DNA of 64,000 nt from Pseudomonas chlororaphis subsp. piscium. Lineage in GTDB: Bacteria; Pseudomonadota; Gammaproteobacteria; Pseudomonadales; Pseudomonadaceae. The notes below the pieces were generated by a model. That model ran no database searches and was not told the DNA's origin. It saw only the letters and a list, made by a program, of their open reading frames with translations. Within the stretch, counting starts at the first letter, position 1, and every line of letters begins with the position of its first letter. The stretch spans positions 6,687,001 through 6,751,000 of the forward strand of contig NZ_CP027707.1 in the NCBI RefSeq assembly GCF_003850345.1, given 5' to 3'. Below, piece by piece: positions 1 to 64,000 of the stretch. The position numbers and the translations under genes are program-made.

Positions 1-1065
1 ACGCTCGGCGTTGGCCACGAACGACTGCACCAGCTTGCCGCTCGGCAGCTCGACGTAGAACACCGAGTGGCCGCCCAGATAGGCGATGTCGTGCACCTTG
101 CCGCTCGACCAGTTGTATTCGCAGGTCGGCATGTCCGGGGTCACCAGGAGTTTTTCCGGGCGGATGGCGTAGGTCACCGACTTGTCCTGCACCGAGGTGC
201 TGATGCCGTGGCCCACGTAGATGTTGCGATCCAGGTCCTTGCAGGTGATGGTCGCGTGGCCTTCGGCGTCGTCGATCACTTCACCTTCGAAGATGTTGAC
301 GTTGCCGATGAATTCGCAGACCAGGCGGCTGGTCGGGGTTTCGTAGATGTCGATCGGGCTGCCGATCTGGGCGATCCAGCCCAGGTGCATGATCGCAATA
401 CGCTCGGCCATGGTCATGGCCTCTTCCTGGTCGTGGGTCACCATCACGCAGGTCACGCCGACGCGCTCGATGATCTCCACCAGCTCCAGCTGCATCTGCG
501 AGCGCAGCTTTTTATCCAGGGCGCCCATCGGCTCGTCGAGCAGCAGCAGTTTCGGCCGCTTGGCCAGGGAACGGGCCAGGGCCACGCGCTGGCGCTGGCC
601 GCCAGAGAGTTGGTGCGGCTTGCGCTTGGCGTACTGGCTCATCTGCACCAGCTTGAGCATCTCGGCCACGCGGGCATCGATCTCGGCCTTGGGAATCTTG
701 TCCTGCTGCAGGCCGAAGGCGATGTTCTGGGCCACGGTCATGTGCGGGAACAAGGCGTAGGACTGGAACATCATGTTGATCGGCCGCTCGTAGGGCGGCA
801 TGTCGGTGATGTCCACACCGTCCAGGTAGATGCGCCCCTCCGTGGGCCGTTCGAACCCCGCGAGCATCCGCAGCAGGGTGGACTTACCCGAGCCAGAACC
901 GCCGAGCAGGGCGAAGATCTCGCCTTTCTTGATTTCCAGGGACACGTCGTCCACGGCAATCGTCTCGTCGAACTTCTTCGTGACCCGATCGATTTTGACC
1001 AACACCTGCTTCGGTGTCTGGTCGCCCTCGAGGGCTTTCTTGTAGGCGCCGGAGGCAACTGCCAT
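1..1065 (-). CDS. spuF: Polyamine ABC transporter ATP-binding protein, 3' end outside window
   Basis: This is the ATPase subunit (PotA family) that powers import of putrescine and spermidine from the periplasm. The 355 codons present show a Walker A motif GGSGSGKST at residues 55-63, the signature LSGGQRQR and the Walker B run LLLLDEPMGALD. A C-terminal TOBE-type region follows and is cut by the window edge. The start is the ATG at 1065, after a GGGAG-type ribosome site. It lies 71 bases downstream of the spuE stop and is probably in the same transcript. The membrane subunits (spuG, spuH) should follow beyond position 1. Family assignment is firm; the substrate is inferred from the linked spuD/spuE binding proteins. 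Confidence 0.95.
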   Translation of the reverse strand, partial: MAVASGAYKKALEGDQTPKQVLVKIDRVTKKFDETIAVDDVSLEIKKGEIFALLGGSGSGKSTLLRMLAGFERPTEGRIYLDGVDITDMPPYERPINMMFQSYALFPHMTVAQNIAFGLQQDKIPKAEIDARVAEMLKLVQMSQYAKRKPHQLSGGQRQRVALARSLAKRPKLLLLDEPMGALDKKLRSQMQLELVEIIERVGVTCVMVTHDQEEAMTMAERIAIMHLGWIAQIGSPIDIYETPTSRLVCEFIGNVNIFEGEVIDDAEGHATITCKDLDRNIYVGHGISTSVQDKSVTYAIRPEKLLVTPDMPTCEYNWSSGKVHDIAYLGGHSVFYVELPSGKLVQSFVANAER

Positions 1066-1136
1066 TTACGAAACTCCCAACAGAATTTGCAGTTCGCCCC
1101 ATGCGGGCGAACTCTGGATAGTTTGAGCGATTGACG

Positions 1137-2270
<1,134 letters not shown>

Positions 2271-2417
2271 CTACATGACAGCCAAGAGCTGCCCAGCAAC
2301 AAAACCGGCGCGCAACTTACCTTCGATAAACCGATCCAGCAAAACTTTCTGTCATTTAATTGCACCGCTGACCGCCCTCGCGGGGACGACGGCCAGCGGT
2401 TGCTGCCTCAAACCGGC

Positions 2418-3527
2418 TTATTTGCCGGATTTGATCTTGGTCCAGCTGCGGGTCAGCTCACGCTGGGTAGCGGCCGGCAGATCGGCGATCGCATACAGCT
2501 TGGCCTGCACGTCGGCTGGCGGGTAGATGCCCGGATCGCTGGTGATGTCTTTCTCTACCAGCGCCGTTGCGGCGGCGTTGCCGTTCGGGAAACGCACGGC
2601 GTTGGTGATGCTGGCCATGACTTCAGGCTTCTGCAGGAAGGTCATGAACTTGTAGGCGCCCTCGACGTTCTCGGCATCCTTCGGAATGGCGACCATGTCG
2701 AAGAAGCTGCCGGCGCCTTCTTTCGGAATGGCGTAGCTGACTTTCACCTTGTCGCCGGCTTCGGCGGCACGGGACTTGGCCTGCTGCACGTCACCCGAGT
2801 AGCCGACCGCTACGCAGATGTTGCCGTTGGCCAGGTCCGAGATGTATTTGGAGGAATGGAAGTAGGTGATCGAAGGACGGATCTTGAGGAACAGCTCTTC
2901 GGCTTTCTTGATGTCGTCTTTCTTCTGGCTGTCGGTCGGCAGGCCCAGGTAATGCAGGGCAACCGGGATCATTTCGGTTGGCGAGTCGAGGAAGCTCACG
3001 CCGCAGCCCTTGAGCTTGGCGATGTTCTCAGGCTTGAGCAGGGTGTCCCAGGAGTCGATCTTGTCGACGCCCAGCGCAGCCTTGACCTTCTCCGGGTTGT
3101 AACCGATGCCGATGGAGCCCCACATGTATGGGAAAGCGTGCTTGTTGCCCGGGTCACTGACCGAAACCGCCTTGAGCAGATCCTGGTTCAGGTTTTTCCA
3201 GTTGGGCAACTTGGAGACGTCGAGCTCCTGATAGACACCAGCCTTGATCTGCTTGGCCAGGAAGTTGTTCGACGGCACGACCACGTCGTAACCGGACTTG
3301 CCTGCCAGCAGTTTGGCTTCCAGGGTTTCGTTGCTGTCGAAAACGTCGTAGACCACCTTGATCCCGGACTCCTTCTCGAAGTTCGCGATGGTGTCGGGTG
3401 CGATGTAGTCGGACCAGTTGTAAACGTGCAGCACCTTGTCGTCTGCCTGGGCCACTGCCGCCATCGCGCCCATCAGGGACATGGCGAGGAGGGTCTTGCC
3501 AGCTTTCTTCATACCTAATGCCTTCAT
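2418..3527 (-). CDS. spuD: Periplasmic polyamine-binding protein (putrescine type)
   Basis: This is the second polyamine-binding protein of the cluster, 369 residues. The signal peptide has a lysine-rich start and a hydrophobic core and ends AVAQA near residue 28. The mature protein opens [15 protein letters not shown] and ends [10 protein letters not shown], the same tail as SpuE. The start is the ATG at 3527, with GGAG eight bases upstream; an in-frame ATG five codons later is less well placed. A 170-base gap containing a perfect hairpin separates it from spuC, which may raise binding-protein mRNA relative to the enzyme genes. The putrescine preference is inferred from P. aeruginosa SpuD. 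Confidence 0.93.
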
Positions 3528-3659
3528 GCGTCATGCTCCAATTATTCTTTTTAACCTTGTGTTCAGCGACCGGTTGCCAGGCAACTAAAAACAGGCGGTA
3601 GTCTGGCAAGTTCCAAGGCGGGCTTTCAACAAAAGACCCAGCCTTTATGGCCGCCCCGG

Positions 3660-3682
3660 GCGAAGTACCGCGAGGTACTTCG
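3660..3682. terminator. Hairpin between spuC and spuD
   Basis: The arms GCGAAGTACC and GGTACTTCGC are perfect complements around a short GCG loop. There is no adjacent T-run on the transcribed strand, so this looks more like an mRNA-stabilising or processing hairpin than a classic terminator. It would separate spuC from the binding-protein gene spuD. Confidence 0.55.
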
Positions 3683-3697
3683 CTCAGAGCCTAGCAC

Positions 3698-5062
3698 TTA
3701 GCCCTGTAACGCACTCAAGGTCAGGTCCAGGCACTTGCGGGCCTTGCTCACCAGCTCATCGATCTCTTCCTTGGTGATCACCAGGGGCGGAGCAATGATC
3801 ATGGTGTCGCCCACGGCGCGCATGATCAGGCCGTTGTCGAAGCAGAACTGCCGGCAGATCATGCCGACGCCTTTTCCGACATACCGCGCACGGGTGGCCT
3901 TGTCCTGAACCAGCTCGATGGCGCCCAACAGGCCGACTCCGCGAACTTCACCCACCAGCGGATGATCGTTCAGCTCCCGCAGACGTTTCTGCAAATAGGG
4001 TGCCGTTTCTGCCTTGACCCGCTCGATAATTTTTTCGTCGCGCAGGATGCGGATGTTTTCCAGGGCCACGGCGGCGGCCACCGGATGCCCGGAATAAGTG
4101 AAACCGTGGTTGAAATCGCCGCCCTCGTTGAGCACCGCCACCACTTCGTCGCGCACCACCAGGCCACCCATGGGGATATAACCTGAGGTCAGGCCCTTGG
4201 CGATGGTCATCATGTCCGGCTTGAGGTCGTAGAAATCGCTACCGAACCACTCACCGGTACGCCCGAAACCACAGATCACCTCGTCGGCGACGAACAGGAT
4301 GTCGTACTTGGCGAGGATCTCCTTGATTCGCGGCCAGTAGCTTTCTGGCGGCACGATCACGCCGCCCGCGCCCTGGATCGGCTCGGCAATGAAGGCACCG
4401 ACGTTATCGACGCCGACTTCGAGAATCTTCTCCTCCAGCTGGTTGGCCGCCCAGATCCCGAACTCGTCCGGGGTCATGTCGCCGCCTTCACCGAACCAAT
4501 AAGGCTGTGGAATGTGCACGATGCCCGGGATCGGCAAATCACCCTGTTCGTGCATATAGGTCATGCCGCCCAGGCTCGCGCCGGCCACGGTGGAGCCGTG
4601 GTAGCCGTTAACCCGGCTGATGATGGTTTTCTTCTTCGGCTGGCCCTTGATCGCCCAGTAGTGGCGAACCATGCGCAGCATGGTGTCGTTGCCTTCGGAG
4701 CCGGAACCGGTGAAGAACACATGATTCATGCCCTGCGGGGCAACATCGGAGATGGCCTTGGCCAGTTCCAGCGCCGGCGGGTGGGCGGTCTGAAAGAACA
4801 GGTTGTAGTACGGCAGCTCGCGCATCTGCTTGCTGGCGGCGTCGGCCAGTTCTTCGCGGCCGTAACCGATGGCCACGCACCACAGCCCGGCCATGCCGTC
4901 GAGGATCTTGTTGCCCTCGCTGTCCCAGAGGTAAACGCCCTCGGCATTGGTGATGATCCGCGGCCCCTTCTCCTTCAACTGCTTGAAGTCGCTGAAGGGT
5001 GCCAGGTGGTGCTCGCTGCTGAGGGTTTGCCACTCACGGGTTTGCGGGTTGTTGCTGGTCAT
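3698..5062 (-). CDS. spuC: Polyamine (putrescine/cadaverine):pyruvate aminotransferase
   Basis: This class III PLP-dependent aminotransferase transfers the amino group of putrescine, cadaverine or related diamines to pyruvate in the cytoplasm. The protein has 454 residues. The PLP lysine is K289 in MMTIAKGLTSGY and the cofactor-binding aspartate is D260 in FVADEVICGFGRTG. The phosphate-binding turn is FFTGSGSEGND near 117-127. The start is the ATG at 5062, after AGGAGAG. It lies between spuB and spuD, and a strong hairpin in the 57-base gap upstream separates it from spuB. Full length for the family; assignment is supported by both motifs and context. Confidence 0.95.
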   Translation of the reverse strand: MTSNNPQTREWQTLSSEHHLAPFSDFKQLKEKGPRIITNAEGVYLWDSEGNKILDGMAGLWCVAIGYGREELADAASKQMRELPYYNLFFQTAHPPALELAKAISDVAPQGMNHVFFTGSGSEGNDTMLRMVRHYWAIKGQPKKKTIISRVNGYHGSTVAGASLGGMTYMHEQGDLPIPGIVHIPQPYWFGEGGDMTPDEFGIWAANQLEEKILEVGVDNVGAFIAEPIQGAGGVIVPPESYWPRIKEILAKYDILFVADEVICGFGRTGEWFGSDFYDLKPDMMTIAKGLTSGYIPMGGLVVRDEVVAVLNEGGDFNHGFTYSGHPVAAAVALENIRILRDEKIIERVKAETAPYLQKRLRELNDHPLVGEVRGVGLLGAIELVQDKATRARYVGKGVGMICRQFCFDNGLIMRAVGDTMIIAPPLVITKEEIDELVSKARKCLDLTLSALQG

Positions 5063-5087
5063 TGGAACTCTCCTAGTTTTCCGGTGA

Positions 5088-5113
5088 GGGCGCCGCCAGT
5101 GACGGCGGCGCCC
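5088..5113. terminator. Strong GC hairpin between spuB and spuC
   Basis: Ten-base perfect arms (GGGCGCCGCC / GGCGGCGCCC) surround a six-base loop. No T-run follows on the minus strand, so complete termination is unlikely. Partial attenuation or mRNA processing is possible. Confidence 0.5.
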
Positions 5114-5119
5114 CGCGCA

Positions 5120-6478
5120 TCAGACGGCGAAGAGCAGGAATTCCCGCTCCCACGAACTGATGACGCGCTTGAAGTTTTCATGCTCGGCCCGCTTGACCGC
5201 GACGTAGCCAGTGATGAATTTCTTGCCCAGGTACTTCTCGATGGTCTTGCTGTTTTCCATGCGCTCCAGAGCGTCCTCGATGGTCAACGGCAGGCGCAGG
5301 TTACGGCGCTCGTAGCCACGGCCGACCACCGGCGCGCTCGGGTTGTGGCCTTCGACCATGCCGATGAAACCGCACAGCAGGCTGGCGGCGATGGCCAGGT
5401 AAGGGTTGGCGTCGGCGCCCGGCAGGCGGTTTTCCACGCGGCGGTTCTGTGGCCCGGCATCCGGTACGCGCAGGCCCACGGTGCGGTTCTCTTCGCCCCA
5501 CTCCACGTTCACCGGTGCCGAGGTGTCCGGCAGGAAGCGGCGGAACGAGTTGACGTTGGGCGCGAACAACGGCAGCAGCTCGGGGATGAACTTCTGCAGG
5601 CCGCCGATGTGGTTGAGGAACAGCTGGCTCATGGTCCCGTCGTCATTGGAGAAGACGTTCTTGCCGGTCTCGATGTCGATGATGCTCTGGTGCAGGTGCA
5701 TGGCGCTGCCCGGCTCGCCGGTCATCGGCTTGGCCATGAAGGTGGCGGCCACCTCATGCTTGAGCGCGGCTTCACGCATGGTGCGCTTGAACACCAGGAT
5801 CTGGTCGGCCAGGGACAGGGCGTCGCCGTGACGGAAGTTGATTTCCATCTGCGCCGTGCCGTCTTCGTGGATCAGCGTGTCGAGATCCAGCTCCTGCAGT
5901 TCGCACCAGTCGTAGACGTCCTCGAACAGCGGGTCGAATTCGTTGGCCGCTTCGATGGAGAACGACTGGCGACCGGTTTCCGGGCGACCGGAACGGCCGA
6001 CCGGTGGCTGCAACGGGTAGTCCGGGTCGTCGCTGCGCTTGGTCAGGTAGAACTCCATCTCCGGCGCCACGATCGGCTGCCAGCCGTGGTCGGCGTAGAG
6101 TTTCAGGACCTTCTTGAGCACGTTGCGCGGCGACAGCTCGATCGGGTTGCCCTGCTTGTCGTAGGTGTCGTGGATCACCTGGGCGGTCGGCTCGATGGCC
6201 CAGGGCACGAGGAATACCGCGTTCTGGTCCGGGCGGCAGACCATGTCGATGTCGGCCGGGTCCAGCAGTTCGTAATAGATGTCGTCTTCGACATAGTCGC
6301 CGGTCACCGTCTGCAACAGCACGCTCTCGGGCAGGCGCATGCCTTTTTCGGCGATGAACTTGTTGGTTGGCGAGATCTTGCCCCGGGTGATCCCGGTCAG
6401 GTCGCCAATCATGCATTCGACTTCTGTGATCTTGTGGTCTTTCAACCAATCGGTGAGCTGGTCGAGGTTGTTACTCAT
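5120..6478 (-). CDS. spuB: Gamma-glutamylpolyamine synthetase, glutamine-synthetase family
   Basis: This glutamine-synthetase-fold enzyme (PuuA type) joins glutamate to a polyamine using ATP, the first step of the gamma-glutamylated putrescine route. The protein has 452 residues. The N-terminal beta-grasp part opens EVECMIGDLTGITRGK, the metal-binding strand is VAPEMEFYLTKR, the nucleotide region is GSAMHLHQS, and the C-terminal block is VENRLPGADANPYLAIA. It starts at the ATG at 6478, 30 bases after spuA. It is paralogous to spuI (7575-8951), which lies across the divergent promoter region. The two may differ in which amine they glutamylate; sequence reading alone cannot settle that. Confidence 0.93.
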   Translation of the reverse strand: MSNNLDQLTDWLKDHKITEVECMIGDLTGITRGKISPTNKFIAEKGMRLPESVLLQTVTGDYVEDDIYYELLDPADIDMVCRPDQNAVFLVPWAIEPTAQVIHDTYDKQGNPIELSPRNVLKKVLKLYADHGWQPIVAPEMEFYLTKRSDDPDYPLQPPVGRSGRPETGRQSFSIEAANEFDPLFEDVYDWCELQELDLDTLIHEDGTAQMEINFRHGDALSLADQILVFKRTMREAALKHEVAATFMAKPMTGEPGSAMHLHQSIIDIETGKNVFSNDDGTMSQLFLNHIGGLQKFIPELLPLFAPNVNSFRRFLPDTSAPVNVEWGEENRTVGLRVPDAGPQNRRVENRLPGADANPYLAIAASLLCGFIGMVEGHNPSAPVVGRGYERRNLRLPLTIEDALERMENSKTIEKYLGKKFITGYVAVKRAEHENFKRVISSWEREFLLFAV

Positions 6479-6500
6479 AAATGCCTCTAGGCGTGAGTTT

Positions 6501-6520
6501 CCTGGCTCTTATAAGCCAGG
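6501..6520 (+). terminator. Hairpin with T-run at the 3' end of spuA
   Basis: The arms CCTGGCT and AGCCAGG are followed by TTTTT, reading on the plus strand, so it would stop antisense transcription entering from spuB. In the spu mRNA (minus strand) it forms a hairpin overlapping the spuA stop region without a U-run. Confidence 0.4.
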
Positions 6521-7306
6521 TTTTTGTGACGCATTGGCGTCGCGTTGCATTACCCGCTTGCGACAGGCATCGCCAAATGCCTGGAAGATGGCGAGGTAGT
6601 GAGGGTTAGAGCTTACCTGCCATTCAGGGTGCCATTGCACCCCCAAAGCAAAAGCCTTGCCTCCCTCGATCGGCGCCCCCTCGACGGAGAAGGCTTCGAT
6701 CAACCCGTCGGGTGCCAGGGCCTCTATCCTAAGGCCCGGCGCCAGACGTTCAACGCCTTGGCCATGAATCGAATTGACTTCAATCTGCGCCGGCAGGCCG
6801 AGGCCGGCCAGCACCCCGCCCGGCTGCACATGCAGCGCATGGGCGGGTCCATATTGCACTTCCACCGGCTGGCTATCGTCCTCGCGGTGGTCCATGAACG
6901 GGCCGGCTTCGTGGACCCGCTGATGCAGGCTGCCGCCGAAGGCCACATTCATTTCCTGGAAGCCGCGGCAGATCCCCAGTACCGGAACCCCGGCCGCCAC
7001 CGCGGCGCGGATCAGCGGCAGGGTGCTGGCATCACGGGCAGGATCATGCGCGGTTCCCGGCGCGCTGGCGGGACCTCTATAGTGAAAAGGCTCGATATTG
7101 GAGGGTGAACCGGTAAAGAGGATGCCATCCAGACCGTCCAGAATATCGGACGGGCTCAGAATATCGGCCAGGGACGGGAGGATCATGGGCACGCCCTTGG
7201 CTGCTACTGCCACTGCACGGACGTACTTGTCGCCACTGATGTGATAAGCATGCAGACCGATCTGCCTGGAGCAGGCGGTGACGCCGATTAACGGCAGGCG
7301 AGACAT
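6509..7306 (-). CDS. spuA: Gamma-glutamyl-polyamine/GABA hydrolase, class I amidotransferase
   Basis: This PuuD-like cytoplasmic hydrolase releases glutamate from gamma-glutamylated intermediates of polyamine degradation. The protein has 265 residues with the class I glutamine amidotransferase triad: nucleophile C113 in LGICRGFQE, then H226 and E228 in VQWHPEW. It is the first gene of the leftward spu cluster. The start is the ATG at 7306 after an imperfect purine-rich site, and transcription comes from the 268-base region shared with spuI. Confident family assignment; the exact substrate is inferred from E. coli PuuD and the neighbouring synthetases. Confidence 0.93.
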   Translation of the reverse strand: MSRLPLIGVTACSRQIGLHAYHISGDKYVRAVAVAAKGVPMILPSLADILSPSDILDGLDGILFTGSPSNIEPFHYRGPASAPGTAHDPARDASTLPLIRAAVAAGVPVLGICRGFQEMNVAFGGSLHQRVHEAGPFMDHREDDSQPVEVQYGPAHALHVQPGGVLAGLGLPAQIEVNSIHGQGVERLAPGLRIEALAPDGLIEAFSVEGAPIEGGKAFALGVQWHPEWQVSSNPHYLAIFQAFGDACRKRVMQRDANASQKPGL

Positions 7307-7574
7307 GAAACACCCCGGTATTATTGCTGTTATGGGTTTAAATCGAGCTTAGCCTTGTTCATTTTTTTACACAACACCCCCGTAAAAAATACAACACGGC
7401 CCGCTCAAGGCTGCGGCAGCCAAGCCCTCCGAAGCCAAAAAAGCGCCCCAAAAATGCCCCACAGGCGCTTTTTTAGGGCAAAAAAGGCCTCGCTTGACTT
7501 CGGCATGCCGTTCGGGTTGACTGAAACCTGAAAAGATCAATGATTGATATTTTTAACAACAAAGGTGTTGCATC
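7307..7574. promoter_or_regulatory. Divergent spuA/spuI control region
   Basis: This 268-base gap separates divergent spuA (left) and spuI (right) and must hold both promoters. It is A+T-rich near spuA (7320-7395) and contains a long hairpin with A-tracts and T-tracts at 7437-7474. I could not assign clear -35/-10 or sigma-54 elements. Confidence 0.6.
7437..7474. terminator. Bidirectional terminator-like hairpin upstream of spuI
   Basis: The arms AAAAAAGCGCC and GGCGCTTTTTT are perfect complements around a 16-base loop. Flanking A and T tracts make it look like an intrinsic terminator in both directions. It lies between two divergent genes, where no 3' end is expected, so it may work as an attenuator in the spuI leader. 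Confidence 0.6.
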
Positions 7575-8951
7575 ATGTCGGTACCCCCGCGTGCCGTTCA
7601 GCTTAACGAAGCGAACGCGTTCCTTAAGGAACATCCTGAGGTTCTGTACGTTGACCTTCTGATTGCGGATATGAATGGTGTGGTGCGCGGCAAGCGCATC
7701 GAACGCACCAGCCTCCACAAGGTTTACGAGAAAGGCATCAACCTGCCGGCCTCTTTATTTGCCCTGGATATCAATGGCTCGACGGTGGAAAGCACCGGCC
7801 TGGGCCTGGACATCGGCGACGCCGATCGAATCTGCTATCCAATCCCCGATACCCTGTGCAATGAACCCTGGCAGAAGCGCCCTACCGCGCAGCTGCTGAT
7901 GACCATGCACGAACTCGAAGGCGACCCTTTCTTCGCCGACCCGCGCGAAGTGCTGCGCCAAGTCGTTGCCAAGTTCGACGAACTGGGCCTGACCATCTGC
8001 GCGGCTTTCGAGCTGGAGTTCTACCTGATCGACCAGGAGAACGTGAATGGCCGGCCACAGCCGCCACGCTCGCCGATCTCAGGCAAGCGCCCGCATTCGA
8101 CCCAGGTCTACCTGATCGACGACCTCGACGAATACGTCGACTGCCTGCAGGACATTCTCGAAGGCGCAAAAGAACAAGGCATCCCGGCCGACGCCATCGT
8201 CAAGGAAAGTGCTCCGGCGCAGTTCGAAGTGAACCTGCACCACGTCGCCGACCCGATCAAGGCCTGCGACTATGCGGTACTGCTCAAACGTCTGATCAAG
8301 AACATCGCCTACGACCATGAGATGGACACCACCTTCATGGCCAAGCCTTACCCAGGCCAGGCGGGTAACGGTCTGCACGTCCACATTTCGGTCCTGGACA
8401 AGGACGGCAAGAATATTTTTGCCAGCGAGGATCCCGAGCAGAACGCCGCACTGCGTCACGCGATCGGCGGTGTGCTCGAGACCCTACCGGCGCAGATGGC
8501 TTTCCTCTGCCCGAACGTCAACTCCTACCGTCGTTTCGGCGCGCAGTTCTACGTACCGAACTCGCCGAGCTGGGGCCTGGACAACCGCACCGTTGCCCTG
8601 CGCGTACCGACCGGCTCCGCCGATGCGGTCCGCCTGGAGCACCGTGTGGCCGGCGCCGACGCCAACCCGTACCTGCTGATGGCTTCGGTCCTGGCGGGCG
8701 TGCACCACGGTCTGGTCAACAAGGTCGAACCGGGCGCGCCAACCGAAGGCAACTCCTACGAGCAGAACGAGCAAAGCCTGCCGAACAACCTGCGCGACGC
8801 ATTGCGTGAGCTGGACGACAGCGAAGTCATGGCCAAGTACATCGACCCGAAATACATCGATATCTTCGTGGCCTGTAAGGAAAGCGAGCTGGAGGAGTTC
8901 GAGCACTCGATCTCCGACCTCGAGTACAACTGGTACCTGCACACCGTGTAA
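7575..8951 (+). CDS. spuI: Gamma-glutamylpolyamine synthetase
   Basis: This is a second glutamine-synthetase-family enzyme for glutamylating polyamines, 458 residues. The ATG at 7575 is preceded by AAAGG. Family blocks are visible: LLIADMNGVVRGKR near the N-terminus, CAAFELEFYLID (metal ligands), GNGLHVHISVLD, FLCPNVNSYRRF, and LEHRVAGADANPYLLMASVL. It is divergent from spuA, as spuI is from spuA in P. aeruginosa. It ends in an intrinsic terminator. Confidence in the family is very high; the preferred amine is unknown. Confidence 0.94.
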   Translation: MSVPPRAVQLNEANAFLKEHPEVLYVDLLIADMNGVVRGKRIERTSLHKVYEKGINLPASLFALDINGSTVESTGLGLDIGDADRICYPIPDTLCNEPWQKRPTAQLLMTMHELEGDPFFADPREVLRQVVAKFDELGLTICAAFELEFYLIDQENVNGRPQPPRSPISGKRPHSTQVYLIDDLDEYVDCLQDILEGAKEQGIPADAIVKESAPAQFEVNLHHVADPIKACDYAVLLKRLIKNIAYDHEMDTTFMAKPYPGQAGNGLHVHISVLDKDGKNIFASEDPEQNAALRHAIGGVLETLPAQMAFLCPNVNSYRRFGAQFYVPNSPSWGLDNRTVALRVPTGSADAVRLEHRVAGADANPYLLMASVLAGVHHGLVNKVEPGAPTEGNSYEQNEQSLPNNLRDALRELDDSEVMAKYIDPKYIDIFVACKESELEEFEHSISDLEYNWYLHTV

Positions 8952-8962
8952 GCGGCTGCAGC

Positions 8963-9002
8963 AAAAAAACGCCACCGGCCGCAAAGCCTGTGGCGTTTTT
9001 TT
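8963..9002 (+). terminator. spuI intrinsic terminator
   Basis: The hairpin AAAACGCCAC / GTGGCGTTTT is followed by a run of T, eleven bases after the spuI stop codon. Confidence 0.85.
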
Positions 9003-9019
9003 ATGGCCGCCTTGCGGCG

Positions 9020-9110
9020 GATCGCGGGCAAGCCTCGCTCCTACAGAATGGTGTCGCAGTAGAAATGGCGTACATCCCCCCTGTAGGAGCGAGGCTTGCC
9101 CGCGAAGGCG
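9020..9110. repeat. Inverted pair of REP elements (type 1)
   Basis: Two copies of the Pseudomonas-type palindromic repeat face each other. The left copy (9020-9045) reads GATCGCGGGCAAGCCTCGCT and the right copy (9082-9110) reads GTAGGAGCGAGGCTTGCCCG. They lie between the spuI terminator and the TetR gene. The same core recurs at 50693-50781 and 63195-63220. Confidence 0.85.
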
Positions 9111-9170
9111 TCCTGGCAGACAACACCCGACACGCCTCGTACAATGCCCGCTGCCCCGCAGGAGACTCCA

Positions 9171-9806
9171 ATGACACGCGTAGCCACCCCCCGCAAACCC
9201 CGCGCACGCAGCCAGGCCCGGATCGACTCGATACTCGATGCCGCCCGCACCCTGCTTGCCGCCGAGGGCGTGGCCAGCCTGTCGATCTACAGCGTGGCCG
9301 AACGCGCGGAGATCCCGCCCTCCTCGGTCTATCACTTCTTCGCCAGCGTTCCCGCCCTGCTCGAAGCCCTGACCGCCGACGTCCACGCCGCGTTCCGCGC
9401 CTGCCTGCAAGAGCCTATCGACCACGCAGCCCTGAGCAGCTGGCACGACCTGTCGCGCCTGGTCGAACAGCGTATGCTCGCCATCTACAGCGCCGACGCC
9501 GCGGCCCGCCAGTTGATCCTGGCCCAGCATGGCCTCACCGAGGTCACCCAGGCCGACCGCCAGCACGACATCGAACTGGGCGACCTGATGCACAAGCTGT
9601 TCGACCAGCACTTCCAGCTGCCGGCGCTGCCCGCGGATGTGGATGTGTTCGCCCTGGCCATGGAACTGGGCGACCGCGTCTACGCGCGCTCGGTCCAGCA
9701 GCACGGGCAGATCACCGAGCGCATGGCCGAGGAAGGCATGCGGGTGTTCGATGCCTACCTGGGGCTGTACCTGCCGCCCTACCTGCCCAAGCGCCCTGCC
9801 CTGTAG
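9171..9806 (+). CDS. TetR/AcrR-family transcriptional regulator
   Basis: This DNA-binding repressor-type protein has 211 residues. The N-terminus is basic, and a TetR helix-turn-helix lies at about residues 20-65 (DSILDAARTLLAAEG ... SIYSVAERAEIPPSSVYHFF). The all-helical ligand-binding half carries no recognisable signature. The ATG at 9171 follows GCAGGAGACTCCA, a good ribosome site. It stands alone between the spu and ssu clusters, so neither the target nor the ligand can be read from context. Its stop codon TAG lies inside a REP-type repeat that begins at 9803. Confidence 0.85.
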   Translation: MTRVATPRKPRARSQARIDSILDAARTLLAAEGVASLSIYSVAERAEIPPSSVYHFFASVPALLEALTADVHAAFRACLQEPIDHAALSSWHDLSRLVEQRMLAIYSADAAARQLILAQHGLTEVTQADRQHDIELGDLMHKLFDQHFQLPALPADVDVFALAMELGDRVYARSVQQHGQITERMAEEGMRVFDAYLGLYLPPYLPKRPAL

Positions 9807-9961
9807 CTGCTGCCGAGCCTGCGAGGCTGCGCCCGGCCGCAACGCGGCCGTGAAACCAGGCCAGGCATTCCCTCAGATAAACCACCGATACCGGGTTTGC
9901 GAAGGCTTCGTCGGAATGCCGCCCACCTCGATCGCAGCCTCGCGGGCTCGGCAGCGGCTAC
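9803..9961. repeat. Long inverted REP pair (type 2) overlapping the tetR stop
   Basis: The left arm (9803-9831) reads GTAGCTGCTGCCGAGCCTGC and continues GAGGCTGCG. The right arm (9929-9961) is its near-complement, CGATCGCAGCCTCGCGGGCT and on. Inner segments also pair (GGCATTCC near 9864 with GGAATGCC near 9913). This is a second palindromic repeat family, distinct from the GTAGGAGCGAG type. Confidence 0.8.
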
Positions 9962-9975
9962 AGCAATCATCGCCC

Positions 9976-9997
9976 ACAAAAAAGCCCCGAAGGGCTC
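9976..9997 (-). terminator. Terminator of the ssu operon
   Basis: On the minus strand GAGCCC-TTC-GGGGCT is followed by a T-run, about 30 bases downstream of the ssuF stop. Confidence 0.8.
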
Positions 9998-10028
9998 ACG
10001 CCGTCCGGGGCCGGTTGTCGCGCATCGA

Positions 10029-10244
10029 TCACAACTTGGCGATCGACACCTCGGTGGACTTCACGAACGCGATCACTTCGCTGCCGATCGCCAGTTCCAG
10101 CTCCCGCACCGAACGGGTGGTAATCACCGAGGTGACGATGCCGGATGCGGTCTGCACATCGATTTCCGAGAGCACGTCGCCTTCGACGATTTCCTTGATG
10201 GTGCCTTTGAACTGGTTGCGAACGTTGATGGCCTTGATAGTCAT
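10029..10244 (-). CDS. ssuF: Molybdopterin-binding TOBE/Mop-domain protein
   Basis: This 71-residue protein consists of a single Mop/TOBE domain (AINVRNQFKGTIKEIVEGDV ... STEVSIAKL), the fold that binds molybdate or molybdopterin. It is the last gene of the sulfonate cluster in the order ssuE-A-D-C-B-F, matching P. putida, where ssuF is needed for sulfonate use although its biochemical role is unclear. The start is the ATG at 10244, after an AGGAAT site. Terminated by the hairpin at 9976. Confidence 0.9.
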   Translation of the reverse strand: MTIKAINVRNQFKGTIKEIVEGDVLSEIDVQTASGIVTSVITTRSVRELELAIGSEVIAFVKSTEVSIAKL

Positions 10245-10282
10245 GATGTTGATTCCTGTCGTGGTAGAGGGTGTGAGGTTAT

Positions 10283-11089
10283 TTACTGAGCCCAGCGCAG
10301 TTGCGTGGGCAAGGGTGAAACGGGTTCCGGCTCGGGTGGCGACCCGGGCAGCGACAACACGCGGTTGAGTACTTCGGCTTCCAGTGCCGCCAGTCGATGG
10401 GAGCCACGCACCCGTGGGCGCGGCAGCTCCACCAGCAGATCGAGACCGACCTCGCCTTCTTCGATCAGGATCACCCGGTCGGCCACCGCCACTGCTTCGC
10501 TGACATCGTGGGTCACCAGCAGGACGGTGAAGCCATGCTGCTGCCACAGGCGCTCGATCAGTTGCTGCATCTCGATCCGGGTCAGGGCATCCAGCGCGCC
10601 CAGGGGCTCGTCCAGCAGCAACAGGCGTGGCTGATGAATCAGCGCCCGAGCCAGGGCCACGCGCTGCTTCTGGCCGCCGGACAAGGCGGCCGGCCACTCA
10701 TTGGCGCGATCGGCCAGGCCCACCGCCTCCAGAGCTTCCAGGGCCTGGGGGCGCCAGTCGCCCTTGAGGCCCAGGCCGACGTTGTCGATGACTTTCTTCC
10801 AGGGCAGCAGGCGCGCCTCCTGGAACATCAAGCGGGTGTCTTCGATGGCCTGGCTCAGCGGCGCGGCACCGGCCAGCAGTTCGCCGCCGGTGGGTTTGTC
10901 GAGGCCGGCCAGCAAGCGCAGCAAGGTGCTCTTGCCGCAACCGCTACGGCCAACCACCGCGACGAATTGCCCGGCCGGAATATGCAGGTCGATCTCGCGC
11001 AGCACCTGGCGCGAACCGAAGGTCTTTTGCAGCTTGCGCACCACCAGCGGAATACCGCGCAGCAGGCGTGGAGGTTGTTGAGCCGTCAT
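10283..11089 (-). CDS. ssuB: Aliphatic sulfonate ABC transporter ATP-binding protein
   Basis: This ATPase drives uptake of alkanesulfonates when sulfate is scarce. The protein has 268 residues: Walker [10 protein letters not shown] at 47-55, a Q-loop region [12 protein letters not shown], signature LSGGQKQR, and Walker [13 protein letters not shown]. The ATG at 11089 overlaps the ssuC stop as ATGA, indicating translational coupling. A longer upstream reading of this frame exists but lies inside ssuC and is not used. Confidence 0.95.
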
Positions 11090-11874
11090 TGCGCACCACC
11101 CTTGGCCACTTGATAGGCCGGATGCCAACGCAGCCAGGCACGTTCCAGACCGCGCGCGGCGAGGTCCGCCAGTTTGCCGAGCACGGCGTACATGACGATG
11201 GCCAGCACCACCACGTCGGTCTGCAGGAATTCCCGGGCGTTCATCGCCAGATAACCGATGCCGGAGCTGGCGGAGATGGTTTCCGCGACGATCAGCGTCA
11301 ACCACATGAAGCCCAGGGCAAAACGCACGCCCACCAGGATCGAAGGCAAGGCGCCCGGCAGGATCACCTGGCGGAACAGGCTAAAGCCGGACAGGCCATA
11401 ACTGCGCGCCATTTCCACCAGCGCCGGGTCGACGTTGCGGATGCCGTGGTAGGTGTTCAGGTAGATCGGGAACAGGGTGCCCAGGGCCACCAGGAAAATC
11501 TTCGCCGACTCATCGATGCCGAACCACAGGATCACCAGGGGAATCAGCGCCAGGTGCGGCACGTTGCGGATCATCTGCACCGAGCTGTCGAGCAGGCGTT
11601 CACCCCACTTCGACAGGCCGGTGATGAACCCCAGGGCCAGGCCGATGCCGCCGCCGATCAGGAAGCCGATCGCCGCGCGCCAGCCGCTGATAGCCAGGTG
11701 GGTCCAGATTTCGCCACTACGCACCAGGCCGACCCCGGCTTCGATCACCGCGCTGGGTGCCGGCAGGATTCGCGTCGACAGCCAGCCGGCCGAGACCGAC
11801 AACTGCCACACCGCCAGTAACAGCAGCGGCAGGGCCCAGGGCGCAAGGCGATGGAACAAGCTTTGTCTGTTCAT
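11086..11874 (-). CDS. ssuC: Aliphatic sulfonate ABC transporter permease
   Basis: This inner-membrane subunit (BPD-transporter-1 family, six predicted helices) forms the sulfonate channel with SsuB. The protein has 262 residues. The coupling (EAA-type) loop is near [20 protein letters not shown]. The ATG at 11874 is chosen because GAGG lies seven bases upstream; an in-frame GTG at 11880 is the alternative. It starts ten bases after ssuD and overlaps ssuB by four bases. Confidence 0.94.
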
Positions 11875-11883
11875 GGCCACGCC

Positions 11884-13032
11884 TCAGCTCTGGGACGCAG
11901 CTTTGGGGATGATGTCGTTGGCGACCATTTCGCCGAACGGGCTGACGTACCCGGCGCCCTTGGGCAACTCGGGACGCTCGATATCCAGGTGCGGGAACAG
12001 CAGCTCGGCCACCCGGTACGACTCTTCCAGGTGGGGATAACCGGAGAAGATAAAGGTATCGATACCCAGGTCCGCGTACTCCTTCATCCGCGCCGCCACG
12101 GTCGGGCCATCGCCGACCAGCGCGGTGCCCGCACCACCCCGCACCAGGCCGACACCGGCCCAGAGGTTGGGGCTGACTTCCAGCTTGTCGCGGCGCCCGC
12201 CGTGCAGGGCCGCCATGCGTTGCTGGCCGACCGAATCGAAGCGCGCCAGGGACGCCTGGGCGCGGGCGATGGTGTCGTCGTCCAGATGGGAGATCAGGCG
12301 CTCGGCCGCTTGCCAGGCCTCGGCGTTGGTTTCACGCACGATCACGTGCAGGCGGATGCCGAAGCGCACGCTGCGCCCCTGCCTGGCGGCCTTGGCCCGG
12401 ACCTGTTCGATCTTCTCGGCCACCGCGGCCGGTGGTTCGCCCCAGGTCAGGACCATGTCCACCTGCTCGGCGGCCAGGTCCTGCGCGGCTTCCGAAGAGC
12501 CGCCGAAATACAGCGGCGGACGCGGTTGCTGGATCGGCGGATAGAGCAGCTTGGCGCCCTTCACGCTGATGTGCTGGCCATCGTAGTCGACGGTTTCGCC
12601 TTCCAGCACCCGACGCCAGATGCGGGTGAATTCCACCGACGCCTGGTAGCGCTCTTCATGACTGAGGAACAGGCCGTCGCCGGCCAGTTCGTCCGGATCG
12701 CCGCCGGTCACCAGGTTGAACAGCGCCCGGCCGCCGGACAGGCGATCCAGGGTTGCCGCCTGGCGTGCCGCCACCGTCGGGGAAATGATCCCGGGGCGCA
12801 GGGCGACCAGGAACTTCAGGCGCTGGGTCACCGGGATCAGCGAGGCCGCCACCAGCCAGGAGTCCTCGCAGGAACGCCCGGTGGGGATCAGCACGCCGCC
12901 GAAACCGAGGCGGTCGGCCGCCTGGGCGATCTGCTGCAGATAGCCGTGGTCGACGGCGCGAGCGCCTTCGGCGGTGCCAAGGTAATGGCCGTCGCCATGG
13001 GTAGGCAGGAACCAGAAAATATTGAGGCTCAT
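11884..13032 (-). CDS. ssuD: FMNH2-dependent alkanesulfonate monooxygenase
   Basis: This is the oxygenase of the two-component desulfonation system. It uses reduced FMN from SsuE and O2 to split an alkanesulfonate into aldehyde and sulfite. The protein has 382 residues, usual for SsuD, of the bacterial luciferase-like TIM-barrel family. The N-terminus [19 protein letters not shown] is typical, and the flavin-site region [20 protein letters not shown] is present. The ATG at 13032 follows AGGAGACA. It sits inside the ssu operon, so induction by sulfur limitation is expected. Confidence 0.96.
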
Positions 13033-13056
13033 GGAGTTGTCTCCTAAGGGATCGAG

Positions 13057-14025
13057 TTACGGCGCTTTGGCAACGGCGGCTGGAGGCGTCCAGATCACGT
13101 CTTTGATGCTCAGGGGTTTGGGAATCAACTTGAGCTGGTGAAAGCTGTCGGCGATTTTCTGCTGGGCCGCCACCACGTCCGGGGTCAGGAAGTGCGCGCC
13201 ATAGCCCTGGCGTTTCACCGAGGTCAAGGTGATGTCCGCCGGCAGGCCGAGCAGTGGCGCCACCTGTTGGGTCACCTCGTCCGGGTTGGCCTTGGACCAC
13301 TCGCCCACCGCGCGCACTTCTTCCACCAGGGTCTTGATCACCTCGGGGTGTTGTTGCGCGTAGGGTTTGGTCGCCAGATAGAACTGGTGGTTGTCGACGA
13401 TGCCGCTGCCGTCACGCAGGGTGCGGGCTTGCAGCTGCTGTTCGGCCGCCGCCTGATAGGGGTCCCAGATCACCCAGGCATCGACGCTGCCACGCTCGAA
13501 GGCGGCGCGGGCATCGGCGGGCGGCAGGAATACGGTCTGGATGTCGCTGTACTTGAGGCCGGCGTCTTCGAGGGCGCGGACCAGCAGGTAGTGCACGTTG
13601 GAGCCCTTGTTGAGGACCACCTTCTTGCCCTTGAGCTCTGCTACCGACTTGATCGGCGAATCCTTGGGCACCAGGATCGCTTCGCTGGTCGGCGCCGGTG
13701 GCTCGTAGGCCACGTACAGCAGGTCGGCACCGGCGGCCTGGGCGAATACCGGCGGGGTCTCACCAGTGACGCCGAAGTCGATGGAACCGACGTTCAGCCC
13801 TTCCAGCAGTTGCGGGCCGCCGGGGAATTCGGTCCATTGCACCTGCACGCCCTGCTCCGCCAGGCGCTTCTCCAGCGAGCCCTTGGCCTTGAGCAGCACC
13901 AGGGTGCCGTATTTCTGATAGCCGATACGCAGGGTCTCGGCCGCTTGGGCTTGAACGATGGCGCCGAAGGACACAGCCGCAGCAAACAGAGCGACCAGAC
14001 CACGACGCAAAATCACAGGGCGCAT
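13057..14025 (-). CDS. ssuA: Periplasmic aliphatic sulfonate-binding protein
   Basis: This solute-binding protein captures alkanesulfonates for the SsuBC transporter. The protein has 322 residues, with a Sec signal peptide cleaved after AQAAE near residue 29 and the mature opening TLRIGYQKYGTLVLLKAKG. The start is the ATG at 14025, preceded by AAAGGAGAGCGCC; a longer reading of the frame to 14061 lacks a ribosome site. Only 24 bases separate it from ssuD. Confidence 0.95.
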   Translation of the reverse strand: MRPVILRRGLVALFAAAVSFGAIVQAQAAETLRIGYQKYGTLVLLKAKGSLEKRLAEQGVQVQWTEFPGGPQLLEGLNVGSIDFGVTGETPPVFAQAAGADLLYVAYEPPAPTSEAILVPKDSPIKSVAELKGKKVVLNKGSNVHYLLVRALEDAGLKYSDIQTVFLPPADARAAFERGSVDAWVIWDPYQAAAEQQLQARTLRDGSGIVDNHQFYLATKPYAQQHPEVIKTLVEEVRAVGEWSKANPDEVTQQVAPLLGLPADITLTSVKRQGYGAHFLTPDVVAAQQKIADSFHQLKLIPKPLSIKDVIWTPPAAVAKAP

Positions 14026-14114
14026 GGCGCTCTCCTTTTTGCTGTTGGGTTTTGGCTGCACCTGCTAGGCCGTTGGCGGCGAAGTAAGGCCAGTACTTCA
14101 GATTCGGATGGGGC

Positions 14115-14708
14115 TCAAATGCTCCAGCGAGCACTCAACAAACGGTCATTCAACAGATTCGGGTCCAGCGGCTTGGGACGCCGCGCCATGGCGCTGTGGA
14201 ACTGTTCCAGGGCTTCGCGCAGACGCTGTTCCAGGGCTGGCACCAGCTGCGCCTGGGCACTGCCTTCGCCGTAGGCGATCTGGCTGTCCTCGGCGAAGAT
14301 GCCCTGGAGCATCTCCTGGGCCTTGAGGGCCGACAGCACCGGCTTGAGCGCGTAGTCCACCGCCAGCATGTGGGCGATGCTGCCGCCCGTGGCCATCGGC
14401 AGCACCACCTTGTGGTTCAGGGCGCGTTCCGGCAGCAGGTCGAGCAGGGTTTTCAGCGCACCGGAAAACGATGCCTTGTAGACCGGGGTGGCGATCAGCA
14501 AGCCGTCGGCCTGTTCGATCTGTTGCAACAGGTCGATCACCATCGGGCTGTCGAAGCGCGCGTGGAGCAGATCCTCGGCCGGGAAATCCCGGACCTGATA
14601 GTCGACCACTTCCACACCTTGTTGCTGCAACCAGCGTTTGGCGTGTTCCAGCAGCACCCCGGAGCGGGAGCGTTGGCTGGGACTGCCACCGAGTGAGACG
14701 ACCAGCAT
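14115..14708 (-). CDS. ssuE: NAD(P)H-dependent FMN reductase of the sulfonate system
   Basis: This flavin reductase supplies FMNH2 to SsuD. The 197-residue flavodoxin-like protein begins [16 protein letters not shown], the phosphate-binding loop of the NADPH-dependent FMN reductase family, and has the family block [21 protein letters not shown]. It is the first gene of ssuEADCBF. The ATG at 14708 follows AAAGGAAA. The A+T-rich upstream stretch (14780-14850) is the likely regulated promoter. Confidence 0.95.
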
Positions 14709-14962
14709 GCAGAGGTTTCCTTTAGCGGTAATGGGCGATTCGCGGTTTGCGATCTCGCTGAGCTGAGCAGACCTTAACAGTCTATTTATATATCCATAAA
14801 TCTTATTTTTTCATTTGTTTATTCTTTAAATGAATATAAGAAAAGCCATTCTCCAGGCAAAAAAATAGGCCGTCGAAACGGCCTTAAAACCCCTGCTTTG
14901 TGGAAGCGGTACATGACCCGCAGGCGGCGGCAATGCCGGTTCGCGCCTGCGGGCCCATGGTG
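14709..14962. promoter_or_regulatory. ssu promoter region with lsfA terminator
   Basis: The region is strongly A+T-rich between about 14778 and 14850, unlike its surroundings. It contains AAATGAATATAAGAAAA at 14828-14844, closely matched by AAATGAATATTAAAAA upstream of lsfA (15691-15706). In related bacteria ssu operons are activated by CysB/Cbl-type LysR regulators, so this may be such a site. The part next to lsfA holds its terminator. Confidence 0.5.
14859..14888 (-). terminator. lsfA intrinsic terminator
   Basis: On the minus strand AGGCCG-TTTCGA-CGGCCT is followed by a T-run, 75 bases after the lsfA stop. Confidence 0.85.
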
Positions 14963-15601
14963 TCAGCGATTCGGTTGCGGAGTCAGGCGCAGGTAGGGTT
15001 TGACCGCGCGATAACCTTTGGGGAAGCGTTTCTTGATTTCCTCCTCATCCTTGAGCGACGGCACGATCACCACTTCATCACCGTCCTGCCAGTTGGCCGG
15101 GGTGGCCACCTTGTAGTTGTCGGTGAGCTGCAGCGAGTCGATCACCCGCAGGATCTCGTGGAAATTGCGCCCGGTACTGGCCGGATAAGTGATGGTCAGG
15201 CGCACCTTCTTGTTCGGGTCGATGACGAACAGCGAACGCACGGTCAGGGTGTCGTTGGCATTCGGGTGGATCAGGTCGTACAGGTCCGAGACCTTGCGGT
15301 CGGCGTCAGCCAGGATCGGGAAATTGACGAGGGTGTTCTGGGTTTCGTTGATGTCCTCGATCCACTTGTGGTGCGAGTCCACCGGGTCCACCGACAGGGC
15401 AATGGCTTTCACGCCGCGCTGGGCGAACTGGTCCTTGAGCTTGGCGGTGAACCCCAGCTCGGTGGTGCACACCGGGGTGAAGTCCGCTGGGTGGGAAAAC
15501 AGCACGCCCCAACTGTCGCCGAGCCACTCGTGGAAACGAATCTTGCCGGCACTGGAATCCTGTTCGAAGTCGGGGGCGATATCGCCAAGTCTGAGACTCA
15601 T
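14963..15601 (-). CDS. lsfA: 1-Cys peroxiredoxin, sulfur-starvation induced
   Basis: This cytoplasmic peroxidase of the Prx6 family reduces H2O2 and organic peroxides. The 212-residue protein has the peroxidatic cysteine C45 in HPADFTPVCTTELG and the longer C-terminal extension of the Prx6 class (CWQ-free, ending KPYLRLTPQPNR). The ATG at 15601 follows AGGAGCAGCAAC. LsfA is known in P. putida as a protein induced under sulfate limitation and linked to ssu, which agrees with its position directly upstream of ssuE. Confidence 0.93.
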   Translation of the reverse strand: MSLRLGDIAPDFEQDSSAGKIRFHEWLGDSWGVLFSHPADFTPVCTTELGFTAKLKDQFAQRGVKAIALSVDPVDSHHKWIEDINETQNTLVNFPILADADRKVSDLYDLIHPNANDTLTVRSLFVIDPNKKVRLTITYPASTGRNFHEILRVIDSLQLTDNYKVATPANWQDGDEVVIVPSLKDEEEIKKRFPKGYRAVKPYLRLTPQPNR

Positions 15602-15873
15602 GTTGCTGCTCCTGTGAGTGCGTTATGAGCCCTACTGTGCCTGCGCCTGGGAATATTTAAAAAGAATAAATATTGATTTATTTAGATCATAAATGAATAT
15701 TAAAAATCTCTTCACTGGATTCGCGCACGCCCAGGGCACACCATCCTCGACAAGGTTCGAGAAGGCCTTGAGTAGCTGTAAAGAGGGGTTTCAGGGAGGA
15801 CCTGCGGGGGTGGGTCCGACCTGGATGACAACACCTCGCCCGGCATTGCGCCGGGCGAGGTTTTAACGTCGGA
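15602..15873. promoter_or_regulatory. lsfA promoter region
   Basis: The stretch 15650-15712 is A+T-rich and includes AAATGAATATTAAAAA (15691-15706), shared with the ssuE upstream region. The remainder up to the porin gene has no recognisable coding sequence and ends in a GC-rich inverted repeat. Confidence 0.5.
15834..15864. terminator. GC-rich inverted repeat at the 3' side of the porin gene
   Basis: The arms CCTCGCCCGGC and GCCGGGCGAGG are perfect complements with a five-base loop. The T-run is on the plus strand, and the minus-strand exit lacks one. It is still the probable 3' boundary of the porin transcript, ten bases after its stop. Confidence 0.6.
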
Positions 15874-17247
15874 TTACAACAGCGGGATCGAGTAGCTGAC
15901 GATCAGGCGGTTTTCGTCCTGCGAGCGCTGGCCCGGAATGTCGTTACGCCACATGGCGTTTTTCCAGGTCAGGCCCAGGTTCTTCAGCGGACCTTCCGGA
16001 ATCACGTAGGCCACGGTCAGGTCGCGTTCCCACTCGCTGGCGTTGGTCGCCGAAACGGTACGCTGAGGGAGAACGGAACCCTCTTTGCCGGAAGTGTCGA
16101 TATTATCGCCACGCAGATAGATCACACCGGCGGTCAGGCCAGGCACGCCTACCTTGGCGAAATCGTAGGAGTAGCGAGCTTGCCAGGTACGTTCGCCAGC
16201 ACGGGCGAACTTGGCGATCTGCATGTCGGTAGTCAGGTAAGCCGACGAACCGTCACCCTGGTTCAGCCAAGGGAAGTCGCTGTCACCGTTACTCACCTGG
16301 TAGCCGCCACCGAAGGTATGGCCGGCAACCGAGTACAGGAACAGGCCGCTGATCAGGTTGTTATCAACCTTGCCCTTGGTGATGCCAGTGCCGTAGTCAC
16401 CGGTGGTGTAGTAGGCCGAGTCGTGGCCGTTGGCACCGTCGTCACGGCTGTTGAAGTAGCGCAGGTCAGACTTCAATACGCCCGGGCCGATAGCCCAGTT
16501 GTGCAGCAGGCCAACGAAGTGCTGCTTGTAGAAGTCTTTCAGGTTGCCGTAGTAGTACTGAGCGGTCAGATCTTTAGTGATCTTGTAGTCACCACCACCG
16601 TAGATGAACTTGTTGCTGTCACGACCAGCAGCGGTGTGTGCGTTGGCGCCAGCAATCGACAGTTCTTCGTTGTTGCTGGAGTTACGACCCTTGGCATGCT
16701 CGATCTGACCACCAACCAGTGTCAGGTCCTTGATGTCGTTCGAGGTGATCTGACCGCCCTGGAAGGTTTGCGGCAGCATACGACCATCGTTGGTCACGAT
16801 AACCGGCAGTTTTGGTTGCAGGGTGCCGAGCTTCAGTTCGGTCTGAGAGATCTTGGCTTTGGCAGTCAGGCCCAGGCTGGAGTAGTTATCGACCGCTTTG
16901 CCGTTGGACTCGCTTGGGAAGACGGTGCCGCCATAAGAGGTAGCAGTGGCGCCGTTGGTGCCGCCGCCCGAATCCAGCTTGATGCCCAGCAGGCCGATGG
17001 CGTCGAGACCGAAACCGACGGTGCCTTCGGTGTAGCCGGAAGTGAAGTTGAGCTGGAAGCCTTGGCCCCACTCTTCCTGCTTGCTCTGTGCGCCGGACGC
17101 CTTGGTATCGGCATCGCGGTTATCAGTATTGATATAGAAGTTACGCAGACCCAGAGTGGCCTTGCTGTCTTCGATGAAACCGGCGGCGCCTGCCTGCTGC
17201 GCCAGAACCCCAACGGCCACAGCCAGGGCCAAGGTGGACTTGTTCAT
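15874..17247 (-). CDS. OprD-family outer-membrane porin
   Basis: This substrate-specific outer-membrane channel has 457 residues with a signal peptide ending AGAAGF near residue 22. The OprD hallmarks are present: an opening GFIEDSKATLGLRNFYINTDN, repeated amphipathic strands, and a C-terminal strand ENRLIVSYSIPLL. The ATG at 17247 follows GAGAGGAGCGAAAC. OprD-family members import amino acids, aromatic acids or sulfur/carbon compounds. It resembles the OprE/OprQ subgroup in my reading, but the substrate cannot be assigned. It stands alone, with a long upstream region. Confidence 0.92.
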   Translation of the reverse strand: MNKSTLALAVAVGVLAQQAGAAGFIEDSKATLGLRNFYINTDNRDADTKASGAQSKQEEWGQGFQLNFTSGYTEGTVGFGLDAIGLLGIKLDSGGGTNGATATSYGGTVFPSESNGKAVDNYSSLGLTAKAKISQTELKLGTLQPKLPVIVTNDGRMLPQTFQGGQITSNDIKDLTLVGGQIEHAKGRNSSNNEELSIAGANAHTAAGRDSNKFIYGGGDYKITKDLTAQYYYGNLKDFYKQHFVGLLHNWAIGPGVLKSDLRYFNSRDDGANGHDSAYYTTGDYGTGITKGKVDNNLISGLFLYSVAGHTFGGGYQVSNGDSDFPWLNQGDGSSAYLTTDMQIAKFARAGERTWQARYSYDFAKVGVPGLTAGVIYLRGDNIDTSGKEGSVLPQRTVSATNASEWERDLTVAYVIPEGPLKNLGLTWKNAMWRNDIPGQRSQDENRLIVSYSIPLL

Positions 17248-17755
17248 GTTTCGCTCCTCTCGTTTCTAATTCTTGTGTACTCAGGCCCAGGGTCTGCTGC
17301 CCCGGGTCCATCGGTGGGCGATTAGCGCCAGACCGTGACCCATAAGTCAATCGTAACCAACTGTGTCTACGACCAAGGTCTAATCGCGATGATTGGGTCC
17401 TTGCAGGGTAATGAATTTCTCATAAACCCAAAAAGAATTATTTCATTCTTTTTCATACCGTTCAGGAATATAAACAGGTACGTCCGTTTGAGCCGTGGCC
17501 CAAGGTATCGGCGTCCCGCTTGATTCCTGAATGGTATTTCCCCACTGATCTTTAGATCGATCAGTTAAAACATAAGCCAGATACGTCAACCAGTATCGAA
17601 AAGGCGACGCAATAATGGCTGGGCGCTGATGATCCCGTCAATTTGTTACAGTTTTTGTATCGCGCGCATTTATTTTTCTGAAACATAAATCAAGCTCAGC
17701 AGGCGCAACGAAAAACCCGCTCCTGTCAAGAGCGGGTTGCCGAACGGGATGAAGC
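17248..17755. promoter_or_regulatory. Long upstream region of the porin gene
   Basis: These 508 bases contain no convincing gene. Two inverted repeats stand out. One is AAAAAGAAT / ATTCTTTTT (17430-17453, six-base spacer). The other is ACTGATC / GATCAGT (17544-17565, eight-base spacer). Either could be an operator or leader structure for the porin. The argA terminator occupies the far end. Confidence 0.5.
17711..17738 (-). terminator. argA intrinsic terminator
   Basis: On the minus strand ACCCGCTCT-TGAC-AGGAGCGGGT-type pairing is followed by TTTTT, 17 bases after the argA stop. Confidence 0.8.
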
Positions 17756-19054
17756 TCAGAGGGCTTTTTCGAAGATTTTCGAGTTGCGCTGGTAGTTGTA
17801 CAGCGAGGCTCGCGCTGAGGGCAGGCGCTCGACGCTGCTAGGTGCGAAACCGCGCTCGCGGAACCAGTGAGCGGTACGGGTGGTGAGGACAAACAGGGTT
17901 TTCAGGCCCTGGGCCCGGGCCCGGGTTTCGATCCTTTCCAACAGTTCGTCGCCACGACCGCCGTGGCGGTATTCCGGGTTCACCGCCAGGCAGGCCAGCT
18001 CCCCGGCGTCGGAGTCGGCGATCTGGTAGAGCGCGGCACAGGCAATGATCATCCCCTCGCGCTCGACCACGCTGAACTGCTCGATCTCACGCTCCAGCAC
18101 CTCGCGGGAACGCCGCACCAGAATCCCCTGCTCTTCCAGCGGACTGATCAGATCCAGCAGCCCGCCGACGTCCTCGATGGCTGCCTCACGGACCAGTTCG
18201 AACTGCTCCTGGGCCACCAGCGTACCGCCACCGTCACGGGTGAACAGTTCGGTCAGCAGCGCGCCGTCTTCGGCGTAACTGACGATATGGCTGCGCCCTA
18301 CTCCACCCCGGCACGCTTCTGCCGCGGCATCCAGCAGCTCTGCCTGATAGTTGCTGCCCAGGCGCTGCAAATGGGCCGGCACCTGTTGCGGACGCAGTTC
18401 GCGCACCAGGTTGCCGCTTTCATCCAGCAGACCACGCTCGGCGCCGAACAGCAGCAGCTTGTCGGCGGCCAGGTCGATGGCGGCCCGGGTGGCGACGTCT
18501 TCGCAGGCGAGGTTGAAGATTTCCCCGGTCGGCGAGTAGCCCAAGGGCGACAGCAGGACGATCGAGCGCTCGTCCAGCAGGCGGTTGATGCCCTTGCGGT
18601 CGACCCGGCGCACTTCGCCGGTGTGGTGATAGTCGACGCCTTCGAGCACGCCGATCGGCCGGGCGGTGACCAGGTTGCCGCTGGCGACCCGCAGCCGCGA
18701 ACCCTGCATGGGCGAAGACGCCATGTCCATCGACAGCCGCGCTTCGATGGCGATGCGCAACTGGCCGACGGCGTCGATCACGCATTCCAGGGTCGCCGCA
18801 TCGGTGATGCGCATGCCGTGGTGGTAATGCGGGGTCAGGCCACGCGCAGCCAGGCGGGTTTCGATCTGTGGACGCGAACCATGCACCAGCACCAGGCGCA
18901 CGCCCATGCTGTGCAGCAGCACCAGGTCATGGACGATGTTGCCGAAGTTCGGATGTTCTACGCCGTCACCGGGCAGCATGACCACGAAGGTGCAGTCGCG
19001 GTGGGCATTGATGTAGGGAGAAGCGTGACGAAGCCAATTGACGTATTCGGGCAT
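17756..19054 (-). CDS. argA: N-acetylglutamate synthase (amino-acid N-acetyltransferase)
   Basis: The enzyme catalyses the first step of arginine synthesis, acetyl-CoA plus glutamate to N-acetylglutamate. The 432-residue protein has an amino-acid-kinase-like domain (residues about 20-285, with LVLVHGSRPQIETRL) that binds arginine for feedback control. A GNAT domain follows (about 290-425), with the acetyl-CoA loop near LAVNPEYRHGGRGDELL. The start ATG is at 19054. It is followed upstream by argE, also leftward, separated by 145 bases. Confidence 0.95.
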   Translation of the reverse strand: MPEYVNWLRHASPYINAHRDCTFVVMLPGDGVEHPNFGNIVHDLVLLHSMGVRLVLVHGSRPQIETRLAARGLTPHYHHGMRITDAATLECVIDAVGQLRIAIEARLSMDMASSPMQGSRLRVASGNLVTARPIGVLEGVDYHHTGEVRRVDRKGINRLLDERSIVLLSPLGYSPTGEIFNLACEDVATRAAIDLAADKLLLFGAERGLLDESGNLVRELRPQQVPAHLQRLGSNYQAELLDAAAEACRGGVGRSHIVSYAEDGALLTELFTRDGGGTLVAQEQFELVREAAIEDVGGLLDLISPLEEQGILVRRSREVLEREIEQFSVVEREGMIIACAALYQIADSDAGELACLAVNPEYRHGGRGDELLERIETRARAQGLKTLFVLTTRTAHWFRERGFAPSSVERLPSARASLYNYQRNSKIFEKAL

Positions 19055-19199
19055 AACCTGAGCCTGTAAATAAGAAGCAGCCTATAAAAGGACGAAACGG
19101 GAAAACGCACAGCGGGCTGGTGGTTATCGTCGGAACAGGCTTGGCGACACGCTCGCTCTCCTTGAGGTACGGGCTTGGTCGTCGGTGATTTAGTAAAAA

Positions 19200-20348
19200 T
19201 CAGGCCGGCGTCAGGCAGTAATGGTTAATCAGTTCACGTAGTAGATGCACAGTAGGCTGCAAGCGTGACATTTCGAGGTATTCCCCCGGCTGGTGAGCAC
19301 AGGCGATGTCGCCCGGGCCCAGCACTACTGTCTCGCAGCCAAGGCGCTGAAGATAAGGCGCTTCGGTGCCGAACGCCACTGCTTCGGCGCGATGGCCGGT
19401 CAGGCGCTCGGCCACCCGCACCAGTTCGCAGTCTTCGGCCTGCTCGAAGGCCGGCGCTTCGGGGAACAGCGGCGCGTAGTCGATCTTCACCTGATGCCGC
19501 TCGGCCACGGGCACCAGCTTCTGCCGGATGGCCGCCCGCAGCGCCTGCGGGTCCATGCCCGGCAACGGCCGCAGGTCGAACTCCAGCGAACATTGGCCGC
19601 AGATCCGGTTCGGGTTGTCGCCACCGTGGATACACCCAAGGTTCAGGGTCGGCTGCGGCACGCTGAACTGCGGGTTGCGAAATTCACGCTGCCACGCCAG
19701 GCGCAGGCCGCGCAGTTCGCCGATGGCATCGTGCATGGCCTCCAGGGCGCTATGGCCCAGGCTCGGGTCGGAGGAATGGCCGCTGCGCCCGAGAATATCG
19801 ATGCGCTCCATCATCACGCCTTTGTGCATGCGGATCGGCCGCAGCCCGGTCGGCTCACCGATCACCGCGGCGCGCCCCAATGGCCGGCCGGCTTCGGCCA
19901 GGGCCCGGGCGCCAGCCATGGAGCTTTCCTCGTCACAGGTGGCGAGGATCAGTAGAGGTTGCTTGAAGGGCTGATCCAGCAGCGGCCGGACCGCCTCGAT
20001 GACCAGGGCGAAAAAACCTTTCATGTCGCAACTGCCCAGGCCGACCCAGCGCCCATCGACCTCGGTGAGCTTCAGCGGGTCGGTCTGCCACAGCGCGCCG
20101 TCGTAGGGCACGGTGTCGCTGTGCCCGGCCAGCACCAGGCCACCGGGGCCACTGCCGAAACTGGCGAGCAGGTTGAACTTGCCGGGGCTGACCTGCTGGA
20201 TGTCGCAGGCGAAACCCAGGTCGCCGAGCCAGCTCGCCAGCAAGTCGATGACCGCACGATTGGACTGATCCAGCGACGGCTGGGTACAGCTGACCGAAGG
20301 TGTGGCAATCAGCGCAGCGAACTGCTCTTTCATGGACGGCAATGGCAT
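19200..20348 (-). CDS. argE: Acetylornithine deacetylase
   Basis: This M20-family metallohydrolase removes acetate from N-acetylornithine to give ornithine. The protein has 382 residues. The metal-site motifs are LAGHSDTVPYDG, the GSCDMKGFFAL block, and CDEESSMAGARAL. The start is the ATG at 20348 (MPLPSMKEQF), with GGGAG upstream. The frame is open further to 20465, but those residues do not fit the family. Linked to argA here, as in P. aeruginosa. Confidence 0.93.
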   Translation of the reverse strand: MPLPSMKEQFAALIATPSVSCTQPSLDQSNRAVIDLLASWLGDLGFACDIQQVSPGKFNLLASFGSGPGGLVLAGHSDTVPYDGALWQTDPLKLTEVDGRWVGLGSCDMKGFFALVIEAVRPLLDQPFKQPLLILATCDEESSMAGARALAEAGRPLGRAAVIGEPTGLRPIRMHKGVMMERIDILGRSGHSSDPSLGHSALEAMHDAIGELRGLRLAWQREFRNPQFSVPQPTLNLGCIHGGDNPNRICGQCSLEFDLRPLPGMDPQALRAAIRQKLVPVAERHQVKIDYAPLFPEAPAFEQAEDCELVRVAERLTGHRAEAVAFGTEAPYLQRLGCETVVLGPGDIACAHQPGEYLEMSRLQPTVHLLRELINHYCLTPA

Positions 20349-20506
20349 GCGCTGGCTCCCGGGTTCCAAGATGAAGTCCATCATAGAGCCATCCTGCGAC
20401 AGGAATAAACCGCCACGGCACCTCGACGCGGCGAGTCCTGTACACTGCACGACCTTGGCAGCCACACATTCCCCCGGCTGCGCTCCCGATCCTGGATTTT
20501 CCGGCC

Positions 20507-21874
20507 ATGCAGAAAGAAACCGAAATCAAACTCCGCGTCAGCCGCGAAACCCTCGCCGCCCTGCGTGAGCACCCGCTCCTGAAAAAACGCAACAAAAGTG
20601 GCTGGGAACACCGTGAACTGATGAACCAGTACTTCGACACGCCCGAGCGCGACCTGGCCCGCGCCAAGGTCGCCCTGCGCCTGCGCCGCGACGGCGAAGA
20701 AGTGATCCAGACCCTCAAGACCCGCGGCCAGAGCGTCGCCGGCCTGTCGGAACGCAACGAGTACGACTGGCACCTGGCCAAAGCCAAGCTCGACCTGAAG
20801 AAACTCGACGGCGAATGCTGGCCCGAGCAACTGGCCGAGCTGGACAAGAAAACCCTCAAGCCGATCTTCACCACCGACTTCGTCCGCGAACGCGCGGAAA
20901 TCGCCTGGGGCCGCGGCAAGGCCAAGGTAGTGATCGAAGCCGCCCTGGACCTGGGCCACGTGATCGCCGGCAAGCAGAAGGAAGAGATCTGCGAGCTGGA
21001 ACTGGAACTGCGCGAAGGCGAACCGGCCGCCCTGCTGGAACTGGCCGCCGAGCTGGCCGCCACCCTGCCGCTGATGCCCTGCGACATCAGCAAGGCCGAA
21101 CGCGGCTACCGCCTGTTCGATGCCAACAGCTACTCCCTGAGCCTGCCCGCTCCGGAGCTGAGCGCGGAAACGCCGCTGGACGACGCCTTCGCGGCGCTGA
21201 CCTGGCACCTGCTGGGCAGCAGCCAGCGCCTGGCCGAGCAGTATCGCTTCAACGGTCACTGGCGTTTGCTGCAGGACTGGGTCGAGAACCTGGCGGAACT
21301 GCGCGCCCTGGTCAGCAGCCTGGGCCAGGCCGCACCGCGCCAGGCGACCGCTGAGTTGCGCGCTTCGCTGGACGGTCTGCTGGAAGACTGGCGCCCGCTG
21401 GTGCAAGCCGGCCTGGACGACGAAGACGTGCGCAAGGCCGCGCCTGAGCAGTTCATCGAAGAGCTGCAGGACGTGCGCTGGGGCCTGTTCTCGCTGAACA
21501 CCTCGCGCTGGTTGCTGGACCGCAGCTGGACCGCCGAGCGCAATACCCGTGGCAACCGCCAGGGTGCGGCGCAACTGGGCAGCTGGTTGCCGCGCCTGTT
21601 GGCCGACGAAGCCAGCTCCCTGCAACTGCCGCGCTACCAGCAACAGCCGGAAGACCTGGCCGAACAGCTGCCGCGCATCGAACGCATCCAGTCCTGGCTG
21701 CATCACGCGCGCAACGTGCTGGAAATCCCGGAGCTGGACCGTCTGTACGGCGAGTTGAACAAGCTGGCGCAACTGGCCAACGAGCCGATCACCGACGAAG
21801 CCTTGGATGCCCGCAAGCAACAGGCGATCACGGTGTTCCAGAACCGCGCGTGGAAGACCTTGCTGCGCATGTAA
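20507..21874 (+). CDS. CYTH and CHAD domain protein, probable inorganic triphosphatase
   Basis: This 455-residue protein has an N-terminal CYTH domain (residues 1-200). The diagnostic ExExK motif (E4-T-E6-I-K8) is followed by alternating charged strands of the triphosphate tunnel. A C-terminal CHAD domain (about 215-455) is rich in helices and conserved histidines/arginines. CYTH proteins with this layout (E. coli YgiF type) hydrolyse tripolyphosphate, and CHAD domains bind polyphosphate. The ATG at 20507 is divergent from argE. A ppx gene lies 43 kb away in the same window. Confidence 0.9.
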   Translation: MQKETEIKLRVSRETLAALREHPLLKKRNKSGWEHRELMNQYFDTPERDLARAKVALRLRRDGEEVIQTLKTRGQSVAGLSERNEYDWHLAKAKLDLKKLDGECWPEQLAELDKKTLKPIFTTDFVRERAEIAWGRGKAKVVIEAALDLGHVIAGKQKEEICELELELREGEPAALLELAAELAATLPLMPCDISKAERGYRLFDANSYSLSLPAPELSAETPLDDAFAALTWHLLGSSQRLAEQYRFNGHWRLLQDWVENLAELRALVSSLGQAAPRQATAELRASLDGLLEDWRPLVQAGLDDEDVRKAAPEQFIEELQDVRWGLFSLNTSRWLLDRSWTAERNTRGNRQGAAQLGSWLPRLLADEASSLQLPRYQQQPEDLAEQLPRIERIQSWLHHARNVLEIPELDRLYGELNKLAQLANEPITDEALDARKQQAITVFQNRAWKTLLRM

Positions 21875-21887
21875 GGGTTCCATGAAC

Positions 21888-21927
21888 AGGCTCGCTCCTG
21901 CCTTGCGGGAGCGAGCAGGCTCGCGAC
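21888..21927. repeat. REP-like palindrome after the CYTH-CHAD gene
   Basis: AGGCTCGCTCCTGCC-TTGC-GGGAGCGAGCAGG forms a compact inverted repeat of the GGAGCGAGC-GCTCGCG family. It lies between two convergent genes and may act as the terminator of both. Confidence 0.75.
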
Positions 21928-21950
21928 AGCGCCAGCCGCTTCCCCCCTCC

Positions 21951-22421
21951 TCAGCGCAGCACCGGCAAGCTGGTGGTCGACTTGATCTCCGACAGCGCCA
22001 CGATCGAATTCACTTCCTGAATCCCCGGCACCATCGACAGTTTCTCGAAGAAGAAACGCTCATACGCCTCGATGTCCGCCGTGACGATGCGCAACAGGAA
22101 ATCCACCGCGCCCATCAGCACATAACACTCCAGCACCTCCGGAAAACCGCGGATCGCCTCGGTGAATTCGGTGAAGTTGGAACGGCCGTGGGCGTTGAGT
22201 TTGACCTCGGCGAAGATCTGCGTGTTGAGGCCGATCTTCTTGCGGTCGAGCAAGGTCACCTGGCCACGGATGACCCCCTCCTCCTTGAGCCGCTGGATCC
22301 GCCGCCAGCAAGGTGACTGGGACAGCCCCACCTGCTCGGCGATCTGCGCGCTGGACAGCGAAGCGTCCTCTTGCAGCAGCGCCAGGATACGGCGGTCGTA
22401 GGCGTCCAGTTCGCTATGCAT
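21951..22421 (-). CDS. Lrp/AsnC-family transcriptional regulator
   Basis: This DNA-binding regulator responsive to amino acids has 156 residues. The N-terminal helix-turn-helix is about residues 4-55 (LDAYDRRILALLQEDASLSS ... GLSQSPCWRRIQRL). A C-terminal RAM/ACT-like ligand domain includes GAVDFLLRIVTADIEAYERF. The start is the ATG at 22421, with AGGGGA upstream; the reading from 22439 lacks a site. It is divergent from a small ACT-like gene, which is the obvious target candidate, along with itself. Confidence 0.9.
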   Translation of the reverse strand: MHSELDAYDRRILALLQEDASLSSAQIAEQVGLSQSPCWRRIQRLKEEGVIRGQVTLLDRKKIGLNTQIFAEVKLNAHGRSNFTEFTEAIRGFPEVLECYVLMGAVDFLLRIVTADIEAYERFFFEKLSMVPGIQEVNSIVALSEIKSTTSLPVLR

Positions 22422-22545
22422 AGATATTCCCCTAAACACTATAAATACAAATCATACGATTCGACAGTTTTGAAAATACCTTCATCTTAGATAAGAAATA
22501 CCCGCAACCGAATGTAAAAATTTCTCCATTGATCCGGAGAATCCC
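22422..22545. promoter_or_regulatory. Divergent promoter region, Lrp-type regulator / ACT-like gene
   Basis: This 124-base A+T-rich stretch lies between the two divergent starts. It must contain both promoters and probably the autoregulatory Lrp-type binding sites. No clear dyad was identified by eye. Confidence 0.5.
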
Positions 22546-22866
22546 ATGCCCCCTCTCGAAGCTGTCAGTTCCCGCGCCGATGTGTGGAATGTCGCCAACA
22601 CCCATTGCCGGGTGCATTACCAACTGGTCACTGACGCCGAGGCCGATGTGCTGTGCCGGGTGCTCAATCATTTCGCCCTGCAGTCCCTGCTGCCGCAGCA
22701 GGTCCAGGTGCAACAGCAGGACGGTTCGCTGCTGATGGAAGTGCTGCTCGACGGCCTGAGCTGGCATCGCGCCCAGGTCATCGCGGAAAAACTGCGCAAC
22801 CTGGTCAGCGTGTGTTCGGTACAGCTGCAACTGGCCGAGCGCGAGCCGCTGCAGGCCGCCGGCTGA
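22546..22866 (+). CDS. Small ACT-like protein, function unknown
   Basis: This 106-residue protein starts at the ATG at 22546, with GGAGAATC upstream. Residues about 20-100 alternate strand, helix, strand, strand, helix, strand (CRVHYQLVTD, ADVLCRVLNHFAL, VQVQQQ, LLMEVLLDG, HRAQVIAEKLRNL, VCSVQLQLAE). This is the order of an ACT domain and recalls the regulatory subunit IlvM/IlvH. That is an inference from pattern, not a family match. It is divergent from the Lrp-type regulator. Confidence 0.7.
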   Translation: MPPLEAVSSRADVWNVANTHCRVHYQLVTDAEADVLCRVLNHFALQSLLPQQVQVQQQDGSLLMEVLLDGLSWHRAQVIAEKLRNLVSVCSVQLQLAEREPLQAAG

Positions 22867-22992
22867 AGGCGCCGGGCAAAACCCTGCAACGCTTGAGCGA
22901 CTGGCAGTCGCCATCCCGGGACTATTCTTGGAATTCCGTGGTCAGAGGCGCATCTAACCCGCCTGCTGCCGGATTGTTCACAAGGAGCCCGC

Positions 22993-24771
22993 ATGTCCGT
23001 TCCTCTCGTTACCCAGGACCGCTGGCTGGATCTCAATGATCTGCTGCGCGACCTGGTCGCCCAGGGCTTCATCAGCCAGGACTCGGCCGAACACGCCCTG
23101 ACCACCCGCCGCAACGCCGCCAACAGTCAGCTGCACCCGCTGGAGTTTCTCGCCAGCCAGCACCTGGACGACCTCCGCCGGCCCGGCAAACGCCTGGACC
23201 TGGAAAGCCTGACCCTGTGGCTGGCACAGCAGGCCGGCCAGCCGTACCTGCGCATCGACCCGCTGAAAATCGACGTCGCCGCCGTGACCCCGCTGATGTC
23301 CTACGCCTTCGCCCAACGGCACAAGATCCTCGCGGTGTCGATCGACGCCGAAGCCGTCACGGTGGCCAGCGCCCAGCCTTACGTCAGCGCCTGGGAAGCC
23401 GACCTGACCCACGTGCTGAAACTGCCGATCAAGCGGGTGGTGGCCAACCCGGTGGAAATCCAGCGCCTGACTGTGGAGTTCTTCCGCCTGGCCAAGTCGG
23501 TCACCGGCGCCAGCGCCGACCAGAAAAGCCACGCGCCGGGCAACTTCGAACAGTTGCTCAATCTCGGCGCCAGCGACCAGGAGCCCGACGCCAACGACGC
23601 GCACATCGTCAACATCGTCGACTGGCTGTTCCAGTACGCCTTCCAGCAGCGGGCCAGCGATATCCACATCGAGCCGCGCCGCGAGCAAGGCACCGTGCGC
23701 TTTCGTATCGACGGCGTGCTGCACAACGTCTATCAGTTCCCGCCCCAGGTCACCATGGCCGTGGTCAGCCGCCTGAAAAGCCTGGGCCGGATGAACGTCG
23801 CGGAAAAACGCAAACCCCAGGACGGCCGGGTCAAGACCAAGACCCCGGAAGGCGGCGAAGTGGAGTTGCGCCTGTCGACCCTGCCCACCGCCTTCGGCGA
23901 GAAAATGGTCATGCGCATCTTCGACCCCGAAGTGCTGCTCAAGGACTTCGACCAGTTGGGTTTCTCCAGCGACGACCTGCGGCGCTGGCAGGAAATGACC
24001 CGCCAGCCCAACGGCATCATCCTGGTCACCGGCCCCACCGGTTCGGGCAAGACCACCACCCTGTACACCACCCTGAAGAAACTGGCGACGCCGGAGGTCA
24101 ACCTCTGCACCATCGAGGACCCGATCGAGATGGTCGAGCCGGCGTTCAACCAGATGCAGGTCCAGCACAACATCGAGCTAACCTTCGCCAGCGGCGTGCG
24201 CGCGCTGATGCGCCAGGACCCGGACATCATCATGATCGGCGAGATCCGCGACCTGGAAACCGCGGAAATGGCAATCCAGGCTGCCCTCACCGGCCACTTG
24301 GTGCTGTCGACCCTGCACACCAACGATGCGCCCGGCGCCATCAGTCGCCTGCTGGAACTGGGCGTCGCGCCCTACCTGATCAAGGCCACGCTGCTGGGAG
24401 TCATGGCCCAGCGACTGGTGCGCACCCTGTGCCCGCACTGCAAGACCCCGCTGACCCTGGACGAAGACGACTGGCAAAACCTGACCCGGCCCTGGCAGGC
24501 GCCGCTGCCCAGCCACGCCCACGGCGCCACCGGCTGCCTGGAATGTCGCGATACCGGTTACCGGGGCCGCGCCGGGGTGTATGAAATCATGCAGTTGAGC
24601 GACAACCTCAAAGCCCTGATCAGCGCCGACGCCGACCTGCTCGCCATACGCCGCCAGGCTTTTCAGGAAGGCATGCGCAGCCTGCGCCTGTCCGGAGCGC
24701 AGAAAGTCGCCGCCGGGCTGACCACCCTCGAGGAGATATTGCGGGTAACGCCACAAAGCGAGCAGCGATAA
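22993..24771 (+). CDS. GspE/PulE-type secretion ATPase (orphan)
   Basis: This hexameric ATPase of the type II secretion / type IV pilus assembly class has 592 residues. The N-terminal domain (about 1-170) is of MshEN/GspE-N type. The core has Walker A GPTGSGKTT at 347-355, an Asp box around CTIEDPIEM (372-380), Walker B DPDIIMIGEIRD, and a His box LSTLHTNDAPGA. A zinc-binding pair of CxxC motifs (C480/C483 and C515/C518) is intact. The ATG at 22993 follows AAGGAG. No pseudopilin, inner-membrane platform or secretin gene is nearby, so its partners must be encoded elsewhere. Confidence 0.93.
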   Translation: MSVPLVTQDRWLDLNDLLRDLVAQGFISQDSAEHALTTRRNAANSQLHPLEFLASQHLDDLRRPGKRLDLESLTLWLAQQAGQPYLRIDPLKIDVAAVTPLMSYAFAQRHKILAVSIDAEAVTVASAQPYVSAWEADLTHVLKLPIKRVVANPVEIQRLTVEFFRLAKSVTGASADQKSHAPGNFEQLLNLGASDQEPDANDAHIVNIVDWLFQYAFQQRASDIHIEPRREQGTVRFRIDGVLHNVYQFPPQVTMAVVSRLKSLGRMNVAEKRKPQDGRVKTKTPEGGEVELRLSTLPTAFGEKMVMRIFDPEVLLKDFDQLGFSSDDLRRWQEMTRQPNGIILVTGPTGSGKTTTLYTTLKKLATPEVNLCTIEDPIEMVEPAFNQMQVQHNIELTFASGVRALMRQDPDIIMIGEIRDLETAEMAIQAALTGHLVLSTLHTNDAPGAISRLLELGVAPYLIKATLLGVMAQRLVRTLCPHCKTPLTLDEDDWQNLTRPWQAPLPSHAHGATGCLECRDTGYRGRAGVYEIMQLSDNLKALISADADLLAIRRQAFQEGMRSLRLSGAQKVAAGLTTLEEILRVTPQSEQR

Positions 24772-24831
24772 AGCATTGTCCCCAGCAGCCGATTACTCTT
24801 AGGTGCAGGCCAATGTGAGCGAGGTGCGGGT

Positions 24832-26439
24832 ATGAATATTCGTCAGAAAATGATCGCCACCGGAGCGGTCAGCATATTGGCCATCGTCCTCGTCGCCGGC
24901 ATCGGCTGGTGGGGCCAAGCGCAGCTGGCGCAAGCGCTGACGGATAACCAGATCAATGCCAGTGCCCTGCGCAATCACCTTGAAGCCGACATGATGCACG
25001 ACGCCTTGCGTGCCGATGTGCTGGCCGCCTTCGCCGGCCAGCCCGGCGATACCAGTGAGAGCGAGCAGATCAGAAACGACCTGCGCGAACACGGCGAGTG
25101 GTTCCGCAAGGTCCTCGCGGAAAACGCCAGGCTGCCCCTGGCGCCGGACATTCGCCAGGCCATCGGCGAGCTGCAGCCGGTGCTGGAAAACTACATTGGC
25201 GCGGCGGAAAAAATCACCGAACAGGCACTTCGCGACCCTGTCGCCGCCCGTGCGGACATGCCGGCGTTCGCCAAGAGTTTCAGCGAGGTGGAAAGCCGCA
25301 ACGAGGCCCTGAGCAGCAAGATCGAAACCAGCACCGCACAAACCCGCGAAGACAGCGAAAAAGCTGTGCATCAGGCCCTCTGGTGGCTGATCGGTGGCAG
25401 CCTGCTGGTCGTACTGACGCTCTGCCTACTGACTCGCCGCTTGTTGCACTCGGTACTGCGGCCCCTGGAAAAATCGGCCGCCACGGCCCGGGCCATTGCC
25501 CAGGGCAACCTCAGCCTACCGATCAGCATCGACAGCGACGACGAGGCCGGGCAGCTGCAAAAAGCCTTGGGCGACATGCAGACCAACCTGCGGGACATGA
25601 TCACCACCATTCGCCGCGAAAGCGAAGGCCTACAAGGCACCTCCCACAACCTGAGCCAGACCTCCCAGGACATTGCCGACGGGGCCAGCGAACAGGCCCT
25701 GGGCGCGAACAGCATGGCCGCGGCCATGGAACAGATGATCAGCAATATCGCCCAGGTGGCCGAACATGCACGTAATGCGCAGGACATTTCGGCGCAGTCG
25801 GAATCCCTCGCCGGCAGCGGCGGCCAGGTCATCCTCGGGGTGGTCGATGGCATGTCCCACATTGCCGAGGCGGTCAATCAGTCCTCGCAAAGCATCACCG
25901 CGCTTGGCCAATCCTCGGAGGAAATCCACTCGATCATCCAGGTGATCAACAGCATCGCCGAACAGACCAATCTGCTGGCGCTGAACGCAGCCATCGAGGC
26001 GGCCCGCGCCGGTGAGGCCGGCCGGGGATTCGCCGTGGTAGCCGATGAAGTGCGTAGCCTGGCCGCGCGCACGGCGCAATCGACCCGGGAGATCACCGGC
26101 ATGATCGAGCGCATCCGCGAAACCACCAGCCAGGCGGTGCGCAGCATGCAGACCGGGGTCAGCCGGGTGAACGACGGGGTGAACATGGCTCAGCAGGCTG
26201 GCACCTCGATCAACGAAATCCGCGAAGGCGCGCAACGTTCGGCGCTGATGGTCGAGGAGATTTCCCACACCATCGGCGAGCAGTCCAAGGCCAGCAGCGA
26301 AGTGGCGCAACAGGTGGAGATGATCAATCAGGTCGCGCAGCGCAACAGCCAGGCCATGCATGAACTGGCGACGACGGTCGAACACATGGAACGCTCTGTC
26401 GCCACCTTGCAGACCTCGGTGACCCGTTTTCAGTTGTAA
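24832..26439 (+). CDS. Methyl-accepting chemotaxis protein
   Basis: This transmembrane chemoreceptor has 535 residues. TM1 is about residues 8-28. A periplasmic ligand domain of about 155 residues is mostly helical, in the four-helix-bundle style. TM2 is about 183-203, then a HAMP domain with the [11 protein letters not shown] type core. The long cytoplasmic coiled coil contains the hairpin tip [20 protein letters not shown], which binds CheA/CheW. The ATG at 24832 follows GAGG. The ligand is unknown. There is no C-terminal CheR-docking pentapeptide (it ends SVTRFQL). Confidence 0.94.
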
Positions 26440-26498
26440 GGCTGGGATGACCCACCTCGACGGTTACACCACACAGCTACCAGCGATGAGCAGCCCCG

Positions 26499-27479
26499 CT
26501 ACCAGTCGAGGACACCCAACCCGGTATTGGGCTTGATCCACAGCACCGCGCCGCCCTCCCTGCGTTGCTGTATCGAGCGCCCAGCGTCGAGCGTTTCCCC
26601 CGTACGCAGGTTCTGCGCGGAGTATGACTTGCTCGGGCTGAACATCAGGGTACCCGGCGCGTCCTGGCGAACCCTCATGCCGCGGGGGTAGTGCCAATCG
26701 CCCAGGGTCAGGTCTTGCGCCAGTTGCCCGTTCCAACGTCCGGGTTGCCGCTGCTCATCGAGATCCAGGCTCAGGTCCGACAGCGCTATCCCCTGGATAA
26801 CCACCGCAGGTGAAGCCAGGCCGATGGTGTCGATGCTGAACCTGCCGTCGTACTGACTGACCTCGCTGGAGCTCGGCCACTTCACCCCCGCCACATCGGC
26901 CCCGGTCACCAGCCTGCAGGAAGAGAAGCGCCAGCGACTGGGTTGCAAGCGGTCCTCGTCGGCAATGTCCAGCGTTACCCAGGTGCCGCCGGCGCAGGGC
27001 CAGCCCGCGACGATCTGGTCACGGCTCAGCAGCATCTTTGAGAGAGGGCCGCTGCCGTACATCTGCAACTCTGTAACCTCCACACCATTGATTGTGTGTG
27101 GTGCAGCGAATTCGGCGTAAAAGAGGCTGTGCAGTCCATGGGGTTGCGGCTGGCCTTGGGAATCCAGAGGTTCAAGCGTCCTCAGATACAGCTTGCTGCC
27201 TGCCGGCAATGGCAGGCCATCAAGCTGTACGTCCTGCTCAAGTTGCGGGTGGAGCGCCTTGTTATGCTGATTGTCGCTATGGATTTTCCACAGGGTGCAA
27301 ACCACAAAGATTGCACAGACCACTGCAAGCGCACCGAAGTGCAGGGGCTGACGGCGCATCCGGCGTCGGCAGGCCGGAATGAGCAAGCCAATCAGCAACA
27401 AGGGAAGTCCGATAAAGGACAGCAACACCAGGCTCAGCAGGGTTGCGTAGATCATCGCGCCAAAAATCAAGGCCAGCAT
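26499..27479 (-). CDS. Membrane-anchored protein, function unknown
   Basis: I do not recognise this gene. From the ATG at 27479 it encodes 326 residues. Two hydrophobic segments near the N-terminus (LALIFGAMIYATLLSLVLLS with the following GLPLLLIGLLI, and FGALAVVCAIFVVCTLW) are separated by an arginine-rich loop. A soluble domain of about 250 residues then ends in GLGVLDW. The ribosome site at 27479 is weak; the frame is open to 27650, but the extra residues look non-coding. The soluble part is presumably periplasmic. It is convergent with the chemoreceptor gene. Confidence 0.75.
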   Translation of the reverse strand: MLALIFGAMIYATLLSLVLLSFIGLPLLLIGLLIPACRRRMRRQPLHFGALAVVCAIFVVCTLWKIHSDNQHNKALHPQLEQDVQLDGLPLPAGSKLYLRTLEPLDSQGQPQPHGLHSLFYAEFAAPHTINGVEVTELQMYGSGPLSKMLLSRDQIVAGWPCAGGTWVTLDIADEDRLQPSRWRFSSCRLVTGADVAGVKWPSSSEVSQYDGRFSIDTIGLASPAVVIQGIALSDLSLDLDEQRQPGRWNGQLAQDLTLGDWHYPRGMRVRQDAPGTLMFSPSKSYSAQNLRTGETLDAGRSIQQRREGGAVLWIKPNTGLGVLDW

Positions 27480-27686
27480 CCGTGCAGTCGAGAAAGTCGC
27501 CCATGGTGGCAAATGCCGCCCCTGCGTTCCAGCACATTGACTCGATACCGAGGTGCAGCGGTCGCTCCCGAAGAGCTCGTTCGGCCCCTGTCCACGCTGG
27601 TGAAAGCTTGTTGCAGCAGCAGGGAACTCAATCGGGCCAACACCTATCAAAGGGCTCAGTTTCCCCCCTAGTTGGAGTCACCCACC

Positions 27687-28004
27687 ATGCGTTTCAAAAC
27701 AGCTGTCGCCACCCTGGCCCTGCTTTCCCTGCCTGTAGGTTCGGCAATGGCCGACAGCTTCTGGCGTAACGTCCTGTCCACCGGCGCCACCACCGGTTCC
27801 ACCTACCTGACTTCCAAGGATCACAAGCTGATCGGCGCCGCCCAGGACGACGCCAGCAGCTTCGTCGCCAGCGAAGGCAGCATCCGCGGTCCGTACCTGG
27901 AAGCCGCGATGCAGAAAGTCCGTGCCGACAACCCGGGCCTGCAGGCCACTGACATGGAGCTGGCCAACGCCATCCTGGCGAAAAACGCCGTCGCCCAGCA
28001 GTGA
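27687..28004 (+). CDS. DUF2388-type small secreted protein
   Basis: This 105-residue protein has a signal peptide (RFKTAVATLALLSLPVGSAMA) and a mature region DSFWRNVLSTGATTGSTYLT that I recall as the DUF2388 family, common in Pseudomonas. The start ATG at 27687 follows TTGGAG. The function is unknown; the mature chain is predicted periplasmic. It is convergent with gcvP and shares a bidirectional terminator with it. Confidence 0.85.
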   Translation: MRFKTAVATLALLSLPVGSAMADSFWRNVLSTGATTGSTYLTSKDHKLIGAAQDDASSFVASEGSIRGPYLEAAMQKVRADNPGLQATDMELANAILAKNAVAQQ

Positions 28005-28033
28005 CGCCAGCCTGTAGCCAGGCTGACGCAACG

Positions 28034-28065
28034 AAAAATGCCGCTCACAAGAGCGGCATTTTTTT
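28034..28065. terminator. Bidirectional terminator between the DUF2388 gene and gcvP
   Basis: AAAAATGCCGCTC-ACAA-GAGCGGCATTTTTTT is a perfect hairpin with A and T tracts, serving both convergent genes. Confidence 0.9.
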
Positions 28066-28080
28066 GCCCGCCGTTCGAGC

Positions 28081-30954
28081 TCAGCGGTAGGCATCCACCG
28101 GTACGCAGGCGCAGAACAGGTTGCGGTCGCCGTAGACATTGTCGACCCGGTTCACCGTCGGCCAGTACTTGTGCGCCCTGGCGTGGGGGCTGGGGATCAC
28201 CGCCTGCTCGATGCTGTAGGGCCGCTCCCAGACTCCGGCGATGTCCGCCAGGGTATGGGGCGAACGCTTGAGCGGGTTGTCTTCGGCCGGCCAGTTGCCC
28301 TCCTGGACCTGGGCGATCTCGGCGCGAATGCTCAGCATGGCCTCGATAAAGCGATCCAGCTCGGCCTTGGACTCGCTTTCGGTGGGCTCCACCATCAGCG
28401 TGCCCGGCACTGGGAACGACATGGTCGGCGCGTGAAAACCGTAGTCCATCAGGCGCTTGGCCACGTCCTCTTCGCTGATGCCGGTCTGCGCCTTGAGCGG
28501 CCGCAGGTCGAGAATGCACTCGTGGGCGACCCGGCCATTGCGCCCGCTGTAGAGCACCGGGAAGGCCCCGCTCAGGTGTTCGGCCAGGTAGTTCGCGGCG
28601 AGGATCGCCACCTCGCTGGCATCCGCCAGCTGCGGCCCCATCAGGGCGATGTACATCCAGCTGATCGGCAGGATGCTCGCGCTGCCCCAGGGCGCCGCAC
28701 TGACCGCGCCGTTCTGCGGCAACGGCCCGTCGATGGCCACCACCGGGTGGTTGGCCACGAACGGCGCCAGGTGCTCCCGCACGCCGATCGGCCCCATGCC
28801 CGGGCCACCGCCGCCGTGGGGAATGCAGAAAGTCTTGTGCAGGTTCATGTGGGAAACGTCGGCGCCAATATCGGCCGGCCGTGTCAGCCCGACCTGGGCG
28901 TTGAGGTTGGCGCCGTCCATGTACACCTGGCCACCGTGGCTGTGGATCACCTCGCAGATCTCGCTGATGCCCTCCTCGTACACCCCGTGGGTCGAAGGAT
29001 AGGTCGCCATCAGGCACGCCAGCTGTTCGCCCGCGGCCTGGGCCTTGTCTTTCAGGTCTTGCAGATCGACGTTGCCAGCGTCGTCGCAATCGACGATCAC
29101 CACCTGCATGCCGGCCATCTGCGCCGAGGCCGGGTTGGTGCCGTGGGCCGAGGCGGGAATCAGGCAGATATTGCGCTCTCCCTGCTGGCGGCTCTCGTGG
29201 TATTTGCGGATCGCCAGCAACCCCGCGTACTCGCCCTGGGCCCCGGAGTTGGGCTGCATGCAGATCGCATCGAAGCCGGTAATGGCGCATAACCAGCGTT
29301 CAAGCTCCTCGATCATCAGCGAATAGCCGAGTGCCTGCTCCAGCGGGACAAAGGGATGCAGGTTGGCGAAGCCGGGCCAGGTGATGGGGATCATCTCGCT
29401 GCTGGCATTGAGCTTCATGGTGCAGGAACCCAGCGGGATCATCGACTGGTTCAGCGCCAGGTCCTTGTTCTCCAGCTGCTTGAGATAGCGCAGCATCTCG
29501 GTTTCGCTGTGATGGCTGTTGAACACCGGATGGCTCAGGTAAGGCGTGCTGCGCAGCAGGTCCTGGGGAATGCCCGGGACCAGGGCTTCAGCGTCCAGTT
29601 GCGCGACGTCCAGACCGTGGTCGGCGCCGAGGAACACATCGAACAGCCGGGCGACAGTACTCTCGTCGCAGGTTTCATCCAGGCTCAGGCCCAGCTGCCC
29701 GCGCCCGAGGATCCGCAGATTGATCTGCGCGGCCTTGGCGCTCTCGATGATGGCCGTCTGGCTACCACCGACCTCCAGCGTCAGGGTGTCGAAGAACTGC
29801 CGGTTCAGCCGCTCGATGCCCTTGCGCTCCAGGCCGGCGGCGAGGATGCAGGTCAGGCGATGGACGCGCTGGGCAATACGCCGGAGGCCTTCCGGGCCGT
29901 GATAGACCGCATAGAAACTGGCGATATTGGCCAGCAGCACCTGGGCGGTGCAGATGTTCGAGTTGGCCTTCTCGCGGCGGATATGCTGCTCGCGGGTCTG
30001 CAGGGCCATGCGCAGCGCCACGTTGCCCCGGGCATCCTTGGACACGCCGATGATCCGCCCCGGGATCGCCCGCTTGTACTCCTCGCGGCTGGCGAAGAAC
30101 GCCGCATGGGGCCCGCCATAGCCCATGGGCACGCCAAAGCGCTGGGACGAACCGAACACCACGTCGGCCCCCAGCTCGCCCGGCGGCGTCAGCAGCAACA
30201 GGCTCAACAGGTCGGCGGCCACGCAGGCCAGCGCCTGCTGCGCGTGCAGGTGATCGATCAGCGGCCGCAAGTCGCGAATCTCGCCGTGGGTGTCCGGGTA
30301 TTGCAACAAGGCACCGAAGACTTGGTGCCGCTTGAGGTTGTCCAGGGTGTCGACCACCAGTTCGAAGCCGAACCCTTCGGCGCGGGTCTGCACCACCGAA
30401 AGGGTCTGCGGATGGCAGTTCTGGTCGACGAAGAACAGATTGCTTTTCGACTTGGCCACGCGCTTGGCCAGGGCCATGGCTTCGGCGGCCGCGGTCGCTT
30501 CGTCCAGCAGCGAGGCGTTGGCCAGTTCCAGGCTGGTGAGGTCGATGGTCAGTTGCTGGAAGTTGAGCAGGGCTTCGAGCCGGCCCTGGGCGATTTCCGG
30601 TTGGTAGGGCGTGTAGGCGGTGTACCAGCCAGGGTTTTCCAGCACGTTGCGCAGGATCACCGTGGGGGTCAGGGTGCCGTGGTAACCCATGCCGATCAGG
30701 CTGGTCCAGACCTGGTTCTGCTCGGCATAACCGCGCAGCTTGGCCAGGGCGGCCTGCTCGTCCAGCGCCGGCGGCAGGTCCAGCGGACGGTTGAAACGGA
30801 TCCCCGGCGGCACGGTCTGCTCGATCAGCTCGACCCGGCTGCCCAGGCCCAGGCTGTCGAGCATCGCTTGCTGCTCGGCGGCGTCGGGCCCGAGGTGACG
30901 CCGCAGAAAGGCATTGGGATCGCGTAACTGGCTCAAGGACGGCAACTGGGACAT
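28081..30954 (-). CDS. gcvP: Glycine dehydrogenase (decarboxylating), P protein
   Basis: The P protein of the glycine cleavage system decarboxylates glycine and passes the aminomethyl group to the lipoyl arm of GcvH. The protein has 957 residues, the normal single-chain length. The PLP lysine is K707 in [16 protein letters not shown], and the other family block is [13 protein letters not shown]. The start is the ATG at 30954 ([16 protein letters not shown]); the frame remains open to 31575, but that part overlaps the divergent aminotransferase gene. gcvH and gcvT lie 3.4 kb away on the same strand, separated by three inserted genes on the other strand. Confidence 0.96.
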
Positions 30955-31128
30955 GGCGGGCTCTCTCTCAGGCGGCGCTCGGCGTCGATGGAACAGGGTC
31001 AAAGCAGCATAGCAGCCGATCCCGGACGCCGACGGTGTGGCACCCCGGGCGAACCGGTAGCATGATGCTCGACTCCGGCGCGGCCCGCCGCCCTGCCTCG
31101 ACCACTGCTTATCGGGTATCCCATCGTC

Positions 31129-32271
31129 ATGAGCCAACTGCCTTTCCTGCCGTTCTCCAAACCCACCATCGATGAAGCCACCATCGCCAGCGTCGGCGAA
31201 GTCCTGCGTTCGGGCTGGATCACCAGCGGGCCCAAGGTCCAGGCCTTCGAAGCGCAACTCTCGCAGTACTGCGGCGGGCGCCCGGTGCGCACCTTCAATT
31301 CCGGCACCTGCACCATGGAGATCGCCCTGCGTATCGCCGGCATCGGCCCTGGCGACGAAGTCATCACCACGCCGATTTCCTGGGTGGCCACGGCCAACGT
31401 GATTCTCGAAGTCGGCGCCACCCCGGTGTTCGCCGACATCGACCCGGTTACCCGCAACATCGACCTGGCCCAGGTGGAAGCGGCCATCACGCCACGGACC
31501 AAGGCGATCATCCCAGTGTTTCTCGCCGGCCTGCCGCTGGACATGCCGCGCCTGTATGCCCTGGCACGCAAACACGGCCTGCGGGTCGTGGAAGATGCCG
31601 CCCAGGCGCTGGGCTCAAGCTGGAACGGCGAGCGCATCGGCGCCGGCGGCGACCTGGTGTCCTTCAGTTTCCAGGCCAACAAGAACGTCACCTGCAGCGA
31701 GGGCGGCGCCCTGGTGCTGAACACCGCCGAAGAGGCCCGCCTGGCGGAGAAGTACCGCCTGCAGGGCGTGACCCGCCACGGCTTCGACGGCCTGGACGTG
31801 GATGTGCTGGGCGGCAAATTCAACATGACCGACGTCGCGGCCGCCATCGGCCTGGGCCAGTTCGCCCACCTCGAAACCCTCACCGCTCACCGCCGCGAGC
31901 TGGCCCGGCATTACTTCGAATGCTTCGGCAGCGACTTCGAAGCCCGCTACGGCGCCCAGTTGCCACCGGCGGACTTCAGCAACAGCAACTGGCACCTGTT
32001 CCAGCTGGTACTGCCGGAGCGGCATGACGGCAAACCGGCGCGGGCGACCTTCATGGAACGGATGCAGGAACGCGGGATCGGCATCGGCTATCACTACCCG
32101 CCGATTCACTTGCTGAGCCTGTACCGCGAGCGCGGTTTCAAGGAGGGGATGTTCCCGGTGGCGGAACGGGTGGGACGCCTGATCGTCTCGTTGCCGATGT
32201 TCACCGCCATGACCAAGGACGATGTAGAACGCTCGGTAGCGGCGGTGAAGGCTGTCTTGCAAGAGGCATAA
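31129..32271 (+). CDS. DegT/DnrJ/EryC1/StrS (ArnB-like) PLP aminotransferase
   Basis: This sugar-nucleotide aminotransferase-family protein has 380 residues. The PLP lysine is K185 in [14 protein letters not shown], the cofactor aspartate is D156 in [10 protein letters not shown], and the N-terminal WITSGPK block is typical. It resembles ArnB, which makes UDP-4-amino-arabinose for lipid A modification. No other arn gene is present, however, so the nucleotide-sugar substrate is uncertain. The ATG at 31129 is divergent from gcvP, with 174 bases between. It ends in an intrinsic terminator. Confidence 0.9.
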
Positions 32272-32314
32272 ATAGATGCCGGCCCCTGAACGGCCGGCCC
32301 TTGCACTATCCAAG

Positions 32315-32346
32315 ACGCTCAATGCCCTGCATTGGGCGTTTTTATT
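32315..32346 (+). terminator. Terminator of the aminotransferase gene
   Basis: The arms ACGCTCAATG and CATTGGGCGT (one G-T pair) are followed by TTTTTAT, about 45 bases after the stop codon. Confidence 0.8.
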
Positions 32347-32655
32347 TCAGCGATAAAGATAGTTGCCAATCGCTATATATCAGCGCCACTGGCCCGATTC
32401 CTTGTGCCAAAAACCAGACTCCCGGCAGAACTTTCTTTAACTGCGCACATAAACACATGATAAACCAGCACGATTCAACACATTGAACTTTCGCAATGCA
32501 GGCAGCACCAAAGACAATAGCCAATAGTTCTATAGTTCAATTTTTTGCATGCTATGTTTACTTAGGACTGCGCAGCTGAGACAAAAGGCCATTACGCAGT
32601 TGCAAAGACCGTTACAAAATCCATGTTTCAATTTATTCGAAATGGAGTTCAAAAA
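32347..32655. promoter_or_regulatory. A+T-rich leader/promoter region of the first paralogue
   Basis: These roughly 310 bases hold no gene I can support and are distinctly richer in A+T than the flanking sequence. The promoter of the downstream unknown gene must lie here; a stretch near 32535-32570 (AATTTTTTGCATGCTATGTT) is the most promoter-like. The change in composition continues through both paralogues. Confidence 0.4.
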
Positions 32656-33339
32656 ATGAGCAGCCAACAGATAATTCTATACATCGAAGAACAGCAGTTG
32701 ATTGCACAAAAAAAGAACAACTACAGCCTTTATCTGGCCAAGAAAGTAAACAATGACTTCACTGTCATCTGGCAATCAAAAGGCCCCATTGCCACAGTCA
32801 ACAACCCTAGTTACCAATATAGAAACACCTTCGATATCGCCACCCCGTCGTTCATGGTCAACTTCACCAATGACCCGGTCACAGCCGGCGATGTCACCTT
32901 CACCTCCGGCGGCAAAAACCTGCCCATCAGCACCGGCCAGACCACGACCCTCACTCCAAATGGCGTGTTCACGCCAGCCAAGAACGGTGGCGTCCCCTCA
33001 GATGTGCTCATCAAAAATGAGCTGCAAGGCAATCCACATGAAATCCTCCTGGATTCCAACGGCAATAACATCTGGGTGAATCGTCAGAGCGGCATGAACA
33101 TCGGCACTGCAACGCTGACACCAAAAAGCCAATATCAAGTCTGGTTCGGCAACATTCAGGAAACCGGTTCATTGATCGCCACCAACCTGTCCGACCCCTA
33201 TGTGGTGACCCTGCAGGATGGCGGCAGCATCACCATTACCTACACCGACAATGGCACCTGGGTGACCGGCGAACCAGCCAAACGCCTGAGCGCCGCTGAA
33301 ATCAAGGCACTTCACGCCAGGGCCGGGATCGCGGCATAG
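32656..33339 (+). CDS. Uncharacterised beta-rich protein, tandem paralogue 1
   Basis: I do not recognise this 227-residue protein. It starts at the ATG at 32656, with GGAG eight bases upstream. There is no signal peptide and no membrane segment. Features include YSLYLAKKVN near residues 24-33, FTSGGKNLPI, and a C-terminal part NGTWVTGEPAKRL ending in a short helix. It is rich in Thr, Asn, Gly and Ser in alternating patterns, suggesting a beta-sandwich or lectin-like fold. It has no cysteine. It aligns without gaps over most of its length with the next gene. Codon use is less G+C-rich than in its neighbours. Confidence 0.8.
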   Translation: MSSQQIILYIEEQQLIAQKKNNYSLYLAKKVNNDFTVIWQSKGPIATVNNPSYQYRNTFDIATPSFMVNFTNDPVTAGDVTFTSGGKNLPISTGQTTTLTPNGVFTPAKNGGVPSDVLIKNELQGNPHEILLDSNGNNIWVNRQSGMNIGTATLTPKSQYQVWFGNIQETGSLIATNLSDPYVVTLQDGGSITITYTDNGTWVTGEPAKRLSAAEIKALHARAGIAA

Positions 33340-33435
33340 TCCGCGGGACGGGCTCGAGCATCGGTTGCGCGAAGGACGCAGAGCACCACGCGATACCCTT
33401 GGCAGTCTTTCGCTCGCAAACGCCGCTCAAACAAG

Positions 33436-33470
33436 AAAACCCTGTATATCGCCGATCTACAGGGTTTTTT
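33436..33470 (+). terminator. Intrinsic terminator between the paralogues
   Basis: AAAACCCTGTA and TACAGGGTTTTTT pair perfectly around an eleven-base loop. This implies that the two paralogues can be transcribed separately, although the second gene begins only 80 bases further on. Confidence 0.85.
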
Positions 33471-33548
33471 ATTGATGGCGTCGAACCCGGCCAGCTGGAC
33501 TCGAGACTCTGCACCGAAATCATCCACGGGATGAACGTGAGATTAGCC

Positions 33549-34256
33549 ATGAGCAAGCAGACCATCATCGTCTATATCGAAGAAGAGCAACTTGTTGCCC
33601 AAAAGGTAAACAACTACAGCCTCTATCTGGCCAAGAAAGTAAACAGCACTTTCACCGTCATCTGGTTTGCAAAGTCCCCCTTCGCTGCCCCCAACCAGCC
33701 GTCCTACCAATATAAGAATATCTTCAATATCACCAATGACTCCTACATGGTCAATTTTACAAACACGCCAGTACAAGAAGGTGATGTCAACTTTACCTCG
33801 GGAGGAAAAAACCTGCCCATCAACACGGGCCAGATAACCACCCTGACTAAATACGGTATATTCAGCCCTGCAAAGAATGGTGGCACACCAGGAGATGTTT
33901 CAATAAATAACGAACTTTCGGCCAACCCCAGCGAAATATTATTGGACTCTACCGGACTCAGTCTCTGGGTGAACTGTTCAGGTGGCATGAATATAGGTGT
34001 CGCCACCATGACACCCAAAAACGAGTTTCAATTATGGTTCGGCCCAGGCCAGGCAGCGGGCTCATTAATCCCCACTAACCTGTCCAATCCTTACACCATA
34101 AGCGTGAACGATGGAGAAACCAAAACCGTCACCTACAACAATCAGGGTGCCTGGGTCAGCGGCGAACCGACACTGCGCCTGACAACAGAAGAAATAGCCG
34201 AACTTCATATCAGGGTAAGCAAAGCCGTGCTGCTGGCCAGATCGCTCCGTCGTTAG
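33549..34256 (+). CDS. Uncharacterised beta-rich protein, tandem paralogue 2
   Basis: This 235-residue protein is a diverged duplicate of the preceding one, with roughly 60% identity by eye. Shared blocks are IEEEQLVAQK, NNYSLYLAKKVN, MVNFTN, FTSGGKNLPI, GGMNIG and WVSGEP. It has one cysteine (in WVNCSGGMNIG) that paralogue 1 lacks, and a longer basic C-terminus (LLARSLRR). The start is the ATG at 33549; the ribosome site is weak (GAGATTAGCC) and the frame is open upstream. No signal peptide. Base composition is low in G+C for this genome. It ends just before the convergent gcvH. Confidence 0.8.
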   Translation: MSKQTIIVYIEEEQLVAQKVNNYSLYLAKKVNSTFTVIWFAKSPFAAPNQPSYQYKNIFNITNDSYMVNFTNTPVQEGDVNFTSGGKNLPINTGQITTLTKYGIFSPAKNGGTPGDVSINNELSANPSEILLDSTGLSLWVNCSGGMNIGVATMTPKNEFQLWFGPGQAAGSLIPTNLSNPYTISVNDGETKTVTYNNQGAWVSGEPTLRLTTEEIAELHIRVSKAVLLARSLRR

Positions 34257-34288
34257 GTCAGTGACTTGAGTTGTCGCATTGTCTTAAA

Positions 34289-34325
34289 CGAAAAACGCCG
34301 CATACCCGATAAGGGAACACGGCGC
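34289..34325 (-). terminator. gcvH terminator
   Basis: On the minus strand GCGCCGTGTTCCC and its near-complement CGGGTATGCGGCG are followed by TTTTT, about 30 bases after the gcvH stop. Confidence 0.75.
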
Positions 34326-34354
34326 TCTTGTAACGGCTTGGCTTGCGGCAGTGA

Positions 34355-34738
34355 TTATTCGCCGATAGCGGCCTTATAACCGGCTGCGTCGAGCAGCTTC
34401 TCAAGGTCGGCAGCATTGGCCGGCTTGAGCTTGAAGATCCAGGCGCCGTACGGGTCGCTGTTGAGCAGCTCGGGGCTGCCACTCAGGTCTTCGTTGACCG
34501 CGATCACTTCGCCGGCCACTGGCGCGTAGATGTCGGAAGCGGCCTTCACCGATTCCACCACACCGGCCTGGTCGCCAGCGCCGAAGACATTGCCGACTTC
34601 GGTCAGCTCGACGAACACCACGTCGCCCAGGGCTTCCTGAGCGTGGTCGCTGATGCCCACGGTCACGGTGCCGTCGGCTTCCAGACGGGCCCATTCGTGA
34701 CTTTCGGCAAAACGCAGGTCAGCAGGGATATCGCTCAT
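34355..34738 (-). CDS. gcvH: Glycine cleavage system H protein
   Basis: This lipoyl carrier shuttles the aminomethyl group from GcvP to GcvT. The protein has 127 residues, with the lipoylated lysine K65 in [13 protein letters not shown]. The start ATG is at 34738 ([10 protein letters not shown]), after a GAGGACAC-type site. The gene lies 51 bases downstream of gcvT and is cotranscribed with it. Confidence 0.96.
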
Positions 34739-34789
34739 GTTCTGTGTCCTCAAGAAGAAATGTCAGCGGTAGATCCCGCCGGAAATAAG

Positions 34790-35872
34790 TTAGATCAAGG
34801 TTTTGCCATGACGCACGAAGGTCGGTTTTACCACCCGGACCGGGTACCACTTGCCACGGATTTCCACTTCTGCACGGTCGGCGGTAGCCATGGGCACCCG
34901 TGCCAGGGCGATCGATTTGCTAAGCGTAGGAGAGAAACTACCACTGGTGATCTCTCCTTCGCCAACATCGGCGATGCGCACCACCTGATGGGCACGCAGC
35001 ACACCGCGTTCTTCCAGCACCAGGCCGACCAGTTTGTGCTTCACCCCACCCGCGCGCTCGGCCTCCAGCGCGGTGCGCCCGATGAACTTACGCGACGCCG
35101 GTTCCCAGGCGATGCTCCAGGCCATGTTGGCCACCAGCGGTGAAACCTCCTGGTGAATGTCCTGGCCGTACAGGTTCATGCCGGCCTCCAGGCGCAGGGT
35201 GTCCCGGGCGCCGAGGCCGATCGGCGAGATGCCCGCGCCTACCAGATCGTTGAAGAATGCCGGGGCCTGGTCGGCCGGCAGGACGATTTCCAGGCCATCC
35301 TCCCCGGTGTAACCGGTGCGCGCGATGAACCAGTCGCCATCGGCCTGGCCTTCGAAGGGCTTGAGTTGCTGGATCAGCGTGCCGCGCGACTGGGTCACCA
35401 GCTCGGCGATCTTGTGGCGGGCGTGGGGCCCCTGGATCGCCAGCATCGCCAGCTCGGAGCGTTCGTGCAGCTGCACCTGGAAAGCGCCCAGCTGCGCCTG
35501 CATCCAGGCCATGTCCTGGTCACGGGTGGCGGCGTTGACCACCAGCCGGTAACCGGCGTCGGTGCGGTAGACGATCATATCGTCGACGATGCCGCCATGC
35601 TCGTTGAGCATGGCGCTGTACAAGGCCCTGCCAGGGCTTTGCAGGCGTTCGACGTCGTTGGCCAGCAGGTGCTGGAGCCAAGCCTTGGCCTGGGGTCCGT
35701 CGACATCGATCACGGTCATGTGGGATACATCGAAAACCCCGCAATCGCGTCGCACCTGATGGTGCTCCTCGACCTGCGAGCCGTAATGCAGAGGCATATC
35801 CCAACCGCCAAAATCGACCATCTTCGCGCCCAGGGCGAGATGAAGGTCATACAGAGGCGTGCGCTGTCCCAT
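34790..35872 (-). CDS. gcvT: Aminomethyltransferase, T protein of glycine cleavage
   Basis: The protein transfers the methylene unit from the GcvH-bound intermediate to tetrahydrofolate, releasing ammonia. It has 360 residues; the folate-binding domain includes VDFGGWDMPLHYGSQVEEH and GYTGEDGLEIVLP. The start is the ATG at 35872, preceded by AAGGAGAAACCC; the frame is open to 35959 without a site. A TACAAT-type -10 lies near 36000 on the minus strand. I saw no glycine riboswitch in the 156-base leader. Confidence 0.95.
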   Translation of the reverse strand: MGQRTPLYDLHLALGAKMVDFGGWDMPLHYGSQVEEHHQVRRDCGVFDVSHMTVIDVDGPQAKAWLQHLLANDVERLQSPGRALYSAMLNEHGGIVDDMIVYRTDAGYRLVVNAATRDQDMAWMQAQLGAFQVQLHERSELAMLAIQGPHARHKIAELVTQSRGTLIQQLKPFEGQADGDWFIARTGYTGEDGLEIVLPADQAPAFFNDLVGAGISPIGLGARDTLRLEAGMNLYGQDIHQEVSPLVANMAWSIAWEPASRKFIGRTALEAERAGGVKHKLVGLVLEERGVLRAHQVVRIADVGEGEITSGSFSPTLSKSIALARVPMATADRAEVEIRGKWYPVRVVKPTFVRHGKTLI

Positions 35873-36028
35873 GGGTTTCTCCTTCCGGGCGTGGCGAAGG
35901 TGCGGACGGTCGCCGTATGAGCTGGAGGCCTTGAAATAGATGGCTTTCAGACAATTCAAGAGACCCGATCAGAAAGATCGACCGCACCGAATGCCGCGCA
36001 TTGTAGCCGCAAGGTGTGACACTGGCAC

Positions 36029-37645
36029 CTAACCGATTCGATGAGCGGAGCGTCGGATCAGTCCGATCACCGGCAGCAATCCCACCAGGACCAGGGTCAG
36101 GGCCGGCAACGCGGCACGCGACCACTCACCCTCGCTGGTCATCTCGAAGATCCGCACCGCCAGCGTGTCCCAGCCGAACGGGCGCATCAGCAGGGTGGCG
36201 GGCATTTCCTTGAGCACATCGACGAACACCAGCAACGCCGCGCTCAGGGTGCCGGGCAGCAAAAGCGGCAGATACACTTTGAAAAACAGTCGTGGCCCGC
36301 TGACCCCCAGGCTGCGCGCCGCTTCCGGCAACGAAGGGCGGATCCGCGCCAGGCTGCTTTCCAGCGGCCCATAGGCCACCGCGATAAAACGCACCAGATA
36401 GGCCAGCAGCAACGCCGCCAGACTGCCCAGCAGCAAGGGTTTACCCGCCCCTCCGAGCCAGCCCGACAGCGGGATCACCAGCTCGCGGTCCAGATAACTG
36501 AAAGCCAGCATGATCGACACCGCCAGCACCGAACCCGGCAAGGCGTAACCCAGGTTGGCCAGGCTGACGCCGGAACGGATCGCCCGGGTCGGCGCCAGCC
36601 GTCGGGCGAACGCCAGCAGCAGGGCCACGCTGACCGTGATCAGGGCCGCCATGGCACCCAGGTACAGGGTGTGCAGGATCAGCCCGGCATAACGCTCGTC
36701 GAGGTCGAAACGGCCACGCTGCCAGAACCACACCAGCAGTTGCAGCACTGGGATGACGAAGGCGCAGGCGAACACCAGCGTGCACCAGCTTGTGGCCGCC
36801 AGGGCCTTGATGCCATGCAGGTGGTACAGCGCCTTGCCCCGCGGTCGCTCGTTGCCGGAGCGACTGGCGCCACGGGCGCGACGCTCGCCGTACAACACCA
36901 GCATCACCGCCAGCAGCAACAGGCTGGCCAGCTGCGCGGCGCTGGACAGGCTGAAGAAGCCGTACCAGGTCTTGTAGATGGCAGTGGTGAAGGTGTCGAA
37001 GTTGAACACCGCCACCGCGCCGAAATCCGCCAGGGTTTCCATCAGCGCCAGGGCCACACCGGCGCCGATGGCTGGCCGAGCCATGGGCAGGGCCACGCGC
37101 CAGAACGCCTGCCAGGGCGTCTGCCCCAGCACCCGCGCGGCTTCCATCAGGCCTTTGCCCTGGGCCAGGAACGCGGTGCGCGCCAGCAGATACACATAGG
37201 GATAGAACACCAGCACCAGGACCAGGATCACCCCACCGGTGGAGCGCACCCGTGGCAGGCGCAGGCCCGTGCCGAACCATTCGCGCAGCAAGGTCTGCAC
37301 CGGGCCGGAAAAATCCAGCAGGCCGACGAAGACAAAGGCCAGCACGTAGGCCGGAATCGCAAAGGGCAGCATCAGCGCCCAGTCCAGCCAGCGGCGCCCG
37401 GGAAACTCGCAGAGGCTGGTCAGCCAGGCCAGGCTCACCCCCAGCAGCGTCACGCCCACGCCGACGCCCAGCACCAGGGTCAGGGTATTGCCCAACAGGC
37501 GCGGCATCTGGGTTTCCCACAGGTGCGACCAGATCTGCTGGTCGACCACCTGCCACGACAGCAGCAGCACGCTCAGCGGCAGCAGCACCAGGGCGGCGAC
37601 GGCGAAGACCAGCGGGTACCAGCGGCGTTGGGCGGGATGGGCCAC
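36029..37645 (-). CDS. Ferric iron-type ABC transporter permease (two fused halves)
   Basis: This inner-membrane permease of the FbpB/HitB/SfuB type has 538 residues and about 12 helices in two homologous halves. Each half carries a coupling loop: MEAARVLGQTPWQAFWRVALP and LPEAARSLGVSGPRLFFKVYLP. It probably carries Fe(III) released by the periplasmic binding protein encoded just upstream. There is no ATPase gene next to it, so the motor subunit must be encoded elsewhere. A hairpin lies between the two genes. Confidence 0.92.
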   Translation of the reverse strand: MAHPAQRRWYPLVFAVAALVLLPLSVLLLSWQVVDQQIWSHLWETQMPRLLGNTLTLVLGVGVGVTLLGVSLAWLTSLCEFPGRRWLDWALMLPFAIPAYVLAFVFVGLLDFSGPVQTLLREWFGTGLRLPRVRSTGGVILVLVLVFYPYVYLLARTAFLAQGKGLMEAARVLGQTPWQAFWRVALPMARPAIGAGVALALMETLADFGAVAVFNFDTFTTAIYKTWYGFFSLSSAAQLASLLLLAVMLVLYGERRARGASRSGNERPRGKALYHLHGIKALAATSWCTLVFACAFVIPVLQLLVWFWQRGRFDLDERYAGLILHTLYLGAMAALITVSVALLLAFARRLAPTRAIRSGVSLANLGYALPGSVLAVSIMLAFSYLDRELVIPLSGWLGGAGKPLLLGSLAALLLAYLVRFIAVAYGPLESSLARIRPSLPEAARSLGVSGPRLFFKVYLPLLLPGTLSAALLVFVDVLKEMPATLLMRPFGWDTLAVRIFEMTSEGEWSRAALPALTLVLVGLLPVIGLIRRSAHRIG

Positions 37646-37697
37646 AAGAAACTCTCAAGCGCGGTGGATCAATAAAGGGCGATGGCAAACCGGATAA

Positions 37698-37723
37698 ACA
37701 AAACGCCCCGCAAAAGCGGGGCG
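37698..37723 (-). terminator. Attenuator-like terminator between iron-binding protein and permease genes
   Basis: On the minus strand CGCCCCGC-TTTT-GCGGGGCG is followed by a TTTTG run. It sits inside the putative operon and would lower permease expression relative to the binding protein, as is usual for such systems. Confidence 0.75.
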
Positions 37724-37739
37724 CAGTATAACCAGCGGA

Positions 37740-38741
37740 TCAGTTCCAGCCAGCACGGTCCATCAGGCGAATGGCCTCGGCCTGGCGCTTGCCGGCGACT
37801 TCCACCGGCAGGGTGTCAGCCACGAACTTGCCCCAGGCGGCCACTTCGGCGGACGGCGGCACGCTCGGGTTGGCCGGGAACTCCTGGTTCACGTCGGCGA
37901 AGATCTTCTGCGCTTCCTCGGTGGTCATCCACTCCACCAGGGCCTTGGCGGCTTCCGGGTGCGGTGCGTGCTTGGTCAGGCCGATGCCCGACAGGTTGAC
38001 GTGCACGCCGCGGTCACCCTGGTTCGGCCAGAACAGTTTGACCGGCAGGTCCGGCTTCTGCTTGTGCAGGCGGCCGTAGTAGTAGGTGTTGACGATGCCC
38101 ACGTCGCACTGGCCGGCGTTGATCGCCTCGAGCACCGCGACGTCGTCGGAGAACACGTCGGTGGACAGGTTGTTGACCCAGCCCTTGACGATTTCTTCGG
38201 TTTTCGCCGCGCCGTGGGTTTCGATCAGGGTCGCGGTCAGCGACTGGTTGTAGACCTTCTTCGCCGTGCGCAGGCACAGGCGGCCTTCCCACTGCTTGTC
38301 AGCCAGGGCTTCGTAGGTGGTCAGTTCGGACGGTTTCACCCGCACGGTGGAGTAGGCGATGGTCCGCGCCCGCAGGCTCAGGCCGGTCCAGGCGTGCGAG
38401 GCGGCGCGGTATTGCAGGGGGATGTTGGCGTCGATCACCTTGGAGGTGAACGGCTGCAGGATGCCCATCTGCTCGGCTTGCCACAGGTTGCCGGCATCGA
38501 CGGTGAGCAGCAGGTCGGCGGTGGCGTTCTCGCCTTCGGCCTTGATCCGCTGCATCAGCGGCGCTTCCTTGTCGGTGATGAACTTCACCTGGACCCCGGT
38601 TTTCTGGGCGTAGAGATCGAAGACCGGCTTGATCAGCTCGTCGATGCGCGAGGAGTAGACCACCACTTCGTCGGCTGCCTGGACAGTACCGCCAATGAGG
38701 GTGAGGGCCAGGGCGGTCAGTAGACGCTTCGGTGCCAACAT
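37740..38741 (-). CDS. Ferric iron-binding periplasmic protein
   Basis: This 333-residue solute-binding protein of the FbpA/HitA/FutA family has a signal peptide ending TVQA near residue 22. The mature opening [19 protein letters not shown] is typical. The paired tyrosines in NTYYYGRL (about residues 222-229) are the usual Fe(III) ligands of this family. The ATG at 38741 is preceded by a GAGCGGTCTC leader. A Fur-like sequence at 38770-38788 suggests iron regulation. Confidence 0.92.
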
Positions 38742-38769
38742 GGGAGCGGTCTCTCGAAATCAAAGGGAA

Positions 38770-38788
38770 GTAAATGATAAGGACTACT
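38770..38788 (-). promoter_or_regulatory. Candidate Fur box upstream of the iron-binding protein gene
   Basis: GTAAATGATAAGGACTACT matches the GATAATGATAATCATTATC consensus at about 11 of 19 positions by eye. It lies about 30 bases before the ATG, in a position overlapping a probable promoter. Inference only. Confidence 0.4.
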
Positions 38789-38869
38789 ATTTAGCTTCTC
38801 AAACTGAACCGGCGGCCGAGGCGTTACGAGATGTTGCTGACGCATCGGCAGCGCGGGGTTCAAGCCTGA

Positions 38870-38889
38870 GTCGCGAGCAGGCTCGCTCA
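38870..38889. repeat. Partial REP core at the ubiI 3' end
   Basis: GTCGCGAGCAGGCTCGCTCA carries the GCTCGC/GCGAGC core of the dispersed repeat and overlaps the last bases of the adjacent hydroxylase gene. Confidence 0.5.
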
Positions 38890-40110
38890 GGCCTTGGCCA
38901 ACTCCGGCAAATCCCCGGTGAGGCCCAGTGCCTGGCGCACGAACAGCGCCTTGGCCTCGGGCATCTGGTCGATCACTTTCAGCCCGGTGTTACGCAACCA
39001 GCGCAGCGGTAGCGGATCAGCCTGGAACAGCCGTTCGAAGCCTTCCATCGCCGCCATCAGCGCCAGGTTGTGCGGCATGCGCCGCCGCTCGTAACGGCTG
39101 AGCACCTTGGTATCGGCCAGGCGTTCGCCACGGCTGGCCGCCTGCAGCAGCACCTCGGCCAGCACCGCGGCATCGAGGAAGCCCAGGTTGACCCCCTGCC
39201 CGGCCAGCGGATGGATGGTATGGGCCGCGTCGCCGATCAGGGCCAGGCCTTCCGCCACGTAGCGCTTGGCATGACGTTGGCGCAACGGCACGCAGAGCCG
39301 CGGATCGGCGCTCAACACCGCGCCCAGGCGGCCTTCGAAGGCGCGCTCCAGCTCTCGGCAGAAGTCGCTGTCGTCCAGCGCCATCAGGCGTTCGGCCTCG
39401 CTGGGCGTGGTCGACCAGACGATCGAACACCAATCGTGCAGCCCATCGCGCTCCAGCGGCAGGAACGCCAGCGGGCCGTTGTCGGTGAAACGCTGCCAGG
39501 CGGTCCTCTGGTGCGACTCGGCGCAGCGCACGCTGGTCACGATGGCGTGATGCAGGTAATCCCATTCGCGGGTGGCGCAGCCGGTCAGGCGCCGCACCGC
39601 CGAATTGGCGCCGTCGGCGGCGATCACCAGTGGGGCGCGCAGGCTGCGGCCATCGGCCAGGGTCAGCAACCAGTCGTCGCCGGAACGGCGCATCTGCTCC
39701 AGGCGGGCATTGGCCAGCAGGCCGATGTCACAGTTATGCAAGCGCTCCAGCAACGCGTCCTGGACCACCCGGTTTTCAACGATGTGGCCCAGCGCCTCGG
39801 CATGCACGCTGGCGGCCGAGAAGTGAATCTGCCCGGTGCCGCTGCCATCCCAGACCTGCATCTCGGCATAGGGGCTGCTGCGTCGCCGGGTTACCCCTTC
39901 CCACACACCCAGGCGCTCGAGAATCCGCTGGCTGGCCGCCGACAGCGCGCTCACCCGCGGCTCGAACGGTGCTTCGTCGTCGAAGGGCTTGACCTTCAGC
40001 GGGCTGCCATCGAGCAGCAGCACTTCCAGGCCGTTGTCCTGCAACGCCAGCGCCAGGGCGCTCCCGACCATTCCGGCCCCGACAATCAGCAGATCTGCAC
40101 GCATTTCCAT
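38887..40110 (-). CDS. ubiI: UbiH/UbiF/VisC-family FAD hydroxylase (UbiI-type)
   Basis: This flavoprotein monooxygenase of ubiquinone synthesis has 407 residues. It has the Rossmann FAD motif IVGAGMVGSALALAL near the start and the second FAD motif GDAAHTIHPLAGQGVNLGFLD. In P. aeruginosa the equivalent gene beside ubiH acts as the C5-hydroxylase UbiI; the assignment here is by position. The ATG at 40110 directly follows a short ORF that links it to ubiH. Confidence 0.85.
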   Translation of the reverse strand: MEMRADLLIVGAGMVGSALALALQDNGLEVLLLDGSPLKVKPFDDEAPFEPRVSALSAASQRILERLGVWEGVTRRRSSPYAEMQVWDGSGTGQIHFSAASVHAEALGHIVENRVVQDALLERLHNCDIGLLANARLEQMRRSGDDWLLTLADGRSLRAPLVIAADGANSAVRRLTGCATREWDYLHHAIVTSVRCAESHQRTAWQRFTDNGPLAFLPLERDGLHDWCSIVWSTTPSEAERLMALDDSDFCRELERAFEGRLGAVLSADPRLCVPLRQRHAKRYVAEGLALIGDAAHTIHPLAGQGVNLGFLDAAVLAEVLLQAASRGERLADTKVLSRYERRRMPHNLALMAAMEGFERLFQADPLPLRWLRNTGLKVIDQMPEAKALFVRQALGLTGDLPELAKA

Positions 40111-40113
40111 GCT

Positions 40114-40233
40114 TTAAGCCTGTCTCGCTTGCGGCTTGAGCCGCACGTAAAGGGTTTTGTCGAACCGCGCTGCCTGGCTGCCGACACTGTGCTGGATTTC
40201 CATGCCCGGTCGCGGGCTCAGCCACTCACGCAT
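40114..40233 (-). CDS. Possible 39-residue ORF linking ubiH and ubiI
   Basis: Its ATG at 40233 overlaps the ubiH stop (GATGCGTGA), and its TAA ends four bases before the ubiI ATG. The predicted peptide begins MREWLSPRPGMEIQHSVGSQ and ends LKPQARQA, basic and without a membrane segment. It may be a real small protein or only a coupling ORF that carries ribosomes from ubiH to ubiI. No family recognised. Confidence 0.4.
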   Translation of the reverse strand: MREWLSPRPGMEIQHSVGSQAARFDKTLYVRLKPQARQA

Positions 40234-41413
40234 CGGGACGGGTACCCAGGCCCATGGCTTGCCGCGCGAACCAACGTTTGGCCGGTGGCAGCAGGTCCAG
40301 GCCCAGCAGCCCGATATTGCGCCCCAGGGACACCAGCGGCAGCTTGCTGCCGAACAAGCGGGTGACCTGGTCGGAGAAGCCCACGGTCAAGTCCTGGTCC
40401 AGACGCTGCCGCTCGCGGTAGGCCTGCAAGATGCTGAAATCGCCCGGCGGCGTCGGGCTGACCAGCAAGGCATCGGCCAGCGCCTGGGCGTCACGCAACG
40501 ACAGGTTGAAACCCTGCCCGGCAATCGGATGCAGGCTATGGGCGGCGTTGCCCAGCACCACCAGATGAGGACGCACCTGCTCCTCGGCCTCCACCAGCGA
40601 CAGCGGGTAAAGATGCCGCGCGCCGACCTGTTTCAGGGTGCCCAGGCGATAACCGAAGATCCCCTGCAATTCGCTGAGGAAACTGCGTTCATCCAACGCG
40701 GCCAGGCGCTGCGCGTCCATGCCCAGACGGGTCCAGACCAGCGCGCAGCGGTTCTCCGGCAGCGGCAGCAGGGCCATCGGGCCGTCGTCGGTGAAGCGCT
40801 CGAAGGCCATGCCGTTATGGGCTTCGCTCGGGGTGATATTGGCGATCAGCGCGCTCTGGTTGTAGGGGCGTTTTTTCACCCCGATACCCAGCTGCTCGCG
40901 CAGCCCGGAGCGACCGCCGTCGGCCAGCACCGCCAGCTCGCAGTCCAGGCTGGTTTCATCGTTGAGGGTCAGGCGGTAGCCATCTTCCAGCGGCTCCATG
41001 CGCGTGACTTCAGCCGGGCAGCGCCAGCTCACCACGTCCTTGTCCAGCCCCTGCCACAGGCACTGGCCAAGCCAGGCGTTTTCCACCACATAACCCAGGG
41101 CGGGAACGCCCTCCTCCATGGCCGACAACCGCGCGGTGGAAAACCGCCCACGGTCGGAGACATGGATCTGTTTGATCGGCTCGGCGCGGCGGGAGATTTC
41201 CTGCCACACGCCCAAGCGTTGATAGATCTGCCGCGCGCCGAACGACAGCGCCGAAGAACGCGCGTCGTAGCTGGGCTGGTAGGTATCGCCCGGAGCGAAT
41301 GGTTCGATCAGCACGATCTTCCAGCCACGCTCCTTGGCGCCGGCCTGCAAGGCCAGGGCCAGGCTGGCACCGACCAGGCCACCGCCGATGATCGCCAGAT
41401 TGACCCGGTTCAT
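40226..41413 (-). CDS. ubiH: 2-octaprenyl-6-methoxyphenol hydroxylase
   Basis: This FAD-dependent monooxygenase hydroxylates the aromatic ring during ubiquinone synthesis. The protein has 395 residues. The FAD motif LAIIGGGLVGASLALAL is at the N-terminus, and GNAAHSLHPIAGQGFNLSLRD is the conserved FAD/substrate motif. The ATG at 41413 overlaps the pepP stop by four bases, so the two are coupled. This pepP-ubiH-ubiI order is conserved in many gammaproteobacteria. Confidence 0.95.
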   Translation of the reverse strand: MNRVNLAIIGGGLVGASLALALQAGAKERGWKIVLIEPFAPGDTYQPSYDARSSALSFGARQIYQRLGVWQEISRRAEPIKQIHVSDRGRFSTARLSAMEEGVPALGYVVENAWLGQCLWQGLDKDVVSWRCPAEVTRMEPLEDGYRLTLNDETSLDCELAVLADGGRSGLREQLGIGVKKRPYNQSALIANITPSEAHNGMAFERFTDDGPMALLPLPENRCALVWTRLGMDAQRLAALDERSFLSELQGIFGYRLGTLKQVGARHLYPLSLVEAEEQVRPHLVVLGNAAHSLHPIAGQGFNLSLRDAQALADALLVSPTPPGDFSILQAYRERQRLDQDLTVGFSDQVTRLFGSKLPLVSLGRNIGLLGLDLLPPAKRWFARQAMGLGTRPDA

Positions 41414-42744
41414 GCTGCGCGGCTCCGTGCGGTGGCCATCAGGGCCTCGATCTCGGCCACGGTCTTTGGCACACCACCGGTGAGAATTTCACAGCCTTGC
41501 TTGGTTACCACCACGTCATCCTCGATGCGCACGCCAATGCCGCGCCATTTCTTCGCCACGTTCTGATTGTCCGGCGCGATGTAGATGCCCGGCTCGACCG
41601 TCAGGGCCATGCCGACTTCCAGCACCCGCCATTCGCCGCCGACCTTGTACTCGCCGACATCATGCACATCCATGCCCAGCCAGTGGCCGGCGCGGTGCAT
41701 GTAAAACGCCTTGTAGGCTTCGCTGGCGATCAACTCGTCCACCTCGCCTTCGAGCAGCCCCAGCTCGACCAGCCCGGCGGTGATCACCCTGACGGTCGCT
41801 TCATGAGCCTGATTCCAGTGCTTGTTCGGCGCGATCTCGGCAAAGGCGGCTTCCTGGGAGGCCAGCACCAGTTCGTAGATCGCCTTCTGTTCGGCGGAGA
41901 ACTTGCCGTTCACCGGCCAGGTACGGGTGATATCGCTGGCATAACAATCGATCTCGCAACCGGCGTCGATCAGCACCAGGTCGCCGTCCTTGAGCAACGC
42001 GTCATTCTGCTGGTAATGCAGGATGCAGCTGTTGCGCCCGGCGGCGACGATCGAGCCGTAGGCCGGCATCTTCGCCCCGCCCCGGCGGAACTCGTAGTCC
42101 AGCTCGGCTTCCAGGCTGAACTCGTACAGACCGGCGCGGCTGGCCTGCATGGCACGAATATGGGCCTGGGCGGAAATCCGCGCGGCCTCGCGCATCACCT
42201 TCACTTCCGCCGCCGATTTATACAGGCGCATGTCGTGCAGCAGATGATCCAGGGCAACGAATTCGTTCGGAGGCTGGGCCCCCAGGTGCGCCTTGGAGCG
42301 GATCACGTTGATCCATTCCATCAGGTGGCGATCGAACTCGGGGTTGCTGCCCATGGCCGAATACACCCGGTCGCGGCCTTCGATAAGGCCTGGCAGGATG
42401 TCGTCGATATCGGTGATGGGGAAGGCATCGTCGGCGCCGTAATCGCGAATCGCACCCTCCTGGCCAGCCCGCAGACCGTCCCAGAGTTCGCGCTCGGCAT
42501 TACGTTCGCGGCAGAACAGGATGTACTCGCCATGCTCGCGACCGGGCATCAGCACGATCACCGCCTGGGGTTCGGGGAAGCCGCTGAGGTACTGGAAATC
42601 GCTGTCCTGGCGGTAGACATGCTCGACATCGCGGTTGCGGATCGCCACGGCGGCAGCCGGCAGTATCGCGATGCTGTTGGGTTCCATCTGCGCCATGAGC
42701 GCCTTGCGGCGGCGGGTGTATTCCGATTTCGGGATATGGATCAT
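41410..42744 (-). CDS. pepP: Xaa-Pro aminopeptidase P
   Basis: This cytoplasmic metallopeptidase removes an N-terminal residue that precedes proline. The protein has 444 residues in the pita-bread fold. The five metal ligands are all present: D260, D271 (LIDAGCEIDCYASDITRTW), H354 (HRAGHWLG), E384 (LTVEPGIYI) and E408 (GVRIEDDVVV). The ATG at 42744 follows a GGGAAATCCG leader. It lies between the UPF0149 gene and ubiH in one leftward operon. Confidence 0.96.
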   Translation of the reverse strand: MIHIPKSEYTRRRKALMAQMEPNSIAILPAAAVAIRNRDVEHVYRQDSDFQYLSGFPEPQAVIVLMPGREHGEYILFCRERNAERELWDGLRAGQEGAIRDYGADDAFPITDIDDILPGLIEGRDRVYSAMGSNPEFDRHLMEWINVIRSKAHLGAQPPNEFVALDHLLHDMRLYKSAAEVKVMREAARISAQAHIRAMQASRAGLYEFSLEAELDYEFRRGGAKMPAYGSIVAAGRNSCILHYQQNDALLKDGDLVLIDAGCEIDCYASDITRTWPVNGKFSAEQKAIYELVLASQEAAFAEIAPNKHWNQAHEATVRVITAGLVELGLLEGEVDELIASEAYKAFYMHRAGHWLGMDVHDVGEYKVGGEWRVLEVGMALTVEPGIYIAPDNQNVAKKWRGIGVRIEDDVVVTKQGCEILTGGVPKTVAEIEALMATARSRAA

Positions 42745-42771
42745 GGGCAGACGGATTTCCCTATCGAACGA

Positions 42772-43329
42772 TCAGTGCAGAGAAGGCTTGGCGGCCGGTT
42801 CAACCGTCTTGTTGGTCTCGGTGAACAGCAGCAGCGGGGCGACCCGCAGGTATTCCATCACTTCCATGTAGTCGCTTTCGCCATCGTCGGACTCTTCCAG
42901 CGCGTCCTGTACCTGGGCAATCGCCGCAAGGTCCTGCAACACTTCCGTAGCTTCGGCGCTCAGGGCGCTGCTGTCGCGGGAGTTCAGGCCGAAGCCGGTG
43001 AGGAAACCCTGGCACCATTGACCCAGGGCCGCGGCGCGCTCGGCCAGCGGGGCGTCGTCGGTGGGCAGCAGCAGAACGACGGTCATGTCGTCGCTGGTCA
43101 GCTCGCCCTTGACCATTTCCTGCAGGCCGATCAAGGCGTTGCGAACGTTGTCCTGCGGCTCGCCTTCGAGCAGTTCGGCGGCGTCGATCAGCCAGCCGTC
43201 GACTTCGAAGCCGGCGCCGGCGCAGCTGCGACCCAGCAACAGGCCGTGCAATTCGGCGGGCGAGACAGGGTGACCGCTGCTGCTGAGCAGGGTGGCGAAG
43301 GCGTTGTACGGGGAATTCTGAATGGGCAT
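42772..43329 (-). CDS. UPF0149/YecA-like family protein
   Basis: This 185-residue acidic protein of the UPF0149 family (YgfB type) opens [22 protein letters not shown] and contains the block [16 protein letters not shown]. YgfB-like proteins in P. aeruginosa act as regulators, but the molecular role here is not readable. It is the first gene of the leftward pepP-ubiH operon and is divergent from the zapA pair. Confidence 0.88.
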
Positions 43330-43469
43330 GGGCAGCTAGGCGCCAAGCGGCGCAATGTCTAGAATGGAGGCCTTGTATCCTAGCATCGGCAGACGCGCCA
43401 AGACCATCGAGGCCGTCAACTCGTTTGCCCAGGCAGTTGCCACTCATCAGACAAATCCAGTGGGATCCA

Positions 43470-43679
43470 ATGGAAGACACCGATCTGCAAGCGCTGATGG
43501 CTAGACTCGAACTGCTAATTGGCCGGGTCGAGCAACTAAAGAGTCAAAACGCACTCTTATTAGCTCAGGAAAAGACTTGGCGCGAGGAACGCGCGCACCT
43601 CATTGAAAAAAACGAAATCGCCCGGCGTAAGGTCGAATCGATGATTTCGCGCCTCAAGGCCCTGGAGCAAGACTCATGA
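43470..43679 (+). CDS. Small coiled-coil protein of the TIGR02449 type
   Basis: This 69-residue, mostly helical protein (DTDLQALMARLELLIGRVEQ onward) has heptad-like leucines and charged residues throughout, fitting a coiled coil. Its ATG at 43470 is chosen from the family length. It overlaps zapA by four bases (ATGA). The position before zapA suggests a role in division-ring assembly, but that is inference. Confidence 0.85.
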   Translation: MEDTDLQALMARLELLIGRVEQLKSQNALLLAQEKTWREERAHLIEKNEIARRKVESMISRLKALEQDS

Positions 43680-43999
43680 GTTCAAGCAATAGCGTTACCG
43701 TGCAGATCCTCGACAAAGAGTATTCGATCATCTGCCCCCAGGAAGAGCGTAGCAATCTGGTGAGCGCCGCCCGGTACCTGGATGGCAAGATGCGCGAGAT
43801 CCGCAGCAGCGGCAAAGTCATTGGCGCCGACCGTATCGCCGTGATGGCCGCCCTCAATATCACCCACGACCTGCTGCACAAGCAGGACCGCCCTGACGTG
43901 CAAGCCAGCGGTTCGACCCGCGAACAGGTGCGCGATCTGCTCGAGCGCGTGGATCTGGTGCTCGCCACCGACACCGATACAACCAAGGCTGATTCCTGA
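43676..43999 (+). CDS. zapA: Cell division protein ZapA
   Basis: ZapA binds FtsZ and bundles its filaments at mid-cell. The protein has 107 residues: an N-terminal globular part (VTVQILDKEYSIICPQEERS) and a C-terminal coiled coil. Start codon coupled to the preceding small gene. It is followed directly by the 6S RNA gene, the usual arrangement in gammaproteobacteria. Confidence 0.95.
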   Translation: MSSSNSVTVQILDKEYSIICPQEERSNLVSAARYLDGKMREIRSSGKVIGADRIAVMAALNITHDLLHKQDRPDVQASGSTREQVRDLLERVDLVLATDTDTTKADS

Positions 44000-44011
44000 G
44001 GGTGGTTGCGG

Positions 44012-44017
44012 TATAAT
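44012..44017 (+). promoter_or_regulatory. -10 element of the 6S RNA promoter
   Basis: A consensus TATAAT lies about seven bases before the expected start of the 6S RNA, just after the zapA stop. A -35 element cannot be placed with certainty. Confidence 0.7.
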
Positions 44018-44023
44018 CCCCAC

Positions 44024-44205
44024 CACTCCCTGGGGTGCTTGCCAGTTGACGATGTCCCTGAGCCGATTCGCACTACCCTGGAAGTTGCACGTTGGGCCGG
44101 TGTGCATGTCCGCTAGACGGAAAGCCTTAACGCCTACTGCATCTTCCGCCTTGAACTTTCGGGTTCAAGGGCTAAGTCGACAGCGGTTCATCCGGGGAGC
44201 CTGAA
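44024..44205 (+). ncRNA. ssrS: 6S RNA
   Basis: This RNA of about 180 nt folds into a long hairpin with a central bubble that mimics an open promoter and sequesters RNA polymerase holoenzyme. The ends CCCTGGGGTGCTTGCC (44028 on) and the closing TCCGGGGAGCC pair. CCTTGAACTTTCGGGTTCAA (44149-44170) is a conserved Pseudomonas 6S segment. Its position between zapA and the 5-formyl-THF cyclo-ligase gene is the standard one. The exact ends are estimates. Confidence 0.92.
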
Positions 44206-44214
44206 TTCCATGCC

Positions 44215-44249
44215 AATGCCAGCTATGCAAATAGCTGGCATTGTTTTTT
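44215..44249 (+). terminator. Terminator after 6S RNA
   Basis: AATGCCAGCTAT-GCAA-ATAGCTGGCATT is a perfect hairpin followed by GTTTTTTC. Read-through would enter the cyclo-ligase gene. Confidence 0.9.
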
Positions 44250-44321
44250 CGGCTCCGTTTTTTTCAGTTCCGGGTTATTTGGTACGCTGTCCTGCCGTAC
44301 CCCACTCGGACCCAAGCGACC

Positions 44322-44927
44322 ATGACCGAACCGGCGCCGCTTTCCCGCCCGCAACTTCGACGCATACTGCGCAAAGCTCGCCGCGCCCTCACCGCCAGCG
44401 AACAACGCCAGGCCTCTCGTGGGCTGTATCGGCAACTGGCGCAGCATCCGCTGTTCCGCCGCGCCAAGCACATCTCCCTTTACCTGCCCATGGACGGTGA
44501 AATCGATCCGCGCCCGCTGCTGCGCGCCGCGCAACGCCGGGGCAAGGCCACCTATCTGCCGGTGCTCAATGCCTGGCCACAGACCAAGATGGTGTTTCAG
44601 CGCGTTCGCCCCGGCGAAAAGCTGCGCCCCAACCGCTTCCGCATCCCCGAGCCACGGATGAGCCTGGCCCGGCAACGCAAGGTCTGGGCACTGGACCTGG
44701 TGCTGTTGCCGCTGGTCGGCTTCGATGAGGCTGGCGGACGCCTGGGAATGGGGGGTGGTTTCTATGATCGCAGCCTGGCCTATCTGGCACGGCGCAAAAG
44801 CTGGCGCAAGCCGACGCTGCTGGGGCTGGCCCACGAATGTCAGAAAGTCGCGAAACTGGATCAGGCGAGCTGGGATGTACCGCTGCAAGCAACGGTGACT
44901 GACAAGAAATGGTATGTCGCTAAATAG
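44322..44927 (+). CDS. fau: 5-formyltetrahydrofolate cyclo-ligase
   Basis: The enzyme converts 5-formyl-THF to 5,10-methenyl-THF with ATP, recycling a folate store. The protein has 201 residues; the substrate block is LLPLVGFDEAGGRLGMGGGFYDRSL (glycine-rich, about residues 128-152). The ATG at 44322 is chosen by family length; the frame is open to 44241 through the 6S terminator. It is linked to 6S RNA in most gammaproteobacteria. Confidence 0.94.
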   Translation: MTEPAPLSRPQLRRILRKARRALTASEQRQASRGLYRQLAQHPLFRRAKHISLYLPMDGEIDPRPLLRAAQRRGKATYLPVLNAWPQTKMVFQRVRPGEKLRPNRFRIPEPRMSLARQRKVWALDLVLLPLVGFDEAGGRLGMGGGFYDRSLAYLARRKSWRKPTLLGLAHECQKVAKLDQASWDVPLQATVTDKKWYVAK

Positions 44928-44961
44928 GCGCCACCAAGAGAGAGCGGCGCCTTGGAAGGAG

Positions 44962-45108
44962 TCAACGCTTGTAAGGCTGCTGCTGTTGCGCGAGCTCGAC
45001 CGGAGCGTCGGTCTTGTTGGCCCACAGGCTCTGCGCATAACCGGTTGTCACTACGCCCAAACCGAACAAAATAACCAAAATCCATAGTAAATCCGGTTTG
45101 CGTTGCAT
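44962..45108 (-). CDS. Small single-helix membrane protein
   Basis: This 48-residue protein begins MQRKPDLLWILVILFGLGVV with a single transmembrane helix, and has a Gln-rich tail ending QQQQPYKR. The ATG at 45108 follows GAGGGGGGCAATCG. The short basic N-terminus would face the cytoplasm. A small gene at this site is also present in P. aeruginosa (from memory). Function unknown. Confidence 0.75.
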   Translation of the reverse strand: MQRKPDLLWILVILFGLGVVTTGYAQSLWANKTDAPVELAQQQQPYKR

Positions 45109-45303
45109 CGATTGCCCCCCTCAGGCAAATCCCACACGATGACAGCGACGGTTTCCATAACAGGCCGTGCAGCAGCGTCAAGCTTAAAATCCCGGCATTC
45201 TGCGATAACGTGAACCGACACGCAAACGCTGGCGTCAACCGACTGTCGGTTTGTCATAAAATTGCCCAACAACTTGCCCACGCCCCTCTGGAGAGCAAAG
45301 AAA

Positions 45304-45753
45304 ATGGCCTATTGGCTGATGAAATCCGAACCGGAAGAACTCTCGATCGAGGGCCTGGCGCTCAAGAACCAGGCGCGTTGGGATGGCGTACGCAACTACC
45401 AGGCGCGAAACTTCCTGCGCAACATGGCGGTGGGTGACCAATTCTTCTTTTATCACTCCAGCTGCCCCGAGCCGGGCATTGCCGGGATCGGCCGGATCAT
45501 CGAGGCCGCCTACCCCGACCCGACCGCCCTGGAACCGGAAAACCCGCATTTCGATCCCAAGGCCAGCGCCGAGAAAAACGCCTGGAGCGCCGTCGATGTA
45601 GCCCATGTCGAAACCTTCCCCAAGGTGCTGCGCCTGGACTATCTGAAGCAGCAAACCGCCCTCGCCGAACTGCCCCTGGTGCAGAAAGGCAGCCGGCTGT
45701 CCGTGATGCCGGTGACCGCCGAACAGTGGGCGGCGGTGCTCGCGCTGCGCTGA
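45304..45753 (+). CDS. EVE-domain protein
   Basis: This 149-residue protein of the EVE (PUA-like) superfamily opens AYWLMKSEPEELSIEGL and continues WDGVRNYQARNFLRNM and FYHSSC, all family marks. EVE domains are thought to bind modified bases in DNA or RNA. The start is the ATG at 45304, preceded by GGAGAGCAAAGAA. It is a single gene with its own promoter, divergent from the 48-residue membrane protein. Confidence 0.93.
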   Translation: MAYWLMKSEPEELSIEGLALKNQARWDGVRNYQARNFLRNMAVGDQFFFYHSSCPEPGIAGIGRIIEAAYPDPTALEPENPHFDPKASAEKNAWSAVDVAHVETFPKVLRLDYLKQQTALAELPLVQKGSRLSVMPVTAEQWAAVLALR

Positions 45754-45887
45754 ACAGGCCGCCAGCGACACTCAGGCAGGCATCCCGCGCACAACGTACT
45801 AGGCTTGCCCGTTCATTTGACGGACATCAAGTCGCCCCATGGCTTGAGCCGCCAAACTAGGACGTTAAAGCCGCAGGGATGCCCCCA

Positions 45888-46853
45888 ATGCCGACGAATC
45901 ACCGTTCCTCCCGTCTTTTTGCCTTCGCCTTGCTGGCATTGCTGCTGATCGCGGGCGGCTTTGGTTACTGGAAGTCCACCCTGGACCGCCTGCCCGAAGG
46001 CCTGAACATGGGCAACGGCCGGCTTGAAGCCACCGAAGTACAGATCGCCAGCAAGACGCCCGGACGCCTGGCCGAAGTGCTCGTCGACGAAGGCGACAAA
46101 GTGTCCAAGGACCAACTATTGGCGCGCATGGACACCCGCACCCTGGAAGCCCAGCGCGCCCAGGCCGAGGCCGACGTGGTGCGCACCCGGGAAAACCTCG
46201 CGGCGGCCGAAGCCAATGTGCAGCTGCGCCAGAGCGAACTGCTGCTGGCCACCCAGGAACTCAAGCGCTCCCGGGAACTGTTCAACCGTGGTTATGCCAG
46301 CCAGCAGATCATCGACCAGCAGCAGGCGCGCCTGAACACCGGCAACGCCGCCGTCCAGGCAGCCCAGGCCCAGGTCGCCGCGGTGCGCGCCGCCATCGGC
46401 TCGGCCAAGGCGCTGGTCGCCCAGCTGACCAGCGAGATCGACGACAGCAGCCTGCGCGCGCCCATCGACGGCATCATTCAGCTGCGCCTGGCCGAACCGG
46501 GCGAGGTGCTGGGCGCCGGCGGCCGGGTGTTGCTGCTGATCGACCCGAGCGACCAGTACATGAACCTCTACCTGTCCGCCTCGGTAACCGGTCGACTGGC
46601 CGTCGGCAGCGAAGCGCGGATCCTGCTCGACGCCCTGCCCGACCAGCCGCTGCCAGCGAAAATCAGCTTTGTCGCGGCCAAGTCCCAGTTCACCCCCAAG
46701 GAAGTGGAAACCCGCGATGAACGCCAAAAACTGGTGTTCCGCGTCAAGCTGCGGCTGACCCAACCCAGCGCCGTACCGCAGGCCAAGCCGGGCATGCCCG
46801 GCGCCGGCTACGTGCGCACGGCGACCCTGGATTGGCCGGCCAACCTGCAATGA
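45888..46853 (+). CDS. HlyD-family periplasmic adaptor of an ABC exporter
   Basis: This membrane-fusion protein has 321 residues. An N-terminal helix (LFAFALLALLLIAGGFGYW) anchors it to the inner membrane. A biotinyl-lipoyl-like half precedes and follows a helical hairpin (about residues 75-170). The ATG at 45888 is favoured over the ATG at 45879 because AGGG lies just upstream at a proper distance. It overlaps the next gene by four bases. With the following two genes it forms an export system of the YbhGFSR type (HlyD / fused ATPase-permease / permease). Confidence 0.92.
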   Translation: MPTNHRSSRLFAFALLALLLIAGGFGYWKSTLDRLPEGLNMGNGRLEATEVQIASKTPGRLAEVLVDEGDKVSKDQLLARMDTRTLEAQRAQAEADVVRTRENLAAAEANVQLRQSELLLATQELKRSRELFNRGYASQQIIDQQQARLNTGNAAVQAAQAQVAAVRAAIGSAKALVAQLTSEIDDSSLRAPIDGIIQLRLAEPGEVLGAGGRVLLLIDPSDQYMNLYLSASVTGRLAVGSEARILLDALPDQPLPAKISFVAAKSQFTPKEVETRDERQKLVFRVKLRLTQPSAVPQAKPGMPGAGYVRTATLDWPANLQ

Positions 46854-49570
46854 ACGAGCTGGCACTGCAAGCCACGGGCATCAACCACCGTTATGGCTCG
46901 CAACAGGCCCTGGTCGACCTCGCCTTCAGCCTGCCCGGCGGCACCCGCTGCGGGCTGATCGGCCCGGACGGCGCCGGCAAGTCGAGCCTGCTGGGCTTGA
47001 TCGCCGGAGTAAAGAAGCTGCAGCAGGGCCAACTGCAGGTGCTCGGCGGCTCCATCGAACAACGCCGCCATCGCAACAGCCTGTACGCACGGATCGCCTT
47101 CATGCCCCAGGGCCTGGGCGGCAACCTGTATCCCGAGCTGTCGATCCAGGAAAACATCCGCTTTTTCGCCACCCTGTTCGGCCTGTCGAAAAGCCAATGC
47201 GAACAGCGCATGCACAACCTGTTGCTGGCCACCGACCTGCTGCGCTTCGCCGAAAGGCCCGCGGGCAAGCTGTCTGGCGGGATGAAGCAGAAGCTCGGGC
47301 TGTGCTGCGCGCTGATCCATGAGCCGGACCTGCTGATCCTCGACGAGCCCACCACCGGTGTCGACCCACTGTCCCGCCGGCGTTTCTGGGAACTGGTGGA
47401 CGAGGTTCGCCGCCAGCGCCCGCAACTGACGCTGCTGGTGGCCACCGCCTATATGGAGGAAGCCGAACAGTTCGAACACTGCCTGATGCTCGACCGCGGC
47501 CGGCTGATTGCCCAGGGCTTGAGCCGGGAACTGGCCATCGCCACGCCCAGCGGCAAGCTCGACGATGCCTTCACCCACTTTCAGGGCGACAGCGGGCATG
47601 ACAGCAAACCATTGATGATCCCGCCCAGAACCACAGACGACCAGCAAGTCGCTATCGAGGCCCATGAGCTAACCCTGCGTTTCGGCGATTTCACCGCCGT
47701 GAACAAGGTCAGCTTCGCCATTGGCCGGGGCGAGATTTTCGGCTTCCTCGGCTCCAACGGCTGCGGCAAGACCACCACCATGAAGGTCCTGACCGGGCTG
47801 ATGCCAGCCACCGAGGGCAGCGCCAAACTGCTGGGCAACCCGGTGGACGCCAAGGACCTGGCCACCCGCAAGCGCGTGGGCTTCATGTCCCAGAGTTTTT
47901 CGCTGTATGGCGAACTCAGCGTGCGCCAGAACCTGGCGCTGCATGCCCGGCTGTTCGACCTGCCCAAGGCTGAGAGCGGCCCGCGGATCGAAGAGCTGAT
48001 CCGCCGCTTTGCCCTCCAGGAGATTGCCGACCAACCCTCCGGCGCCCTGCCCCTGGGCCTGCGCCAGCGCCTGTCCCTGGCGGTGGCGGTGCTGCACCGC
48101 CCGGAAGTATTGATCCTCGACGAGCCGACCTCGGGCGTGGACCCGGCGGCTCGCGACGACTTCTGGCGCCTGTTGATCGAGCTGTCGCGGGAACAGGGGG
48201 TGACGATCTTTCTGTCCACCCACTTCATGAACGAAGCCCAGCGCTGCGACCGCATCTCGCTGATGCACGCCGGCCAGGTGCTGGCCTGCGATACGCCGGC
48301 CACCCTGCAGCAACAGTTTTCCGGTGAAACCCTGGAAGCCGCCTTTGTCCGCTGCCTGGAAGACGCCCAGGGCGCGCCGGAACCTGCTCCCCCGGCGACC
48401 GCCCAGCCCGAGGTCACCAGCGCCATTCACGGTGACGGTCGGCGCTTCAGCCTGTCGCGCCTGATCGCCGTGGCCACCCGCGAAGGCAAGGAGCTGATGC
48501 GCGACCGGGTGCGCCTGAGCTTCGCCTTGCTCGGGGCTCTGTTCATGATGGTGATCTTTGGCTACGGCATTTCCCTGGACGTGGAAAACCTCGCCTTCGC
48601 CGTCTACGACCAGGACCAGACACCGCAAAGCCGCGCCTACCTGGAAGCCTTCCGCGGCTCCCGCTACTTCAAGGAGCAGAAGCCGATCCGCGACGCCGCC
48701 GAACTGCACCGGCGCCTGCAACGCTCGGAGATCAAGCTGGCCCTGGAGATTCCCCCCGGCTTCGGCCGCGACCTGTACGCCGGGCGCCAGCCCGCGGTGG
48801 CAGCCTGGCTCGACGGCGGCATGCCGTTTCGCGCCGAGACCAGTCGCAACTATGTCGAGGCGGTGCACCAGGCCAATATCGAATTGCTGGCCGAACACAG
48901 CAGCCCGGCCCTGGGGCGACCGCCCGCGGCCCGGCTGGAAACGCGCTTTCGCTACAACCAGGACGTGGTCAGCGTGAATGCCATCGGCCCCGGGGTGATG
49001 GCGCTGATCCTGGCGTTCATCCCGGCGATGCTCACGGCGCTGGGCATCGTGCGCGAGAAGGAGCTGGGTTCGATCACCAACTTCTACGCCACGCCGCTCA
49101 AGCGCCTGGAGTTTCTCCTGGGCAAACAGGCGCCTTATCTGGGCCTGAGCCTGATCAACCTGGCGCTACTGGTGGCCATGAACCGCTGGCTGTTCGGCGT
49201 GCCCTTCAAGGGCAGTGGCCTGACCCTGGCCTTCGGCGGACTGCTGTACGTGCTGGCCACCACCAGCCTGGGCCTGCTGATCTCCGCCTTCACCCGCACC
49301 CAGATCGCGGCGATCCTCGGCACCATGATCATCACCAGCCTGCCGACCATCCAGTTCTCCGGGCTGATCGTGCCACGCTCGTCGCTGGACGGCGCCGCGG
49401 CGCTGATGGGGCAACTGTTCCCCGCCGGTTACTTCCTCGACATTGCCGTCGGCACCTTCACCAAGGCCCTGGACCTGCGCCAGCTGTGGCCACAGTGCCT
49501 GGCGCTGTTCGGGTTCTTCCTCGGGTTCACCGGGCTGAGCCTGGCGATGCTGAAAAAGCAGGAGGCCTGA
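46850..49570 (+). CDS. ABC transporter with two ATP-binding domains fused to a permease
   Basis: This 906-residue protein has two full ABC ATPase domains. The first spans about residues 3-240, with Walker A GPDGAGKSS and Walker B LLILDEPTTGVDP. The second spans about 275-500, with Walker A GSNGCGKTT and Walker B VLILDEPTSGVDP. An ABC-2 membrane region (about 545-906, six helices) follows. In its RbbA-like organisation it resembles E. coli YhiH. The ATG at 46850 overlaps the HlyD stop as ATGA. The substrate is unknown; drugs or lipophilic compounds are likely. Confidence 0.93.
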   Translation: MNELALQATGINHRYGSQQALVDLAFSLPGGTRCGLIGPDGAGKSSLLGLIAGVKKLQQGQLQVLGGSIEQRRHRNSLYARIAFMPQGLGGNLYPELSIQENIRFFATLFGLSKSQCEQRMHNLLLATDLLRFAERPAGKLSGGMKQKLGLCCALIHEPDLLILDEPTTGVDPLSRRRFWELVDEVRRQRPQLTLLVATAYMEEAEQFEHCLMLDRGRLIAQGLSRELAIATPSGKLDDAFTHFQGDSGHDSKPLMIPPRTTDDQQVAIEAHELTLRFGDFTAVNKVSFAIGRGEIFGFLGSNGCGKTTTMKVLTGLMPATEGSAKLLGNPVDAKDLATRKRVGFMSQSFSLYGELSVRQNLALHARLFDLPKAESGPRIEELIRRFALQEIADQPSGALPLGLRQRLSLAVAVLHRPEVLILDEPTSGVDPAARDDFWRLLIELSREQGVTIFLSTHFMNEAQRCDRISLMHAGQVLACDTPATLQQQFSGETLEAAFVRCLEDAQGAPEPAPPATAQPEVTSAIHGDGRRFSLSRLIAVATREGKELMRDRVRLSFALLGALFMMVIFGYGISLDVENLAFAVYDQDQTPQSRAYLEAFRGSRYFKEQKPIRDAAELHRRLQRSEIKLALEIPPGFGRDLYAGRQPAVAAWLDGGMPFRAETSRNYVEAVHQANIELLAEHSSPALGRPPAARLETRFRYNQDVVSVNAIGPGVMALILAFIPAMLTALGIVREKELGSITNFYATPLKRLEFLLGKQAPYLGLSLINLALLVAMNRWLFGVPFKGSGLTLAFGGLLYVLATTSLGLLISAFTRTQIAAILGTMIITSLPTIQFSGLIVPRSSLDGAAALMGQLFPAGYFLDIAVGTFTKALDLRQLWPQCLALFGFFLGFTGLSLAMLKKQEA

Positions 49571-50685
49571 TGCACCGGTTCAGCCACATCCTGCGCCTGG
49601 GTCTCAAGGAGCTCACCAGCCTGCGACACGACAGCGTGTTGCTGCTGTTTCTGCTGTACGCCTTTACCGTGGCCATCTACATGCCCGCGGCCGGTTCGGT
49701 GATCGGCGTGCACAACGCCAGCGTCGCGCTGGTGGACGAGGACCACAGCCAGCTCTCGCGCCAGCTGGCCGAGGCCCTGCAACCACCGGAGTTCCAGAGC
49801 CCGGTGCCCTTGCCCTACGACCAGCTGGACCAGGTCATGGACAGCGGCCAGTTCACCTTCGTCATCAATGTGCCGGCCAACTTCCAGAACGACCTGCTGG
49901 CCGGGCGCCAACCCAGCGTGCAAGTGAATGTCGACGCCACGGCCATGAGCCAGGCCTTCATGGGCGCCGGTTATATCGGGCGGATTTTCCAGCGTGAACT
50001 GTCGAACTACAGCCAGACCGACCCGGCGAGCAGGATGCCCGCCAAACTGACCAGTCGCGCGCTGTTCAACACCAATCTGCAGGGCGGCTGGTTTCTGGCG
50101 GTGATCCAGATCGTCAACAACATCACCATCCTGGCCATTGTCCTGACCGGCACGGCGCTGCTGCGCGAGCGCGAGCACGGCACCCTCGACCATCTGCTGG
50201 TGCTGCCGCTGACCGCCCTGGAAATCATGCTGGCGAAGATCTGGAGCAACATGCTGGTGGTGGTGCTCTGCACCTGGGTGTCGCTGGAGGTGATCGTCAA
50301 AGGTGTGCTGGGCGTGCCGCTGGCCGGCTCGCTGGCGCTGTTCCTCGCGGTGACCGCGCTTTACCTGTTCGCCAGCACCGCGCTGGGGATCTTTCTCGCC
50401 ACGCTGGCGCGTTCGACCCCGCAATTCGGCCTGCTGGCGATTCCGGTGATCATCCCGATGTTGCTGCTGTCGGGCGGCAGCACCCCGCTGGACAGCATGC
50501 CCCAGTGGCTGCAATGGGTGATGCAGGGCTCGCCGTCGACCCACTTCGTCAGCCTCAGCGCCGCGATCCTGTTTCGCGACGCCGGCATCAGGGTCGTCTG
50601 GCCAGACCTGCTGGCCCTGGCGGTGATCGGCTTGCTGTTCTTCGGCATCGCCCTGGCGAGGTTTCGCAAGAGCCTGGCGTCCTGA
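49570..50685 (+). CDS. ABC-2 type transporter permease
   Basis: This 371-residue inner-membrane protein has a large periplasmic loop after the first helix (residues about 35-175) and five C-terminal helices, typical of ABC-2 permeases (YhhJ type). It is linked to the preceding gene by a TGATG overlap, with GGAG upstream. It completes the three-gene exporter. REP elements follow the stop. Confidence 0.93.
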   Translation: MHRFSHILRLGLKELTSLRHDSVLLLFLLYAFTVAIYMPAAGSVIGVHNASVALVDEDHSQLSRQLAEALQPPEFQSPVPLPYDQLDQVMDSGQFTFVINVPANFQNDLLAGRQPSVQVNVDATAMSQAFMGAGYIGRIFQRELSNYSQTDPASRMPAKLTSRALFNTNLQGGWFLAVIQIVNNITILAIVLTGTALLREREHGTLDHLLVLPLTALEIMLAKIWSNMLVVVLCTWVSLEVIVKGVLGVPLAGSLALFLAVTALYLFASTALGIFLATLARSTPQFGLLAIPVIIPMLLLSGGSTPLDSMPQWLQWVMQGSPSTHFVSLSAAILFRDAGIRVVWPDLLALAVIGLLFFGIALARFRKSLAS

Positions 50686-50692
50686 GCGACTG

Positions 50693-50781
50693 GTAGGAGC
50701 GAAGTTTGCTCGCGATCAGCCGTCAGGCTGGAATTTGGCGGGGTCCGCGATATCGCTATCGTGGGCAAGCCTCGCTCCTAC
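50693..50781. repeat. Inverted pair of REP elements (type 1)
   Basis: The left copy GTAGGAGCGAAGTTTGCTCG (50693 on) and the right copy ATCGTGGGCAAGCCTCGCTC (50758-50781) face each other, the same family as at 9020-9110. They lie between the exporter operon and the convergent FliL-like gene. Confidence 0.85.
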
Positions 50782-50791
50782 GGATCCAGCG

Positions 50792-51199
50792 TTACTGGAT
50801 GATCAGGTTGTTGAACAACAGGTCTTCCACCACCGGCTTGCCGGTTTCGTCGTTCATCACCTGCTGGGTCTGCTTCAGGGCTTCCTGGCGCAGCTTTTCC
50901 TTGGCTTCGACGTTGTTCATGGTTTCCGTGGTCTGCTGGGCGAACAGCGCCACCAGCTGGTTGCGGATCAACGGCTCGTTGGCCCTCACCGCCTGGGCGG
51001 CGGCGTCGCCGGTCACCCGCAGGGCGACGTCAGCCTTGTAGACCTTGAGCTTCGGGCCGCCATCCAGACCGTAGTTACCTACGAACGGCGGGTTCAGGCT
51101 GATGTAACTGACTTTCGGTGCTGCGCCTTCTTTGGTTTCCTCGGCCATGGCTGCCATGGGCAGAGACAGGGCCAGCATCAACATGATCCACGCTTTCAC
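50792..51199 (-). CDS. FliL-like protein with signal peptide
   Basis: This 135-residue protein starts at a GTG at 51199, with AGGAG seven bases upstream. Longer readings of the frame lack a site. The N-terminus (KAWIMLMLALSLPMAAMA) reads as a cleavable signal peptide. The body follows the FliL stomatin-like pattern (YISLNPPFVGNYG ... LKVYKADVALRVTG ... PLIRNQLVALFAQQTTETM). FliL normally supports the flagellar stator, but no other flagellar gene lies near. It may be a FliL relative with a different role. Confidence 0.82.
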   Translation of the reverse strand: MKAWIMLMLALSLPMAAMAEETKEGAAPKVSYISLNPPFVGNYGLDGGPKLKVYKADVALRVTGDAAAQAVRANEPLIRNQLVALFAQQTTETMNNVEAKEKLRQEALKQTQQVMNDETGKPVVEDLLFNNLIIQ

Positions 51200-51357
51200 A
51201 ATTCGCTCCTTATCCGGTAGGCGGTCTAGCATAAAGGCCCCTGCGCCCGTGCCCAAGCACAAAGCTTATGGCTGGCTATCAGGCCGGGGCATGCTCGTTG
51301 ACCGCGTTATTCACCCACCTACACTTATCGGCCATCACTCCCAAAGGAATAGTCCTG

Positions 51358-52335
51358 ATGAAAGCCGTGCTGTGCAAAGCCTTCGGCCCCGCCGAAACGC
51401 TGGTGCTGGAAGACGTCGCGAGTCCTGTACCGAAGAAGAACGAAATCCTGCTGCAGGTGCATGCGGCCGGGGTGAACTTCCCGGACACGCTGATCATCGA
51501 GGGCAAATACCAGTTCAAGCCACCCTTCCCGTTCTCGCCCGGTGGCGAGGCCGCGGGGGTGGTCGGCGCCATCGGCGAGAAGGTCGGCCACCTCAAGGTC
51601 GGCGACCGGGTCATGGCACTGACCGGCTGGGGCAGCTTCGCCGAGGAAGTGGCGGTGCCGGGCTACAACGTCCTGCCGATTCCACCCTCGATGGACTTCA
51701 ATACCGCTGCCGCCTTCAGCATGACCTACGGCACCTCGATGCACGCCCTCAAGCAGCGCGGCAACCTGCAGCCGGGTGAAACCCTGTTGGTGCTCGGCGC
51801 TTCCGGCGGTGTCGGCCTGGCAGCGGTGGAAATCGGCAAGGCCATGGGCGCGCGAGTCATCGCCGCCGCCAGCAGCGCCGAGAAACTCGCGGTGGCCAAG
51901 GCCGCCGGCGCCGACGAGTTGATCAACTACAGCGAAACCAGCCTGAAGGACGAGGTCAAGCGCCTGACCGAGGGCCAGGGCGCCGATGTGATCTACGACC
52001 CGGTCGGCGGCGACCTGTTCGACCAGGCCATCCGCGCCATCGCCTGGAACGGCCGGCTGCTGGTGGTGGGTTTTGCCAGCGGACGCATTCCCGAGCTGCC
52101 AGTCAACCTGGCGCTGCTCAAGGGCGCCGCGGTGGTGGGCGTGTTCTGGGGCTCGTTCGCCCAGCGCCAGCCCCAGGACAACGCGGCGAACTTCCAGCAG
52201 TTGTTCGGCTGGTTTGCCGAAGGCAAGTTGAAGCCGCTGGTCTCGCAGGTCTACCCGCTGGGCAACGCCGCCAGCGCCATCAACGATCTTGGCCAACGCA
52301 AGGCGGTGGGCAAGGTGGTGGTTCAGGTTCGCTGA
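51358..52335 (+). CDS. NADPH:quinone oxidoreductase family protein
   Basis: This 325-residue medium-chain dehydrogenase/reductase has an N-terminal GroES-like domain (AVLCKAFGPAETLVLEDV) and an NADPH Rossmann domain with LGASGGVGLAAVEIGKA (about residues 144-160). It has no zinc-ligand cysteines, fitting quinone oxidoreductases rather than alcohol dehydrogenases. The ATG at 51358 follows AAAGGAATAGTCCTG. It is divergent from the FliL-like gene. The substrate is unknown. Confidence 0.9.
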   Translation: MKAVLCKAFGPAETLVLEDVASPVPKKNEILLQVHAAGVNFPDTLIIEGKYQFKPPFPFSPGGEAAGVVGAIGEKVGHLKVGDRVMALTGWGSFAEEVAVPGYNVLPIPPSMDFNTAAAFSMTYGTSMHALKQRGNLQPGETLLVLGASGGVGLAAVEIGKAMGARVIAAASSAEKLAVAKAAGADELINYSETSLKDEVKRLTEGQGADVIYDPVGGDLFDQAIRAIAWNGRLLVVGFASGRIPELPVNLALLKGAAVVGVFWGSFAQRQPQDNAANFQQLFGWFAEGKLKPLVSQVYPLGNAASAINDLGQRKAVGKVVVQVR

Positions 52336-52347
52336 ATCCCTTGCGCT

Positions 52348-52405
52348 CTACCGGAGCCTGCTCGCGATAACGGGATAAAACTGCTTATCGCGAGCAAGCT
52401 CTTCT
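52348..52405. repeat. Palindromic repeat after the oxidoreductase gene
   Basis: GCTCGCGATAA (52360-52370) and TTATCGCGAGC (52385-52395) are perfect complements within a REP-like context (GGAGCCTGCTCGCG). It probably doubles as a transcription terminator. Confidence 0.75.
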
Positions 52406-52457
52406 CCCCCGCCGCAGCCGCCGGCACCAGAAACGCCCCCTACTTGTCTTTAAGCGA

Positions 52458-52477
52458 CATGTTCGTAAAAGAACATG
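52458..52477. promoter_or_regulatory. GlpR-like operator upstream of glpT
   Basis: CATGTTC-GTAAAA-GAACATG is a perfect palindrome of seven-base arms. It matches the GlpR operator pattern (ATGTTCG..nnCGAACAT class) 107 bases before the glpT start. GlpR represses glycerol-3-phosphate genes, so the fit with glpT is strong. Confidence 0.75.
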
Positions 52478-52584
52478 CAAATGCTCCTGTGTTGTGTGCT
52501 CCCAGATAAGATGCAGTGCTATTTTCGGTAACGAAACTGTAACATTCGCATCCGCAGTCAAAACAAGAAATTTGGAGCTCTTGA

Positions 52585-53934
52585 ATGTTTGCTTTCTTTC
52601 GACCTGCCGCACATCAGGCGCCCCTGCCTGACGAAAAAATAGACAGTACCTACCGCCGCCTGCGCTGGCAGATCTTCGCCGGGATCTTCATCGGTTACGC
52701 CGGCTACTACCTGCTGCGCAAGAACTTCTCCCTGGCCATGCCGTACCTGATCGAAGAGGGTTACACCCGCGGTCAGCTGGGCTTGGCCATGTCGGCGATC
52801 GCCATCGCCTACGGCCTGTCCAAGTTCCTCATGGGCCTGGTGTCCGATCGCTCCAACCCGCGCTATTTCCTGCCCTTCGGCCTGCTGGTATCGGCCGGAG
52901 TGATGTTCATTTTCGGTTTCGCACCCTGGGCCACGTCCAGCGTGACCATGATGTTCATCCTGCTGTTCATCAACGGCTGGGCCCAGGGCATGGGCTGGCC
53001 GCCAAGTGGGCGGACCATGGTGCACTGGTGGTCGCAGAAGGAACGCGGCGGCGTGGTTTCGGTATGGAACGTTGCGCATAATGTCGGCGGCGGCCTGATC
53101 GGCCCGCTATTCCTGCTCGGCATGGGCTGGTTCAACGACTGGCACGCGGCGTTCTACGTCCCGGCCGCCGTGGCCTTGATGGTGGCGCTGTTCGCCTTCG
53201 TCACCATGCGCGACACCCCGCAATCGGTCGGCCTGCCGCCGATCGAGAAGTACAAGAACGACTACCCGGAAGGCTACGACGCCAGCCATGAAGAAGAATT
53301 CAGCGCCAAGGAAATCTTCGTCAAATACGTGCTGCGCAACAAAATGCTCTGGTACATCGCCATGGCCAACGTCTTCGTCTACCTGCTGCGCTACGGCGTA
53401 CTGGACTGGGCGCCGACCTACCTCAAGGAAGCCAAGCACTTCACCGTGGATAAAACCTCGTGGGCGTACTTCTTCTACGAGTGGGCGGGGATTCCGGGCA
53501 CGCTGCTGTGCGGCTGGATGTCGGACAAGATCTTCCGTGGCAACCGTGGCCTAACCGGCATGGTGTTCATGGCCCTGGTGACCGTGGCGACCCTGGTGTA
53601 CTGGCTGAACCCGGCCGGCAACCCGACCATTGACATGATCGCGCTGTTCTCCATCGGTTTCCTGATCTACGGCCCGGTGATGCTGATCGGCCTGCAGGCC
53701 CTGGAACTGGCACCGAAGAAAGCCGCCGGCACCGCCGCGGGCTTTACCGGGCTGTTCGGCTACCTGGGTGGCTCGGTCGCGGCCAGCGCGGCAATGGGCT
53801 ACACCGTGGACCACTTCGGCTGGGACGGCGGTTTTGTCCTGCTGGTAGGCGCCTGCCTGCTGTCGATGGCCTTCCTGGCCCCGACCCTGTGGCACAAACA
53901 GGTCGCCAGCCAGAGTCGCGAAGCCGTCGCCTAG
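52585..53934 (+). CDS. glpT: Glycerol-3-phosphate transporter
   Basis: This major-facilitator antiporter exchanges sn-glycerol-3-phosphate for phosphate. The protein has 449 residues and 12 predicted helices. The family blocks are [38 protein letters not shown] and [19 protein letters not shown]. The ATG at 52585 follows GGAGCTCTTGA. It is preceded by the GlpR-like operator. It overlaps the convergent ChaC-type gene by four bases, sharing CTAG as both stops. GlpT is also the usual entry route for fosfomycin. Confidence 0.96.
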
Positions 53935-54578
53935 TGAGTGGCTGACTTACAGCGCTTAAGCCGCGCCTCCAGATTACGGTCTGGCATGGCGTGGCTACGC
54001 AGGGCGTGCACGGTCTGCTCGACATAATCGCGAGTGGTGCCGTAGCGCCCGCAGGCGTTTTCAAATACCTGGCTCAGCACATGGTCCGGCAGGTTGCCGG
54101 CATAGCTGGGCAGGTGTCGCTCCAGAACGAACCCCAAGGCCTGAACCCGGCTACCGTCCTCAAGACGGCAGTTGAGCCAGTGCGGGCGATAGGACGGGTA
54201 TGGCATCTCGCGCTGCCACAGCGCATACAGCGAGGTTTCCAGCTGTTCTTCCGGCAAGCGGTAGGCGAAGCCGCTGCAGGAACCGCCACGATCCAGGCCA
54301 AAGACCAGCCCCGGCTTCTCCGGCGTGCCACGGTGTTCATGGGACCACAGGTACAAACCGCGATGGTAGCCATGCACCCGCCCGCGCATGCGCTCGACCG
54401 CCGAACATTCAGGGCGCCAGATCAGCGAACCGTAGGCGAATAACCAGACCGGCCCGCCCTTGTGGCGCGCCATGGTGGATTGCATCGAGCTGAGGAGCTG
54501 TTCGTGGGTGAGCTGCGGCCCCAGGTCGAGCCGCGGCGGGTAAGCCAGATTCAAAAAACTGGATTCAATGGCTGTCAT
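53931..54578 (-). CDS. ChaC-type gamma-glutamylcyclotransferase
   Basis: This cytoplasmic enzyme cleaves gamma-glutamyl peptides such as glutathione, releasing 5-oxoproline. The protein has 215 residues. The signature [14 protein letters not shown] and a catalytic glutamate in the following helical region fit the ChaC family. The start is the ATG at 54578 ([16 protein letters not shown]); the frame stays open to 54644. Its 3' end overlaps that of glpT. The promoter lies in an A+T-rich region with a long hairpin. Confidence 0.9.
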
Positions 54579-54790
54579 GGCGAATAGCGTTCGGCTCCCC
54601 GCGTATAAAGAATTACTTAATAGAACGCACGGCTGTAACTCCAAGACACATATGTTTCAAGGCAAGTTAGGTGCCATCGAAGAGTTTTAACTTTCAATAA
54701 TGCGTGACATATAACCTACCGGTATTTATCTAATTAAATAAATACCGATAGGCTATATAGGAAGTTATAACGAGGGACAGTCCCGAGAAC
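54579..54790. promoter_or_regulatory. A+T-rich region with an unusual palindrome
   Basis: This 212-base gap lies between the ChaC-type gene and the end of the flavin reductase gene, both leftward. It contains a near-perfect A+T-rich palindrome at 54715-54752. No gene was seen. It must provide the promoter of the ChaC gene. Confidence 0.5.
54715..54752. repeat. A+T-rich inverted repeat
   Basis: The arms CCTACCGGTATTTAT and ATAAATACCGATAGG match at 14 of 15 positions around CTAATTAA. It could be the terminator of the flavin reductase gene (without a clear T-run) or an operator. Confidence 0.6.
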
Positions 54791-55759
54791 TCAGGACCGA
54801 GGGGCGTAGGCAAATACATCGGCGCGCATCTGGTGCGCATCCATGCCCGCTTCGACCAGCGCGTCCAGAGTCGCGTAGATCATCGCCGGCGAGCCGCTGG
54901 CGTAGACATGCACCGCCGACAGGTCGGCGATGTCCTCGCTCACCGCTTCGTGCAGCATGCCGCAGCGCCCTTCCCAGCCACAGAGATCGCTGACCACCTT
55001 GTGCAGGAACAGGTTGGGCAGCTTCTTCCATTCGTCCCAGTGTTCGATCTGATAGAAGTCGTCCGGCCGGCGCACGCCCCAGTACAGGTGCACCGGGTAT
55101 TTGAAGCCCTTGGCCCGGCAATGCTCGATCAGGCTGTGCATCTGCGCCATGCCGGTGCCGGCGGCGATCAGCACCAGCGGCCCGTCCGGCAGCTCGGCCA
55201 GGTGGGTATCGCCAAACGGCAGCTCGACGCGCACGTTGCCATTGCGCTGCAGCTGTTCGATCAGGCTTTGCGCACTGCTTTCGCGCACCAGTACGTGCAG
55301 TTCCAGCTCGCGCCCGGAGTGCGGCGCCGAGGCCAGGGAGAACGCCGACTTCTCGCCATTCTCCCGTTCGAGCATCAGGTACTGGCCGGCGTGATAACGC
55401 GGCGGCTTGCCGGCTGGCGCCCGCAGGCGGACCCGCCAGACATCGCCGCCGACTTCCAGACACTCGGTGACCTGACACGACAGACTGCGCACTGGCAGCT
55501 CTCCCAGCGCAAGGACGCCATCCCACAGCACGATGCAGTCTTCCAGCGGCTCTGCAATGCAAGTGTAGAACTCGCCGTGATCGCGCACCTCACCGGTTTG
55601 CAGGACCCTGCCCTCCACCAGCAGAGCGCAGCACACATGACAGTTGCCATTGCGGCAGCTTTGCGGGCATTCATAGCCCAGGCGCCGCGCCGCATCGAGA
55701 ATCCGCTCGCCGGGCAGCGTCTCAAGCACCGCTCCGGAGGGCTGCAAGGTTACACGCAT
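54791..55759 (-). CDS. 2Fe-2S flavin reductase / CDP-6-deoxy-glucoseen reductase-like
   Basis: This 322-residue electron-transfer protein has an N-terminal plant-type ferredoxin domain with cluster ligands C35, C40, C43 and C67. An FAD-binding domain follows (YHAGQYLMLER near residues 124-134, then SAFSLASAP), and an NAD-binding domain is last (GPLVLIAAGTGMAQ). The ATG at 55759 overlaps the ubiD stop by one base (TGATG). The link to ubiD suggests it supplies reducing power, perhaps reduced flavin for the UbiX/UbiD pathway, as fre lies next to ubiD in E. coli. That role is inference. Confidence 0.9.
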   Translation of the reverse strand: MRVTLQPSGAVLETLPGERILDAARRLGYECPQSCRNGNCHVCCALLVEGRVLQTGEVRDHGEFYTCIAEPLEDCIVLWDGVLALGELPVRSLSCQVTECLEVGGDVWRVRLRAPAGKPPRYHAGQYLMLERENGEKSAFSLASAPHSGRELELHVLVRESSAQSLIEQLQRNGNVRVELPFGDTHLAELPDGPLVLIAAGTGMAQMHSLIEHCRAKGFKYPVHLYWGVRRPDDFYQIEHWDEWKKLPNLFLHKVVSDLCGWEGRCGMLHEAVSEDIADLSAVHVYASGSPAMIYATLDALVEAGMDAHQMRADVFAYAPRS

Positions 55760-57225
55760 CAATCTATTCCTAACTGATTCCAGATGGCATCGATCCGGCG
55801 GGTCACCGCCTCATCCTTGACGATCACCCGGCCCCACTCGCGGGTGGTTTCACCAGGCCATTTATGCGTGGCATCGAGCCCCATCTTCGAACCCAGGCCG
55901 GAGACCGGCGAGGCGAAGTCGAGGTAGTCGATCGGCGTGTTATCGATCATCACCGTGTCGCGCTTGGGGTCCATGCGCGTGGTGATGGCCCAGATCACGT
56001 CGTTCCAGTCGCGCGCGTTGATATCGTCGTCAGTGACGATAACGAACTTGGTGTACATGAACTGTCGCAAAAACGACCAAACACCCAGCATTACCCGCTT
56101 GGCGTGGCCGGGGTACTGCTTCTTCATGGTCACCACCGCCATGCGGTACGAGCAGCCTTCGGGCGGCAGGTAGAAGTCGGTGATTTCCGGGAACTGCTTC
56201 TGCAGGATAGGCACGAATACTTCGTTCAGCGCCACGCCGAGAATCGCCGGCTCATCTGGCGGACGACCGGTGTAGGTGCTGTGGTAGATCGGCTTGATCC
56301 GGTGGGTGATGCGCTCGACGGTGAACACCGGGAAGCTGTCGACTTCGTTGTAGTAGCCAGTGTGGTCGCCATACGGGCCTTCGTCGGCCATCTCGCCCGG
56401 GTGGATCACCCCTTCCAGGATGATTTCCGCGGTGGCCGGCACTTGCAGGTCGTTGCCGCGGCATTTCACCAGCTCGGTGCGGTTGCCCCGCAGCAGGCCG
56501 GCGAAAGCGTATTCGGAAAGGCTGTCCGGCACCGGCGTCACGGCGCCGAGAATGGTCGCCGGGTCGGCCCCCAGGGCCACGGATACCGGGAACGGCTGGC
56601 CCGGGTGCTTCTCGCACCATTCGCGGTAATCCAGCGCGCCGCCACGGTGGCTCAACCAGCGCATGATCACCTTGTTGCGACCGATCACCTGCTGGCGATA
56701 GATACCGAGGTTCTGCCGGTCCTTGTTCGGGCCCTTGGTGACGGTCAGGCCCCAGGTGATCAGCGGGCCGACATCGCCCGGCCAGCAGGTCTGCACCGGC
56801 AGCATCGCCAGGTCGACGTCATCGCCTTCGATGACCACTTCCTGGCAGATCGCGTCCTTGACGACTTTCGGCGCCATGGAAATGATCTTGCGAAAGATCG
56901 GCAGCTTGGACCAGGCATCCTTCAGCCCCTTGGGCGGCTCGGGCTCCTTGAGGAAGGCCAGCAGCTTGCCGATTTCCCGCAGTTCGCTGACCGCTTCGGC
57001 GCCCATGCCCAGCGCCACGCGCTCCGGGGTGCCGAACAGGTTGCCCAGCACCGGAATATCGTAGCCGGTGGGGTTTTCAAACAGCAGGGCCGGACCTTTG
57101 GCACGCAAGGTGCGATCGCAGACCTCGGTCATTTCCAGCACTGGGGACACCGGAACCTGGATGCGCTTGAGTTCGCCGCGCTGTTCCAGACCGCTGATAA
57201 AGTCGCGCAAGTCGCGATACTGCAT
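55759..57225 (-). CDS. ubiD: 4-hydroxy-3-polyprenylbenzoate decarboxylase
   Basis: This prenyl-FMN-dependent decarboxylase of ubiquinone synthesis has 488 residues, typical for UbiD. The family blocks are [39 protein letters not shown] (prFMN/Mn region) and [12 protein letters not shown] with the catalytic glutamates nearby. The ATG at 57225 follows TGAGGCTCACGC. It is the first gene of a pair with the flavin reductase. A perfect palindrome lies 57 bases upstream. Confidence 0.95.
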
Positions 57226-57281
57226 GCGTGAGCCTCGTTTTGGCCGTGGCGTTCGGGGCTGGCAGTTTAGCGCCGAACCCG

Positions 57282-57296
57282 ACTGTTCAGAACAGT
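57282..57296. promoter_or_regulatory. Perfect palindrome upstream of ubiD
   Basis: ACTGTTC-A-GAACAGT has seven-base perfect arms. It lies between the rho terminator and the ubiD start. A very similar site, ACTGTTCAGACCAGT, lies at 60155-60169. It may be a binding site for a regulator; the regulator is unknown. Confidence 0.5.
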
Positions 57297-57325
57297 GAAC
57301 TGCCGTTCATCAATAATCAGATAGC

Positions 57326-57351
57326 AAAAAGCCGGGTTTCCCCGGCTTTTT
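57326..57351 (-). terminator. rho terminator
   Basis: AAAAAGCCGGG-TTTC-CCCGGCTTTTT is a perfect bidirectional hairpin, 16 bases after the rho stop. Confidence 0.9.
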
Positions 57352-57366
57352 GCGGTCCCGCTCGAC

Positions 57367-58626
<1,260 letters not shown>

Positions 58627-58873
58627 ATAGGAATGACGTAATCATTTATGGAGGGGGGAAATTAAGCTTTTGGCTTAATGATGCCGCGCCGCGGAGAAGG
58701 CGACAGGATCGCGTACTTATTCGAAAAGGAGAGCGTCGGCGACGGCTTGCAGGGGGCAGAGGAGAAACCAGTGCGGGGCCGAATGTAACACCTGAGTTTC
58801 TGAGCGTCTAGCCCTGAATAATGAAAAAGCCCCGCTATTTACGGGGCTTTTTTGATGCCATTTACAACGACGC
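58627..58873. promoter_or_regulatory. rho leader and trxA terminator region
   Basis: These 247 bases contain the rho promoter and untranslated leader, on the minus strand, and the trxA terminator at the far end. No gene seen. Rho often autoregulates through such a leader. Confidence 0.6.
58824..58853 (-). terminator. trxA terminator
   Basis: AAAAAGCCCCG-CTATTTA-CGGGGCTTTTT is a perfect hairpin 20 bases after the trxA stop; it could act in both directions. Confidence 0.9.
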
Positions 58874-59203
58874 TTAGATGTTGGCGTCGAGGAAAGCAGC
58901 CAGTTGCGACTTGGACAGTGCGCCGACCTTGGTGGCTTCGACGTTGCCGTTCTTGAACAGCATCAGCGTCGGGATACCGCGCACGCCGTGCTTGGCCGGG
59001 GTTTCCTGGTTTTCGTCGATGTTCAGCTTGGCAACAGTCAGCTTGCCTTTGTAGGTTTCAGCGATTTCGTCCAGGACCGGAGCAATCATTTTGCATGGGC
59101 CGCACCACTCAGCCCAGTAGTCGACCAGTACAGCGCCTTCGGCCTTGAGTACGTCAGCCTCGAAGCTAGCGTCGCTAACGTGTTTGATAAGATCGCTGCT
59201 CAT
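58874..59203 (-). CDS. trxA: Thioredoxin 1
   Basis: This general cytoplasmic disulfide reductase has 109 residues with the active site WCGPC at 33-37 (C34, C37) and the family strand [20 protein letters not shown]. The ATG at 59203 follows GGAGACTTCC. It is a single gene. In P. aeruginosa ppx follows on the other side; here a regulator and an ABC operon lie between. Confidence 0.97.
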
Positions 59204-59329
59204 GGAAGTCTCCAGGTTGTAAGCAAAAAAACGTGGCCCATCATAGCCGCCCTTCCCGCGTTCAGGAAGCCGGAGTTGATTGACTCTCGCTATGGTGCCC
59301 GATGAGTTTGGGTATAGCTCAACTGGAAA

Positions 59330-60028
59330 CTATGCGGGGGTGACGAAGGCGATTCCGGTGCGCAACGCCGCGCCACGCACATGCTCCTGCATGGCCTTCT
59401 GTGCCGCCCCGGAGGCATGCCGGGCCAGCCCGCGCAGGATCTTGCGATGCTCCTGCCAGGTCTCCATGGCCCGCTCGGGCCGGATGAACGGTAGTTTCTG
59501 GCTCTCCAGGAAGATCTCGGCGCTGGTGCTGAGAATGCTCACCATTGCCTGATTCCCGCTGGCCTGCAGGATCTTCTGGTGAAACTCGAAATCCAGCCGC
59601 GCCGCCGCCTCGAAATCCGCCGCCCGCAGCTCGTTGCGCATTGCCTCGACATTATCCTGCAGCGCATCCAGCTCATCGGCGGTCAACGTCACGGCCGCCA
59701 GTCCCGCAGCAAAACCTTCTAGGGCGTAACGCAGCTGAAAGATGTCCGTCGGCGAGGCCTGAGCCGCGAACGGCCAGCTCAGCCCCACGCCATTGACCGG
59801 CGACTCCGCGGCCTGCACGAAAACGCCCTTGCCGGGCTGCACGCTGATCACGCCCAAGGCGCTCAAGGATGACAGCGCCTCGCGCAACGAGGCCCGGCTG
59901 ACCCCCAGCTGCACGGCCAGATCGCGCTGCGACGGCAGCGCATCGCCCGGGCCGAAGCCGCGCTCGGTGATCAATTGGCGGATGGCTTGCAGCGCCACCT
60001 CGGGTACGGCGCGGGAGATCGAGTTCAT
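59330..60028 (-). CDS. GntR-family regulator, FadR/FCD type
   Basis: This 232-residue transcription regulator has an N-terminal winged helix-turn-helix (GDALPSQRDLAVQLGVSRAS onward, about residues 25-65). A C-terminal FCD ligand-binding domain contains acidic/histidine metal-site residues (RLDFEFHQKIL). It is divergent from the amino-acid ABC transporter, so it probably controls that operon, sensing a carboxylate or amino acid. The start ATG is at 60028. Confidence 0.92.
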   Translation of the reverse strand: MNSISRAVPEVALQAIRQLITERGFGPGDALPSQRDLAVQLGVSRASLREALSSLSALGVISVQPGKGVFVQAAESPVNGVGLSWPFAAQASPTDIFQLRYALEGFAAGLAAVTLTADELDALQDNVEAMRNELRAADFEAAARLDFEFHQKILQASGNQAMVSILSTSAEIFLESQKLPFIRPERAMETWQEHRKILRGLARHASGAAQKAMQEHVRGAALRTGIAFVTPA

Positions 60029-60154
60029 AAAATTCAGGCTGGCCGGTCCAGGAAAAAGCTAGTTGTAAAGCTATTTGCCAAGCCCGGCAAGTCGTGCCCC
60101 AAGGGGGTTCGGGCGCATTGCCGGACGCTCGATAAGGGGGCAGGCAAGCCACCA

Positions 60155-60169
60155 ACTGTTCAGACCAGT
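60155..60169. promoter_or_regulatory. Candidate operator for the FCD regulator
   Basis: ACTGTTCAGACCAGT is an imperfect palindrome (12 of 15 positions) of the TGGTC-GACCA-like type used by FCD regulators. It lies in the 254-base region between the divergent regulator and transporter genes. Confidence 0.5.
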
Positions 60170-60282
60170 AAGACCGAACAAAACCAACAAAACCCAGCGC
60201 TCCAGGGCTTTTTCCGGCGTTTGGCACGGCCTGTGCTGTGTCGCTGCGCAGAAATCACTTCCCGTGAATCCGGAGATTTGCC

Positions 60283-61068
60283 ATGACCAAGCGTTTCAGC
60301 GCCCTGCTCTCTGCCCTGTTTGCCAGTCTGATGCTGAGTCAGACGCCCGCCCACGCCAGCGGCCTGGACGATGTCGTCGCCCGTGGCACCCTCAAGGTGG
60401 CCGTGCCCCAGGATTTCCCACCCTTTGGCTCGGTCGGTCCGGACATGAAACCCCGCGGCCTGGATATCGACACCGCGAAACTGCTGGCCGACCAGCTCAA
60501 GGTCAAGCTTGAACTGACCCCGGTCAACAGCACCAACCGCATTCCGTTCCTGACCACCGGCAAGGTCGACCTGGTGATCTCCAGCCTCGGCAAGAACCCG
60601 GAGCGCGAGAAGGTCATCGATTTCTCCCAGGCCTACGCGCCCTTCTATTTGGCGGTTTTCGGCCCACCCGAATCGCCGGTCGCCAGCCTCGACGACCTCA
60701 AGGGCAAGACCATCAGCGTCACCCGCGGCGCCATCGAAGACATCGAGCTGACCGCCGTGGCCCCGCAAGGCGCGACCATCAAGCGCTTCGAGGACAACAA
60801 CTCGACCATCGCCGCCTACCTGGCCGGCCAGGTCGACCTGATCGCCAGCGGCAACGTGGTGATGGTCGCCATCAGCGAGCGCAACCCGAAACGCATCCCG
60901 GCGATGAAGGTCAAGCTCAAGGATTCCCCGGTCTATGTCGGCGTGAACAAGAACCAGCCGGAGCTGCTGGACAAGGTCAACCAGATCCTCACCACCGCCA
61001 AGGCCGACGGCAGCCTGGAAAAGAACGCCCAGCTGTGGCTCAAGCAGCCGTTGCCGGCTGGCCTCTGA
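60283..61068 (+). CDS. Amino-acid ABC transporter substrate-binding protein
   Basis: This 261-residue periplasmic binding protein of the polar amino-acid family (SBP_bac_3) has a signal peptide ending AHAS near residue 25. The core pattern is LKVAVPQDFPPFGSVGPD and GLDIDTAKLLADQL. The ATG at 60283 lies in GATTTGCC; the ribosome site is CCGGAG. It heads a four-gene operon with two permeases and an ATPase. The ligand cannot be predicted. Confidence 0.92.
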   Translation: MTKRFSALLSALFASLMLSQTPAHASGLDDVVARGTLKVAVPQDFPPFGSVGPDMKPRGLDIDTAKLLADQLKVKLELTPVNSTNRIPFLTTGKVDLVISSLGKNPEREKVIDFSQAYAPFYLAVFGPPESPVASLDDLKGKTISVTRGAIEDIELTAVAPQGATIKRFEDNNSTIAAYLAGQVDLIASGNVVMVAISERNPKRIPAMKVKLKDSPVYVGVNKNQPELLDKVNQILTTAKADGSLEKNAQLWLKQPLPAGL

Positions 61069-61089
61069 TCGCGGTCGCGGAGGTTATCC

Positions 61090-61758
61090 ATGGCTTATCA
61101 GTTCGACTTTCTACCGGTGCTGGAAAACACCGGCCTGCTGCTGCGCGGCGCCCTGTTCACCCTTGAGCTGACCGCCATCGGCACATTGCTCGGGGTCGGC
61201 CTGGGCATAGTCGGCGCGCTGGTGCGGGCCTGGAAGATCCAGCCCTTCTCGGCCATCTTCGGCGTCTACGTCGAGCTGATCCGCAACACCCCGTTCCTGG
61301 TGCAGCTGTTCTTCATCTTCTTCGGCCTGCCGTCCCTGGGGCTGCAGATCTCCGAGTGGCAGGCGGCGGTGCTGGCGATGGTGATCAACCTGGGCGCCTA
61401 CTCCACGGAAATCATCCGCGCCGGCATCCAGGCCATCCCCCGCGGCCAACTGGAAGCCGCGGCGGCCCTGGCCATGACCCGCATGGAAGCCTTCCGCCAC
61501 GTGGTGTTGCTGCCGGCGCTGGGCAAGGTGTGGCCGGCCCTGAGCAGCCAGATCATCATCGTCATGCTCGGTTCGGCGGTGTGTTCGCAGATCGCCACCG
61601 AGGAGCTGAGCTTCGCCGCCAACTTCATTCAGTCGCGCAACTTCCGCGCCTTTGAAACCTATGCCCTGACCACGCTGATCTACCTGTGCATGGCCCTGCT
61701 GATCCGGCAGCTGCTGAACTGGGTCGGGCGCCGCTATATCGCGAGGAGCAGCCAATGA
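61090..61758 (+). CDS. Amino-acid ABC transporter permease 1
   Basis: This 222-residue inner-membrane protein of the HisM/HisQ type has about five helices, with the family loop EAAAALAMTRMEAFRHVVLP. The ATG at 61090 follows GGAGGTTATCC. It overlaps the next permease gene by four bases. Confidence 0.93.
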   Translation: MAYQFDFLPVLENTGLLLRGALFTLELTAIGTLLGVGLGIVGALVRAWKIQPFSAIFGVYVELIRNTPFLVQLFFIFFGLPSLGLQISEWQAAVLAMVINLGAYSTEIIRAGIQAIPRGQLEAAAALAMTRMEAFRHVVLLPALGKVWPALSSQIIIVMLGSAVCSQIATEELSFAANFIQSRNFRAFETYALTTLIYLCMALLIRQLLNWVGRRYIARSSQ

Positions 61759-62405
61759 GTGATTTCAGCTTCTGGGACATCGTGCGCAACCTGCTGACCG
61801 GCCTGCAATGGACCCTGCTGCTGTCGCTGGTGGCCTTTGTCGGCGGCGGGCTGATCGGTTTGCTGGTCATGACCCTGCGCATTTCCAAGAAGGCTTTCCC
61901 CAGCCATTTCGCCCGCCTGTATATCGAGCTGTTCCAGGGCACGCCGCTGTTGATGCAGCTGTTCCTGGTGTTCTTCGGCATCGCCCTGCTGGGGGTGGAT
62001 ATCTCGCCCTGGCTGGCGGCGGCCATCGCCCTGACGCTGTTCACCAGCGCCTACCTGGCGGAGATCTGGCGCGGCTGCGTCGACTCGATCCCCAACGGCC
62101 AGTGGGAGGCGTCGTCCAGCCTGGCGCTCAACCCTTATGAACAGCTGCGCCATGTGATCCTGCCGCAGGCGCTGCGGATCGCCGTGGCGCCCACCGTGGG
62201 CTTTTCGGTGCAGGTGGTCAAAGGCACCGCGGTGACCTCGATCATCGGCTTCACCGAGCTGACCAAGACCGGCGGCATGCTCGCCAACGCCACCTTCGAG
62301 CCCTTCATGGTCTACGGCCTGGTGGCGCTCGGTTACTTCCTGCTGTGCTACCCCCTGTCCCTCAGTGCGCGCTACCTGGAAAGGAGACTGCATGCCTCTG
62401 CTTAG
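61755..62405 (+). CDS. Amino-acid ABC transporter permease 2
   Basis: This 216-residue second permease has the coupling loop EASSSLALNPYEQLRHVILP and a membrane topology like that of permease 1. The start is the ATG at 61755, in ATGA overlap with the preceding stop and after GAGGAGCAGCC. Its end overlaps the ATPase gene by 14 bases. Confidence 0.93.
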   Translation: MSDFSFWDIVRNLLTGLQWTLLLSLVAFVGGGLIGLLVMTLRISKKAFPSHFARLYIELFQGTPLLMQLFLVFFGIALLGVDISPWLAAAIALTLFTSAYLAEIWRGCVDSIPNGQWEASSSLALNPYEQLRHVILPQALRIAVAPTVGFSVQVVKGTAVTSIIGFTELTKTGGMLANATFEPFMVYGLVALGYFLLCYPLSLSARYLERRLHASA

Positions 62406-63129
62406 AATTTCCGCCCTGCATAAATATTACGGCGACCATCATGTGCTCAAGGGCATCGACCTCAGTATCGAGGAAGGCCAGGTGGTGGCGATCATCGGCC
62501 GCAGCGGCTCGGGCAAGAGCACCTTGCTGCGCACCCTCAACGGCCTGGAATCGATCAACGACGGGGTCATCGAAGTCGATGGCGAATACCTCGACGCCGC
62601 CCGCGCCGACCTGCGCAGCCTGCGGCAGAAGGTCGGCATGGTGTTCCAGCAGTTCAACCTGTTCCCGCACCTGACCGTCGGCGAGAATGTCATGCTCGCC
62701 CCGCAAGTGGTGCAGAAGGTGCCCAAGGCCAGGGCCGCCGAACTGGCGCGGGAGATGCTGAAACGGGTCGGCCTGGAGGAGAAGTTCGACGCCTTCCCCG
62801 ACCGCCTGTCCGGCGGCCAGCAGCAGCGGGTGGCGATTGCCCGGGCGCTGGCCATGTCGCCCAAGGTGCTGCTGTGCGACGAGATCACCTCGGCCCTGGA
62901 CCCGGAACTGGTCAACGAAGTCCTGAGCGTGGTGCGTCAGCTGGCCAAGGACGGCATGACCCTGATCATGGTGACCCACGAGATGCGTTTTGCCCGGGAA
63001 GTGGGCGACAAACTGGTGTTCATGCACCAGGGCAAGGTGCATGAAGTGGGCGACCCGAAAGTGCTGTTCGCCAACCCGCAGACGCCGGAGCTGGCGAATT
63101 TTATCGGGACCAATGAGGCAGTAGGCTGA
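62392..63129 (+). CDS. Amino-acid ABC transporter ATP-binding protein
   Basis: This 245-residue ATPase of the GlnQ/HisP type has Walker A GRSGSGKST (residues 35-43), signature LSGGQQQRVAIARAL and Walker B VLLCDEITSALDP. The ATG at 62392 follows GGAGACTGC; an upstream in-frame ATG at 62365 is less likely. It completes the four-gene operon. Confidence 0.95.
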   Translation: MPLLRISALHKYYGDHHVLKGIDLSIEEGQVVAIIGRSGSGKSTLLRTLNGLESINDGVIEVDGEYLDAARADLRSLRQKVGMVFQQFNLFPHLTVGENVMLAPQVVQKVPKARAAELAREMLKRVGLEEKFDAFPDRLSGGQQQRVAIARALAMSPKVLLCDEITSALDPELVNEVLSVVRQLAKDGMTLIMVTHEMRFAREVGDKLVFMHQGKVHEVGDPKVLFANPQTPELANFIGTNEAVG

Positions 63130-63143
63130 GACTCCGCGGCGCC

Positions 63144-63223
63144 TGCCAGATTATTTCGTGAATACGCTCGCTCCTATAAAAGGCCGTATGCCCCTGTAGG
63201 AGCGAGCTTGCCCGCGATCTGGC
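63144..63223. repeat. REP pair upstream of ppx
   Basis: The degenerate left arm (GCCAGATTATTTCGTGAATA onward, to CGCTCGCTCCTAT at 63177) faces the well-preserved right copy TGTAGGAGCGAGCTTGCCCG (63195 on). This is the third type 1 inverted pair in the window. Confidence 0.8.
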
Positions 63224-63346
63224 GCAAAGCGTTCGGCGCTTTTGCCTGCGTTGCATCAAGGATCGCGTCTTCGGCCACTGCTGCGCGTTGGCGCGAGCGA
63301 TTGATCGTGGCAGGATGGCAAGGTTATCGACCGAGACCCCCAAACC

Positions 63347-64000
63347 ATGCCGCAATCCCAAGCCAAGAATCTGTCCCTGATCGCCGCCATCGACCTGGGC
63401 TCCAACAGCTTTCACATGGTCGTGGCCAAGGCTCACCATAATGAAATCCGCATTCTCGAGCGGCTCGGTGAAAAAGTGCAGTTGGCCGCCGGGATCGACG
63501 AAGACCGTCAACTCAACGAAGAATCCATGCAGCGCGGGCTCGATTGCCTGAAGCGCTTCGCCCAACTGATCAACGGCATGCCCCTGGGCGCGGTGCGCAT
63601 CGTCGGCACCAACGCCCTGCGCGAAGCCCGCAACCGCGGCGAATTCATCCGCCGCGCCGAAGAGATCCTCGGCCACCCGGTGGAAGTCATCTCCGGCCGT
63701 GAAGAGGCCCGCCTCATCTACCTGGGCGTGTCCCATACCCTCGCCGACACCCCGGGCAAGCGCCTGGTCGCCGACATCGGCGGCGGCAGTACCGAATTCA
63801 TCATCGGCCAGCGCTTCGAACCGCTGCTGCGCGAGAGTCTGCAGATGGGCTGCGTCAGCTTCACCCAGCGTTATTTCCGCGACGGCAAGATCACCCCGGC
63901 ACGCTACGCCCAGGCCTACACCGCGGCGCGCCTGGAAATCATGAGCATCGAACACGCCCTGCATCGCCTGACCTGGGATGAAGCCATCGGCTCCTCGGGC
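63347..64000 (+). CDS. ppx: Exopolyphosphatase, 5' part
   Basis: This Ppx/GppA-family enzyme cleaves terminal phosphate from polyphosphate. The 218 codons present start at the ATG at 63347 and run off the window. They show the phosphate-1 motif [15 protein letters not shown], the block [13 protein letters not shown], the conserved [12 protein letters not shown] and the phosphate-2 motif [12 protein letters not shown]. The gene lies downstream of the amino-acid ABC operon. ppk, usually divergent next to ppx, would be expected elsewhere. Confidence 0.96.

Follow-up and report, generated by a model that had tools for sequence, protein, structure and literature searches.

The locus examined here raises the question of what two adjacent, mutually related genes between the glycine cleavage genes gcvH and gcvP are for. 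The genes lie within the window, the whole stretch of 64,000 nucleotides that was analyzed (G000:C1:6687001-6751000), which is embedded in a single-contig genome of 7.07 Mb. Gene I (32656..33339, plus strand) is preceded by GGAG and encodes a leaderless beta protein of 227 amino acids, for which homologues were found; gene II (33549..34256, plus strand) starts 209 bp downstream and encodes a paralogue of 235 amino acids. The first-pass annotation had described a tandem pair of related, beta-rich proteins without signal peptides, rich in Thr, Asn, and Gly and almost free of Cys, in DNA of low G+C content, and this description was borne out. Both open reading frames are present, and 143 of 226 residues (63%) are identical without any gap (BLASTP, E 4e-107 for the single comparison). 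The N-termini are not hydrophobic (best 19-residue Kyte-Doolittle mean within the first 30 residues -0.11 for protein I and 0.01 for protein II), the share of Thr, Asn, and Gly amounts to 29.1% and 27.7%, and Cys residues number 0 and 1, respectively. The G+C content of positions 32272-34300 is 49.9% (gene I 52.6%, gene II 48.4%) compared to 62.5% in the whole window. The AlphaFold2 model of protein II agrees with the beta-rich character. No third copy was detected in the same genome, the two genes being the only matches at E up to 1.

On the left, the site is bordered by a gcvP-like ORF (28081..30954, minus strand, recognized by eye, with an inferred start), and on the right by a gcvH-like ORF (34355..34738) followed by a gcvT-like ORF, both on the minus strand and named by eye from the sequence. 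A DegT/DnrJ-type aminotransferase gene (31129..32271, plus strand; PF01041, E 1.9e-110) is located upstream of gene I, outside the pair. A relative of the gcvH-like protein was found in 29 of 29 genomes. The same gcvH/gcvP site holds the pair in all four Pseudomonas loci (window, L003, L004, and L081), and the DegT gene is missing beside it in L004. In 12 other Pseudomonas loci (L039-L050), gcvH is directly followed by gcvP in five (L039, L044, L046-L048), by the DegT gene in three (L040, L042, L043), and by a different gene in two (L049, L050), while two are ambiguous (L041, L045); the gap is empty or occupied by the DegT gene only in 8 of these 12. L051-L056 are not part of this count, as the motif search found no gcvH there. 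The interval that corresponds to 30955-34355 of the window is hence empty in some loci, and in others holds only the DegT gene, only the pair (L004), or the two together. Since the contents of the gap differ among Pseudomonas loci, the site is exchangeable, the pair having been inserted here or lost elsewhere. The only direct repeat recovered in the search for marks of insertion was a single 17-nt pair situated within the two genes, and no plasmid or phage carriage was found.

Short forms were retrieved from four Pseudomonas loci and one Aeromonas locus (A. piscicola, L005), and in all five, gene I precedes gene II on the same strand with a spacing of 141-217 bp. In a tree of 67 rows, the type II proteins form a single clade of 26 rows (support 100/100); the type I rows fall outside this clade and do not form one of their own. 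Among the phmmer matches listed, longest contigs of equal size are common to a type I and a type II protein in eight cases, including L003 and L005. The dN/dS ratio ranges from 0.06 to 0.24 in 15 of 20 orthologue comparisons, the other five being saturated (gene I: 0.06-0.15 in 7 of 10, three saturated; gene II: 0.08-0.24 in 8 of 10, two saturated); these values are rough because dS is mostly >1. In A. piscicola (L005 1461-20338), the pair is located amid a vgrG/DUF4123 cluster, with the vgrG and DUF4123 genes about 5-6 kb away, and the surroundings at this one locus fit an accessory-gene island. The same region contains two small proteins without a Pfam match (7299-7838 and 7898-8365), transposase-like ORFs (by eye) adjoining the pair, and a 2005-aa protein with a TcdA/TcdB pore domain.

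An inverted repeat with a T-run in the intergenic region (33436..33470, plus strand; stem 33436-33468) was assigned as terminator or attenuator of gene I. The hairpin folds at -17.8 kcal/mol (z -4.08) and is present, together with its T-run, in 5/5 tandem loci with 50/50 cells paired. Two of ten pairs carry a compensatory change, in Aeromonas and L081, respectively; as 19 of 500 control shuffles reach the same value, the covariation lends support without being overwhelming. A terminator had been proposed earlier for each of the two genes. This holds for gene I, whose hairpin is real and conserved, but not for gene II: the hairpin at its 3' side (34291..34325, minus strand), at the end of the convergent gcvH and perhaps bidirectional, carries the T-run on the minus strand and so serves gcvH at least equally well. 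Upstream of gene I, a conserved block (32547..32570, plus strand) probably functions as promoter/leader. Its first 13 nt, GCATGCTATGTTT, are identical in 4/4 Pseudomonas loci and weaker in Aeromonas, and a 19-nt block around the ribosome site (32636..32654, plus strand) is also identical in the four Pseudomonas loci. Control of gene I by RsmA/Gac, suggested by this invariant ribosome-site block, was rejected, as the RNA folds of the four loci displayed no consistent hairpin. In 32270-34360, Rfam gave no match at E up to 1. Most simply, the pair would be read from one promoter with a partial terminator, which would yield more protein I than protein II; a separate promoter for gene II is possible. 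The two genes are an ancient paralogue pair that retains its order, is under purifying selection, has a conserved leader and an internal hairpin, and occupies the exchangeable gcvH/gcvP site.

With protein II as query, phmmer matched at least 66 of 550 candidates at E up to 0.001; the best database match is 94% identical, and the relatives indicate a Pseudomonas near P. chlororaphis. Alignment A1 (66 sequences: P0001, P0002, and 64 of the 66 phmmer matches, with the fragments P0022 and P0067 left out) yielded a profile that matched at least 150 clusters at E up to 0.01 among 7998 scored. The names among the A1 matches listed include Pseudomonas, Aeromonas, Clostridium felsineum, Moorena, Caldilineaceae, Massilia, and several alphaproteobacteria. 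Screening of 398 Pseudomonas genomes with the A1 profile identified 25 carriers; two of them (the genome studied here and G108) have the pair, G186 has a single 324-aa form, and the other 22 have members of a distant branch. Eight of these 22 members were aligned (A2), and the A2 profile matched at least 585 clusters at E up to 0.01 among 7716 candidates, a count that may overlap with that of A1. The alignment of the two profiles spans 191 columns with a probability of 98.8%. Halomonas, Methylococcales, Spirulina, Chloroflexi, and Bacteroidota are among the A2 matches listed, and the family occurs in proteobacteria, Clostridium, cyanobacteria, Chloroflexi, and Bacteroidota. Across the phylum, 398 genomes from 212 genera gave the genome studied here as the sole match at E up to 1e-5. 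The family looks rare outside the genus, with the reservation that distant members could be missed because at most six candidates per genome were scored.

The earlier statement that no family could be named was confirmed in Pfam, NCBIfam, PDB, PADLOC, and PHROG. Neither protein had a match above the cut-off in Pfam or NCBIfam, and no carbohydrate-binding family appeared in Pfam at E up to 10; the relatives likewise lacked a match above the cut-off in Pfam (10 proteins and, in a separate scan, eight sister-branch members) and NCBIfam (seven proteins including the regulator). Had Pfam or NCBIfam placed the proteins confidently in an enzyme or housekeeping family, this would have spoken against the first-pass annotation; neither did. 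No PDB sequence matched protein II or the A4 and A2 profiles, and the three rows obtained with the A1 profile (E 0.83-0.89) are at chance level. Several weak similarities were judged to be chance: DUF6134 (E 0.13) and Ca_tandemer (E 0.88) for protein I, DUF6266 for P0068 (E 0.0041, below the cut-off), Phage_fiber_2 in three of eight sister-branch members (best E 0.0014), halo_surf_dom for P0187 (E 0.002) and P0241 (E 0.029), both below the cut-off, and phrog_11171 for P0187 (E 0.0068), several other matches being weaker. A search of 50,697 phage records gave no match to protein I, and a relative is encoded by none of the 60 pattern matches obtained in viral contigs. Neither protein matched a PHROG at E up to 0.01, and none of seven proteins matched the PADLOC profiles for anti-phage defence at E up to 0.01. 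The legible names among the matches listed are all "hypothetical" or "uncharacterized," save one garbled entry, and many rows are nameless. In the open-access literature, no paper was tied to the family or to the locus tags of six relatives. The designation "undescribed" thus applies to the annotation but not to uniqueness, given at least 150 and at least 585 relatives; a family of this size is not unique to the genome studied here.

The AlphaFold2 model of protein II (pLDDT 93.1) predicts a beta-sandwich into which about 85 residues are inserted, and no solved fold clearly matches it. In the model, the sandwich may resemble CBM41, the alpha-glucan-binding modules, at 10% identity and part coverage only, from which the pair differs by the inserted region and by the lack of a Pfam match. 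Lengths are about 230 aa in the pair and its close relatives, and 320-350 aa, with an extra C-terminal domain, in many A1 relatives; in P0079, residues 223-323 were modeled as alpha/beta (AlphaFold2; pLDDT 81.4 and pTM 0.56 for the whole model), and the predicted domain resembles ferredoxin-like folds. The C-terminal region of the long form also contains a hydrophobic stretch (best 19-residue mean 1.97 at position 224 of P0079), which is missing from the pair.

Among known systems, the PixA/AidA family (PF12306; AidA of Burkholderia, PixA of Xenorhabdus) is similar in consisting of short proteins that are often encoded by two genes side by side, the two matches being adjacent in 9 of 13 carrier genomes. 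PixA/AidA proteins are leaderless. The pair shares the features that would suggest a similar way of working (leaderless, short, beta, tandem paralogues), although its proteins are longer. Membership was rejected, because PF12306 was unmatched at E up to 10 (Pfam), and so was homology, with a probability of 0.1% for both branches in hhalign against 18 Pseudomonas PixA proteins. AidA of Burkholderia is the nearest working analogue, not a homologue. In PMC2753556, AidA is termed nematocidal, and aidA and the next ORF are termed a putative two-gene operon. The genome studied here harbors one PixA/AidA gene (G000:C1:6550393-6550881; L086 1501-1989), and the ORF that follows from L086 2078 resembles a second member (by eye). 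The binary insecticidal proteins AfIP-1A/1B are similar in having two adjacent genes and a small beta-structured protein; as described in PMC5465095, they comprise 146 and 703 aa, are dissimilar to each other, and lie 11 bp apart, whereas the pair consists of paralogues 209 bp apart with a terminator between them. The aegerolysin profile (PF06355) did not match the pair. PIP-47Aa of Pseudomonas mosselii, according to PMC5787824, also lacks Pfam domains and known homology, but has 295 aa and distant relatives in Photorhabdus, Klebsiella, Vibrio, and Raoultella, genera that are absent among the family names listed.

We propose, with a probability of roughly one in three (0.35), that the locus is a mobile two-gene cassette encoding two paralogous cytosolic beta-sandwich binding proteins of an anti-predator or host-interaction system. 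The absence of a leader peptide, the conserved polar and aromatic residues, the sandwich, the tandem paralogues, and the patchy cassette fit binding proteins that act on another organism. The first-pass annotation had named lectins, pore-forming or insecticidal proteins, and inclusion-body proteins as frequent identities of such proteins, and each of these roles is conceivable for the pair. The leader would drive gene I, and most transcripts would stop at the internal hairpin, so that more protein I than protein II would be made. Both would be non-enzymatic and may bind a glycan or membrane ligand via conserved Asn, Gln, and Trp residues. They would stay inside the cell and act once it is eaten or lysed, I and II working as one two-component system that may be AidA/PixA-like in action and unrelated by descent. 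Such an action can also be likened to that of fungal cytoplasmic lectins, again without relation by descent.

A pair of intracellular storage, inclusion, or stress proteins that accumulates in the cell without an outside target would share the lack of a leader, the Thr/Asn/Gly-rich and Cys-poor composition, and the tandem layout seen in most PixA/AidA carriers. This is nevertheless unlikely, as the pair is not homologous to PixA and specific polar and Trp columns are conserved across distant relatives, beyond the needs of a filler. A surface or biofilm lectin or matrix protein, leaving the cell without a leader and binding the producer's own polysaccharide, would agree with a possibly CBM41-like sandwich and with relatives in Moorena, Spirulina, and Chloroflexi, groups that are often filamentous or mat-forming; we consider it rather improbable, since presence is patchy and no secretion gene was seen by eye beside the Pseudomonas pairs.

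The vgrG and DUF4123 genes in A. piscicola would suit an interbacterial effector pair, for example type VI cargo. No such genes were seen by eye in the four Pseudomonas loci, however, the transposase-like ORFs imply that the vgrG neighborhood may be chance, and a toxin/immunity asymmetry is absent because I and II are paralogues; an effector role is thus quite improbable. Hardly any credence is left for a function tied to the surrounding glycine cleavage genes. The gcvH/gcvP site is shared by all four Pseudomonas loci, but the pair has a leader and hairpin of its own on the opposite strand, other locations are occupied by the Aeromonas pair and by the L006 long form, and 5 of 12 other Pseudomonas loci have gcvP directly after gcvH. 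If the proteins bind glycans or membranes, as in the proposed anti-predator or host-interaction cassette, biocontrol pseudomonads would gain in them new candidates for roles in predator defence, in host interaction, or in pest control. The pair offers a genetic handle on the family, being a compact, patchy cassette with a putative stoichiometry switch and a confident model.

The sister branch provides a further handle. In 22/22 Pseudomonas genomes (L014-L035), the A2 gene is arranged tail to tail with a gene encoding a regulator-like protein of about 267 aa, the match to this partner being partial in L024 and in L028, where it lies at a contig end. An example is found in L071 (5594-6400 with 6441-7181). 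The partner weakly resembles a winged-helix regulator (Trans_reg_C, E 0.063, below the cut-off), and no such neighbor was found at the loci with the pair. A TGTAAC-CC block (TGTAACGCC) upstream of the A2 gene is invariant in the 21 aligned of 22. At least 585 clusters from several phyla share the core and are unnamed in the family libraries searched. Tentatively, and with more doubt than confidence, they may represent a family of binding proteins that is new and spans several phyla, and whose sandwich and insert lack a clear solved match; Pseudomonas and Aeromonas would have it as a mobile pair with a ratio-setting terminator, the other Pseudomonas branch as a single gene with its own regulator. 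The N-terminal extensions of the A2 branch are varied, with one type in P0187 and P0244 and another in P0208 and P0241, and the start of P0234 resembles a signal peptide (by eye).
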